From Terriglobia bacterium (GTDB lineage Bacteria; Acidobacteriota; Terriglobia; Terriglobales; Acidobacteriaceae), in assembly GCA_021324365.1 (NCBI GenBank), contig JAJPJE010000097.1, forward strand, positions 1-46,524: a DNA stretch of 46,524 nucleotides, read 5' to 3'. The translations under genes were made by a program, and so were the position numbers. This document shows positions 1-46,524 of the stretch, one piece after another. The notes under the pieces are model-generated. The model was not told the DNA's origin. It saw only the letters and a list, made by a program, of their open reading frames with translations, and ran no database searches. Each line of letters opens with the position of its first letter. The first letter of the stretch is position 1.

Positions 1-1074
1 ATTTCCATCAGCAGCTTCTTGTCTTCCGCCGAGGGCATCGCCTCTTTGAAGTGCTCGTCGTACTCGCGATCGCTCAGCGGCTGCCCTGTTTTGCAATGGA
101 ACTTCTGATTCGCATACTTGCCGATCAAGCGATTGAACTTGATATCCGGCGCATACAGCGGCTCAGCCCCCGGCTTCAGGAATTTGTTGAAGCGCTCGAT
201 CAGCCCCGAAACCTCTTTTCGATACAGATTTCGGTTGTAATCGTTCAGGTCGTCGAGGTCGGCAGTTGTCTCGTTCTGTGGTTCGTCGTACCGGCCCTTC
301 ACCCCCCAAACGTATGCCCAATGCGCCGACGACGAGTGATCGGTTCCAAACAGATCGTACGAAGTCGAAATCCACTTATTCAGATACTTCTGTACCAGCC
401 ACGCCGGAATCCTTCCAGCTTCTACCACTCGGCGGAGTCCATCATTCCCCGCGCCCATGTGGAACGACTCTTCGCGCAACATGTACGACATCGACTTGCC
501 TAACGGCGCAAACGCTGAATACTTCAGCATCTGCAACTGGAACTTACCGTCGCGATCGACAAAATCGGTATACGTATAGAAATCCATCCAGTTGTCGACG
601 TCGACATTGAAGGCGCCCAGCAGCCGCTTATTCTCGAATGCTCGGCGCTCCAGCATCTTCTGCGCCTCGACTTTGCCCGAATGTCCGAAGTGCTCTACCA
701 GAAGCGCGCACATCTGCCAGCCGTGGCGCATTTCTTCTATCATCACTCGCGTAATTGCCTTGCGATCCCAATCGGTCGGCGCCGTTTCAAAAAGCCAGCG
801 CTGTTGCTCAACACTGGCAAATTCGGTATCTCCTTGATAGACGATCAGGTTCAGCAACGCATCTCGAATCTGCTGGGTCGGCACTTGGCGCAGGTTCTCC
901 CATTTCGTGCGTCCTCTCCAGTGTCCAAACTGGATCTCATCCGTCTCGATGGCGCCGAACAACGTGTCAAACTTGAAACGGGCAATCTCGTCGCGGTTGA
1001 CGCCGATCTCTTTTCGCCATTCATCAAAGAGACCAACCCAATCGCTGAAGCTTCCGATTTTTAGTAACGAAGCC
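1..1074 (-). CDS. BoxB/PaaA-like di-iron oxygenase (partial, C-terminus outside window)
   Basis: Reading back from an ATG at 1072-1074, the frame stays open to the window edge, giving 358 residues without a stop. The translation has the di-iron ferritin-like pattern of the phenylacetate/benzoyl-CoA oxygenase family: a QGDTE..SVEQQR stretch with Glu at about residue 90, an EExRHGWQ helix (E115, H118), a LLGAFN stretch, a FxDRDGKFQL stretch, and a second ExxH in REESFHMG. These match the layout of benzoyl-CoA 2,3-epoxidase subunit BoxB, which oxidises an aromatic CoA thioester. The upstream crotonase and TetR gene on the same strand fit an aromatic acyl-CoA catabolic operon. The family is sure; the exact substrate (benzoyl-CoA, phenylacetyl-CoA or other) is inferred. 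The usual family length is about 470, so roughly 110 residues lie outside. Confidence 0.75.
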
Positions 1075-1111
1075 ATACTACCGCTCCCACTACAATTCCC
1101 TGTTTTGAAGG

Positions 1112-1131
1112 GGCGCGGCTTCAGCCGCGCC
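1112..1131. repeat. Dispersed palindrome, copy 1 (REP-like)
   Basis: GGCGCGGCTTCAGCCGCGCC is a perfect 8-bp stem with a TTCA loop in the 121-bp gap between the crotonase and the oxygenase. The same 20 bases, in inverse orientation, recur at 40652-40671, and the match extends into GAAGG on the outer side. A second, different palindrome with GGGCT/AGCCC arms lies 20 bp further on (about 1152-1165). Confidence 0.8.
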
Positions 1132-1195
1132 GTTCCGAGCCGCAAAATCTCAGGGCTTTAGCCCCTGTGGCTCTGTCTCTAGGCGTTGCAGGACA

Positions 1196-2005
1196 TCACT
1201 TCGCTTTAAATTCCGCCGGCCGCTTCTCCACGTAAGCAGCCAGCCCTTCCTTCGCATCTTGAGAATTAAACAGCAGCGCCTGCAACTCGCGTTCGACCGC
1301 CAGTGCGCTCTCCATCGGAATCTCCCAGCCCGTCTGCACCGAGCGCTTGATATGTCCCACGGCTTTCGCAGCCTTATTCGGCGGACAGAACTGGCGCGCG
1401 TAGTCCATCACGTCGTCCATGAAGTTCTCGCGTTCAAAGATGTCATTGATGATCCCGAACTCCTTCGCTTCTTCGAAGGAGAACGTATTGCCGGTCACCA
1501 TCAGCTCGATCGCCTTTGACTTCCCCACCAGTCGCGAAAGCCTCTGCGTTCCCCCTGTCCCCGGCAGAACTCCCAGATTTACTTCCGGCAATCCGACCTT
1601 CCCCGCATCGCGTCTTGCAATCCGGATGTCGCAAGCCATCGCGATCTCCAGCCCACCTCCAACCGTATGTCCATTCAGCGCGGCGATTACCAGCTTCGGT
1701 GTGTGCTCCAATCGAAGCAGCGTTTCGTTCGCATGCAGGCAGAAGTAGTACTTAAACGTCGGATCCACTTGCGACAGCATTCGAATATTGGCACCTGCTG
1801 AGAAAAATTTGTCGCCTGAACCGGTCAGCACGATTACATAAACATCGTTGTCCATACGCGCCTTGAGGATCGCATCATCGAGTTGACGGTTCATCTCGTA
1901 CGTATAGGTATTCGCCGGAGGATCATCCATGGTGATCACGGCGACTCCGGAATCAGTGCGGTACTGGATCAGTTGTTTCGTGCTTTCAACGGTCGTGGTC
2001 GCCAT
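1196..2005 (-). CDS. Enoyl-CoA hydratase/isomerase (crotonase) family protein
   Basis: The 269-residue protein has the crotonase fold signature throughout. The oxyanion-hole segments are FFSAGANIRML (residues 68-77) and NGHTVGGGLE (111-120). Both acid residues used by classical hydratases are present: E120 after GGGL and E141 in GLPEVNLG. PGTGGTQRL follows at 148-156. It probably hydrates an enoyl-CoA or processes a ring-cleavage acyl-CoA made downstream of the BoxB-like oxygenase. GGAG sits 6 nt before the ATG, and the gene starts 18 nt after the TetR stop, so co-transcription is likely. It is far shorter than BoxC (about 550 residues), so it is not that lyase. Substrate is unknown. Confidence 0.88.
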   Translation of the reverse strand: MATTTVESTKQLIQYRTDSGVAVITMDDPPANTYTYEMNRQLDDAILKARMDNDVYVIVLTGSGDKFFSAGANIRMLSQVDPTFKYYFCLHANETLLRLEHTPKLVIAALNGHTVGGGLEIAMACDIRIARRDAGKVGLPEVNLGVLPGTGGTQRLSRLVGKSKAIELMVTGNTFSFEEAKEFGIINDIFERENFMDDVMDYARQFCPPNKAAKAVGHIKRSVQTGWEIPMESALAVERELQALLFNSQDAKEGLAAYVEKRPAEFKAK

Positions 2006-2023
2006 CAGCTACTCCTTTGTTCC

Positions 2024-2734
2024 CTATTCAGAAGCTTTGGATGCAGTTGCTCGATCCTTGCGGCTACCCTGTGAAGCGGGCTCTGCCGACAAAACCCCAT
2101 GGAGAAAGATGTCGCACATGTGTCCCGCCAGCTCACCGGAATCCGCATCGACGCGAGCATTGTGCCAGGTGTAAATCCAGTTCATCATGCCGAAAAGGCT
2201 CAACACGGCCAGGCGCGTATTCAGTCGTGAATCGAATTCCGGGTGACTCCCGCGCAGCTCGTCGACGAGCGAAACACAGAGCTTGTAATATTCCCTCTTA
2301 AGCTCCGCTACTTCCTTCCCCAGCTCGCCAGTAAGCGTCTCGTCCTCATGAGAGAGCACGGTCATCGCCTTGCGGTTCTTCAGGAAGTACTCGACGTGAT
2401 TGGTGATAAACGCACGCACCCGCTGCTCAGGATTTGACACACCTTGCAACCGCCCACGCACCGAGCCCAGAACCGTGTTGAATGTGTGCTTTTGGATCAG
2501 GTACAGCAGGCGCTCTTTGGATTCGAAATAGTAATAAAGACCGGCCAGCGACATACCGCTGGCCCGCGACAGATCGCGCATCGATGCGCCTTGGTAGCCC
2601 TTTTCGTAAAATACATCGGTCGCGTGTTCTAGGATCTCGCCCAACCGCTGTTCGAAGCGTTCGCTCTCGCGGCGCCGCGATTCTTCTGTATTCCGGCGCG
2701 CGCTGGAACTGCGGGTTATGGGATCACTTGCCAT
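2024..2734 (-). CDS. TetR/AcrR family transcriptional regulator
   Basis: A 236-residue protein with an N-terminal TetR helix-turn-helix at about residues 35-80 (VFYEKGYQGASMRDLSRASGM then LAGLYYYFESKERLLY), where YYYFxSKExLL is the family hallmark. The C-terminal half is an all-alpha ligand-binding domain similar in length to acyl-CoA-responsive members such as PaaR or FadR types. It begins the operon with the crotonase and BoxB-like gene. A 16-bp perfect inverted repeat lies 31 bp upstream of its start, so it likely represses its own operon and is released by an aromatic or fatty acyl-CoA. The effector is inferred only from the neighbours. The first 25 residues are Arg/Ser rich and may be dispensable. 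Confidence 0.9.
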   Translation of the reverse strand: MASDPITRSSSARRNTEESRRRESERFEQRLGEILEHATDVFYEKGYQGASMRDLSRASGMSLAGLYYYFESKERLLYLIQKHTFNTVLGSVRGRLQGVSNPEQRVRAFITNHVEYFLKNRKAMTVLSHEDETLTGELGKEVAELKREYYKLCVSLVDELRGSHPEFDSRLNTRLAVLSLFGMMNWIYTWHNARVDADSGELAGHMCDIFLHGVLSAEPASQGSRKDRATASKASE

Positions 2735-2765
2735 CAGGACATGCTCTCAGAACGAGGTCGCCTAG

Positions 2766-2781
2766 TCGAACGTTCGTTCGA
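2766..2781. promoter_or_regulatory. Candidate TetR operator
   Basis: TCGAACGTTCGTTCGA is a perfect inverted repeat of two 7-bp arms around TT, lying 31 bp before the TetR start codon and about 145 bp before the divergent ferritin-like gene. Length, symmetry and location are typical for an autoregulatory TetR site. Confidence 0.6.
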
Positions 2782-2926
2782 ATTGTAAGTGAAAATGAAT
2801 TTCAAATGCAACATGCCCGTAAAGTATTGAATTTCTGGACATCTTCCCTGCTCTGCTTCGCAATCTAATGTTTTGCCGATGCCCCGTCGGCCTCCATTCT
2901 TCAGGGGCATTCCGCCGGAGAAAATC

Positions 2927-3835
2927 ATGCCGCAATTTGTGGAGAACGTAGAAGAAATCCGCCAACGGGCCATTCGCAAAATCGAGGAGGGCGCCGTTAC
3001 CAGCAGTTATGGCCTCGACAAAGACCAGGCAATCAGCATCCTGAACGAGGCGCTCGCGACCGAAATCGTCTGCGTCCTGCGCTACATGCATCACTATTTC
3101 ATGGCCACGGGAGTTCACGGCTCCGCCGCTCGCGACGAGTTCAAGGAGCACGCCGACGCCGAACGCGAGCACGCCGACCGACTCGGCGAACGCATCCAGC
3201 AACTCGGCGGTGTTCCCGATTTCAATCCCGGATCACTCGTTCAGCGTTCTGTATCCCAATACATTGAAGGCGAAAACCTGGCCGACATGATCCGCGAAGA
3301 CCTGATTGCAGAGCGCGTCGTCATCGACGTCTATCGTGAAATGATTCGCTTCTTCGGCGATAAGGACCCCACAACGCGCGTTTTAATCGAAGACATCCTC
3401 AAGGACGAGGAAGAACATGCCAACGATCTCACCGATCTCCTGTATGTGGTTAACCCCCAAACCGGTGAGACCGAAGGCGAAGATCCCGGTACTGAAATTT
3501 ATGGTGGATCGCGCCAGAACCGTACCAGTCGCGGTTCTCAAGCCCCGTCCGAAGCCGCTGCAACACAACAGAGACAACAGCCGCCACAATCCGGTCAGCG
3601 GGCCCGACCTGCCGCTCGGCAGAAACAGACCCAAACAGGAAATCAGCAGTCCGGACAGCGTTCCCAGCAGCAGGTTCAACCTGAGCATCAGCCTGGAACT
3701 ACGGGCAGAACAATGAACCGCCGCGGCCGTAATGAAATTGACACTGAGGACGAACTTGCAGCCCCTGGCGGCCAGTCCGGTGGCACGAGATCCGAGACGG
3801 TGACACGACCAAATCGGAAGAAACGAGTGGCCTAG
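2927..3835 (+). CDS. Bacterioferritin-like di-iron protein with long Gln/Arg-rich tail
   Basis: I take the ATG at 2927 because GGAG precedes it with proper spacing; in-frame starts at 2873 (TTG) and 2879 would add 16-18 unlikely residues. Residues 1-175 form a ferritin four-helix bundle with a complete di-iron set: E46, E79xxH82, E129 and E161xxH164. It resembles bacterioferritin/DPS-like proteins that oxidise Fe(II) or protect from peroxide. From about residue 185 to 302 the chain is low-complexity, rich in Gln, Arg, Ser, Pro and Gly, ends in NRKKRVA, and looks disordered and basic. Ordinary bacterioferritins stop near 160 residues. The tail may bind DNA or another polyanion, but this is inference. 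It is divergently oriented from the TetR gene. Confidence 0.85.
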   Translation: MPQFVENVEEIRQRAIRKIEEGAVTSSYGLDKDQAISILNEALATEIVCVLRYMHHYFMATGVHGSAARDEFKEHADAEREHADRLGERIQQLGGVPDFNPGSLVQRSVSQYIEGENLADMIREDLIAERVVIDVYREMIRFFGDKDPTTRVLIEDILKDEEEHANDLTDLLYVVNPQTGETEGEDPGTEIYGGSRQNRTSRGSQAPSEAAATQQRQQPPQSGQRARPAARQKQTQTGNQQSGQRSQQQVQPEHQPGTTGRTMNRRGRNEIDTEDELAAPGGQSGGTRSETVTRPNRKKRVA

Positions 3836-3842
3836 AGACATG

Positions 3843-3867
3843 GCCGTCCGGGAAATTACTGGACGGC
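3843..3867. terminator. Possible bidirectional hairpin between convergent genes
   Basis: GCCGTCC (3843-3849) pairs with GGACGGC (3861-3867) around an 11-nt loop, between the stop of the ferritin-like gene and the end of the convergent PEGA-family remnant. A pyrimidine run (TTCTCTCT) follows on the plus strand. There is no strong U tract, so this is only a moderate call. Confidence 0.4.
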
Positions 3868-4631
3868 TTCTCTCTGAATCAGCGGGATCCGGCTGATCTG
3901 ATTCCGATCCACTCTTTGTACCGTGCCCGCAATTCGGATTTCCATTGTTGTAGCGGAAAGGCTCTCGACATCTCCGGTCAACACGGAGCCGTCACGCATT
4001 TGAACAGTGTCGTGCATCATCCCACCCAATTCGACAGTAATGCTTCCACCTGAGCTATCTTCCGGTTTTATTTCGAATGGGTAGTTCCCCGGAGCGTACC
4101 CAATCAGAGAAAACGTGAGGATATGCTTTCCCGGAGAAACATCGATACGCTTCGGCGAGGTCCCGACAGATTTGCCATCCAATGTGAAGCTCGCGCCTTG
4201 CGGCACCGTATTCACCGTTATTGAGATGGTCTTAACGGGGGAACAGATTTCGGGGATAGCACGATCGCGACCGGCATTCCGGAGGTGGTCACGTTCAACT
4301 GGAATTTCGCCTTTTGTCCCGGGTACAGATCCCTAACCTGCAGATAGCCATCACCAATTCGAACTTTGTTCTTGTCGAAGAAGTACACGGAAAAAACTGC
4401 AAGCTTAATGGGTTTGTTCCAGAGATTGGTAGCCACCACGGTACACTGTCAATCATTCTGGCCGGAATGCCATCCGAAACGTTCGAATTTGCCAAGTTCG
4501 AAGCTGACTAATTGTGTGCCTGACTCAGGCCAGGTAAGTACTTGGGCGGGAGTATCCTTCCCAAATGCCCCGATAACACAAGCAACAATGAGGAACAGTA
4601 CGGCGAGATGCCTCGGCGCAGCCTTGACCAT
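3856..4631 (-). pseudogene. Broken PEGA-domain secreted protein
   Basis: Three pieces together make one secreted protein. Residues 1-24 of the first piece (start 4631) are a signal peptide (VLFLIVACVIGAFG). The same frame hits TGA at 4449-4451 and continues at once with QCTVVATNLWNKP, a typical beta-sandwich segment ending VLSPKSVPP. A one-base shift near the five-cytosine run (about 4240) then moves into the frame encoding VKTISITVNTVPQGASFTLDGK, a PEGA domain, followed by GGSITVELGG and an HDTVQMRDGSVLTGD stretch. The order signal peptide, beta domain, PEGA fits secreted acidobacterial proteins I know of. With both a nonsense codon and a frameshift, the gene looks dead unless either is a sequencing error; the homopolymer makes that possible for the shift. 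Confidence 0.65.
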
Positions 4632-4672
4632 CGGATTTATAACGTGCCTGTGATTCGTCTAACAGTAGGTTG

Positions 4673-5737
4673 TTAGTTCCTGATTCCCGCCATCAACTTC
4701 TCCACCTCGCCCTTCTGCTCGGCGGTCAATGACAACAGCGGCAATCTTGATGGTCCGCCATAATAGCCGTTCAGGTCCATCGCGTACTTCACTCCCGCTA
4801 TGCTTAGCGTCCCGACAACATATTTCGCGGCGGCCGTAATGCGATCTTGTTTCTCGCGCGCGATCTCGTCCGCGCGCTCCTTCCAAGCCTGGTAAATCTC
4901 GAAGCACGCTGTCGGAACCGGATCAGCAAACGCCAGAATCGCGCCCACCGCACCGACCTCCAGCGATTGCAGCAACTGATGCGCGGCACCCACCATCACC
5001 TGGAACCCGACTTCCTTCTGACGTGTTTTCAGCGATCCAACCATCTGCACAGCCGAAGACGACGGCTTCGCGGTTCCAGCGAGCGCCCCGGCACTCACCA
5101 GTTCGCCGACCGCTACGGCGCTCTGTGCCTGCTTCAGCATTCGCCCGGTCACGGCCTCGAAGCTCTCCGTAACCTGCACGCTTCGCTTGACATGCCGTGT
5201 GCCTTCTACCAGAGCTTTCGTCTTCTCAAGATTGCCTGCAGATTCCTTGATCGAAATGATGTTCGGGTGATCAGCCAATTCGACCACCACTTCAACCGGA
5301 ATATCGTACCCGGTGGCTTGCGGAAAGTTGTAGATGATGACCGGCAGCGGCGAGCGATCGGCCACCGTGCGATAGAACGCCAGCATCGCAGCGTTGGTCA
5401 TCGCCATCTTGTAGTAATGCGGCGTGCGCACCATCGCTACGTCGTAACCAAGCTCAGCCGCATATTCGGCGAATTTGACCGTCTCCACCGCGGACTCAAT
5501 TCCTACCCCCGCGATCATTACCTTTTCAGGCGCAGCGGCTTCGCGCGCTACTCGGAACACGTCTTTTTTCTCCTGATCAGAGAGCATCACGGCTTCGCCC
5601 GTGGATCCCTGTATGACGATGCCGGCGATCGGAGTTCGCGAGTAGTGCTCTACATTCTGCTCGAGCTTTTTGTAGTAGACAGAACCATCGGAATAAAACG
5701 GCGTTGTGATCGGAGGAAAAATTCCATGTAAGAGCAT
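4673..5737 (-). CDS. DapA/N-acetylneuraminate lyase family aldolase
   Basis: The protein is a class I aldolase of the DHDPS/NAL superfamily. GSTGEAVML (residues 44-52) is the carboxylate-binding motif, Y136 lies in IIYNFP, and the Schiff-base lysine is K164 in ISIKES. At 354 residues it is about 60 longer than DapA. The extra length lies after about residue 195, in an Ala/Val/Ser-rich stretch before the last barrel strands. It would condense or cleave pyruvate with an aldehyde. The real substrate could be a sugar acid or hydroxy-oxoglutarate rather than aspartate semialdehyde, since no lysine genes are nearby. GAGGA precedes the ATG. It stands alone on the minus strand. Confidence 0.85.
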   Translation of the reverse strand: MLLHGIFPPITTPFYSDGSVYYKKLEQNVEHYSRTPIAGIVIQGSTGEAVMLSDQEKKDVFRVAREAAAPEKVMIAGVGIESAVETVKFAEYAAELGYDVAMVRTPHYYKMAMTNAAMLAFYRTVADRSPLPVIIYNFPQATGYDIPVEVVVELADHPNIISIKESAGNLEKTKALVEGTRHVKRSVQVTESFEAVTGRMLKQAQSAVAVGELVSAGALAGTAKPSSSAVQMVGSLKTRQKEVGFQVMVGAAHQLLQSLEVGAVGAILAFADPVPTACFEIYQAWKERADEIAREKQDRITAAAKYVVGTLSIAGVKYAMDLNGYYGGPSRLPLLSLTAEQKGEVEKLMAGIRN

Positions 5738-6176
5738 GCGATATTCCTCTGCTTAAGCTACATTGATTATACGTTCCAAGTTGGGACATTCGCGTGATTT
5801 TCCGGCCTGCTCTTTTCGCTTAGACAGCAAAAGTCAGTCGGGTCTTTTCGAGGTCAGAACAGGAAAATCAGCCTCGCTTCTCGACCTGAATCACGTAAAC
5901 CCCGCGGCGGGAACTGATGCATACCTTATCTACCACTGACTGCTACACTCGACGTCGGCATTGGAAATCCTTTCCTGGGCGGTGGAGGCTCTCGCAATAT
6001 CCAGCTTTCCTCGCACTTCTCTTTCTAGAAAGGTTAGACAGCATCGCCAGGCGGTGCTCCCCGTTCCTCTCCTCCGGCGTCGTCTGCTCCGACAACGGAT
6101 TTGCGAACTGACACCTTTCTGAATTACCCTCCCTCTCAGATTAGCCTTATTAAAACGTTTTGAACCGGAGTCACGG
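5738..6176. other. Intergenic region between divergent aldolase and hexosaminidase genes
   Basis: These 439 bases carry the promoters of two divergent genes. I see no convincing small gene. The only clear element is AAAACGTTTT just before the hexosaminidase, listed separately. Confidence 0.6.
6151..6160. promoter_or_regulatory. Possible LacI-type operator
   Basis: AAAACGTTTT, about 16 bp before the GH20 start codon, is a perfect 10-bp palindrome with the CG centre common to LacI-family sites. With one mismatch the symmetry extends to TTAAAACGTTTTGAA. A bound regulator would block the 5' leader. No LacI gene lies in the window, so this is weak. Confidence 0.3.
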
Positions 6177-8240
6177 ATGCGGACCTTGGCTGCTTGTGTT
6201 CTCGCCCTTCTTCCACTTATGTCTTTCGCCTCGGCCGAAAATATGCCGGCAACAAGTCTCAACCTGATGCCTTGGCCCCAGAAGATTCAAATGGGTTCGG
6301 GACAGCTGTTGATCGCGAACCCGTTCAGCGTGGCGCTTACCGGCTACACCGAGGTGCGTCTCGATCATGCCGTCGCCCGGATGGTGGGAAACCTCTCGCG
6401 GCAGACTGGAATCCCTCTGCAGACTCTCACCGCGCAGGCTGCCAACGCTACTCTCGTCATTCACGTTGATCATGCCAGCGATGCAGTTCAGAAGCTTGGC
6501 GAAGACGAGTCGTACCAGCTCACCGTAACTCCGAACCAGGTCAAGCTAAACGCGCCCAATCCTCTCGGCATCATTCGTGGCCTGCAGACCTTTCTGCAAC
6601 TGGTGCAGAACACGCCCCAGGGATTTGCCGCGCCCGCCGTGCAGATCGACGACAGCCCACGTTTCCCGTGGCGTGGTCTGATGCTCGATGTCTGCCGCCA
6701 CTGGCAGCCGATCGATGTCGTGTATCGCACCCTCGACGGCATGGAAGCCGTAAAGATGAATGTCTTCCACTGGCATCTCTCTGAGAACCAGGGCTTCCGC
6801 ATTGAAAGCAAGAAATTTCCCAAGCTGCAGGGTATGGGATCTGACGGCAATTACTACACGCAAGCGCAGGTAAAAGAAGTCATCGAGTACGCGCGCGACC
6901 GCGGCATCCGTGTTGTGCCTGAATTCGACATGCCCGGCCACACCACCGCATGGTTCGTTGGTTATCCCGAACTTGCCAGCGCGCCCGGTCCGTATTCGAT
7001 CGAGCGCGGCTGGGGCGTCTTCGATCCCGCTATGGATCCAACCCGTGAAGAGACCTACAAGTTCCTCGAAGAATTCATCCACGAGATGGCCGGGGTATTT
7101 CCAGACCAGTTCTTCCACATCGGCGGCGATGAAGTAAATGGTAAGCAATGGAACGCCAACCAGAAGATTCAGGCGTTCATGAAAGCGCACAACATCAAGT
7201 CCAACGATGAGTTGCAGGCCTATTTCAATAAGCGCGTCGAGGGCATTGTCGAGAAGAACCACAAAACCATGATCGGCTGGGACGAGATCCTCAATCCCGA
7301 TTTGCCAAAGTCTATCGTCATTCAGTCCTGGCGCGGGCAGAAGTCGCTTGCCGCCGCTGCGCAACAGGGCTATCGCGGATTGCTCTCCAGCGGCTACTAC
7401 CTCGACCTGATGCAGACCGCCGCCCAACACTATGCCGTCGATCCTCTGACTGGACCATCGGCAAATCTCACGCCCGAGCAGACGCAGCGAATCCTTGGCG
7501 GTGAAGCGTGCATGTGGACCGAATGGGTAAGTCCTGAGAACGTCGACAATCGCATCTGGCCGCGCAATGTCGCCATCGCCGAACGCCTCTGGTCGCCCGC
7601 CGATGTCCACGATGTGAACTCCATGTACCGGCGTATGTACGCCGTCAGCGATGAACTGGCGTGGCTCGGACTGAAGCACCAGTCCAATCCATGGAAGATG
7701 CTGGAGCGACTCTCCGCCGCGCAGGAGGTCCCTTCGGTCAAGATCCTTGCCGATGCCGTGGAGCCGGTAAAAGGATACGAGCGCGAACGCACCCAGAAGT
7801 ACACGCAATTCACTCCGCTCAACCGCCTTATCGATTCAACTTATCCGGAAAGCCAGGTTGGACACACGCTCACGCTGCTGACGGATACCGTGATCACAGG
7901 CCAGGCGAGCGCTGCTGACAAGGCGCAGATCCGCTCTATCTTCACTGCCTGGCGCGACAATGACGCGCGATTGCAACCGGTGTTGCAGAACTCATTTCTG
8001 CTGAACGACGTCGCGCCTGTTTCGCGCGATCTTTCCACGCTTGGCGCCACTGGTTTGCAGGCACTCGACTATCTCGATTCCGGTTCCCCATCGCCCGATT
8101 CCTGGCGCGCGCAGCAGTCGGCTTTTCTCGACCAGGCAGCCCAGCATCGCGGAGAAGTAGTCCTGGTAGGAGTTGCGCCGATTCGCAAACTGGTCGATGC
8201 GACTGCGCAGGCAAGAAACGCGTCGGGAGTCTCAAAGTAG
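6177..8240 (+). CDS. Beta-N-acetylhexosaminidase, GH20
   Basis: A 687-residue secreted enzyme. Residues 1-21 form a signal peptide ending in an Ala/Ser-rich site. A GH20b-type alpha/beta domain covers about residues 30-155, followed by the TIM barrel. Barrel motifs in order are FHWHLSENQGFRIE, VPEFDMPGHTTAW, FHIGGDEVNG with the catalytic pair D318-E319, IGWDEIL, QSWRG, GGEACMWTEWV, and WPRNVAIAERLWS. It removes terminal GlcNAc/GalNAc from chitin fragments, glycans or peptidoglycan by substrate-assisted catalysis. A C-terminal helical region of about 150 residues follows the barrel. The gene is monocistronic, with the palindrome AAAACGTTTT in its leader. Confidence in the activity class is high; the natural glycan is unknown. 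Confidence 0.95.
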   Translation: MRTLAACVLALLPLMSFASAENMPATSLNLMPWPQKIQMGSGQLLIANPFSVALTGYTEVRLDHAVARMVGNLSRQTGIPLQTLTAQAANATLVIHVDHASDAVQKLGEDESYQLTVTPNQVKLNAPNPLGIIRGLQTFLQLVQNTPQGFAAPAVQIDDSPRFPWRGLMLDVCRHWQPIDVVYRTLDGMEAVKMNVFHWHLSENQGFRIESKKFPKLQGMGSDGNYYTQAQVKEVIEYARDRGIRVVPEFDMPGHTTAWFVGYPELASAPGPYSIERGWGVFDPAMDPTREETYKFLEEFIHEMAGVFPDQFFHIGGDEVNGKQWNANQKIQAFMKAHNIKSNDELQAYFNKRVEGIVEKNHKTMIGWDEILNPDLPKSIVIQSWRGQKSLAAAAQQGYRGLLSSGYYLDLMQTAAQHYAVDPLTGPSANLTPEQTQRILGGEACMWTEWVSPENVDNRIWPRNVAIAERLWSPADVHDVNSMYRRMYAVSDELAWLGLKHQSNPWKMLERLSAAQEVPSVKILADAVEPVKGYERERTQKYTQFTPLNRLIDSTYPESQVGHTLTLLTDTVITGQASAADKAQIRSIFTAWRDNDARLQPVLQNSFLLNDVAPVSRDLSTLGATGLQALDYLDSGSPSPDSWRAQQSAFLDQAAQHRGEVVLVGVAPIRKLVDATAQARNASGVSK

Positions 8241-8424
8241 GGCTTGCATCAGCGCTTTAGCCCATTCATTTGAACACGAAATTGCATTCGACTCCTTGCC
8301 GACACAGTCGGCGGGGAATTCCCCACCTCTTTGAAGCCTCTGTTGTATTGCCTTTCGTTCCTTTTTTGCACTATTCCCGACCTGAGAATCCCGTCACCAG
8401 CATCGCGGAATTTCCTGACGCTTC

Positions 8425-9351
8425 ATGGCGCGTCGGCCTACATACTTGTCTCTGAATTCCGAGCCGGTGCCGTCTTTGGAGCAGATTCTAAGAAATCCCG
8501 CCCGAGTGTCCGTGGTCGTGCGCGGCGTCGATTCGCATGGATACCCCTTCATGCAGACCGCAACTGTTATCAAGGCTTCGCGGACTTCCGTAGAACTGGC
8601 GGAAATCGATTGCCTCAACGGAGCAGCGGATATCGTCACGCTGGAATACCATCGTCGTCGCTGCCGCTATCGTATTTCGTGGATCGGCACAATCAAGGAC
8701 GGACGCTCTGGACGCGCTGGTCTTGAGTCTCTCGATCCCATCAATTTTATCTTTGAGAAAGAGGTCGGCACTGAATCGAAGGCGAATCCTACGCCACAGG
8801 CCGCAAACCCCGCCTCGATGCTTCCGCCGACAAACAAGAACTCATCAGCGCAATCCTCCGAGCGTCGTTTACATCCGCGGTATTCCTGGGGAGCTAACGC
8901 ACAAGTTCGCAAAAAAGGCATCCCGGCCAACACGCCTTGCCGCGTGACCGATATCAGCTTGGGAGGCTGCTATGTTGAAATGATGATGCCGTTTCCTGAA
9001 GGCACTGCGGTGGAGCTTGATCTGTTTTGGCAGCAGAAGAAATTCATGCTCGATGCCAGGGTCGCCACGTCGCATCCATCCATCGGAATGGGGATCGCGT
9101 TCTTTGGATTTTCCGCCGAGCAGTTCCACCTTTTGCAGCAACTGATCGAAGAAATCTCCTGCAATAAGCACCCTGCCGCGTCCTCCATAAGCAACAGTTC
9201 ATTAAACCCGGCAATCCTTGCTCAGGATATCCTTCAGTGGTTCGAGCAGCACGAAACGCTTTCTCGTACCCAATTCGAATCGATGCTGCAAAAACAGAAA
9301 CCGAAAAGCGTCACGTCAACTCCGGCTGCCGCCAACACCGGAACGGACTAG
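8425..9351 (+). CDS. PilZ-domain protein
   Basis: A 308-residue cytosolic protein without signal peptide or membrane segment. Residues about 30-110 form a beta-rich N-terminal domain resembling the partner domain found before PilZ. A PilZ domain lies at about 150-245, containing RRLHPRY (an RxxxR-type c-di-GMP contact) and DISLGGCYVEM (matching the D/NxSxxG motif). Both ligand-binding motifs are intact, so it probably binds cyclic di-GMP and affects motility, adhesion or polysaccharide output. The tail after 265 is helical (ILQWFEQHETLSRTQFESML) and then Lys/Thr-rich. No SD is obvious at the ATG. No cyclase or phosphodiesterase gene is nearby. Confidence 0.88.
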   Translation: MARRPTYLSLNSEPVPSLEQILRNPARVSVVVRGVDSHGYPFMQTATVIKASRTSVELAEIDCLNGAADIVTLEYHRRRCRYRISWIGTIKDGRSGRAGLESLDPINFIFEKEVGTESKANPTPQAANPASMLPPTNKNSSAQSSERRLHPRYSWGANAQVRKKGIPANTPCRVTDISLGGCYVEMMMPFPEGTAVELDLFWQQKKFMLDARVATSHPSIGMGIAFFGFSAEQFHLLQQLIEEISCNKHPAASSISNSSLNPAILAQDILQWFEQHETLSRTQFESMLQKQKPKSVTSTPAAANTGTD

Positions 9352-9370
9352 CTTTTTCTGTCATTCCGAG

Positions 9371-9384
9371 GAGACTTTCGTCTC
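9371..9384. repeat. Small hairpin downstream of carB, possibly a degraded dispersed repeat
   Basis: GAGAC and GTCTC pair around a 4-nt loop, 24 bp past the carB stop and in the convergent gap with the PilZ gene. On the carB strand the loop is GAAA and an A-rich, not U-rich, segment follows, so intrinsic termination is doubtful. The flanking GTCATTCCGAGG resembles a dispersed acidobacterial intergenic repeat. Confidence 0.35.
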
Positions 9385-9407
9385 AGATGAATCCCTATGG
9401 ATGGCTA

Positions 9408-12400
9408 TCACTTACTCGCCGTCGCGCTGCGTTCTGCGTGCAAATGTTGGATGGCACGTACTGTCACTTCTCCCCGTTGCAGTGCAGCGATGCCTTCGGC
9501 AGCCGCCCGCGCTGCGGACAAAGTCGTGATCGTCTGCACGTGATAGGTAATCGCGGCGCGCCGGATTGCCTTTTCATCGAACCACGGCTCGGGACCATGA
9601 GGCGTGTTGATGATCAACTGGATGCGATCGCCCTTGATCAGATCGACGACATTGGGGCGGCCTTCCTTCACCTTGTATACAACGTCAACTTTGTAGCCGG
9701 CATTTTCAAGGATGCGCGCGGTCCCTGTGGTCGCTACTAGCTTGAATCCCAACTCGACGAAGAGCCGCGCAACTTCAGCCACGTAAGGTTTATCCCGGTC
9801 GTTCACGCTGATGAATACGTGACCGGAGGTGGGTAACTTGTTCCCAGCCGCCATCTGGGCTTTCGCGAAAGCCTCGCCGAAGTTCTCCGCAACCCCCATC
9901 ACCTCGCCGGTCGACTTCATTTCCGGACCAAGTACCGTATCCACGCCAGGGAACTTCGCCCACGGAAACACCGGTGATTTCACGAAATAACAATTACCGG
10001 TATCAAGGTCTATTGCCTTCGAAACATTCTCCGGAAGGAACTCGCGAAGCTTGCGGCCCGTCATTAGTCGTGCTGCGATCTTCGCCAGCGGAATGCCCGT
10101 TGCCTTGGAAACGTATGGCACGGTGCGCGATGCGCGCGGATTCACCTCCAGCACAAAGACCTTATTGTGCTGGATCGCAAACTGGATGTTCATCAACCCG
10201 ACCACCTTCAGTGCTCGCGCCAGCTTGAAAGTGTACTCGCGCATGGTGTGCAGCAGATGCTCAGGAATGTCCACCGCGGGAAGCACGCAGGAGGAATCAC
10301 CTGAGTGGATTCCCGCCTCTTCGATGTGCTGCATAATTCCGGCAACCACTACATCTTCGCCGTCCGAGAGTGTATCCACATCGACTTCGGTGGCACTCTC
10401 CAGAAAGTGATCGATCAGCACGGGGCGTTCCTGCGAATATTCGACCGCCTCCTTCATGTACTTGATGACCGACTCGTCGTCGTACACGATCTGCATCGCG
10501 CGCCCGCCTAAAACGTACGATGGCCGGAGCAGCACCGGATAGCCAACCTTGTTCGCGCCGGCAACGGCCTCTTCGATCGACGTTGCCATCGCCCCCGGTG
10601 GCTGCGGGATTTCCAATTCGTCGAGCAGCTTGCCGAAGCGCTTGCGATCTTCGGCAAGATCGATCGACTCCGGCGAGGTTCCGATAATTGGCACTCCTGC
10701 AGCTTTCAGCGGAAGCGATAGGTTCAACGGCGTCTGCCCGCCAAATTGCACGATCATGCCGATCGGCGCTCCCGCCTGTGCTTCGTGCTCGTACACTTCT
10801 AGAACGTCTTCCAGGGTTAGCGGCTCGAAATAGAGGCGATCGCTGGTGTCGTAATCCGTCGAGACCGTCTCCGGATTGCAGTTCACCATCACAGTCTCAT
10901 AGCCATCGTCACGCAACGCGAACGCCGCGTGACAGCAGCAGTAGTCAAATTCAATTCCCTGACCTATCCGGTTGGGCCCGCTTCCAAGAATGATCACTTT
11001 CTTCTTCTTGGTCGGCTTCGCCTCGTCTTCTTCTTCGTAGGTCGAGTACAGGTATGGCGTGTAGCTCTCGAATTCCGCCGCACATGTATCGACATGTTTG
11101 TACACCGGTTTCACGGCACGCTTGTTCCGCAATTCACGGACCTTCGCGGAGCCGTCGCGGCCTTCAAATCCCCAAATACGCGCCAGCCGTTCGTCGGAAA
11201 GTCCCGCGCGCTTGGCTTCGCGAATCTTCTCCTCTGGCGCGTCGATAGGATACTGCGCGACGTCATTCCAAACGTCGTTGATCTCCTTCAGTTGATACAG
11301 GAACCAGGGATCGATAGACGTCATCTTCGCTAGTTCCTTCACGGTCATGCCCTCGCGCAGCGCGTAGCGGATATATGCAAGCCGCTCAGGATGCGGTGTA
11401 ACCAGGCGCTGGACCAGAATCTTTGGCTCGAGCTTTTCCGAACTCAGGCGCTTGCCTGTTTCCAGTGAACGAACGGCCTTTAGCAGTGCCTCTTTGAAGG
11501 TACGTCCAATGGCCATCGCCTCGCCCACGGACTTCATCTGCGGGCCGAGGCCCTCGTCGGCCCCAGGAAATTTCTCAAACTGCCACTTCGGATTTTTTAC
11601 GACAACATAATCCAGCGTAGGCTCGAAGCACGCCGGAGTCTTCCGCGTGATCTCGTTCGTGATCTCGTCGAGGGTGTAACCCACGGCCAACTTGGCCGCG
11701 ATCTTTGCGATCGGGAATCCGGTGGCCTTCGACGCTAGTGCCGACGAGCGCGATACGCGCGGGTTCATCTCGATGACCACCATGCGCCCGTTGACTGGAT
11801 TGACGGCGTACTGAATATTCGATCCGCCGGTTTCCACGCCGATTTCGCGAATGACCTTGATCGATGCATCGCGCATAGCCTGGTACTCCCGATCTGTAAG
11901 CGTCTGCGCAGGAGCAACAGTAATCGAGTCGCCGGTGTGCACGCCCATGGGATCGAAGTTCTCGATCGAGCAGATGATGATGACGTTGTCTTTCACGTCA
12001 CGCATCACCTCGAGCTCGTACTCCTTCCACCCAAGAACGGATTCTTCCAGCAGAACCTCATGTACCGGCGAAAGATCAAGACCACGCGCAAGTAGTTCTA
12101 CGAGTTCTTCGCGGTTATAAGCGATGCCTCCACCCGTCCCACCGAGCGTAAATGATGGTCGCAAGATTACCGGAAAACCGATTTTCGCGGTGAAGTCCAG
12201 CCCGTCTTTGAGATTCTTTACCAGCGCCGATTTCGGCACATCGAGTCCGATATGGATCATCGCGTCTTTGAACAGCAACCGGTCTTCGGCCTTCTTGATC
12301 GCGTCGAGCTGTGCACCGATCAGCCGAACGTTGTATTTCTCCAGCACGCCGCCATCCGCAAGTTCGACAGCCATGTTTAGTGCAGTCTGTCCGCCGACGG

Positions 12401-12683
12401 TGGGAAGCAGCGCGAAGCCGCGGCCGTCGCACATCTCCGACTCAACGCGGATGATCTCTTCGACGTAAGTGCGCGTGATCGGCTCAATGTACGTGCGGTC
12501 CGCAAACTCCGGGTCCGTCATGATGGTGGCCGGGTTGGAATTCACCAGCACCACTTCATAGCCTTCGGACTTCAGCGCCTTGCAGGCCTGCGTGCCGGAG
12601 TAATCAAATTCCGCCGATTGTCCGATCACAATAGGACCGGAGCCGATGATGAGAATCTTCGAAATATCGTTTCTACGTGGCAT
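9408..12683 (-). CDS. carB: Carbamoyl-phosphate synthase large subunit
   Basis: The 1091-residue protein has the duplicated ATP-grasp architecture. The N-terminal half begins with [24 protein letters not shown], and the C-terminal half repeats it as [21 protein letters not shown] near residue 565. Both halves carry the [21 protein letters not shown] grasp motifs and [20 protein letters not shown] metal sites. An MGS-like regulatory domain occupies about 935-1075. It makes carbamoyl phosphate from bicarbonate, two ATP and ammonia channelled from CarA, feeding pyrimidine and arginine synthesis. The ATG at 12681-12683 directly follows the TAG stop of the upstream restriction-enzyme gene with no spacer, so its translation is probably coupled to a gene outside the pathway. 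Confidence 0.97.
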
Positions 12684-13409
12684 CTATTTTGTTTTACCGC
12701 AAGCAATAGCCTTGGCTAGCAATGAAGCAATAAAGTTCTCGAAACACAACTCAGGAGCTGGCTCTATATACGCACCACTTGCACCGTCTGAGCTATTGGA
12801 CATCAAAAAGCAGGTTGCATCGTACAGTCGCTCTCTCACGAGTTTTGTCAGAAGAATCTCGTATCGTTTTGCATACGAGGCGGACTTAAACTCTTCAAAC
12901 ACTTTGAAGTGCGGCTCGCAGGCCTTCACGGGCTTAGTTGATTTTGGTGACTCCTCAAGAAGCATCAAATATCCAAGCCACGGCCTCGCGGAAGGCTTGA
13001 AGGCACCCTCTCGGTATGCCGCCCAAAGGTCCGTTGCCGAGCCGAGCGCCTCCTCGGTTCGGTTGTTGTAGTTGTTTCCGAAAGAACCAACTTGCGACTT
13101 AAACTCGATGGCCGCAATCAAACAACCGTCGCTAACTACAAGTAAGTCCCACTTCTTTTCTGGTCGATACCAGCCGGGCAGCTCAACCGCTCGGTCGCAA
13201 AAGATTAGAGGCTTGTGTATTCCTGACTCTTCCAAAGAATCTCGAACTAGCTCTATGAAGCCGTTCATCTGACTTCCACCTGTTACCGCAGCTCGCGCAC
13301 CTGCGTCGCGGATACCTGTCCGTTCGCCCTGTTTTTGTGCTTGGGTTTCGCGGCTGGCCCAAAAATGCACGATTGCTCTTCTAAGACGATTTTGGAGAGT
13401 CGGACTCAT
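12684..13409 (-). CDS. PaeR7I/XhoI-like type II restriction endonuclease
   Basis: The 241-residue protein resembles the PaeR7I family: an N-terminal AIVHFWASRETQAQKQGE segment, a PD-(D/E)xK core with D88 in KWDLLV and E102-x-K104 in IEFKSQ, then VGSFGNNYNNRTEEALGSATDLW and a PWLGYLMLLEESP segment typical of this family. PaeR7I and XhoI cut CTCGAG, so that specificity is inferred here. The start codon overlaps the methyltransferase stop as ATGA, and the stop abuts carB. Base use is more AT-rich than carA and carB and the codons are less biased, which suggests transfer. All core catalytic residues are present, so the gene looks intact. Confidence 0.82.
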   Translation of the reverse strand: MSPTLQNRLRRAIVHFWASRETQAQKQGERTGIRDAGARAAVTGGSQMNGFIELVRDSLEESGIHKPLIFCDRAVELPGWYRPEKKWDLLVVSDGCLIAAIEFKSQVGSFGNNYNNRTEEALGSATDLWAAYREGAFKPSARPWLGYLMLLEESPKSTKPVKACEPHFKVFEEFKSASYAKRYEILLTKLVRERLYDATCFLMSNSSDGASGAYIEPAPELCFENFIASLLAKAIACGKTK

Positions 13410-14401
13410 TCGCCGGCCTCCAAAACCGTGACTGAGCTAGCAAACAACGACGGCACTTCGGCCTGAACTCTATTTGCGGCCAAGTCTAGGTAGGTAGAAT
13501 CAACCTCAAATCCAATGCTATTACGACCACATTTCGACGCGGCTATGCAAGTACTTCCAGTTCCCACGAAAGGGTCTAGGACTGTATCGCCGACGAAGCT
13601 GAACATTCTGATAAGTCGCTCCGCTAGTTCAACAGGATATGGAGCTGGATGGTTTCTAGTTGACGCTCCGGTCAAACCACTCCAAATCTGCTGAAACCAC
13701 TTCTTGTGATCTTCCGCCGATATGATGCTTAGCAGCCGGACCGATGGGTCCGGAGTTCGGTAGCCACCGGGCTTCCTCTCCATCAGGATAAACTCGATGT
13801 CATTCTTGATGACGGCATTCGGTTCGTAAGGCTTGCCTAAAAATCCTCCGCCGCCGTTTTCAACTTCATAAGTCGCATTTGCAATCTTGTGCCAGATTAT
13901 GGGTGCCAGGTTATCGAAACCGATCTGCCGACAATGTTCCTGTATCGAGGCGTGCAGCGGAACCACAGTATGTCTGCCCTCGTTCTTGCGACGTGAGAGA
14001 CAAACGTCCCCGACAACGCAAACCAGCCTGCCACCGGGCACAAGCGAGTCGTAACAGTGCTTCCACACCTTATCAAGTTCAAGTAGGAACTCATTGTAGC
14101 TTCCCACGTGGCCGAGTTGCCCGGGTGAATCCCTATATTCTTTCAACGTCCAGTAGGGCGGCGACGTCAAGACAAGATGGACTCGTCCTACAAGATTGGT
14201 GGACATCTTCCTCGAGTCGCCTCTCACTAGTAAGTGCTTGGTCGGCACCTGTCTAGCGGCCTGCCACAAGGATCGGACCAGTTCTTGATCTTTCGCAATG
14301 CGGGGAATTGCCGTCTGCAAATCTGTTACTTCGAGCACTTTCCGAGGAAGGATGTCGGAGAATACGCCACTCGGAATAGCGGATTGCAGTTGCGCACTCA
14401 T
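13406..14401 (-). CDS. Type II DNA methyltransferase (beta-class, TSPPY)
   Basis: I choose the ATG at 14401, which overlaps the carA stop as ATGA, over an in-frame ATG 12 nt upstream. The 331-residue protein has the catalytic motif TSPPYW at about residues 79-84 before the SAM-binding motif DPFVGTGST at about 282-290. This is the beta-class order. It should protect the site cut by the adjacent PaeR7I-like nuclease. A serine in the first position (SPPY) is usual in N4-cytosine enzymes, while PaeR7I-type systems are commonly described as N6-adenine, so the modified base is uncertain. The methyltransferase precedes the nuclease, the safe order for establishment. Base composition matches the nuclease and not carA. 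Confidence 0.88.
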
Positions 14402-15531
14402 TTCCCCTTCCACTCCTCCATCATCTTCACGAAATCCTTGAACAGATAATGCGAGTCGTGCGGACCCGGTGCCGCTTCCGGGTGGTACTGTACGCTGAAC
14501 AGCGGCAGGCTGCGGTGACGCATGCCCTCCAGCGTCTGATCATTCAAGTCGAAATGCGTGCACTCGACATCGTTCGCCGGCAGGGAGTCCGGATCGACAG
14601 CGAAATTATGATTGTGCGCAGTGATCTCTACTTTCCCCGTCTCCATCTGCTTTACCGGATGATTCCCGCCGTGGTGTCCGAATTTCAGCTTGTAGGTCTT
14701 CCCGCCCAGCGCGATTCCCGTCAACTGATGTCCCAGGCAGATGCCGAACACCGGCACGCGTCCCATCAGCCCGCGAATGTTGTTCACGGCATAGGTGCAT
14801 GGCTCGGGATCGCCCGGTCCATTCGACAGGAATACTCCATCTGGCTTCATCTCCAGAACATCTTCCGCCGGAGTCTGCGCCGGAACCACCGTCACGCGGC
14901 AACGTTCAGCGACGAGTTTGCGCAGAATGTTCTGCTTGATGCCGAAATCGTACGCAACCACATGATGCAACGGCGGCGCATCTTTCACGCCGACCACTTC
15001 CGTTGGTTCGTGTGAGCGCTCGCCCACTTCCCAGATGTAACGTTGCTTGGTGGTCACGACCTTTGCCAGGTCCGTACCATCCATCTTCGGGATCGAGCGC
15101 GCCTTCTCGACCAACTTGTCGAAATCCGTTTCCATGGTCGAGATCACCCCGCGCATCACACCACGATCGCGCAGATGGCGCACCAAGGCGCGCGTATCGA
15201 TGTCTGCCAGCACAGGAATGTTGAAGCGCTCCAGGTACTCTTCCGCGACCTGCTGCGAGCGCCAGTTGGAACTTACCTTCGAGAACTCGCGCACGATCAG
15301 GCCCTCGATGTAAGGCCGGTTCGCTTCATTGTCCTCGGGATTCGTTCCGTAATTGCCGATTTGCGGGTTGGTAAGAACTACGATTTGTCCGGCGTAGGAG
15401 GGATCGGTGAAGATTTCCTGATAACCGGTGATGGAAGTATTAAAAACGACTTCGCCATAGCATTCGCCTTTGGCGCCGTAACCTTTGCCGCGGAAGATTC
15501 TCCCGTCTTCCAGCGCAAGGATTGCTTGCAT
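14398..15531 (-). CDS. carA: Carbamoyl-phosphate synthase small subunit
   Basis: The 377-residue protein has the CarA N-terminal domain ([33 protein letters not shown] begins at about residue 6) and a class I glutamine amidotransferase domain with the nucleophile in GICLGHQL and the His/Glu dyad in [13 protein letters not shown] near residue 355. It hydrolyses glutamine and passes ammonia to CarB. Downstream one expects carB; here a methyltransferase start overlaps its stop by ATGA, and the nuclease intervenes before carB. The protein is complete at both ends, with the normal length of about 370-385, so the insertion has not truncated it. Confidence 0.96.
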
Positions 15532-15656
15532 CGTTACTCCGAAGGGTGGATTTTATTGATTCTATCAGGCGATTGCTGGATTGGACCAGAGAATTGCCGC
15601 CGCTTTTTGCTCTCTGCTCAAGAATTTCATGCGCCCGTTGCAGAAATCGAAATCGC

Positions 15657-16217
15657 CTACCTCAACTTGCCCACTTTATCCATCGGCCAGTACCCGAACA
15701 CAGCTTTGCCGTAGATAAACCGCTCCTCCACTGGGCCAAAATCGCGGCTGTCATTGGAGCTACTGCGATGATCTCCCAGCAGAAAGAAACAGTGCATGGG
15801 AATCGTTGTCTCCGGATAGAAACTCTGGTCTTCGTACTCTGCCGGAACATACGGTTCACTTAGTAGCTCGTCATTGACATAGACGCGACCGGCAGCGATT
15901 CGCACCCTGTCGCCGGGTAATGCGATTACCCGCTTGATATAGCTCTTCGCGGGATCTCGCGGATAATGGAACACAACGATGTCCCCGCGTTGAATTTCGC
16001 CCAGGCGATAAACGAACTTGTTGATGAAGATTCGTTCCTGGTCGTTCAGTTCCGGTTCCATGCTGGTGCCTTCTACTTTCACCGGCTGATACAGAAACAC
16101 GATGATGAATGCCGAAACCAGCAGCGAGATCGCGAGGTCGCGAACCCAGACTGCCAATGCCGGCGTAGTCGGTTTGTTCTCGGAAGGCGTCCCGGTTGGT
16201 TTCGGCTCTACCAGCAT
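15657..16217 (-). CDS. lepB: Signal peptidase I
   Basis: A 186-residue membrane protease with one transmembrane segment at about residues 26-45 (LAISLLVSAFIIVFLYQP). The serine nucleophile is S52 in EGTSMEP, and the general-base lysine is K95 in YIKRVIALPGD. The C-terminal box is GDHRSSSNDSRDFGPV. It cleaves signal peptides from secreted proteins on the outer side of the cytoplasmic membrane. It stands alone between carA (about 125 bp away) and a divergent secreted protein. The size matches the short S26A form, and all catalytic elements are intact. Confidence 0.95.
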   Translation of the reverse strand: MLVEPKPTGTPSENKPTTPALAVWVRDLAISLLVSAFIIVFLYQPVKVEGTSMEPELNDQERIFINKFVYRLGEIQRGDIVVFHYPRDPAKSYIKRVIALPGDRVRIAAGRVYVNDELLSEPYVPAEYEDQSFYPETTIPMHCFFLLGDHRSSSNDSRDFGPVEERFIYGKAVFGYWPMDKVGKLR

Positions 16218-16345
16218 TCTCTCTGATTTTAAACTAAGGATTTCGCCAAGAGTTGCTCCCGATGGCCCGCTCTTTTAAGCTGGCTTTGATCGCAGAGGCG
16301 CGCTTTTCAGAGTAGAATGGTTACCCGGTGAAGGATTCTCTTGGG

Positions 16346-16786
16346 ATGAAGGCGTTTTTCGGAGTTTTGTTCAGCTTTGTACTGGTGATTACCCTATTTG
16401 CCCAGTCTGACACTGCCGAGATTCCGGCCTACCACAAGCAGGCTCCCGCGACGGCCGAAAAACTGCCACCCATCTTGCCCAGGGAGCAGCTCTGGGGACC
16501 TGCATTCGAGAATGCGTACCAGGTGCACGCCTATGAGCTCGCACCCAAGGTATCCAAGATCATTTACCAACTGCCCTGCTACTGCTATTGCGACCATATC
16601 GGTCATAAGAGCCTGCGTACTTGCTACGAAAGCACACACGCGGCTCATTGTGCGGTCTGCCTGAAGGAACTGTATTACGCATACGACCAGCACAAAAAGG
16701 GTAAGACGGTCGCGCAGATTCGCCAGGGCATCATTCACGGCCAGTGGCAACAGATTGACCTCGAAGCCGCCGCCGGAATGAACTAA
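16346..16786 (+). CDS. Secreted PCYCYC-motif protein
   Basis: The ATG at 16346 is preferred because GAAGGA lies 10 nt upstream; a GTG at 16328 would add six residues. Residues 1-20 form a signal peptide (FGVLFSFVLVITLFAQ). The mature 126-residue domain has QLPCYCYCDHIGHKSLRTCY at about 75-94 and HCAVC at 101-105, seven cysteines in total plus nearby histidines. This fits the PCYCGC/PCYCYC family of unknown function (DUF-type, often lipoprotein or secreted). The Cys/His spacing suggests metal binding or a disulfide-rich fold outside the cytoplasm; I cannot say which. It precedes a structured region and a TPR gene on the same strand. Confidence 0.75.
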   Translation: MKAFFGVLFSFVLVITLFAQSDTAEIPAYHKQAPATAEKLPPILPREQLWGPAFENAYQVHAYELAPKVSKIIYQLPCYCYCDHIGHKSLRTCYESTHAAHCAVCLKELYYAYDQHKKGKTVAQIRQGIIHGQWQQIDLEAAAGMN

Positions 16787-16795
16787 GAGTTTTCG

Positions 16796-17000
16796 CACTT
16801 TGCGGTGCGAGAAGTACGAGCTTGGGGAGCAGACCTGCTGGCGTCCTGGCGGCGCCAGGGGTACTGCACGCGAGAACGGGTATTCCACGGTGCTTTTGGC
16901 TCCGTCTGGCCGGTTTGCCCCCAGTTGACGCCCGTTGCGAAGGCGTGTAACGTGCTCGCAATTCAGTTTTCCACAGGAGCTGATTGCGTGCCCGTGGCGC
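16796..17000 (+). ncRNA. Candidate structured RNA (possibly 6S-like)
   Basis: These bases have no convincing reading frame but many strong pairings. TGCGAG near 16804 pairs with CTCGCA near 16953, and CTTGGGG pairs with CCCCCAG near 16920 inside it. Local hairpins include CCTGGC-GCCAGG (about 16847-16861), AGCAG-CTGCT, and ACGCC-GGCGT (about 16929-16947). The shape, a long closing helix with an open centre and a 3'-side hairpin, recalls 6S RNA, but I do not recognise the sequence for sure. It could also be the leader of the downstream TPR-yvcK transcript. Confidence 0.35.
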
Positions 17001-17024
17001 GTCCTCGGCTTAGGCGTCAACCGC

Positions 17025-17681
17025 ATGAAACGTAAACTGGCAGTAAAAGCTAAACAATCATCTCTTAAGTCCAACAAAAATAAGATGCCTACGCCAGGTT
17101 CTGGAAAAACTCTACAGATGACCAAAGCTGCGCCAAAAAGTAATTCTCCCGCTCAGAATCCCGAATTTACACAGGCTGTGCAGAACTACGAGGCCGGCCT
17201 GCGCGCCCTTCAGGAACGCAAATTCGATAAAGCCAAGGCTCTCTTCCAGAAGGTGATCAGCAGCGGAATTCGCGAGCTTTCCGATCGTGCCTCAGTTCAT
17301 TTGAATGCATGCAATCAGCATCTTGCCCGCACCTCGGTGGAATTCAAGACGCCAGAAGAGCACTATGACTATGCCATCTCCCTGATGAACGTGGGCGATT
17401 ACGTTACCGCTCGAGAGCATCTGGAAAAGCTCGTTAAGACGAATGCCCAAGCCGACTATATCTGGTACGGACTCGCCGTGCTCGATTGCCTCACCGGGCA
17501 TTCCGAAGATGCGCTGAAAGGTCTCTCGGAAGCCATCCGCCTGAACCCGGCGAACCGTTTCCAGGCGCGCAGCGACAGTGATTTCAATCCCATGGCGGAC
17601 GATCCGCGCTTCACCGAACTGCTTTATCCCGAGCCGGGTGCGCCGGAAAACTCCGTTTACGGCAAGGGCAGCGACTACTAA
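17025..17681 (+). CDS. TPR-repeat protein upstream of yvcK
   Basis: Translation probably starts at ATG 17025 (AGGCG upstream); an in-frame start at 16935 would lie in the structured region. The 218-residue protein has a basic N-terminal 45 residues (KRKLAVKAKQSSLKSNKNK), then tetratricopeptide-like helix pairs: YEAGLRALQERKFDKAKALFQKVI (about 60-83), DYAISLMNVGDYVTAREHLEKL (about 120-141) and LAVLDCLTGHSEDALKGLSEAIRLNPANR (about 155-183). It has no signal peptide, so it is probably a cytosolic scaffold. It is 8 nt from yvcK, so the pair forms an operon. The precise partner is unknown. Confidence 0.8.
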   Translation: MKRKLAVKAKQSSLKSNKNKMPTPGSGKTLQMTKAAPKSNSPAQNPEFTQAVQNYEAGLRALQERKFDKAKALFQKVISSGIRELSDRASVHLNACNQHLARTSVEFKTPEEHYDYAISLMNVGDYVTAREHLEKLVKTNAQADYIWYGLAVLDCLTGHSEDALKGLSEAIRLNPANRFQARSDSDFNPMADDPRFTELLYPEPGAPENSVYGKGSDY

Positions 17682-17689
17682 ACGGCAGG

Positions 17690-18754
17690 ATGACACAGCA
17701 CCCTGCACCGTCGGATAGGCAAACAGCCCGTCCGTTGCGCGTGGTAGCAATTGGCGGCGGCACTGGCCTGTCCACGCTTCTCAAGGGACTTAAGAAGTAC
17801 GTCCGCACAGCTACACATAATCCTGAGCAGCATCCTGCCGGACCGGCCGCAGTCATCGGCGAGCTGACCGCCATTGTGACCGTCACCGACGACGGCGGTT
17901 CCAGCGGAAAGCTGCGTAAAGAATTCGGCATTCTGCCGCCGGGCGACATTCGCAACTGCATCGTGGCTCTTTCGGAAGACGAGCTGCTGATGTCTCACCT
18001 TTTCCGTTACCGCTTCCCGGAGACATCGGCGCTCGAAGGCCACAGCTTCGGCAACCTGTTTCTTACAGCTTTAACGGCGCTCACCAGCGACTTCGCGGAA
18101 GCTGTTCGCTTGTCCTCGGAGATTCTCACCACGCGCGGCCATATTTATCCTTCCACGACCGCTAATGTCGAACTGGAAGCGCACATGGACGACGGCTCCG
18201 TTGTTCGTGGCGAGACCAAGATCACCGCCAGCAAGCATCGCATCATGCGCCTGGAGATGATTCCGCCGGACGTCCATCCCATGCCGCAAACGCTCGATGC
18301 GATTGCCGCCGCCGACCTGATTACCATCGGGCCGGGCTCGCTTTTCACCAGCCTGATTCCTAACGTCCTGGTCCATGGAATCCCGGAGGCGATTGCGTCT
18401 TCGAAAGCATTGAAAGTTTATGTCTGCAACCTCATGACGCAGGCTAACGAAAGCCTCGGTCTCTCTGCCGCCGACCACATCAAGGCCATCTACGAGCATG
18501 CAGGGATAGAAATCTTCGATGCGGCGCTTTTAAACGAAACTCCCGCCTCTACGGAGATGAAAGCGAAATATGCGCTCGAGGGCGCGTCGCAAATCGTCGT
18601 GAACCCTGAGACCATTGAGGCCATGGCCGTTCGTCCGATTCTTGGCGACTACTTGCTCGAAGACCGAGGCGTCGCCCGCCACAATACCGATCGCGTCGCA
18701 CAGGAACTGCTCAGCCTCGTCGCCGAGCGCTCTCCCAGCGCCGTACACAACTAA
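17690..18754 (+). CDS. yvcK: YvcK/CofD-like morphogenesis factor
   Basis: The 354-residue protein matches the YvcK family: VVAIGGGTGLSTLLKGLK (about 14-31), VTVTDDGGSSGKLRKEFGILPPGDIRN, GHSFGNLFLTALT and IGPGSLFTSLIPNLL-like segments. It binds UDP-GlcNAc-type sugar nucleotides in Bacillus and Mycobacterium, and is needed for cell shape and growth on gluconeogenic carbon. No membrane segment is visible, so it acts in the cytosol. It lies 8 nt after the TPR gene. The SD-like GGCAGG touches the start codon directly, which is unusual, so a start a few codons downstream is possible. Confidence 0.92.
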   Translation: MTQHPAPSDRQTARPLRVVAIGGGTGLSTLLKGLKKYVRTATHNPEQHPAGPAAVIGELTAIVTVTDDGGSSGKLRKEFGILPPGDIRNCIVALSEDELLMSHLFRYRFPETSALEGHSFGNLFLTALTALTSDFAEAVRLSSEILTTRGHIYPSTTANVELEAHMDDGSVVRGETKITASKHRIMRLEMIPPDVHPMPQTLDAIAAADLITIGPGSLFTSLIPNVLVHGIPEAIASSKALKVYVCNLMTQANESLGLSAADHIKAIYEHAGIEIFDAALLNETPASTEMKAKYALEGASQIVVNPETIEAMAVRPILGDYLLEDRGVARHNTDRVAQELLSLVAERSPSAVHN

Positions 18755-18781
18755 CCTGGGCTGCCAAAGACAAGAGTGGCG

Positions 18782-18796
18782 CGGGCGCCTCGCCCG
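18782..18796. repeat. Palindromic GC-rich element after yvcK
   Basis: CGGGCG-CCT-CGCCCG forms a 6-bp GC stem with a 3-nt loop, 27 bp after the yvcK stop in the convergent gap. The flank GAGTGGCGCGGGCG resembles a dispersed acidobacterial repeat. No U tract follows. Confidence 0.45.
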
Positions 18797-18851
18797 GCGA
18801 TGGCTGTCGGGAGCGTGAAACAATTCCTGTGTCTGCCGTCTTGAGGGTTCC

Positions 18852-19406
18852 CTAATTCCGGTTCTGAGGCGGAGTTGGGCTTGCCGGCTCGTTCAGAAGT
18901 TCCTGCATGCGGTGCTGCATTTCGTCCATGGCCTTTTCCATGCGATCCTGCATCTTGGGGCCGATGATCGCCATGGCTTCCTGCGACACTATGGGTGAGA
19001 CATCAAGCAATTTCTTGCCCGCCGGAGAGTGGTAGAAATCGATGATGCCCTGGACGTCGGCTTTGGTGAGATGTTTCGCGTAGACCGGAGCGAAGTCGTC
19101 CATGATCTCCGAGATTGGATACAGGTTCATGGACTTCTGCATCTCCTGCGCCATGAATTCCTGGAATCTCTGCTGGCGATCGGGTGGCAGATTCCTGAAT
19201 TCCGGGCCCTGCATCATTTGGCCCGCCATTGCCTGGAATTGACTCGAGATGTTCTGCTGTATGCCTTTCATCTGCTGTTCAAAGCGCATTTCCTGGAACA
19301 TCTGCATTACGTCTTCTTTAGTGGCCGCCTGGCTCGAAACAGCAGTCTGTCCAAAAGCAAACGAAGTCAGCAGTAGAACAGTCAGGACGGAAGGAATCTG
19401 CCTCAT
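18852..19406 (-). CDS. Secreted DUF2059-family protein
   Basis: ATG 19406 is preceded by GGAGG at 7-nt spacing, the best SD in the region; the frame runs open upstream but that part is not coding-like. The 184-residue product has a signal peptide (SVLTVLLLTSFAFGQ) and then an all-helical Met/Gln-rich domain with the DUF2059 core PVYAKHLTKADVQGIIDFYHSPAGKKLLDVSP at about 108-139. Function of the family is unknown. It probably acts in the periplasm. Gln/Met-rich helices (QEMRFEQQMKGIQQNISSQ, then QEFMAQEMQKSM) suggest helical packing. It lies downstream of eno on the same strand but beyond a good terminator. Confidence 0.8.
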   Translation of the reverse strand: MRQIPSVLTVLLLTSFAFGQTAVSSQAATKEDVMQMFQEMRFEQQMKGIQQNISSQFQAMAGQMMQGPEFRNLPPDRQQRFQEFMAQEMQKSMNLYPISEIMDDFAPVYAKHLTKADVQGIIDFYHSPAGKKLLDVSPIVSQEAMAIIGPKMQDRMEKAMDEMQHRMQELLNEPASPTPPQNRN

Positions 19407-19489
19407 GTGGGACCTCCGGGAATGAAGGCAACGTATCACAATTTGCGCCCGAATGCTGGTCAGTGCCGATTTGAAATCCTGAAATGCAA

Positions 19490-19516
19490 ATAGAAACGGC
19501 GACCCGAAGGCCGCCG
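19490..19516 (-). terminator. Rho-independent terminator of eno
   Basis: On the minus strand GGCGGCC-TTCG-GGTCGCC (19498-19515) is a 7-bp stem with one G-U pair and a UUCG tetraloop, followed at once by TTTCTATTT. It starts 24 nt after the enolase stop. Confidence 0.85.
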
Positions 19517-19539
19517 TAAGCGTGAGTGCAGCAGTAGGC

Positions 19540-20871
<1,332 letters not shown>

Positions 20872-21135
20872 TCACTGCCGCGGCCAGATAAGAATTGTGA
20901 TGAGTGCGCCGGTGTACCAACCGGAGCCTGCTGGTTCGCGTCCGCGTGAGACTCGAAACCATCGATTATACGGTATGGAAGGGAGCAAACCTGTGATGTG
21001 CAGCACCACGACGTCGAACGGAGCAGCGTTTCAAGCTCCGCAACCACAAACGTCATTGTTGACTCTGGTTCTCTGTTTCGTTCGGCTGTTGTCGCCGGTT
21101 TTGAGCTGCTTTACGCTCCGCTCAGGAGTATCTCG

Positions 21136-21840
21136 ATGAATAAAATCTCCCTCGTTGCAGCCCTCGTACTCTCAGGCGTGCTGGCATTAGCACAAGAACC
21201 GGCGCCGGTTGAATTGGCATCGGCGAAGCCCTCTGCCGACACGGTTACAGTCAGCGACATTCCTCCAGTGGCAAGTGCAATGTCGCTTCCAGCCGGAACC
21301 GCAATCCGCATCAAGATGGATCAGGCGATCTCGACATTCAATAAGCGCGGCGATCGATTCTCCGGGCGCGTAACCGAAGCAGTCTCTTATCAGGGCAAGG
21401 TTGTAATTCCCGCCGGCTCTCTCGTGCAAGGTGACGTTTTGCGAACGAGTTCGCCTCGACGTATCAAAGGCAAGCCAATGATCGATCTGCATCCCGAGTT
21501 GGTGAGTTTGCCTAACGGTCAGTCCTACCTGATCGCGGCGTCAGTCGTCGACACGGATCAACCCAAGATTTTCGACGTCACACAGGAGGGGCAGATCAAA
21601 GGCCCTGGCCATAGCCGCAGTGATCTTGTGATCGGCGGCATCGGCACCGGCTTCGGTGTAGGGATCGGTGCGCTTGCCGCGGGTCCGGAAGGAGCACTGA
21701 TCGGCGCCGGCGTGGGCGCAACGGCAGGTACGGTTCGCTGGCTCATCAATCGAAACGATATGATCATCCCGGCAGGAACCGGATTGATTCTCGAACTTAA
21801 CCGGGCGATGGACCAGAGTTCCAGTCAGATAACCAAATAG
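21136..21840 (+). CDS. Secreted glycine-zipper beta-domain protein
   Basis: ATG 21136 has AGGAG 8 nt upstream. The 234-residue product has a signal peptide (ISLVAALVLSGVLALAQ), then a beta-rich domain with LPAGTAIRIKMDQAIST, GDRFSGRVTEAV and GKVVIPAGSLVQGDV (about 50-105). A later glycine zipper, GGIGTGFGVGIGALAAGPEG at about 172-191, is followed by LIGAGVGATAGT. It ends with another LPAGT-like unit, IIPAGTGLILELNR. Similar proteins occur repeatedly in Acidobacteria, and the VIPAG repeats resemble TrbI/VirB10-type beta folds. It is likely an envelope protein whose glycine zipper inserts into or packs at the membrane. Function unknown. Confidence 0.65.
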   Translation: MNKISLVAALVLSGVLALAQEPAPVELASAKPSADTVTVSDIPPVASAMSLPAGTAIRIKMDQAISTFNKRGDRFSGRVTEAVSYQGKVVIPAGSLVQGDVLRTSSPRRIKGKPMIDLHPELVSLPNGQSYLIAASVVDTDQPKIFDVTQEGQIKGPGHSRSDLVIGGIGTGFGVGIGALAAGPEGALIGAGVGATAGTVRWLINRNDMIIPAGTGLILELNRAMDQSSSQITK

Positions 21841-21963
21841 TCCGCTTCTCGGCTGGGATCTCAGAGCTGCCGCTTATTTTATTCCGCAGTGCATGACGCG
21901 TTGGTGACAGAACAGGTCATCGCGCGTCATTCATGTCTGAACCCGATCTATTGTGGGGACATC

Positions 21964-23412
21964 ATGAGAATTCGGCTCTCATATCTTTTCTTCGCCATCT
22001 TCCTCATCATTTGCCCTCTGCGAGGTGTTCTGGCAGCCCAGCCGGATTCGTGTTCGGCATTTGTGAACGTGACGGTCATTCCCATGGACCGGCAACAGGT
22101 GCTCTCGGAACAGACAGTCGTGGTGCGTGGAGATCGAATTGCCGATCTCGGACCGGCTAAAGAGACCAAAGTTCCCTCTGAATGCAGGATCATCGATGGC
22201 CAACACCGCTACCTGATTCCAGGACTGGTGGACAGTCATGTTCACCTACCGCTCGCGGGGCGTTCTGATCAACTTCTCGTTCTACAGATGCTCCTGGCAA
22301 ATGGAATTACAACAGGTATCAACATGGAGGGCTCGCCCGAGATCCTGGCCCTGCGAAACGACATTCGTGACGGCAAGCTTTTTGCTCCCACGCTTTACAC
22401 GACCGGCGTCTTCATTCAGCAGCCTGCCTTCATGACTGCCGATCAGGTCAGGCACGAGGTAATCGCCGAAAAACGAGCAGGGTACGATTTCATCAAGGTG
22501 CATGGCGAGCTTACGAAAGATGCCTATGACACTCTGTTCGAAACCGCGCGCGCAGAACACATTCGTGTCGTCGGCCATGTGCCCAGTAACCTGGGAATTG
22601 ATGCCGCGCTCGGGCGTCAGAGTCTGATCGTCCATGCGGAAGAATATCTCTATTCTTATTTCCAATTTCATCGTGACCTGCCCAAAGACCCGGCAGAAAT
22701 CGATCGCATGGTACGCGAGATCTCTGAGAAGACAGCCAAGTCCGGCACTTGGGTTAGCCCTACGCTCTACGTCTTCCGCCAGATCATCTGGCAGGCTGCA
22801 GACGTTAACTCGCTGCTGCAACGACCAGAGATGCAGTACATGCCTCGTCATCTGACTACTGGAGCGGCCGTCGGCGCCTCGAATTTTGCCTGGTATCCGC
22901 CTGACAATCCGTATGTGAAGCGATGGGCGCCGGAGAAAATTCCCTACCTGCGCGACCAGTTCTCAATCATGCAGAAGTTGGTAGCCGGACTGCGAGATGC
23001 CGGAGTGCCGCTGTTGGCTGGAACCGACCCGTTTGTGCCCTGTGTTATCCCTGGATTCTCTTTGAAAAACGAGTTGCGAGAACTTCACGAGGCCGGCCTC
23101 ACGCCGTATGAAGTTCTTCAAAGCGCAACTTCTAACGCCGCTCGATTCCTCGGAAACTCGCAGGATTTCGGAACGGTGACAAAGGGAAAAGTGGCGGACC
23201 TCGTTTTGCTGAACGCCAATCCTCTCGACAACATAGACAACATCTCGCTGCAAGAAGGCGTGATGTTGCGTGGCCACTGGTTCCCTGAAGATGAGTTGCA
23301 GAAAAACCTGCGGACTGCGCTGAAGGCCAGCAAGGCACAGGCGACTGCAACCAGCACAACTGGGGGACTACAAAAGCCAGCTTCTATCAAGGCCCCAAAC
23401 GCCAAACCCTAA
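21964..23412 (+). CDS. Secreted amidohydrolase (imidazolonepropionase-like)
   Basis: ATG 21964 follows GGGGA at 5-6 nt. The 482-residue product has a signal peptide (LSYLFFAIFLIICPLRGVLA). The metal-dependent hydrolase barrel shows the HxH pair in LVDSHVHLPL, a lysine in DFIKVHGELT, histidines in VVGHVPSN and IVHAEEYLYSYF, and an aspartate in LLAGTDPFVP. The C-terminal KGKVADLVLLNANPLDNI strand is typical of the superfamily. Substrate may be a cyclic amide, peptide-like compound or xenobiotic. The last 35 residues are Ala/Thr/Lys-rich. It acts outside the cytoplasm. Confidence 0.88.
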   Translation: MRIRLSYLFFAIFLIICPLRGVLAAQPDSCSAFVNVTVIPMDRQQVLSEQTVVVRGDRIADLGPAKETKVPSECRIIDGQHRYLIPGLVDSHVHLPLAGRSDQLLVLQMLLANGITTGINMEGSPEILALRNDIRDGKLFAPTLYTTGVFIQQPAFMTADQVRHEVIAEKRAGYDFIKVHGELTKDAYDTLFETARAEHIRVVGHVPSNLGIDAALGRQSLIVHAEEYLYSYFQFHRDLPKDPAEIDRMVREISEKTAKSGTWVSPTLYVFRQIIWQAADVNSLLQRPEMQYMPRHLTTGAAVGASNFAWYPPDNPYVKRWAPEKIPYLRDQFSIMQKLVAGLRDAGVPLLAGTDPFVPCVIPGFSLKNELRELHEAGLTPYEVLQSATSNAARFLGNSQDFGTVTKGKVADLVLLNANPLDNIDNISLQEGVMLRGHWFPEDELQKNLRTALKASKAQATATSTTGGLQKPASIKAPNAKP

Positions 23413-23466
23413 TTCATTGCGCGGTTCTTTAATGCTGTCGACATCATCGTGGCATATCCTGTCGTC

Positions 23467-24657
23467 ATGCGAGTTCTTATCTCCGGCGCCGGAATTGCCG
23501 GCCCCACTCTGGCCTATTGGCTTGCACATTACGGATTCGAACCGACGATCGTCGAGCGTGCGCCCGAACTGCGCAGTGGCGGCTATGTCGTCGATTTCTG
23601 GGGCTTGGGTTTTGAGATTACCGGCCGCATGGGTCTGATCCCCGAACTTCGAGAAAAGGGCTACATGGTCGAGGAGGTTCGGACGGTGAATAGCCGCGGC
23701 AAAAGAGTCGCCTGGTTTCCTGCCAGTTCATTCACTCGCGTCACCAAGGGTCAGTTCGTCAGCATCGCGCGAAGCGATTTGTCGGCATCCATCTTCAGCA
23801 AAATCGAAGACAAGGTAGAGGCACTTTTTGGGGATAGCATCTCCCGGATCGAGCAGGATGCAGATACTTGCCATGTCACTTTTGAAAGCGGACTCAGGCG
23901 AGATTTCGACTTGGTCATAGGTGCCGACGGTCTGCATTCCCGCGTTCGAGAGTTGGCGTTCAGCGACGAGAGCCAGTTCGAAAAGTACCTGGGCTACAAG
24001 GTAGCGGCTTTTCAAGCCGAAGGCTATCGCCCTCGGGACGAATTGACATATGTAATGTTCACCGAGGTCGGCCAGCAAATCGCGCGCTTCGCCATGCGCA
24101 ACGACCGCACGATGTTTTTATTCACATTCGCCGATTCACTTCCTCATCGTCCTGAAGAAGACACTCTCGCTGGAAGGAAGGCTCTCTTACATAGCAGGTT
24201 TGGAAACAGCGGTTGGGAGTGTCCCCAGATTCTGCAAGCGCTCGATTCGGCTGGCGATCTCTATTTCGACCGCGTTGGTCAGATCCATCTCCCTTCAGAT
24301 CGGGGAGCCTGGTCGCGCGGTCGGGTGACGCTGATCGGCGATGCCGCTTCGTGCGCCTCTTTGTTAGCAGGCGAAGGTTCTGGTTTGGCGATTATCGCTG
24401 CCTATATCCTCGCGGGAGAGCTTCATCGTACCCAGGGCGACTATGTCAAAGCGTTCGCGAATTACCAGCAACTCTTCGCGCCTTTTGTTCGCAAGAAACA
24501 GAAAATGGCGCTTCGCTATGCCGGAACCTTTGCGCCGAAATCCAGGATGTCACTGTTCCTGCGCAATCAGATTGTGAACTTGCTGCGTATTCGGTGGTTT
24601 GCCGACGTCGCGGTGAGCCGCGACATGAGGGACGATATAGCAATCCCGAATTACTGA
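23467..24657 (+). CDS. FAD-dependent monooxygenase (PHBH/TetX-like)
   Basis: The 396-residue protein from ATG 23467 (a GTG at 23449 would add six residues) has the FAD dinucleotide motif LISGAGIAGPTLAYWLA, the second motif VIGADGLHSRVR near residue 160, and the flavin/NADPH motif LIGDAASCASLLAGEGSGLA near 290. These place it with class A flavin monooxygenases acting on aromatic or tetracycline-like substrates. No SD is visible before either start. It has no signal peptide. Nothing nearby gives the substrate; resistance to tetracycline is not supported beyond family resemblance. Confidence 0.88.
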   Translation: MRVLISGAGIAGPTLAYWLAHYGFEPTIVERAPELRSGGYVVDFWGLGFEITGRMGLIPELREKGYMVEEVRTVNSRGKRVAWFPASSFTRVTKGQFVSIARSDLSASIFSKIEDKVEALFGDSISRIEQDADTCHVTFESGLRRDFDLVIGADGLHSRVRELAFSDESQFEKYLGYKVAAFQAEGYRPRDELTYVMFTEVGQQIARFAMRNDRTMFLFTFADSLPHRPEEDTLAGRKALLHSRFGNSGWECPQILQALDSAGDLYFDRVGQIHLPSDRGAWSRGRVTLIGDAASCASLLAGEGSGLAIIAAYILAGELHRTQGDYVKAFANYQQLFAPFVRKKQKMALRYAGTFAPKSRMSLFLRNQIVNLLRIRWFADVAVSRDMRDDIAIPNY

Positions 24658-24687
24658 GCTGTTCAACCGTGAACTGAACTGGGGGAG

Positions 24688-26907
24688 TTAGCGATAAGTA
24701 TTTCCCGCAAGTTCATGCTCGTCGGACACAACCTGCAGAGGCAGGGCCCCTTCGAGAGGAAGTGCATCCAACGGAAGCCCATCCGTCCACACGCTGAAGC
24801 GCAACCCAAATTCCTGACCAGCGCCGAGATCTAACTCGTGGAGCGGCAACTCGAACTCGAATGCGCGACGGTGCGGGACGAGCACAACCTTCGCCTGCGG
24901 CTGAAGCTGCAGCACGCGACGCTCATGACCGTTGCGCAATGCCCAATCTTTCAATTCCCCTTTGACTTCCGCCTTCAACTGCAGGCGCGTTGCATGTTCA
25001 GGATCGTTGACCTGTCCTCCGGCAACCTCAATATCAACGCAGATAAAGAATGCTTCCTTGGGCAGCTCGGAAAAATCCAGACGCCCATACAAGTGCTCTT
25101 CGTCGATCCCCGCGTAAATAGCGTCAAGCAGGAACTGCTTGCCGTGCATTGCACCCGAATGGCGGTCAGCGGTATACATCGCGGCGCCAATCCAATCGAA
25201 ATACCGCGGCACCTCGCTCCCTATGCGCGGGTGAATGAACGCGGTCTGCAGTGCGGCTTCCGGTCGAGCCGCTGACAAAGCAATCGGTTGCGCCAGATAG
25301 GAGGGGGCTTCCGCGCCCAAGGCCTGGTACACATTGGAAAGGTGCTTGCGATATAGCTCGTCGAAATCGCGATCGTTAGCTGAGTGATGTTCCGGACCGT
25401 ACCACCAGTTCCAATCGCTTCCTTCTGCCACCATCAACTCTTCAAATGCCGTTGCCCTCTGTTCGGCAGAGACCTGAGGCGCACGATGCTCATAAAAGTC
25501 GCGTGCGTCCGCCAGATAATCCCACGCGCGATTGTCTTCGGGGGCTCCAATCCAAACGTTGAAGTTCGCATTGATCCATGACCCCGGCACCAGCGACTTC
25601 AGTTGTCCATATTCTTTCTGGCGGTCAAGAGCTTCAGCAATGCTCAGCGCCTCAATCTGAGGATCGTCTTGTAGCGCAGCGTATACCCGTCTTAGAAATT
25701 CACGACCCGAACCCGGGTAGAACTCCCACGCATTCTCGCCATCAAGAATAATAGGAATCAGCGCATCTTTGCCTTCCTGAAGAACGGGCTCCGCCGCTTC
25801 CTTGATGTTCTTAATGAAGTGTTCAGCAGCATCTTTAGCAGGCATTCCGGAATACACAAAGCCGATCAGGTCAGAGAGGCTGTGATCCCGGAAGACTATT
25901 TTCATCTGGGTGCTTCCCTGCCGATAGAGGTATCCCTGATAGAGCTTCTCGGCATTGGCGTCTGAAAGGTGCCCGGTTGTGCTGCGGTCAAACGCTATTC
26001 CCGCCGTTCGCCCGAGGACGCCTTCATCGGTGGCGATCCATTGCACTCCGAGTTCGTGTGCGATGGCAAGCGTCTGCTCGGAAACGCTACCCTCCGACGG
26101 CCACATGCCAACCGGGCGCCTGCCAAATACTCTCTCGTGAAGCTCCAATCCTCTTTTTATCTGTTCGCGAGCGTCGTCCGGATGGGCAAAATGCTTCTGC
26201 GGCAACGGCAGATTTGGCGATGACACCCGGCCCTGATCGCTGTCGCAGATCAGCGGGAGAATCGGGTGGTAATAAGGTGACGTCGAAATCTCAATCGATC
26301 CCTTCTTCACCGCCTGGCTATAGGCGGGAAGAATCGATGCCAGTATCTTCTGCTGAAACTTCCCCACAAACTGCTGATCTTCGTATGTGAAGTCATGTCC
26401 TTTGTGAATTAACATCCGGACGTCCGGGTTCAGCAGGTAGTACTCGTCGAACCATGCGAGCTGCGATAGGACTTGCAGATCCGTAAAATCCTGCGTGCGA
26501 AACGAACTCAGCGCTCGTTCCGGGTTCTGCCCGGCGCTTTGAAAGCGATTCCATAGCTCCTGAAAACGCGGGTACCGCCCGATCAAATGTGCTGTGTTTG
26601 CCTGGAACAGATAAGTAAGGGCAAAGCGCTTTTCGTGATCGTTAAGGTCCCCTGCCGGCTTGAGCGCGATTTCCAGGAACGGATCACGAGCTTTGCCCGA
26701 AACGTAGTCCTCGAGTTGAGTGATGAGAGATGGAACCAGGTTGAACGTCTGGTGAACTTCCGGAAATTCACTCAGCAGTTTCACCATGCCGTAATAGTCT
26801 TTTAGACCATGCATTCGGACCCACGGCAAACGGTACTCACCAGTGGCCAGGTCCTTATAAAACGGCTGGTGCATGTGCCATAAGAAAGCGACGCGAATCA
26901 CAGGCAT
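24688..26907 (-). CDS. Glycoside hydrolase family 57 protein
   Basis: A 739-residue cytosolic-looking enzyme. It starts VIRVAFLWHMHQPFY with the GH57 HxHQP motif. Catalytic residues appear as E272 in MWPSEGSVSEQT (nucleophile) and D389 in IILDGENAWEFY (acid). DEYYLLNPDVR-like and WNWWYGPEH segments also match the alpha-amylase/amylopullulanase-type group, with a C-terminal beta domain of about 180 residues. It probably acts on alpha-glucans such as glycogen. It converges with the monooxygenase gene and is divergent from the lptFG gene. Length is normal for the longer GH57 proteins. Confidence 0.92.
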   Translation of the reverse strand: MPVIRVAFLWHMHQPFYKDLATGEYRLPWVRMHGLKDYYGMVKLLSEFPEVHQTFNLVPSLITQLEDYVSGKARDPFLEIALKPAGDLNDHEKRFALTYLFQANTAHLIGRYPRFQELWNRFQSAGQNPERALSSFRTQDFTDLQVLSQLAWFDEYYLLNPDVRMLIHKGHDFTYEDQQFVGKFQQKILASILPAYSQAVKKGSIEISTSPYYHPILPLICDSDQGRVSSPNLPLPQKHFAHPDDAREQIKRGLELHERVFGRRPVGMWPSEGSVSEQTLAIAHELGVQWIATDEGVLGRTAGIAFDRSTTGHLSDANAEKLYQGYLYRQGSTQMKIVFRDHSLSDLIGFVYSGMPAKDAAEHFIKNIKEAAEPVLQEGKDALIPIILDGENAWEFYPGSGREFLRRVYAALQDDPQIEALSIAEALDRQKEYGQLKSLVPGSWINANFNVWIGAPEDNRAWDYLADARDFYEHRAPQVSAEQRATAFEELMVAEGSDWNWWYGPEHHSANDRDFDELYRKHLSNVYQALGAEAPSYLAQPIALSAARPEAALQTAFIHPRIGSEVPRYFDWIGAAMYTADRHSGAMHGKQFLLDAIYAGIDEEHLYGRLDFSELPKEAFFICVDIEVAGGQVNDPEHATRLQLKAEVKGELKDWALRNGHERRVLQLQPQAKVVLVPHRRAFEFELPLHELDLGAGQEFGLRFSVWTDGLPLDALPLEGALPLQVVSDEHELAGNTYR

Positions 26908-27066
26908 CGATTTTCAGTTTTGCAGGTTTGTGCTCCAAGTGGCAAGTTTTTCTGTGGCTCTCAATCGTTTCTTCCGAAGGAAGCGGTATCCGAAAGCGTC
27001 AACGGCAGCTTAGTCTGAGCCCGCCCCGCTTTCTGCTAGACTCGAATTACACAGGCCATTTGAGCC

Positions 27067-29391
27067 ATGCGAATTCTGACCCGCTATATTCTGCGCGAGA
27101 TCACCTCGCACGCGCTGATCGGCGTTTTGATCTTCACCTTCGTGATCTTCATGCGCGATCTGGCTCGTATTCTGGAATTAGTAGTCAGAAACAGCGCTCC
27201 GCTTCCCAGTGTCGCTCAACTTTTCCTGTTCACCATTCCCACGGCGCTGACCATCACCCTTCCCATGGCTGTGCTGGTCGGGATTCTCATCGGACTGAGC
27301 CGTCTGGCCGCCGACAGCGAAGTTACCGCCATGCGCGCCATGGGTATGGGCTCGGGCACCTTCCTAAAAATAGTATCCATCTTTGCGGTGGTCGCGTGGC
27401 TAATTGCGCTGGCCAATAACCTCTACATCGCGCCGAGGTCGGCTGCTGCGCTCAGCGACTTGCAAGACAAGCTGAAGAGCTCTCAGGCCTCATTCGAAAT
27501 CCAGCCCCGTGTCTTCTATGAAGACTTCAAAGACTATGTTCTGTATGTGGAAGACTCACGCAGTGGGACGGGCGCCGCGCTGTGGAAAGGCGTCTTTCTA
27601 GCCGATATTTCCAATCCTGCGACCCCGAAAATTACTCTCGCACAGCGTGGAGTCGTGGTGAGCGAAGGACCCGACAAACTGCGCCTCCACCTGGAAAACG
27701 GATCGTCGCAGGAAACGGTGCCACGTCAGCCGGAGCAATACTCGATCTCCACATTCTCCGAGTCCGACATTCCGATTCAGTTGCCGGCAAGCAACGCGCA
27801 AGCGCAGCCCACCTTGCCGGTTGCCGAACTCTCCACGCCGGCGCTGCTCGAGAAGGCCAAGGCAGCGGACCCAGTCCATCGCCGTCTTTATCTGATAGAG
27901 TTCCATCGCCGGATCGCCTTGCCCACCGCCTGCCTAGTTCTGGCGCTGGTCGGAATCCCGCTTGGGCTTTCCGCGAAAAAAGGCGGCAAGTCTACTGGAT
28001 TTGTCCTGACAATCGGTCTGGTATTCCTGTACTACTTCCTGTCTCTCGCCGGAATGTCGTTCGCCAAATCTGGAAAGCTTCCAGTCGGGCCGGCGATGTG
28101 GATCGGGAACATCGTCTTCTTTCTTACTGGAGTGGTACTCGTATGGCGTGTCGATCGCATGCCTATCGAGATCGGCACACTGAAGGGCGCATGGAACCGT
28201 CTGCGCGGCCGCATCCAGCACGGCACACCATTAGTCGCCACGCCCCGCGGATCCTCTGACGCGTTCGCCCGGGCCGTCTCAAGGAAGCGAGTTTTCAGCG
28301 CGCAGTTCCCGCTCCTGCTCGACGACTACGTCCTGAAGGACTTCATTCTTTACCTGGCATTGATCGTCGGTACCTTCCTGATGTTGCTGTTGGTCTTTAC
28401 CTTTTTCGAGCTTCTGAAGGATTTAGGACGCGTCCCGCTTATCGTCATCGGCGAGTACCTGCTCACCGTTACTCCGTATTTCCTCTACAACAGCACACCC
28501 ATGAGCATGCTGCTGGCAGTATTGATCACGTTTGGCCTCCTCGAAAAGACCAGCGAGATCACAGCGATGAAGGCTACTGGAGTCAGCATCTATCGCATTG
28601 TGATTCCGGTGCTGGTGGTCGCTGCTATGGTGGCAGCCGGACTGTTCTTCTTTGACCAGTTGTATCTGCCGCAACTCAACAAGAAGCAGGACGCGCTGCG
28701 TAATGAGATCAAGGGCAAGCCGCCACAGACCTACTTGCGTCCCGACCAGAAGTGGATCTTCGGTCAGAACTCCAGTATCTGGTATTACGAACTCTTTGAT
28801 CCCGACCAGAACCGGTTCGGCAGCATCTCCATTTTCGAGTTCGATCCGAAGACGTTTGAGCTGACCAAGCGCATCTACGCTGCTCGCGCGCACTGGTCCG
28901 ACACGCTCAACAAATGGGTTTTCGAGCAGGGCTGGACGCGCACCTTCCATGGAATGGCGATTGAGGATTATCACACCTTCGACGTCGCAACTTTCTCCGA
29001 ACTGCCCGAGCCGCCGAGTTACTTCAAGAAGGAAGTGAAGCAATCGTCGGAGATGAGCTACGAAGAACTGCGGCGCTATATCAATGATCTGAAGCAGAGC
29101 GGATTCGATGTCGTGCGGCTGCGCGTTCAATTGCAGAAGAAGTTTGCCTTCCCGCTGATGACGGTCGTAATGGCCGTGCTCGCGGTTCCGTTCGCACTTC
29201 GGGGTGGACGCCGCGGTGCCCTTGCCGGAGTTGCTATGGCCGTTGGCATCGCGGTGCTCTACTGGATTGGAATGGGCTTCTTTGAAGCGATGGGTAATGC
29301 CAATCAATTGCCGGCAGCGCTGGCCGCCTGGTCTCCGGACTTGCTGTTTGGGCTAGTAGGCGGCTACCTGCTGCTGAAAGTACCTACATAG
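27067..29391 (+). CDS. Fused LptF-LptG lipopolysaccharide export permease
   Basis: At 774 residues this is twice a normal YjgP/YjgQ permease. Half one (about 1-370) starts RILTRYILREITSHALIGVLIFTFVIF and ends with four membrane helices. After a basic Ala/Arg/Gly linker (about 375-415), half two repeats the pattern: DDYVLKDFILYLALIVGTFLMLLLVFTFFELL, a SEITAMKATGVS loop matching SEVTAMRAMGMG of half one, a beta-jellyroll insert, then helices to the end. In Proteobacteria LptF and LptG are separate and pair with ATPase LptB2 to lift LPS out of the inner membrane. Fusion would fix 1:1 stoichiometry. No lptB is in the window. An ABC exporter follows after 58 nt. Confidence 0.88.
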   Translation: MRILTRYILREITSHALIGVLIFTFVIFMRDLARILELVVRNSAPLPSVAQLFLFTIPTALTITLPMAVLVGILIGLSRLAADSEVTAMRAMGMGSGTFLKIVSIFAVVAWLIALANNLYIAPRSAAALSDLQDKLKSSQASFEIQPRVFYEDFKDYVLYVEDSRSGTGAALWKGVFLADISNPATPKITLAQRGVVVSEGPDKLRLHLENGSSQETVPRQPEQYSISTFSESDIPIQLPASNAQAQPTLPVAELSTPALLEKAKAADPVHRRLYLIEFHRRIALPTACLVLALVGIPLGLSAKKGGKSTGFVLTIGLVFLYYFLSLAGMSFAKSGKLPVGPAMWIGNIVFFLTGVVLVWRVDRMPIEIGTLKGAWNRLRGRIQHGTPLVATPRGSSDAFARAVSRKRVFSAQFPLLLDDYVLKDFILYLALIVGTFLMLLLVFTFFELLKDLGRVPLIVIGEYLLTVTPYFLYNSTPMSMLLAVLITFGLLEKTSEITAMKATGVSIYRIVIPVLVVAAMVAAGLFFFDQLYLPQLNKKQDALRNEIKGKPPQTYLRPDQKWIFGQNSSIWYYELFDPDQNRFGSISIFEFDPKTFELTKRIYAARAHWSDTLNKWVFEQGWTRTFHGMAIEDYHTFDVATFSELPEPPSYFKKEVKQSSEMSYEELRRYINDLKQSGFDVVRLRVQLQKKFAFPLMTVVMAVLAVPFALRGGRRGALAGVAMAVGIAVLYWIGMGFFEAMGNANQLPAALAAWSPDLLFGLVGGYLLLKVPT

Positions 29392-29449
29392 CCAGAAGTT
29401 TCCGCCGAAAAAGCGTCCGCCACGCTACGATAGAATCTAATCACCGTCG

Positions 29450-31213
29450 ATGCTGAAACAACTGCGGCCACTGTTCCCTTACCTCAAGAGATACCGCGTC
29501 GGACTCTTCTGGGGAACCTTGTCGGTGCTGTTAACGAATGGCATCTGGATTCTCTTCCCGCAGGTCATCCGAGCCGCGGTCAACGACATTGAGCATATCT
29601 CGACCCACGGAGGTTCGATCCGCCACAGCCTTGTCATCTATTCTGCGGCGCTCGTTGCCATCGCCCTGGGTAAGGGCATTTTTCAATTTCTGACCCGCTG
29701 GATCGTGATCGGCGTCTCTCGGGATATCGAATTCGATCTGCGCAACGATTTGTTCGCGCATCTCGAAAAGCTCTCGTACTCGTACTACCAGCGAACTCGA
29801 ACCGGCGACATCATGGCGAAGGCCACCAACGACCTGAACGCCGTGCGCATGCTACTCGGACCGGCGATCATGTACTCAGCAAATACCATTGTGTACACCG
29901 CCGGTGCGCTGGCGTTCATGATCAAAATGAGCCCGCGACTCACGCTATTGACTTTTCTGCCGTTGCCCGTAGCGAGCATCGTGGTCCAGTACTTCGGCTC
30001 GCGCATTCACGAACGCTTCGAAAAAATACAGGCACAGTTCTCAGATATTTCCGCTCGAGCCCAGGAAAATTTTTCTGGCGCGCGTATCGTGCGCGCCTTT
30101 GCGCAGGAAGATTCCGAAATCCGCCTCTTCGAAAAAGATAACCAGGAATATATCGCACGTAGCTTGAGGCTCGTTCGCCTGATGGGAATGCTATGGCCCA
30201 CGCTCGAAGTGATGCTCGGCGTCGCTGTTGTCCTGGTTCTCTGGCTTGGTGGACGCCAGGTGATTGAAGGCCATATGTCGCCGGGTGCGTTCGTAGCCTA
30301 CCTCACCTACATGGTTCAACTGACCTGGCCGATAATCGCATTGGGCTGGGTCATAAATATTTTTCAGCGCGGCACAGCTTCGATGGGGCGTATCAATCAG
30401 ATCCTCACCGAAAAACCGGAGATTCTGGACTCGCCGCATGCCTATGAACTCGCAAATACTCGGATTGCCGGCGATATCGAGTTTCGTGGTCTGAGTTTCA
30501 AATATCCCGATGGTTCAACCGTTCTGCACGACATTAATTTAAAGATCCCGGAAGGAACCAGCCTGGCTATCGTTGGTCCCACAGGTTCAGGCAAGTCGAC
30601 GCTGGTCAGCCTGATCCCTCGGATCTATGACGCACCATGTGGCGCGATACTGCTCGATCGGCGTCCGCTCGAGGATTATCCGTTGGCTAACCTGCGCTAC
30701 AACATCGGCTTTGTTCCGCAGGAGACGTTTCTTTTCAGCGACACAATTCGCGAGAATATCGCCTTCGGAGTGGAAAACGCCACGGATGAGCAAGTCCGCG
30801 AAGCTGCACAGGGCGCCAGCATCGCGCAAGATATTGAAAGCTTTCCCGAAAGCTACAACACGATCGTTGGCGAGCGTGGAATCACGCTTTCCGGTGGGCA
30901 AAAGCAGCGTACGGCGATAGCGCGTGCGCTCCTCCGGAATCCGCGAATTCTCATCCTCGACGACGCACTCTCGAGCGTCGATACCTACACCGAGGAACGC
31001 ATTCTCGATCACCTGAAAAAGGTCATGGAAGGTCGCACGACGATCTTCATCTCCCACCGGGTTTCAACGGTACGCAATGCTGACCAGATTGCCGTCCTCT
31101 CCGGCGGCCGTATCGTCGAACTCGGCAAGCACGAAGAGCTCTTGTTGCTAAACGGCTATTACGCGGAACTTTACAACAAGCAACTGCTTGAAGAAGAACT
31201 CGAAACCGTGTAA
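29450..31213 (+). CDS. MsbA-like ABC exporter (permease-ATPase)
   Basis: A 587-residue half-transporter. Residues 1-310 contain six predicted membrane helices with a conserved RTGDIMAKATNDLNAVR coupling loop. The ATPase domain has Walker A GPTGSGKST (about 378-386), the signature LSGGQKQR (about 484-491), Walker B ILILDDALSSVD, and H-loop ISHRVST. It is of the MsbA/multidrug type and works as a homodimer. Its position 58 nt after lptFG suggests flipping lipid A or a lipid precursor that LptFG then exports. A drug-efflux role cannot be excluded. Confidence 0.9.
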   Translation: MLKQLRPLFPYLKRYRVGLFWGTLSVLLTNGIWILFPQVIRAAVNDIEHISTHGGSIRHSLVIYSAALVAIALGKGIFQFLTRWIVIGVSRDIEFDLRNDLFAHLEKLSYSYYQRTRTGDIMAKATNDLNAVRMLLGPAIMYSANTIVYTAGALAFMIKMSPRLTLLTFLPLPVASIVVQYFGSRIHERFEKIQAQFSDISARAQENFSGARIVRAFAQEDSEIRLFEKDNQEYIARSLRLVRLMGMLWPTLEVMLGVAVVLVLWLGGRQVIEGHMSPGAFVAYLTYMVQLTWPIIALGWVINIFQRGTASMGRINQILTEKPEILDSPHAYELANTRIAGDIEFRGLSFKYPDGSTVLHDINLKIPEGTSLAIVGPTGSGKSTLVSLIPRIYDAPCGAILLDRRPLEDYPLANLRYNIGFVPQETFLFSDTIRENIAFGVENATDEQVREAAQGASIAQDIESFPESYNTIVGERGITLSGGQKQRTAIARALLRNPRILILDDALSSVDTYTEERILDHLKKVMEGRTTIFISHRVSTVRNADQIAVLSGGRIVELGKHEELLLLNGYYAELYNKQLLEEELETV

Positions 31214-31273
31214 ACCTGTCTGCCGAGTTTGCATCTTTAGCAATGGCGACCGTTCGTTCCTGAGAACGTGGTG

Positions 31274-32008
31274 ATGCAATACCTGGATTACGAACGCATG
31301 GCAGGGATCGACGCGGAATCTTTCCGCAACACGGTCCCGTTCCCGTGGATAAGTATCCAACGCATTCTGACTGACGCCGCCTTTGCTCGTCTCTGCGCAA
31401 CGCTGCCGCGCGTTGAACAGTTCGAGAGGCAATCTGGTCGCGAAGGCGGTTATGGCGATTTATATGCCCTGCAATATCGGCCCAATCTCGACCTGGCCGA
31501 ACCATGGCGTGAATTCACCGGCCAATTATGTGGGGAGCAATATCAGCATTTTTTGCGCTCGCTAATCGGCCTCCCGGCGCGTGAACGAATTGAATTGACG
31601 ATGCACTGGCACTTCGGCCCGCGCGGCTTTTCCCTTTCTCCGCACGTCGATGCGCGCCGCAAGATCGCTTCGCACATCTTCTACTTCAACACTGAAGCTG
31701 ATTGGGATCCTCACTGGGGTGGACAGACTGCCGTACTCGCGGACACAGCTGGATTCCTCAGAAAGAAGCATCCTCAGTTCGGAGATTTGCGGGAAATCGC
31801 CGCGCCGGAAATTTTGGGTAATCGCAGTCTTCTTTTTCAGCGAACGGAACAGTCCTGGCATGGTGTGCGTCCGCTTGCCTATCCCGAAGGCAAGTTAAGG
31901 AAAGTGTTCATTGTCGTCGTGAATCGGGTCACCTTGCAGGTTCGGTGGCGTCACCTGCGTGGCAAAGACGCGGACGGATACGAACTGCGAGTTCCACTCG
32001 TTGCCTGA
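31274..32008 (+). CDS. Fe(II)/2-oxoglutarate dioxygenase-like protein
   Basis: ATG 31274 is the third of three starts in a row (GTG 31268, GTG 31271). The 244-residue protein has a cupin-like facial triad: H124 and D126 in LSPHVDARRK and the distal H196 in EQSWHGVRPL. An FIVVVNRV strand follows. These fit Fe(II)/2OG oxygenases of the proline/aspartyl hydroxylase type. It follows the ABC gene after 60 nt and the same strand as lptFG, so it may hydroxylate an envelope lipid or protein in this operon; that is inference. No signal peptide is present. Confidence 0.72.
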   Translation: MQYLDYERMAGIDAESFRNTVPFPWISIQRILTDAAFARLCATLPRVEQFERQSGREGGYGDLYALQYRPNLDLAEPWREFTGQLCGEQYQHFLRSLIGLPARERIELTMHWHFGPRGFSLSPHVDARRKIASHIFYFNTEADWDPHWGGQTAVLADTAGFLRKKHPQFGDLREIAAPEILGNRSLLFQRTEQSWHGVRPLAYPEGKLRKVFIVVVNRVTLQVRWRHLRGKDADGYELRVPLVA

Positions 32009-32020
32009 GGCCGTCGGGGT

Positions 32021-33031
32021 CTATTGCATTGGGTGAGCGAAACCGCTGCTTTCGACGTGTGAATTCGCGGCACTGCTTACAGCCTCACCCCGTGCTGGCG
32101 ATTGTCGTGATGCCACCTGTTCCGGAGCGATGTAAAAGGGCTGCTTCGCATAGCGGGCCGGGTTAAATCTTCCGCCCGCCACATATGCAGCTGCCAAACT
32201 GCCAGCTATGGCTGGATGGAACACAGCTAAGGGAACAAGATATTTTTTCGACCGGACGATCGACTCGAAAACGCCGTGCACAGCCTTACTGCGAGGTGTG
32301 CCGGGCACCTGTTGAATCACCGACGCACTAAAGTCCAACTCGGGATGTTTCTTCGTATATTTCACCAGGGACTTCGCAATCTGTTTCGGTGTTGTAATTC
32401 CACCGTCTGCGGTGAAGCTTCGGTGCATCACGCCCGGATAGTAGATATCGAAAACGTGTCGAGAGAAATCAGAGCAATTCCGGAAGAAGAGATTGAAATC
32501 TTCACGGTTTCTGTTGGCGTTCAGCTCCTCAATTACCTTTTCGTCCTGCTCGTAGGTGGTGGAAATCTGGAAGACATACATCTTGCGATCGTACGCGGCA
32601 CCGATCAGTTGGACCCAGTCGCCTTTTGGCATGCTGCCATCTGATGCGTCCGGAATCAAATCTCGTAAGTAGTCGCGGCGGTATTCATCTCGCAGTTCCG
32701 CAACTCTTTCTTCATTCGCCCATCTCGGCACCATGCTGATGCGCGGCACCGCGTAGAGATATGGAATCAGAGGGATCGCGATCCAGTCGTATCCGGCGAC
32801 GCGATGGTATCGGCTGATTACAACGCCGTGTTCGCCAGAGGAGCAGTGCCGCAATTTTATCGGCGTCTCGGCACATACGTTACTCAGATACACAGCAGCA
32901 TGGCCCGTGGGATTGAAGGCGCCAAATTCACCGTGTGGCTCTTCCAAAAGTAGCGCAACATCAGCATGCGACCTTTTGGGCCCTGCAAGCAAGAGAATCA
33001 CCGACAGCGCTATGAAGACACGGACCCGCAC
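32021..33031 (-). CDS. Secreted protein with permuted NlpC/P60-like His-Cys pair
   Basis: Start is GTG 33031 with AGGAG 8 nt upstream. The 336-residue product has a signal peptide (VFIALSVILLLAGPKRSHA). The segment TGHAAVYLS puts a histidine at residue 44, and FFRNCSDFSRHVFD puts a cysteine at 186. The order His before Cys with GHAxVYL and NCxxF is that of permuted papain-like (NlpC/P60, DUF4105-type) proteins, which cleave or bind peptides or amides. A helical hydrophobic segment (HPAIAGSLAAAYVAGG) lies near the C-terminus. Target unknown. The gene converges with the oxygenase gene. Confidence 0.6.
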   Translation of the reverse strand: MRVRVFIALSVILLLAGPKRSHADVALLLEEPHGEFGAFNPTGHAAVYLSNVCAETPIKLRHCSSGEHGVVISRYHRVAGYDWIAIPLIPYLYAVPRISMVPRWANEERVAELRDEYRRDYLRDLIPDASDGSMPKGDWVQLIGAAYDRKMYVFQISTTYEQDEKVIEELNANRNREDFNLFFRNCSDFSRHVFDIYYPGVMHRSFTADGGITTPKQIAKSLVKYTKKHPELDFSASVIQQVPGTPRSKAVHGVFESIVRSKKYLVPLAVFHPAIAGSLAAAYVAGGRFNPARYAKQPFYIAPEQVASRQSPARGEAVSSAANSHVESSGFAHPMQ

Positions 33032-33358
33032 GACCTCAGCTCCTAATAAATGAAACCTATTTTCGACCGTAAGTTGCGTTCTCGCGAGTGGATTAACTGA
33101 TTACAGTCTACGAAAGTACGTGCACCTTTGGACCGTGATGAAAAACCTGCATTTTCCTCGATTTAAACACCTAATCTTATACAGTCTGAGTACGATATTT
33201 ATGGATGGTTAAGAAAGACACGATGGTGACGGGAAGGGGCCCCCGCGTTACGGAAGCCCCGACGGGTTCGAAGTGTCAGCGATCTGCGCGGCCCAAATGT
33301 CCGGGATACCCCCGCCGTTCAGAATTTCGCCGCTTCCAAGTCGCATTCGGCATAATGG
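33032..33358. other. Intergenic region
   Basis: These 327 bases separate two minus-strand genes. I see no convincing gene or RNA. GGGGCCCC-rich and CGGAAGCCCCGACGGG stretches at about 33235-33265 can pair, but no function is clear. Confidence 0.5.
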
Positions 33359-33829
33359 TTATTGCGGCGTCGAGATTCTGTCCTTATCCTGAGCCCGGGT
33401 CTGATCTTGATCCCTAATTTGATCCAAACTCTGATCTTTCAAACGGTCCTGATCACGCAAGCGATCTTGATCACCATTGGCACTAACTTTTCCGGCAGCT
33501 GTTGACGTCTGGATCGCCGGATTGTTGGTTTGAGTTGAAACACCCTGTCGCGTAGCAGTACGAGTTTGCTGCTGCAATTGCACCTGGTTTTGCTGCTGAA
33601 TGCGTGTTCGTTTCTGCTGTTGCAGGCAATCGCCGGTGCAGTTTTGCTGCTGAGTTCGTTGCCGCATTCGTATCTGATTGCTTTGCTGCGTCATCTGCCG
33701 CTGCGCGTTCGTGCTTTGAGGTTGCTGAAGTCCAGGATTGCCTCCGCCACGGGATCCACGGCCCTGACCCCACAGTGACATCGTTCCAGCCAGAACTAGA
33801 ATGCTAAGAACCGCTCCATTCCATTTCAT
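33359..33829 (-). CDS. Small secreted Gln-rich protein with DQDR repeats
   Basis: The start has AAGGAG 6 nt upstream. The 156-residue product has a signal peptide (VLSILVLAGTMSLWGQG), a Gly/Arg patch, and a Gln-rich middle (about 38-90) with a CTGDC loop, the only two cysteines. Its end, from about 118, is built of repeated DQDRLR, DQDRLK, DQIRDQDQ and AQDKDR units, strongly charged and likely helical or disordered. I do not recognise the family. Similar repetitive secreted proteins are found in soil Acidobacteria. The DNA of the C-terminal part shows matching direct repeats, so the length may vary between strains. Confidence 0.6.
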   Translation of the reverse strand: MKWNGAVLSILVLAGTMSLWGQGRGSRGGGNPGLQQPQSTNAQRQMTQQSNQIRMRQRTQQQNCTGDCLQQQKRTRIQQQNQVQLQQQTRTATRQGVSTQTNNPAIQTSTAAGKVSANGDQDRLRDQDRLKDQSLDQIRDQDQTRAQDKDRISTPQ

Positions 33830-33947
33830 CGGTTTCTCCTTTTTTTCGATCAGTCATCGCACCCGATAGTGCGAACACACACGAGAATGGTTTGTTACTG
33901 CAGATTCTCGTGATGAACCGCAGGGGGTTTCTATTTTGGGAACGGGA

Positions 33948-34610
33948 CTAGCGGACGATCAGAACTTCACGCATGTTGTCGCGCGCAAGGAAGAATTTCA
34001 GCGAGGAAAAATCACGAAAGAGATTCTCGATGTGCCTGTTGTTGAAAACGCGTAACAGCTTGTAATAGCCGCCGCTTCCCTTTCGCGCGATCGGCTGCAC
34101 ATCCAAGGCGTCATCACCTGTAATGTGATAGCGCGAATAGGGTGAATCCGGACCCGCATCCTTCGTATGAAAAAATGCGAGCAGATACCCGCCAGGCTTC
34201 ATCAGGGAGCAAATTCGTTCGATGACGGGCTTGACCAGAGGTTCCGGAAGATAATCGGCGATGTCCCAGAACAATACCGCATCGAAGGAGCGTAATTCGT
34301 ACGCGAGATTGTCTTTCAGAAACCGCTCCAGATCATAGGTCGGGTTGCCGTCGGGGTCTTTGATCTGCAGTTCGGGATCGCCGGAAGCGGCGATGAGATC
34401 CTCGGTGCAGAGCTTCATGCCCTTGCCGGTGAAAAGCGAGATATTTGCTGCTGAAGTCGCACCGAGATCGAGAATGGAAATGTTCTCTTCGCGGGCCAGG
34501 TTGCGGTTCAACTCTTTCAGAGCAGTGGAGTGCCGTTTTGAGCGAGGTCGTGCCTCGCGGCCACCTTCGGCCGTGGTCTGGCCTGAATTGCCGCGGAACC
34601 ACTTGAGCAT
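33948..34610 (-). CDS. Class I SAM-dependent methyltransferase-like protein
   Basis: I place the start at ATG 34610 (220 residues) and not 57 bp upstream, because the upstream part is the intergenic palindrome at 34639-34654. The SAM-binding strand is ISILDLGATSAANISLFTGKGMKLCTEDL, in which the usual GxGxG is replaced by GATSA, an unusual form. The acidic strand end FDAVLFWDIADYLPEPLVKPVIERICSLMKPGGYLLAFF is typical of class I folds. The last part contains IARKGSGGYYKLLRVFNNRHIE. Substrate unknown. It lies 66 nt after the bactofilin gene on the same strand and may be linked to it. Confidence 0.72.
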   Translation of the reverse strand: MLKWFRGNSGQTTAEGGREARPRSKRHSTALKELNRNLAREENISILDLGATSAANISLFTGKGMKLCTEDLIAASGDPELQIKDPDGNPTYDLERFLKDNLAYELRSFDAVLFWDIADYLPEPLVKPVIERICSLMKPGGYLLAFFHTKDAGPDSPYSRYHITGDDALDVQPIARKGSGGYYKLLRVFNNRHIENLFRDFSSLKFFLARDNMREVLIVR

Positions 34611-34638
34611 GCTTTTCGATCCCGAGTTTTTGGCGCCA

Positions 34639-34654
34639 CAGGATTGCAATCCTG
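34639..34654. repeat. Palindrome CAGGATTGCAATCCTG
   Basis: A perfect 16-bp palindrome lies in the 66-bp gap between bactofilin and methyltransferase. The flanks (GGCGCCA before, CAGCTACGATCACG after) resemble a dispersed repeat type in Acidobacteria. It may act as a transcript attenuator or mRNA stabiliser. Confidence 0.55.
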
Positions 34655-34676
34655 CAGCTACGATCACGTCTTTACA

Positions 34677-35087
34677 TCATTTCGCCGCAGTCGACGTTTG
34701 GGAAGAATTTCCCGAGGCACCGGCAGAGGCCGACTTCGCATCGCGCTGAACGTCTACGGAGCCCTTCAAGTATGCGCCGTCCTCGATCATGATCCGCTGG
34801 CTGGTAATATCACCCAGAACCGCTGCGGAGCGGCGCAATTCCACTCGTTCGGCATTCAAAATGTTCCCATCCACTTTCCCGTGTACCACAACTTCACGTG
34901 CCTTGATGTGGGCGCGTACACGGCCGTTCGGACCGACCGTGAGGCTGTTACCGTTGAGAACAATGCTGCCTTCCACTTCGCCGTCGAGGTAGAGATCCTC
35001 GCTACCTGACAGCTCTCCCTTGATGACGACCGACTTACCTATGCTTGCCATATCGGAACGGCGGTCTACTATTTTCGGTGTTTCCAC
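34677..35087 (-). CDS. Bactofilin family cytoskeletal protein
   Basis: GTG 35087 has AGGAGG 9 nt upstream, better spaced than the GTG at 35093. The 136-residue product is nearly all beta-helix: SVVIKGELSGSEDLYLDGEVEGSIVL, SLTVGPNGRVRAHIKAREVVVHGKVDGNI and AERVELRRSAAVLGDITSQRIMIEDGAYLKGSV, with short non-helical ends. Bactofilins polymerise without nucleotides into filaments that place cell-wall enzymes or polarity factors at the membrane. The C-terminal tail is Ser/Ala-rich and probably disordered. The adjacent methyltransferase could be co-transcribed. Confidence 0.92.
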   Translation of the reverse strand: METPKIVDRRSDMASIGKSVVIKGELSGSEDLYLDGEVEGSIVLNGNSLTVGPNGRVRAHIKAREVVVHGKVDGNILNAERVELRRSAAVLGDITSQRIMIEDGAYLKGSVDVQRDAKSASAGASGNSSQTSTAAK

Positions 35088-35781
35088 TGGCACCGACCTC
35101 CTTATGGCCGCTTTGTATGCAGGCGGCCACTGTGCCTACGCTCTGTTCTGAACTCTGGGTCCTCCCCAGGAGTTCTTTGTTGATGCCGAAATCGCAAGTA
35201 CATCCGCTCGGCTACAAGAATTCCGCATCAAACAAGTTTCCCAAAAACAGTAGGTTACACCGAATATACTCAACCGCTAGGGCAGGCGGCAACCCGCTTT
35301 TTGCACAGCTTGGTTCCGGCATCATGGAGCTTACCCAATCTACTCACAGATGGTACGCCGACTATGCACAAGGGCACGAGTGACGTCTGCCGCCTTCGCG
35401 GTCATCATTTCGGAATCGACAACTTACGGCTAAACTGCTGACCCACACAGGCTTTTGCTTACAAAACAATGTAGCGCGTAAGAACGTGTTCGGCAGAGTA
35501 GTTGCTCTGTAAATGTGTCGGCCCGATTGAGGTCGCGTAGATGGGCAGAACCGATAAGGGGAACAAAGGCTTTGTTCATCCACGTGTTACGAATGGGACT
35601 GCCTCCAGTCGGGTCGACTTTCGTACTCGTCGGAAATTCCCTTCCTAGCTTTTCCAGAGAGTAAAATGAGCAGAACAGGACAAAGCCAGAGCCTGAGCAA
35701 CTTTCAACGTTTCCTGCTCTTCCAATGAGTAGGAACGGGGTTCCAGATTTTCATAGGACTATGGTTCTATTATTCCCAGGT
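35088..35781. other. Long intergenic region between divergent genes
   Basis: About 690 bases hold the promoters of the bactofilin gene and of the divergent gene at 35782. Several short open frames exist on both strands, but none has an SD, a recognisable motif or biased codons. A hairpin CTGGGTCCTCCCCAG lies near 35155-35172. I see nothing else that I can name. Confidence 0.5.
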
Positions 35782-36675
35782 ATGGCAAGAGCGGCGCGAA
35801 TCAGCATCTTTGTTTTCGCGACTATTAGTTTGGCGTTCGCTGGGCAACAGTCTGCCAGCGTCAACGAGCCGCAGATCACTGCAAACGAACTGGTGCGTCT
35901 TGCAGTCGCAAATGAATTGAAGGCTGAGCCCGCTCACCCGCATTTCATGTATCGCGACGTGAAGAGAAAAGACGACGGGACCATTCAGACCAAGCAGATG
36001 ATCGACACCTCCCAAGGCATCATGCTGGGCCGCATTATTGCGATTAATGGCAAGCCTCTCGGCCCCCAACAACGTGCACAGGAAGACGCGCGACTGCAGC
36101 GTCTGGTTGACGATCCCAGCCAATTAACCGCGAAATCGAAACAACAGAAGGAAGACGATCAACGCGTCCGGACCATGGTGGGTGCCCTGCCTGACGCTTT
36201 CATCTTCGAATATTCCGGCACGGAGCAGGGGAAAACGGGCGAGATCAAGGTGCTGAAGTTCCGTCCGAATCCAAACTACAATCCGCCCACTCGCGAGCTG
36301 CAGGTCTACGGTGGAATGGATGGCACGATGAAAGTTGCCGTGCCGCAGAACCACATAGTTCTTCTTGAAGCGAATCTATTCCGGCAGGTTAATTTTGGCT
36401 GGGGCATCCTCGGCCACCTCAATCCTGGCGGCCAGTTCATCATCGAGCAGTCGGCGATTACACCGGAGCATTGGGATCTGACCCACATGAAGTTGAACTT
36501 CACGGGCAAGGCGCTCTTTTTCAAGAACATCAACATTCAGGAAGATGAGTGGACAACCGACTACCAGGAAGTTCCTCCGCTCAGCGTTGCTGAGGCAGTA
36601 CAAAAGCTGAAGCAGGTGGATTCGGAAATCGCCGCGAATGGACTGGGCAGATCCTCTGGAGCAGCCGAGCGATAA
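35782..36675 (+). CDS. Secreted protein of unknown function
   Basis: Start chosen at ATG 35782, which gives a clean signal peptide (ARAARISIFVFATISLAFAGQ); ATGs at 35725 and 35761 are in frame but put residues ahead of it. The 297-residue mature product has no family I recognise. It shows HPHFMYRDVKRKDDGTIQTKQMIDTSQGIMLGRIIAINGKPL, a helical charged stretch (QRAQEDARLQRLVDDPSQLTAKSKQQKEDDQRVR), then a beta-rich domain with LKFRPNPNYNPPTRELQVYGGMDGTM and GHLNPGGQF. Proteins of this form are common in Acidobacteria. It is probably periplasmic. Confidence 0.65.
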   Translation: MARAARISIFVFATISLAFAGQQSASVNEPQITANELVRLAVANELKAEPAHPHFMYRDVKRKDDGTIQTKQMIDTSQGIMLGRIIAINGKPLGPQQRAQEDARLQRLVDDPSQLTAKSKQQKEDDQRVRTMVGALPDAFIFEYSGTEQGKTGEIKVLKFRPNPNYNPPTRELQVYGGMDGTMKVAVPQNHIVLLEANLFRQVNFGWGILGHLNPGGQFIIEQSAITPEHWDLTHMKLNFTGKALFFKNINIQEDEWTTDYQEVPPLSVAEAVQKLKQVDSEIAANGLGRSSGAAER

Positions 36676-36677
36676 CG

Positions 36678-37814
36678 CTAAGCCTTCAGCACTTCTTTGC
36701 GGGCTGTCAATTTCTCGACGAGGTCTTCTCGAACCGCGAACCCTCTGCCTGGGTTGTCGGGAACACGAATGGTCCCCGCTGTTGAAACGTGTACAGCGGG
36801 TTCGATAATGTCTTCCTTCCAATAACGCTTGGAGGCTGAAACATCTCCGGGCAAGGAGAAGTTTGGCAACGTTGAGAGCGCAATGTTGTGCGAGCGCCCG
36901 ATGCCGCTCTCGAGCATTCCACCACACCAGACTGGGATTCCGTGCCGTTGGCAGGCGTCGTGAACCTTGATTGCTTCCGCGAACCCGCCTACGCGCCCCA
37001 CCTTGATGTTCACGATCCGACAAGCGCCCAGTTCTGCCGCAGCTTCGGCATCGCGCGCATTGTGTATCGCTTCGTCGAGACAGATCGCCGTCTGCAACGA
37101 TTTCTGTAGCTTTGCATGAAAGTAAAAATCATCATCCCAGAGCGGCTGCTCGATCATGAGCAAGTTGAAGCGATCGAAGGTATGCAGGTGCTGGACATCA
37201 TTGAGCTGGTATGCGGAGTTCGCATCACAGCTAAGTACAATATTCGGCCAGCGCTCGCGAATTCTTGATAAGACTTCTATATCCCACCCGGGCTTCACCT
37301 TGACTTTGATTCGCTGGTATCCGGCGTTTAATTCTATTTCGATTTTTTCCAGCAACTGCTCAACGGTGTTCTGAATGCCGATTGAGACGCCACAAGGAAT
37401 TTCTTCTCTCGTCCCGCCAAGCAGCTTCCACAACGGCAGTGCTTTCGCCTGTGCTTCCGCGTCCCATAACGCGTTTTCGAGCGCCGCCTTCGCCATGCGA
37501 TGACCGCGAATCGGACTGAAATGCGGCAGGAGATCGACGGCGCGATCGAAACGCTTTCCCAAAATCCATGGAGCAAGGTAGTTCGTAAGCGCGTACCAGG
37601 CAGTGTCAATTGATTCTTCGCTGTAAAAGGGTCCCTCGCCGGCGACACACTCTCCCCATGCGGTTATGCCATCGAGATTGACACTCAGGAGAAGAATACG
37701 GCGTTCGGTGGTACGGCCAAAGCTCGTCTCAAAGAAATGGACGAGCGGCATGCGGATTTCGTGGAGAGTAATACGTTCGATCTTCAAGCTTGTCCCTGGC
37801 GCGAGGGAACTCAA
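36678..37814 (-). CDS. o-Succinylbenzoate synthase / N-succinylamino-acid racemase family enolase
   Basis: The 378-residue enzyme belongs to the enolase superfamily, MLE subgroup. Catalytic lysines are K172 (in RIKVKVKPGWD) and K271 (in NIKVGRVGG); metal ligands are D197 (CDANSAY), E222 (IEQPL) and D247 (CLDE). The GGMLESGIGR segment (298-307) is typical of the type 2 OSBS/NSAR group. It can make o-succinylbenzoate for menaquinone or racemise N-succinyl amino acids. The adjacent GNAT gene favours the racemase route, where D-amino acids are succinylated and racemised; no other men gene is near. The TTG start overlaps the GNAT stop as TTGA. Confidence 0.85.
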   Translation of the reverse strand: MSSLAPGTSLKIERITLHEIRMPLVHFFETSFGRTTERRILLLSVNLDGITAWGECVAGEGPFYSEESIDTAWYALTNYLAPWILGKRFDRAVDLLPHFSPIRGHRMAKAALENALWDAEAQAKALPLWKLLGGTREEIPCGVSIGIQNTVEQLLEKIEIELNAGYQRIKVKVKPGWDIEVLSRIRERWPNIVLSCDANSAYQLNDVQHLHTFDRFNLLMIEQPLWDDDFYFHAKLQKSLQTAICLDEAIHNARDAEAAAELGACRIVNIKVGRVGGFAEAIKVHDACQRHGIPVWCGGMLESGIGRSHNIALSTLPNFSLPGDVSASKRYWKEDIIEPAVHVSTAGTIRVPDNPGRGFAVREDLVEKLTARKEVLKA

Positions 37815-38599
37815 TGCTTAGCGTACGACCACGTCTCGTCCCAATGGCCGAGCAGGAAAGCGCCACTACCGCGCTCATCCCGCTGATAGTTCAAGATTAC
37901 CAGCCCTTGGCTGAAAGCCTGCAAGAATTTATCTCGATTCCTCTGCTGCACATCGGCAGCCTTGGTGCGGTCACCTGGGCTTTGCTTCCAGGCATAAATC
38001 TCGCCCGGAACCTGTACCTTCTCTTCGATCCGAAAATCCGGGGCCGCACGACCTGCGAGGATCGATTCGACGCGCTTCGAGCGTAACCACCACTCTGCCA
38101 CCAGCCGGTCCGTCGGCAGTCCACCTTGCAACGGACTGGAAAAGCTGCCGTACTGGTTGATGTTGTAGCGCCTCGCGATGGCGCCCAGTTTGACTATGTT
38201 CAGGTACGCGTTCTTAATCTCCAGCGGATCGAAGGTCCACTCGATCAGTTCAATTCCCTTCTCAATCGCATCATCCCGCTGCGCCAGCTTGAGCTTCTGT
38301 CCCAAACCCAGGTTTCGATACCCGGGCTTTACAGCCAACATGTGCGAATGCAGATAAACGTGTCCGTTGCGGTTCCCGGGAATGGACAGGGAGTAGCCCA
38401 CCAGTTCATAGCCACGAAAAGCACCGATAACCTGGCCGCCGATCTTCGAAGCCACCAGGAATACGCGAGACGGAACCAGATCAATGTCGTCGAAGCCCCA
38501 TACTTCTTTCTGCAGCTGGACGCATTGTTCGAGTTCCTGAAGGGAATCACAGTGGCGTATGTCGATCTCAGCCAAAGCTGTGGGAGTGCTCGCAGTCAC
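37811..38599 (-). CDS. GNAT N-acetyltransferase (COG3375-like)
   Basis: The start is GTG 38599, which overlaps the mazG stop as GTGA; the frame is open further upstream but that part lies inside mazG. The 262-residue product has the GNAT core: LQELEQCVQLQKEVWGFD, VGYSLSIPGNRNGHVYLHSHMLAVKPGYRNLGLGQKLK (acetyl/succinyl-CoA loop RNLGLG), and WTFDPLEIKNAYLNIVKLGAIARRY. Such COG3375 proteins sit beside NSAR genes and probably succinylate or acylate an amino acid. It works with the downstream enolase-family enzyme. The exact acyl-CoA donor cannot be read from the sequence. Confidence 0.82.
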   Translation of the reverse strand: MTASTPTALAEIDIRHCDSLQELEQCVQLQKEVWGFDDIDLVPSRVFLVASKIGGQVIGAFRGYELVGYSLSIPGNRNGHVYLHSHMLAVKPGYRNLGLGQKLKLAQRDDAIEKGIELIEWTFDPLEIKNAYLNIVKLGAIARRYNINQYGSFSSPLQGGLPTDRLVAEWWLRSKRVESILAGRAAPDFRIEEKVQVPGEIYAWKQSPGDRTKAADVQQRNRDKFLQAFSQGLVILNYQRDERGSGAFLLGHWDETWSYAKH

Positions 38600-39477
38600 C
38601 GGCGCTCCTCCACTTTGGACGCCTGCCAGAGCGATTCCATCTCTTCCAGATTCGATTGCTCCGGGTTCTTCCCCCTTTCGCGCAGACGTTCTTCCAGCCA
38701 CTCAAAGCGGCGCCGGAATTTCGCATTTGTCTTTCGCAGCGCCGACTCCGGATCGATGGACAAATAACGCGCGATGTTCACAACCACAAAGAAGAGATCG
38801 CCAACTTCATCTTCAAATTTTTCGCGGAGGTCATCAGCAATTGGCTGCTTGCCTGAGCTGGCGATTCCTCGATTGGGTGGCCGCAGGCTTGACGCGGGAA
38901 TCTCGGCGAGATTTTCTCTCAACTCATGCGTCTCTTCCGCGAGCTTCTCGAACAAGCCCTCGATTTCCGGCCATTCGAATCCAACCTGCGCCACTTTCGA
39001 GCTGATCTTGAACGCTTCCATCAGTGCGGGCATATTGCGCGATACGCCACCCAAAATTGACTTGGGCGCCTCCGCGGCGGCTCCGTTCGCGCGCTGCTTC
39101 TTCTCTTCTGCTTTGATCGCTTCCCAGTTCTTCACTACTTCGGAAGCGGTGTCGGCCTTCACATCACCAAACACATGAGGATGCCGGCTGATCCGTTTGC
39201 TGGATAGCCGGTCGAGGACATCGTCGATAGAAAAGCGGCTCTCTTCCTGCGCCATTTCGGAGTAGAAAAGAATCTGCAGAAGCAGGTCGCCGAGTTCGCC
39301 TTTCAGCTCCTCCCAGTCGCGATTCTCGATCGCCTCAAGAACCTCATAGGTTTCTTCGAGGGTGAACGGCTTGATGGTGTCGAAGGTCTGTTCGCGGTCC
39401 CACGGGCATCCGCCAGGAGCCCGCAACCGTGCCATGATCGACACCGCACGCTCGAATTTCTCGCCTGTGTTCGCCAT
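38596..39477 (-). CDS. mazG: Nucleoside triphosphate pyrophosphohydrolase MazG
   Basis: The start is ATG 39477; residues coded upstream to 39756 are Arg-rich and not coding-like. The 293-residue protein has two MazG domains. The first has EETYEVLEAIENRDWEELKGELGDLLLQI (EExxE and ExxD metal sites); the second has AEETHELRENL and FEDEVGDLFFVVVNIARY. It begins with ARLRAPGGCPWDREQTF, the family signature. It hydrolyses NTPs to NMP and PPi and limits ppGpp or mutagenic nucleotides. It belongs to the five-gene operon, overlapping the GNAT gene by four bases. Confidence 0.95.
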   Translation of the reverse strand: MANTGEKFERAVSIMARLRAPGGCPWDREQTFDTIKPFTLEETYEVLEAIENRDWEELKGELGDLLLQILFYSEMAQEESRFSIDDVLDRLSSKRISRHPHVFGDVKADTASEVVKNWEAIKAEEKKQRANGAAAEAPKSILGGVSRNMPALMEAFKISSKVAQVGFEWPEIEGLFEKLAEETHELRENLAEIPASSLRPPNRGIASSGKQPIADDLREKFEDEVGDLFFVVVNIARYLSIDPESALRKTNAKFRRRFEWLEERLRERGKNPEQSNLEEMESLWQASKVEERR

Positions 39478-39500
39478 TGCTTTTACTGTAATTGAGGGTA

Positions 39501-40208
39501 CTACGGATTGCCAGCAGCCCGGCGCCGCACGCGGAACGTATCGTGCGCAAGCTTGGTGTCGTCGGCGATGATGGCGTCTACGCCTGCTGCCGCCAGCTCC
39601 CGCATCTGGCTGGCCCGATTGGTTCCCCAAACAAGAACTGGAGTGTTGCCTTCGTGAAAGTCTTTTATCAGCTTCGGGTCGGCGAGCGATCGATGCAGCA
39701 CAATCGCCGATAACGGCAAGCTTTCGGCAGCTTGCAGCTGGCTCCGCTTGGCGCAAATCAAGCCAATGGGCATGTTCGGATCGAGTGCGTGAAGTTTACT
39801 GAGTACCGCCGGCAGAAACGAAGTGATCACGTAACCGTGCTGGGGAGGAAATTCGCGCAACAGGGTTGCGAGCATACCTTCCATGCCAGGCACCTTTAGT
39901 TCGATATCGAGAAATGCACGAGCGGAGAAGTTCGCTAACACATCGCGAAGCGAGCACAGGCCTGAGCCGAGAAGCGTCGAGGAACGCTGCCGGGCAATTT
40001 CCATGCGTTTGTACTTGGGATCGTGGCAGATTACCGCTTGCGAGTCGCCGCTGAGTCTTACATCCAACTCGATTCCCTCGCAGCCATGCTGCAGGGCGGT
40101 TTCAAAGGCTGCGAGTGTATTTTCAGGGGCATAATCTTTCGCGCCGCGATGTCCGAGAAGCAGCGGCTTAGGGTATTGCGAAAGCAGAAGTACGTTCGAC
40201 TGCGCCAT
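39501..40208 (-). CDS. Glycerophosphodiester phosphodiesterase
   Basis: A 235-residue cytosolic GDPD domain: GHRGAKDYAPENT (residues 19-31) with the His/Arg pair, IELDVRLSGDSQAVICHDP with the metal-binding Glu-x-Asp and catalytic His, and FLDIELKVPG. The C-terminal part has VLVWGTNRASQMRELAAAGVDAIIADD, the usual final barrel strand. It splits glycerophosphodiesters into glycerol-3-phosphate and an alcohol. No signal peptide, unlike GlpQ. It is 9 nt from the upstream small gene and 23 nt from mazG, so it is part of the operon. Confidence 0.92.
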   Translation of the reverse strand: MAQSNVLLLSQYPKPLLLGHRGAKDYAPENTLAAFETALQHGCEGIELDVRLSGDSQAVICHDPKYKRMEIARQRSSTLLGSGLCSLRDVLANFSARAFLDIELKVPGMEGMLATLLREFPPQHGYVITSFLPAVLSKLHALDPNMPIGLICAKRSQLQAAESLPLSAIVLHRSLADPKLIKDFHEGNTPVLVWGTNRASQMRELAAAGVDAIIADDTKLAHDTFRVRRRAAGNP

Positions 40209-40217
40209 GGGCCCGAA

Positions 40218-40523
40218 TTAATCCAGATCGAAATCGCGAATCCGCGGAGTGTCGGGCGTCTCCTTCGCTTTCTTCAACGCCTCCTGGAACTTCTTCTCCA
40301 GCAGATCCGCCTTATTTTTCTCCGCCTCCACCGATTGCCGGAAGATGGACTCCTTGCGCGTATCCTGCTCCTTCATTGCACGTGCAGCTTCTTCCAGGTC
40401 GTTGAAGGTTTTGGGTACGGCAGCAGCGGTATGCCCGATGACCGCCTTCGTGACGGGATCGACCTTTACCAGCGCACGGCAGCAGGGGCAAGTAATCTCA
40501 AAAGGCTGGCTGTTCTTCGCCAT
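40218..40523 (-). CDS. Small Cys-pair coiled-coil protein
   Basis: The 101-residue product begins MAKNSQPFEITCPCCRALVKVD, with cysteines in TCPCC, a half zinc-ribbon. The rest is a charged coiled coil (about 42-90: LEEAARAMKEQDTRKESIFRQ then EKNKADLLEKKFQEALKKAKE). It is the first gene of the operon with GDPD and MazG. Only one CxC(C) cluster exists, so metal binding would need a dimer. I do not recognise the family. Codon use looks like that of its neighbours, so I regard it as a real gene. Confidence 0.7.
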   Translation of the reverse strand: MAKNSQPFEITCPCCRALVKVDPVTKAVIGHTAAAVPKTFNDLEEAARAMKEQDTRKESIFRQSVEAEKNKADLLEKKFQEALKKAKETPDTPRIRDFDLD

Positions 40524-40651
40524 GGCCCGATTCTACTCCAAACCCAGGAAGCGCAACTATTCTAAGCAGATACGAAAGCGGGAAGACATGGATGGGTTAA
40601 AGGCAAAACCAAGACTAAAGTCGCCAGGCCCTCGCATTTCGCCCCCCAACC

Positions 40652-40671
40652 GGCGCGGCTGAAGCCGCGCC
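40652..40671. repeat. Dispersed palindrome, copy 2 (REP-like)
   Basis: The 20-bp sequence is the inverse of the one at 1112-1131. It lies downstream of the ABC-F stop and upstream of the Cys-pair gene's start. The matching flank CCTTC on its right shows that the copies share a longer core than the stem itself. Confidence 0.8.
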
Positions 40672-40699
40672 CCTTCCAATCACATTTATGAAACCAGTT

Positions 40700-42649
40700 C
40701 TAGACACTCGCCTCCAGGGTTTCCGATAGCTCGGACCACTCCGCGACCTTCGACTCCAATTCTTTCCGGTGCTTCGCCAGCTCCTCTGTCAGCCGCATTG
40801 TCTCTTCCGCGCTTACGAAATTCGCCAGTGCCGTCTCACACTCTGCGATGCTCTGCTCGCGGCGTTCGATCTCCTGCTCGAGGGTTTGACAGCGTTCTTG
40901 CATTTGCTTCAGCTTGATGGGATTGATCCGCTTCTTCGATTCCGAAGAAGAACTTTTTGCTTGAGCAGTAGTGGAACCGTCATTTCCGTTCTTGGGCGCC
41001 GCTTCAGTCAATTGCTGCTTCAGTGTTGCATCCAGCGCAGCCTGCCCGCCTTGTTTTCTCCACAAGTAATCTTCGTAATTGCCGGGATAGACATTCACGT
41101 TGCCATCGGCGATTTCGAAGATTCGCGTCGCGAGTTTATCGATGAAATAGCGGTCGTGAGAAACGAAAACGACGGTGCCGGAATAGTCTTGCAGTGCTTG
41201 CAGCAGCACGTCCTTCGCGCGCATGTCCAAATGATTCGTGGGTTCGTCGAGCAGGAGGAAGTTCGATGGCTGCATGAGCATCCGTGCGAGGGCGTAGCGA
41301 TTTCGCTCTCCGCCGGAGAGCACGCCGATCCGCTTGTAGGCGTCGTCACCGGAGAATAGAAAGCATCCCAACAGGCTGCGCAGCTCGGTTTGAGTGGCAT
41401 TCGGAGCCAATCGCTCCAGGTCATCGAGTACGCGGCTGTCCGGGTTCAATTCCTTGTACTGATCCTGCGCAAAGTAATCCGGCTCGGCATTATGTCCGAG
41501 GCGGTATTCGCCGGAAGTTGCTTTCTCCTCGCCGGCCTGCAGTTTGATTAATGTCGACTTCCCTGCACCATTCACGCCGACGAGCGCAATGCGATCTCCG
41601 CGCTCTATCATGAAATCCACATTCCGCAGCACCTGCTTCTCGCCGTAATTCTTCGAGAGGCTCTTCACCTCGGCGACAATGCGGCCGCTTGGTTTTGGCT
41701 GCGCGAACTTGAAGTGGATAGTCTTCTCTTGTTCCGGTATCTCAATACGCTCGATCTTCTCGAGTTCTTTAATGCGGCTCTGCACCTGCTTCGCTTTTGT
41801 CGCCTGGTACCGGAAGCGGTTGATGAAGGCTTCGATCTGGTCAATGCGCTCACGCTGCGTTTTATACGCGTTCTCGAGTTGTTCCTGTCGCTGCTGCTTC
41901 TGGGCGAGGTATTTGTCGTAGTTGCCAGGATAAAAGAAGACTTTCTTGTTCCAAATCTCGACGATCTTCTTCACAGTCACATCGAGAAAGTATCGATCGT
42001 GCGAGATCAAGACAAATGCGTATGGATAGTTGTTCAGGTAATCTTCGAGCCAGTTGCGCGTTTCGAGATCGAGGTGATTGGTAGGTTCGTCCAACAACAG
42101 CAGGTTCGGTCTTTGCAACAGTAGCTTTGCGAGCGAAATGCGCATCTGCCAGCCGCCGGAGAATTCCTCCGTCCGCCGCGACCAGTCATCCTTGCGAAAT
42201 CCGAGGCCGGTCAGAACAGCTCCGACCTGCGCCTCAATGGCATACCCATCACGAGTGCGAAACTCATTTTCGAGATGATGGAACCGGTCGGCGATATCCG
42301 CATATTCCTGCCCTGACGGATCGACTTCACCCATGCGATGCGTCAGCGATTCCATCTCCTGCTCCATGGAGCGGAGATCGTCAAATACAGTCATACACTC
42401 GGCGAAAACCGTACGTCCTGCGAGGCTGAGCCCGTCCTGGGGCAGATAGCCGGCGGTTACGCCACGGGTAATGCTCAGGCTTCCGTAGTCCAGAGTCTCC
42501 AGGCCGGAGAGAATCTTCATGAGTGTGGATTTGCCTGTGCCGTTCGCACCGACCAGGCCGACGCGGTCCTGGGGCGTGATCAGCCAGTTCAGGTCTTCGA
42601 ATAAGAGCTTGTGGCCAAAGCGCTTACCGGCTCCGGAAAGTTGAATCAT
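40700..42649 (-). CDS. ABC-F family ATPase
   Basis: A soluble 649-residue protein with two ABC domains and no membrane helices. The first has Walker A VGANGTGKST, signature FSGGWQMR and Walker B LLLLDEPTNHLD; the second has VGVNGAGKST, LSGGERNR and LLLDEPTNHLDM. The linker (about 240-310) is a long charged helical pair that would contact the ribosomal P/E-site tRNA. A C-terminal coiled coil follows residue 570, with a Ser/Lys-rich linker. ABC-F proteins act in translation or give ribosome-protection antibiotic resistance. Which subgroup (Uup, YdiF or other) is not clear. Confidence 0.93.
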   Translation of the reverse strand: MIQLSGAGKRFGHKLLFEDLNWLITPQDRVGLVGANGTGKSTLMKILSGLETLDYGSLSITRGVTAGYLPQDGLSLAGRTVFAECMTVFDDLRSMEQEMESLTHRMGEVDPSGQEYADIADRFHHLENEFRTRDGYAIEAQVGAVLTGLGFRKDDWSRRTEEFSGGWQMRISLAKLLLQRPNLLLLDEPTNHLDLETRNWLEDYLNNYPYAFVLISHDRYFLDVTVKKIVEIWNKKVFFYPGNYDKYLAQKQQRQEQLENAYKTQRERIDQIEAFINRFRYQATKAKQVQSRIKELEKIERIEIPEQEKTIHFKFAQPKPSGRIVAEVKSLSKNYGEKQVLRNVDFMIERGDRIALVGVNGAGKSTLIKLQAGEEKATSGEYRLGHNAEPDYFAQDQYKELNPDSRVLDDLERLAPNATQTELRSLLGCFLFSGDDAYKRIGVLSGGERNRYALARMLMQPSNFLLLDEPTNHLDMRAKDVLLQALQDYSGTVVFVSHDRYFIDKLATRIFEIADGNVNVYPGNYEDYLWRKQGGQAALDATLKQQLTEAAPKNGNDGSTTAQAKSSSSESKKRINPIKLKQMQERCQTLEQEIERREQSIAECETALANFVSAEETMRLTEELAKHRKELESKVAEWSELSETLEASV

Positions 42650-42748
42650 TCTCTTCTATTTTCGCATGCACGGTGTGACGGCAAGACGCCGGCGCTGCAG
42701 TTTGGGTATATTCACTGTTTCGCGAATGTTGAAGGAGTCATTTACTGC

Positions 42749-43882
42749 ATGCGCCAACGCTGCCTTGTGCTCTTTTCTGTACTCCTCTTTCTAGCCATCC
42801 CTCTTTTTGCCCAAACTCCGAACGCAACCGTAGTGCACCGGGCTGCTCACCTACGGCACGGGATCAATGCCAGCGAGTGGTTCGCCCAGGTGTACTCAGG
42901 CAAGTATGATCCATCGCACTTTGATACCTATATCACTCCCGATGACATCGCATTGATGCATCGGATGGGATTCGATCATGTCCGGCTCAGCATTAATCCG
43001 GCTCCGATGTTTCGCGATGGCGATGCGGATGCGATTCCGCGGAACTACCTGGCGTATGTCGATAAGGCGGTGAACAACATTCTGCAGAATGGTATGGCAG
43101 TGATCATCGATCTGCATCCGGAGAGCGATTTCAAGAAGCGCCTGACGAATGATCCGGGGTTCCCGGACGAATTCGCCGACTTCTGGCGCGCGCTTGCCAA
43201 ACATTACTCGAATCTCGATCCGGAGCGTGTTTTCTTTGAGGTGATGAATGAGCCCGAGGTCGAAGACACGTATAAGTGGCAAGGATTGCAGGCGAAGTTT
43301 GCGGCTGCGATCCGCCAAGGGGCACCTCAGCACACCATCATCGCCGCCGGAGCGAGATGGTCGTCGGTGGATGAGTTGCTGATGATGCAACCTCTCTCCG
43401 ACACGAATGTGATTTACAACTTTCACTTCTACACGCCCCATGACTTCACACATCAGGGCGCAACCTGGTCGGGGAATCTGCAACACTATCTGACACAGCA
43501 CGTGCCATATCCGTCGAAGCCGCAAGACGCTGCAGCGCTGGAACGGCAGGTGCCGAACGATCTCGATAAGCTCTGGATCAGCCGCTATGCCTACGATCAA
43601 TGGAATGCGGCACGCATTGAATCTGAAATTTCGCTTGCCGCGGCGTGGGCAAAGCAGCGCGGACTTGTTCTGACTTGCAATGAGTTTGGTGTTTTCCGCG
43701 CTTATGCCGATCCGAACGACCGTGCTGCCTGGCTGAAGGATGTGAGAACGACCCTGGAAAAATACGGGATCGGGTGGACGATGTGGGACTACCGGGGTGG
43801 CTTCGGGGTGGTCACCAAAGACAAGAACGGCAAGTCGATACCCGATCCGGTTACGTTGAGAGCGTTGGGACTAGAGAGTTAA
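42749..43882 (+). CDS. Secreted glycoside hydrolase, GH5
   Basis: ATG 42749 has AAGGAG 11 nt upstream. The 377-residue protein has a signal peptide (LVLFSVLLFLAIPLFAQ). The TIM-barrel catalytic acid is E168 in FFEVMNEPE and the nucleophile is E312 in LTCNEFGVF. GFDHVRLSINPAP and VIIDLHPESDF near residues 75-125 and NVIYNFHFYTPHDFTHQG are typical of GH5. It should cut a beta-1,4-glucan or mannan outside the cell. The gene is divergent from the ABC-F gene. A GH5 subfamily cannot be assigned by eye. Confidence 0.93.
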   Translation: MRQRCLVLFSVLLFLAIPLFAQTPNATVVHRAAHLRHGINASEWFAQVYSGKYDPSHFDTYITPDDIALMHRMGFDHVRLSINPAPMFRDGDADAIPRNYLAYVDKAVNNILQNGMAVIIDLHPESDFKKRLTNDPGFPDEFADFWRALAKHYSNLDPERVFFEVMNEPEVEDTYKWQGLQAKFAAAIRQGAPQHTIIAAGARWSSVDELLMMQPLSDTNVIYNFHFYTPHDFTHQGATWSGNLQHYLTQHVPYPSKPQDAAALERQVPNDLDKLWISRYAYDQWNAARIESEISLAAAWAKQRGLVLTCNEFGVFRAYADPNDRAAWLKDVRTTLEKYGIGWTMWDYRGGFGVVTKDKNGKSIPDPVTLRALGLES

Positions 43883-43896
43883 CGAAAGCTGCCAGC

Positions 43897-44286
43897 TCAC
43901 ATCGTTTGAGATTCAGGATCTGAAGTGGGCGCTTTGGTTGGAAGCTTGTCGGTAAAGCGATGGGCGGCGTCGGTGAGGTTGCGAGTTCGCGCCAGATTAT
44001 TGGCGGCTAGTTGCAAGCCGTAGAGGACCGGGCGCGCATTCTGGGCCTCGTAAGGATGCTTCATGATGAATTGGATGACCTTCATGAGAGCGATCTGGAT
44101 TGAAGCCAGATCTTCCAGAGGCGGCAGCTGTTCGGTGAGTTCGGAGAGTTTTGCTGGAGGGCTTTGCAGAGCCGCGGTGTGGAAGCGACAATAATTTGAA
44201 TTGCGACGCGCAGGCTGGGTGCAACGTTGGCCGCCGATGCGAATGTGCTGGCAAATGGCAGCACCAAATGCAGTGGTTTCACTCAT
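43897..44286 (-). CDS. Small Cys/His-motif protein of unknown function
   Basis: The start has GGAG 9 nt upstream. The 129-residue product has an N-terminal CQHIRIGGQRCTQPARRNSN then YCRFH (residues 12-36): spacing Cx2H...C...Cx2H, a possible zinc site. The rest is helical (SELTEQLPPLEDLASIQIALMKVIQFIMKHPYEAQNARPVLYGLQLAANNLARTR pattern, about 48-103) with a disordered end. Similar short Cys/His-rich proteins recur in acidobacterial genomes, so it is likely real. An imperfect GC palindrome lies 14 nt upstream of the start. The IS left end is about 50 bp from its start, so insertion may have cut its promoter. Confidence 0.65.
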   Translation of the reverse strand: MSETTAFGAAICQHIRIGGQRCTQPARRNSNYCRFHTAALQSPPAKLSELTEQLPPLEDLASIQIALMKVIQFIMKHPYEAQNARPVLYGLQLAANNLARTRNLTDAAHRFTDKLPTKAPTSDPESQTM

Positions 44287-44299
44287 TTCATTTCTCCGG

Positions 44300-44316
44300 G
44301 GAGGGGGTACCCCTCC
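44300..44316. repeat. Near-perfect GC palindrome before the Cys/His gene
   Basis: GGAGGGGGTACCCCTCC is a palindrome apart from one extra G, centred on GGTACC. It lies in the 5' leader of the gene at 43897-44286 and just outside the left end of the IS element. It could form a leader hairpin. Confidence 0.5.
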
Positions 44317-44338
44317 AAGAAAACAAAAGACTTAGTAA

Positions 44339-44354
44339 GGCAATAATATACTTG
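44339..44354 (+). repeat. Left terminal inverted repeat of the IS
   Basis: GGCAATAATATACTTG, identical to the reverse complement of 46509-46524. Its inner bases TTG form the start of the transposase promoter -35 box. Confidence 0.9.
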
Positions 44355-44380
44355 ACAAATCAACGCAAGTAGCTGATAAT
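44352..44380 (+). promoter_or_regulatory. Transposase promoter giving a leaderless transcript
   Basis: TTGACA (44352-44357) is separated by 17 bp from GATAAT (44375-44380). Transcription would start 6-8 bp later, at about 44387, where the ATG lies at 44388. No SD exists. The -35 box overlaps the inner end of the terminal repeat. Confidence 0.75.
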
Positions 44381-44387
44381 CCCTTCT

Positions 44388-45398
44388 ATGCCGCGTAAGA
44401 CTAACAAACAGATGGGCTTGAAAGAGGCTATCGAGCACTTCTCCGACCCTGAGAGCGTTCTGGCGTACATGACGCGCCTGCGCTGGCCTGATGGCGTGGT
44501 GAAATGTCCCACATGTGGCCGCGAGGGTGCCTCGTTTCTGAAGAATCAGAACAAGTGGCAGTGCAAGAGCGCACACGCGAAGCGTCAGTTTTCTGCGAAG
44601 GTCGGGACCATCTTTGAGGATTCTCCGATCCCGATGGATAAATGGCTTGTTGCAGTGTGGATGCTTGCGAACTGCAAAAACGGTGTTAGCTCTTACGAGC
44701 TGGCGCGTACTCTCGGTATCACTCAGAAGTCGGCATGGTTCATGCTGCATCGGATTCGCACTGCGATGAAGCATGGCACCTTCCAGAAGCTTGGCAGCAC
44801 TGGCGGGGCCGTCGAGTCCGATGAGACCTTCGTTGGCGCGAATGTAATGAAGATGCACAAATCGCGTCGTGCAAAGATGCAAGCGATTGCGAGTAACACT
44901 TACGGCATGAGTCGCCATGCAATCGGCAAAACAATTGTGATGGGAATGCTTGACCGTGATCTTCGCGAGGTTCGGGCCACGGTTATCCCCGACGTTAAGC
45001 GTGCGACGCTGCAAGAGCAGATTCTGAATAACGTTGCTGGCGGAGCGACACTCATCACCGATGACGCCACTGGATACCGCTATGCTCTTGCGGAGGGATT
45101 CGCACACGAGATCATCAACCACGCTCAAGAGTACGTTCGCGGCCAAGTCCACACGCAAGGCATCGAGAACTTCTGGTCGCTGTTGAAGCGTGGCCTTCGC
45201 GGAACCTACGTTGCTGTCGAGCCTTTCCATCTTGGTCGTTACGTTGATGAGCAAGTGTTCCGCTACAACAATCGCGGAAGTAAAGAGTTTCCGGTTAGCG
45301 ACTTCGCCCGTTTCACTCGCCTGATGGAGCAGATCGACGGGAAACGCATTACCTATGCCGAGGTCACAGGCAAGGTCGGCGAAGAAGCGCAAGCTTAA
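44388..45398 (+). CDS. IS1595-family transposase
   Basis: The 336-residue protein has the IS1595 N-terminal zinc ribbon (CPTCGREG at about 42-49, then WQCKSAHAKRQFS; the final second Cys pair is incomplete), a helical targeting region (SSYELARTLGITQKSAWFMLHRIRTAM) and an RNase-H-like DDE domain with AVESDETFVG (Asp), LITDDATGY (Asp) and a Glu in TQGIENFWSLLKRGLRGTY. It cuts and pastes the element through the terminal repeats. Translation starts without an SD, from a leaderless mRNA. The frame is intact. It converges with two cargo genes and is followed by a strong hairpin. Confidence 0.93.
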   Translation: MPRKTNKQMGLKEAIEHFSDPESVLAYMTRLRWPDGVVKCPTCGREGASFLKNQNKWQCKSAHAKRQFSAKVGTIFEDSPIPMDKWLVAVWMLANCKNGVSSYELARTLGITQKSAWFMLHRIRTAMKHGTFQKLGSTGGAVESDETFVGANVMKMHKSRRAKMQAIASNTYGMSRHAIGKTIVMGMLDRDLREVRATVIPDVKRATLQEQILNNVAGGATLITDDATGYRYALAEGFAHEIINHAQEYVRGQVHTQGIENFWSLLKRGLRGTYVAVEPFHLGRYVDEQVFRYNNRGSKEFPVSDFARFTRLMEQIDGKRITYAEVTGKVGEEAQA

Positions 45399-45574
45399 TC
45401 CTGCTCGCGGGATTCGCGGACCAAAGCGGAAGGTTTCTTCTTAGCCTTCCGTTTTTGCTTTTCCTCTTTCTCTTGATCTAGTGCAGCTTTCACCGCACTG
45501 TGCGGAACCTGGATAAGCGCGTGCATGAAGCCATCAAACTTCTTGAACTCAGAATCGGGTGTTCGTTTGCTCAC
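45395..45574 (-). CDS. 59-residue basic cargo protein
   Basis: This frame starts with GTG at 45572-45574, overlapping the DUF3800 stop as GTGA, and ends in TAA at 45395-45397, which overlaps the transposase stop on the other strand. The product begins MSKRTPDSEFKKFDGF and contains LIQVPHSAVKAALDQE, then a Lys/Glu-rich end (EEKQKRKAKKKPS). VPHS or VPxS motifs of this kind occur in small antitoxin-like proteins. It is too short for length-filtered gene finding. The overlap and coding continuity make it credible. An antitoxin or partner role for DUF3800 is inference. Confidence 0.65.
   Translation of the reverse strand: MSKRTPDSEFKKFDGFMHALIQVPHSAVKAALDQEKEEKQKRKAKKKPSALVRESREQD
45427..45462 (+). 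terminator. Terminator of the transposase transcript
   Basis: CGGAAGG (45427-45433) pairs with CCTTCCG (45445-45451) around an 11-nt loop and is followed by TTTTTGCTTTT. It lies 29 bp after the transposase stop, antisense to the small cargo gene. Confidence 0.85.
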
Positions 45575-46362
45575 AATTTCCCATCCTCTCGCAGTATTCG
45601 GAGAAACTCTAGAATGCCATGCTCGTCAAAATATCGGCCATGATGTTGCTGCCAACTGAGAAACCTATTCATAGCTGGACGCAAGGTGGCGTTCTTTTTG
45701 GCTCTTTTATTCTCCATGTAGCGCCACGTCTCATACGCTAAGTGATCGGCAGCTTGAAGAGCTTTAAATTTCTCCTTACAGTCAAATGCGGGCGTACCGA
45801 GTCGGCGACGTCGTTCTTTCGGCCATTCTGGATCTTTCTTTATGTCGTTGTACATACTGAGCGCATGGACGGACCACTGCGGATGATCTTCAAAGACAAA
45901 GCCAATCGACTCATTTGATTCACCAATGAAGGCATCCGCCATCAATACTGTCTCCACGAGAACAGCGTTAAAGGCGAACATATAAGGATTAGCCGGAACA
46001 ACTGCGGCGACAGCGGGATCGTTGACAACCAATCGCCTGAATGCATCTAGTTCAACACCTACACCAACCCCAAGCATTCCCGAGTTTACGACGATGTTGA
46101 GTGCGGTTGTTTTTAGATCGTCCCTTTCTCTTTGCTTGAGACGTCGGAATCGCTTGGAACCTCTCCCCTCCACGTCCTCGGCGTGGAAAAATTCGAGTTT
46201 GGGTGTGATCGCTGGCTTTTCAAGCATCGCACTCCACTTCTTCTCAAAGCCCCCATCCCACACATCCGCAGGCGCGATATATCCACACAATACAAATACA
46301 TTCGCGGCATTAGGACCGCCCCAATGCGTTCCACTCTCATCAAAGTAAGCCTTAAGCGCCAC
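45571..46362 (-). CDS. DUF3800-domain cargo protein
   Basis: I prefer GTG 46362 because GAGG lies 6 nt upstream and DUF3800 proteins begin with the YFDESG strand; ATGs at 46407 and 46500 are in frame, the latter almost in the terminal repeat. The 263-residue product starts VALKAYFDESGTHWGG, followed by FVLCGYIAPADVW, KLEFFHAEDVEG (His-Asp-Glu region), and later IGFVFEDHPQW and FKALQAADHLAYETWRYMEN. The acidic residues recall an RNase-H-like nuclease fold, but no function is established. It is IS cargo and overlaps the 59-residue gene. Confidence 0.85.
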   Translation of the reverse strand: MALKAYFDESGTHWGGPNAANVFVLCGYIAPADVWDGGFEKKWSAMLEKPAITPKLEFFHAEDVEGRGSKRFRRLKQRERDDLKTTALNIVVNSGMLGVGVGVELDAFRRLVVNDPAVAAVVPANPYMFAFNAVLVETVLMADAFIGESNESIGFVFEDHPQWSVHALSMYNDIKKDPEWPKERRRRLGTPAFDCKEKFKALQAADHLAYETWRYMENKRAKKNATLRPAMNRFLSWQQHHGRYFDEHGILEFLRILREDGKL

Positions 46363-46448
46363 TATGACCCTCGTTTTTGCCGATGGCGGATGTAAAAGCG
46401 ACGCCATAGACCTAACACTTGTATGCACCTTGAACCAAAGAACTTTCC

Positions 46449-46465
46449 CCACGGCCTTTCCGTGG
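46449..46465. other. Hairpin in the DUF3800 5' leader
   Basis: CCACGG and CCGTGG pair around a 5-nt loop, about 45 bp inside the right end. It could block outside transcription from entering the element or fold in the DUF3800 leader RNA. Confidence 0.4.
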
Positions 46466-46508
46466 TGGCTAAGGGCAATTACATACTGTCGCAATCGCAT
46501 TGATTACG

Positions 46509-46524
46509 CAAGTATATTATTGCC
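46509..46524 (-). repeat. Right terminal inverted repeat of the IS
   Basis: CAAGTATATTATTGCC, the exact reverse complement of 44339-44354. The window stops on its outermost base. Confidence 0.9.

Follow-up and report, generated by a model that had tools for sequence, protein, structure and literature searches.

The right-hand part of the window (the whole stretch of DNA analysed, 46,524 bp) held a complete IS1595-family element of 2186 bp (44339-46524). On balance, this was probably a minimal IS1595 cargo transposon, in which a fixed core accompanies a swappable slot, the slot carries a nuclease gene and a small protein serves the transposase. Comparison with relatives showed a fixed part made up of the left end, the genes for the transposase and for a small basic protein, and a right end of about 25 bp. 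The one or more genes in the slot are exchanged as a whole between relatives, and the core can still be recognised.

The element in the window

The following features were located in the element and at its borders:

44331..44338, CTTAGTAA, target duplication of 8 bp, copy at the left end; contig C37 from this genome (G000) holds the copy at the right end
44339..44366, plus strand, left inverted repeat, 16 of 16 bases perfect, 28 nt at 86%
44352..44380, plus strand, promoter-like site TTGACA-17-GATAAT, its -35 box starting inside the left repeat
44388..45398, plus strand, IS1595-family transposase, 336 aa (Pfam, NCBIfam)
45395..45574, minus strand, small basic protein of 59 aa with two predicted helices, family core gene (ORF, comparison)
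45423..45455, plus strand, weak terminator-like hairpin 3′ of the transposase, within the small gene
45571..46362, minus strand, cargo gene, DUF3800-like with a predicted RNase HII-type fold; likely GTG start, frame open to 46500
46497..46524, minus strand, right inverted repeat, also the last bases of the contig

As an earlier note on this DNA had claimed, perfect 16-bp repeats bound an element of exactly 2186 bp. The two copies of GGCAATAATATACTTG (44339-44354, plus strand; 46509-46524, minus strand) matched with 0 mismatches, and the inverted arms could be extended to 28 nt at 86% identity. The chance expectation for the 16-bp end was 0.13 matches with at most three mismatches. An end-like site on contig C96 (1 mismatch) lay away from any matching element and was taken as chance; a backward control pattern for the ends likewise gave one match in the genome.

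The window stops at the right end of the element because the contig stops there, its final base being also that of the element. Another contig of this genome, C37, carried in reverse the last 107 bp of the element followed by CTTAGTAA, the same eight bases as at 44331-44338, which gives a perfect 8-bp target duplication. On contig C108 the same last 107 bp were followed by a different flank, GAGCTAAG. With two right flanks there are therefore at least two insertions in this genome; a second left end was looked for in the assembly and was not found. Inverted ends starting with GG and an 8-bp target duplication are traits of the IS1595 family, and the window element had both. By analogy with the family, the transposase would act on both ends and insert the unit with the duplication observed here.

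The transposase matched the Pfam IS1595 DDE domain (ISXO2-like, PF12762; E 2.9e-35, 122 bits, cut-off 27), the N-terminal zinc ribbon (PF12760; E 2.3e-9, 37.5 bits, cut-off 25.4) and the NCBIfam IS1595 model (NF033547; E 7.8e-52, 176 bits, cut-off 75). The DDE domain and zinc ribbon place it in the IS1595 family, and its earlier identification held above both Pfam and NCBIfam cut-offs. The suggestion that the IS serves as a vehicle was also borne out, as a passenger gene lies inside the ends and relatives with similar ends also carry DUF3800. Having a DUF3800-like gene unrelated to transposition between its ends, the element is a tIS. The transposase and two minus-strand genes described earlier were all present, but the small gene did not behave as a passenger, since it tracks the transposase and is present without DUF3800.

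To the left of the element lay a gene of the GH5 cellulase family (42611-43882, plus strand) and a 129-aa ORF (43897-44286, minus strand) that matched DUF5763 below threshold. In one relative (L074), an ORF close to the transposase had, by eye, a similar cysteine-histidine start to that of the 129-aa ORF.

Related elements

Among 150 genomes, the window's own included, the transposase had matches in 90 and the DUF3800-like protein in 11. The Pfam model of DUF3800 (PF12686) gave 46 matches in 37 of the 150 genomes, at least 12 of them within 3 kb of an IS1595 transposase among the transposases listed. Loci were taken from 31 fetched regions and, by the transposase profile, from the best 80 in named genomes and the best 80 on viral contigs. 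The 80 named-genome loci came from Acidobacteriota (69), Deltaproteobacteria (3) and Dehalococcoidia (2), with one each from Chloroflexi, Planctomycetota, Nevskia, Pseudanabaena, Acidimicrobiia and Actinobacteria.

A transposase ORF was recovered in 187 of the 192 loci (window included). After dropping 60 loci without an acceptable end pair, 5 doubtful cases and 4 duplicates, 118 unique elements delimited by inverted ends remained, the window element among them. The earlier note had proposed looking for 8-bp target duplications; found through contig C37 in the window element, whose duplication was entered into the count by hand, they were perfect in 97 of the 118. The 101 elements with a perfect duplication, duplicates still counted, were 1601-4429 bp long (median 2520). 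Five of the 118 (L053, L057, L059, L062, L063) had been fetched because they carry DUF3800, and the 96 elements picked by transposase alone were therefore counted separately. Other copies with similar ends and cargo, which the note had also proposed to search for, do exist: DUF3800 was present in 27 of these 96.

The small gene was found in 110 of the 118 delimited elements and another ORF of at least 100 aa in 114. In 71 elements the small gene adjoined the 3′ end of the transposase gene and was convergent with it; in 15 it adjoined that end in the same orientation, in 24 it stood apart, and in 8 it was not found. The exact 4-nt stop-stop overlap seen in the window recurred in 64 of 113 convergent downstream cases (all loci, before delimiting). 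Many family elements lay on contigs filed as viral (L164-L243), and among viral loci with both genes, 44 of 73 had the small gene and the transposase gene on one strand, versus 9 of 74 named-genome loci. Some of the cargo in the viral set, with head-protease-like NCBIfam matches, may be prophage genes between mispaired ends.

Promoter-like sites scoring at least 9 of 12 were present at the left end of 102 of the 118 elements (shuffled sequences, 29%) and at the right end of 35 (shuffled sequences, 9%); the window element had none at its right end. Terminator-like hairpins in the region numbered 5, against 2.8 expected. One relative (L066) had a 63-aa lysine-rich ORF before the transposase, inside the left end (element positions 28-219).

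The DUF3800-like protein

From its first start, the cargo ORF of the window element runs from 45571 to 46500 on the minus strand (309 aa). A GTG at 46362, with GAGG upstream, is a likelier start and gives 263 residues. The protein scored 18.7 bits against PF12686 (E 0.003), below the cut-off of 21, and is therefore called DUF3800-like here. Its earlier assignment to DUF3800 thus falls short by sequence score and agrees with the predicted RNase H-type fold. A model built with 23 cargo relatives (pLDDT 91, pTM 0.90) had RNase HII and H2 as its best solved-structure matches (Foldseek E 4e-5; Z 11.8, aligned over 171 and 181 residues); RNase HI scored near Z 7. The best viral structural match was a phage protein named DUF3800 (TM 0.68/0.74).

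Conserved acidic residues accompanied the predicted fold, as expected of DUF3800. D8 and D206 were kept in all 24 aligned DUF3800 cargo proteins, an acidic residue occurred at position 9 in 20 and at position 158 in 22 (E9 and E158 in the window), and H60 and Q203 were each kept in 22. With its RNase HII-type fold and the acidic set D8, E9, E158 and D206, the cargo product is most likely a metal-dependent nuclease with RNA or RNA-DNA as its substrate, as far as the model and alignment indicate. Such a nuclease would most likely help the element to persist, by protecting the cell against other invaders or by making loss of the element costly, at roughly even odds.

No match to the DUF3800-like protein was found in plasmids, a sequence-profile search of solved structures returned nothing useful for it or for the small protein, and a pattern search of genome contigs matched 17 stretches, none of which encodes a relative. 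The three window proteins had no PADLOC match to known anti-phage defence up to E 1. A search for DUF3800-type RNA families found none in the window element or in 20 of the 31 fetched relatives; 43800-46524 gave only two RNA matches up to E 10, each well short of its gathering score. The sole RNA match above a gathering score in those 20 was an unrelated sRNA outside the L053 element and was set aside.

The small basic protein gene

The stop of the small gene overlaps that of the transposase gene by 4 nt. AlphaFold placed helices at residues 6-21 and 25-46 of its product with moderate confidence (pLDDT 75, pTM 0.36). Across 18 pairs of small genes (970 codons), codon positions 1, 2 and 3 differed 353, 310 and 513 times. 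Since third positions vary most, the gene is coding and translated, and the idea that it is a mere by-product of a terminator was ruled out on the same ground. The window protein had no match in NCBIfam up to E 1, in Pfam, or in PHROG at E 0.1. Among 18 relatives no Pfam or PHROG match was common to more than two, the best being one Pfam match in a single member (E 0.00075).

A profile of the small gene, searched in 396 genomes of the phylum, gave 36 matches in 22 genomes, the window's included. Twenty of these, picked without regard to the transposase, were fetched with their surroundings; an IS1595 transposase was on the stretch in 14 and absent in 6. Of the other 16, all 15 checked adjoined transposases among the matches listed or the window's own. 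Five small-gene matches (L250, L251, L257, L258, L263) had no IS1595 transposase on the fetched stretch and could be remnants or host copies; L258 starts close to a contig end, with only one flank covered. The small domain was also found fused to the C-terminus of DUF3800 (L076, identical to L114, 2015-3088; L085, 6011-7231) and of another cargo-type protein (L203, 4884-5957). L085 and L203 are outside the set of delimited elements.

The earlier note had read the DUF3800 gene and the 59-residue gene as a two-gene addiction or defence module, and they could form a toxin-antitoxin pair riding on the IS, with DUF3800 as a toxic nuclease and the co-translated small protein as its antitoxin. The two genes lie on one strand and overlap by 4 nt, the cargo protein has a predicted RNase H-type fold, two loci encode a fusion of the small domain with DUF3800, and all 27 unselected elements with DUF3800 have the small gene. 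However, so do 65 of the 69 unselected elements without DUF3800 (Fisher p 0.57), and in all 118 elements the counts were 38 of 42 with and 72 of 76 without (p 0.45). Distances between small proteins were correlated with those between transposases in the 38 DUF3800 elements (r 0.30, p 0.0005), in the 27 non-viral DUF3800 elements (r 0.40) and in all 110 elements with the gene (r 0.27, p 0.001), and more weakly in the 27 unselected DUF3800 elements (r 0.20, p 0.010). DUF3800 distances showed no significant correlation with small protein or transposase distances, whichever set was taken (r between -0.05 and 0.09, p at least 0.13). A dedicated module was thus not upheld, because the small gene tracks the transposase and is common where DUF3800 is lacking; a type II toxin-antitoxin system has a small partner specific to the toxin gene, which this one was not.

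Loci in which DUF3800 stands apart from close relatives of this transposase also spoke against a toxin-antitoxin pair. None of the five fetched DUF3800 loci without an IS1595 transposase had a small-gene match, nor did four elements in which DUF3800 accompanies a distant IS1595 transposase (L053, L059, L062, L063); a small gene that had diverged strongly may have escaped the search. The transposases of these four were only 32-35% identical to that of the window and formed no single tight group. Of the four, L063 alone had an 8-bp duplication. Two of them had broken frames, L063 in its transposase (two ORFs) and L062 in DUF3800. In L059 a 190-aa ORF, with membrane helices by eye, follows DUF3800. 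Further, 15 of the 110 small genes lie next to the transposase gene and are read in the same direction as it. Taken together, a toxin-antitoxin pair appears improbable.

The small protein might instead be a general partner of any cargo (for example a chaperone, tether or silencer). By a loose criterion, a same-strand cargo gene ends close to the start of the small gene in 50 of 110 elements, and this adjacency, with the fusions to cargo proteins at three loci, fits a link to cargo. A general cargo partner is at odds with the 15 elements in which the small gene follows the transposase on its strand, and with the way the small protein tracks transposase divergence, and we consider it rather doubtful. 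Within the cargo transposon that we favour, the small gene seems, by sequence comparison, to belong to the element core and not to be a dedicated DUF3800 partner. Because it is conserved with the transposase, its product would most likely serve the transposase, as a regulator or a DNA-binding helper. Against this, the correlation with the transposase is modest, and the small gene is absent from 4 of the 69 unselected elements without DUF3800.

The cargo slot

Ten pairs of elements with transposases 72-88% alike were compared at the DNA level. In eight of them homology took in the left end, the transposase and all or part of the small gene, and was lost in the cargo. For seven of these eight it was regained only over the final 21-31 bp; L144/L131 had no reported match at the right end. 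Among the seven pairs with transposases at least 79% alike, five (L157/L139, L144/L131, L117/L102, L105/L101, L207/L205) had no cargo similarity by blastp and two had similar cargo (L102/L080 at 50%, L226/L223 at 32%). As these two of the ten pairs share cargo, exchange is not universal. Cargo genes can precede or follow the small gene (L139, L105, L205).

DUF3800, by a profile built for this analysis, made up 27 of 124 unselected cargo proteins versus at most 1 of 148 flanking ORFs (p 2e-9). At E 0.01, the 148 cargo proteins with 140 aa or more matched 32 Pfam families, against 198 for an equal number of flanking ORFs of matched length, all taken from the genome and viral loci. The cargo families (25 listed) included DUF3800 (32 proteins), SocA/Panacea (5), RelA/SpoT (3), AIPR, PIN and Schlafen AlbA_2 (2 each), and RhuM, C5 methylase, D12 methylase and PemK as singles. 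The flank families (25 listed) were mainly transporters, dehydrogenases, hydrolases and AAA proteins, with five IS1595 transposases. Three related cargo proteins in one cluster (L067, 770-2956; L095; L118) were of RelA/SpoT type by eye, and a second ORF of L067 was SocA/Panacea-like by eye.

PADLOC matches of cargo to single families included pAgo, AbiU, PDC-S33, MTase_II, REase_II and SspD, and two of ten cargo proteins scanned singly were matched (L118 PDC-S33, L146 AbiU). PADLOC enrichment of cargo was not found (141 families versus 197 in the 148 length-matched flanking ORFs), a comparison that is blunt because families, not members, were counted. From sequence matches of this kind, the cargo appears to be a restricted set with toxin-like and defence-like genes, without demonstrated enrichment for known defence.

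The cargo could also be a neutral hitchhiker, its genes picked up at random and DUF3800 having no role in persistence. Its great diversity (96 singletons among 179 proteins) would agree with this, as would the PADLOC result. Random pick-up does not sit well with the narrow range of Pfam families relative to the flanks, with the share of DUF3800 alone (32 of 148 cargo proteins) or with the invariance of D8 and D206, and neutral hitchhiking is in our view unlikely.

Relation to known systems

Transporter IS (tIS) elements of the IS1595 family were reportedly described by Siguier in 2009, tISCpe8 and MTnSag1/tISSag10 being examples. IS1595 elements with passenger genes are thus already known, as the available text of two accounts states (PMC3129680, PMC5704250). 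The window family resembles the tIS described there, among them a lincomycin-resistance element and a mobilizable element, in its IS1595-type transposase, inverted ends and passengers unrelated to transposition. It differs in that the same text mentions neither a conserved small gene nor wholesale cargo exchange (PMC3129680, PMC5704250). A conserved small gene in IS1595 elements appears to be undescribed: no description was found in the available literature on IS1595 passenger and accessory genes, many subscription papers being outside its scope. Over 100 passenger-bearing IS1595 elements have now been delimited by their ends. Since core and cargo were shown to evolve apart, both the small protein family, which travels with the transposase and lacks a match in Pfam, NCBIfam or PHROG, and the cargo list become testable. 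Many genes on that list are unannotated, and it may include unknown immune or addiction genes.

Tn7-like transposons use different, larger machinery; unlike them, the window family has a single transposase gene and a single small gene within elements of 1.6-4.4 kb. The two are alike in that a transposition core is decoupled from highly diverse cargo, defence genes included, according to the available text on the Tn7-like case (Benler 2021, PMC8649781). It is possible, in a broader and more tentative reading, that the elements form a widespread, mostly Acidobacteriota family whose core of IS1595 transposase and two-helix protein is designed for picking up and swapping small immune or addiction genes, DUF3800 nucleases being the commonest cargo. 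The small protein would then be a new transposition or cargo-capture factor.

The available text of PMC10910872 and PMC12669027 describes DUF3800 from some Cas12a2 (V-A2) and VI-F loci as a nuclease with an RNase H fold, and the fold predicted for the window protein is of the same RNase H type. Those DUF3800 proteins are part of CRISPR loci and, in the available part of PMC10910872, occur with TPR domains; the DUF3800-like protein of the window is carried by itself on an IS. No paper naming both IS1595 and DUF3800 was found in the literature covered, many subscription papers being outside its scope. DUF3800, a family of unknown function, thereby gains a recurrent genetic setting outside CRISPR loci.
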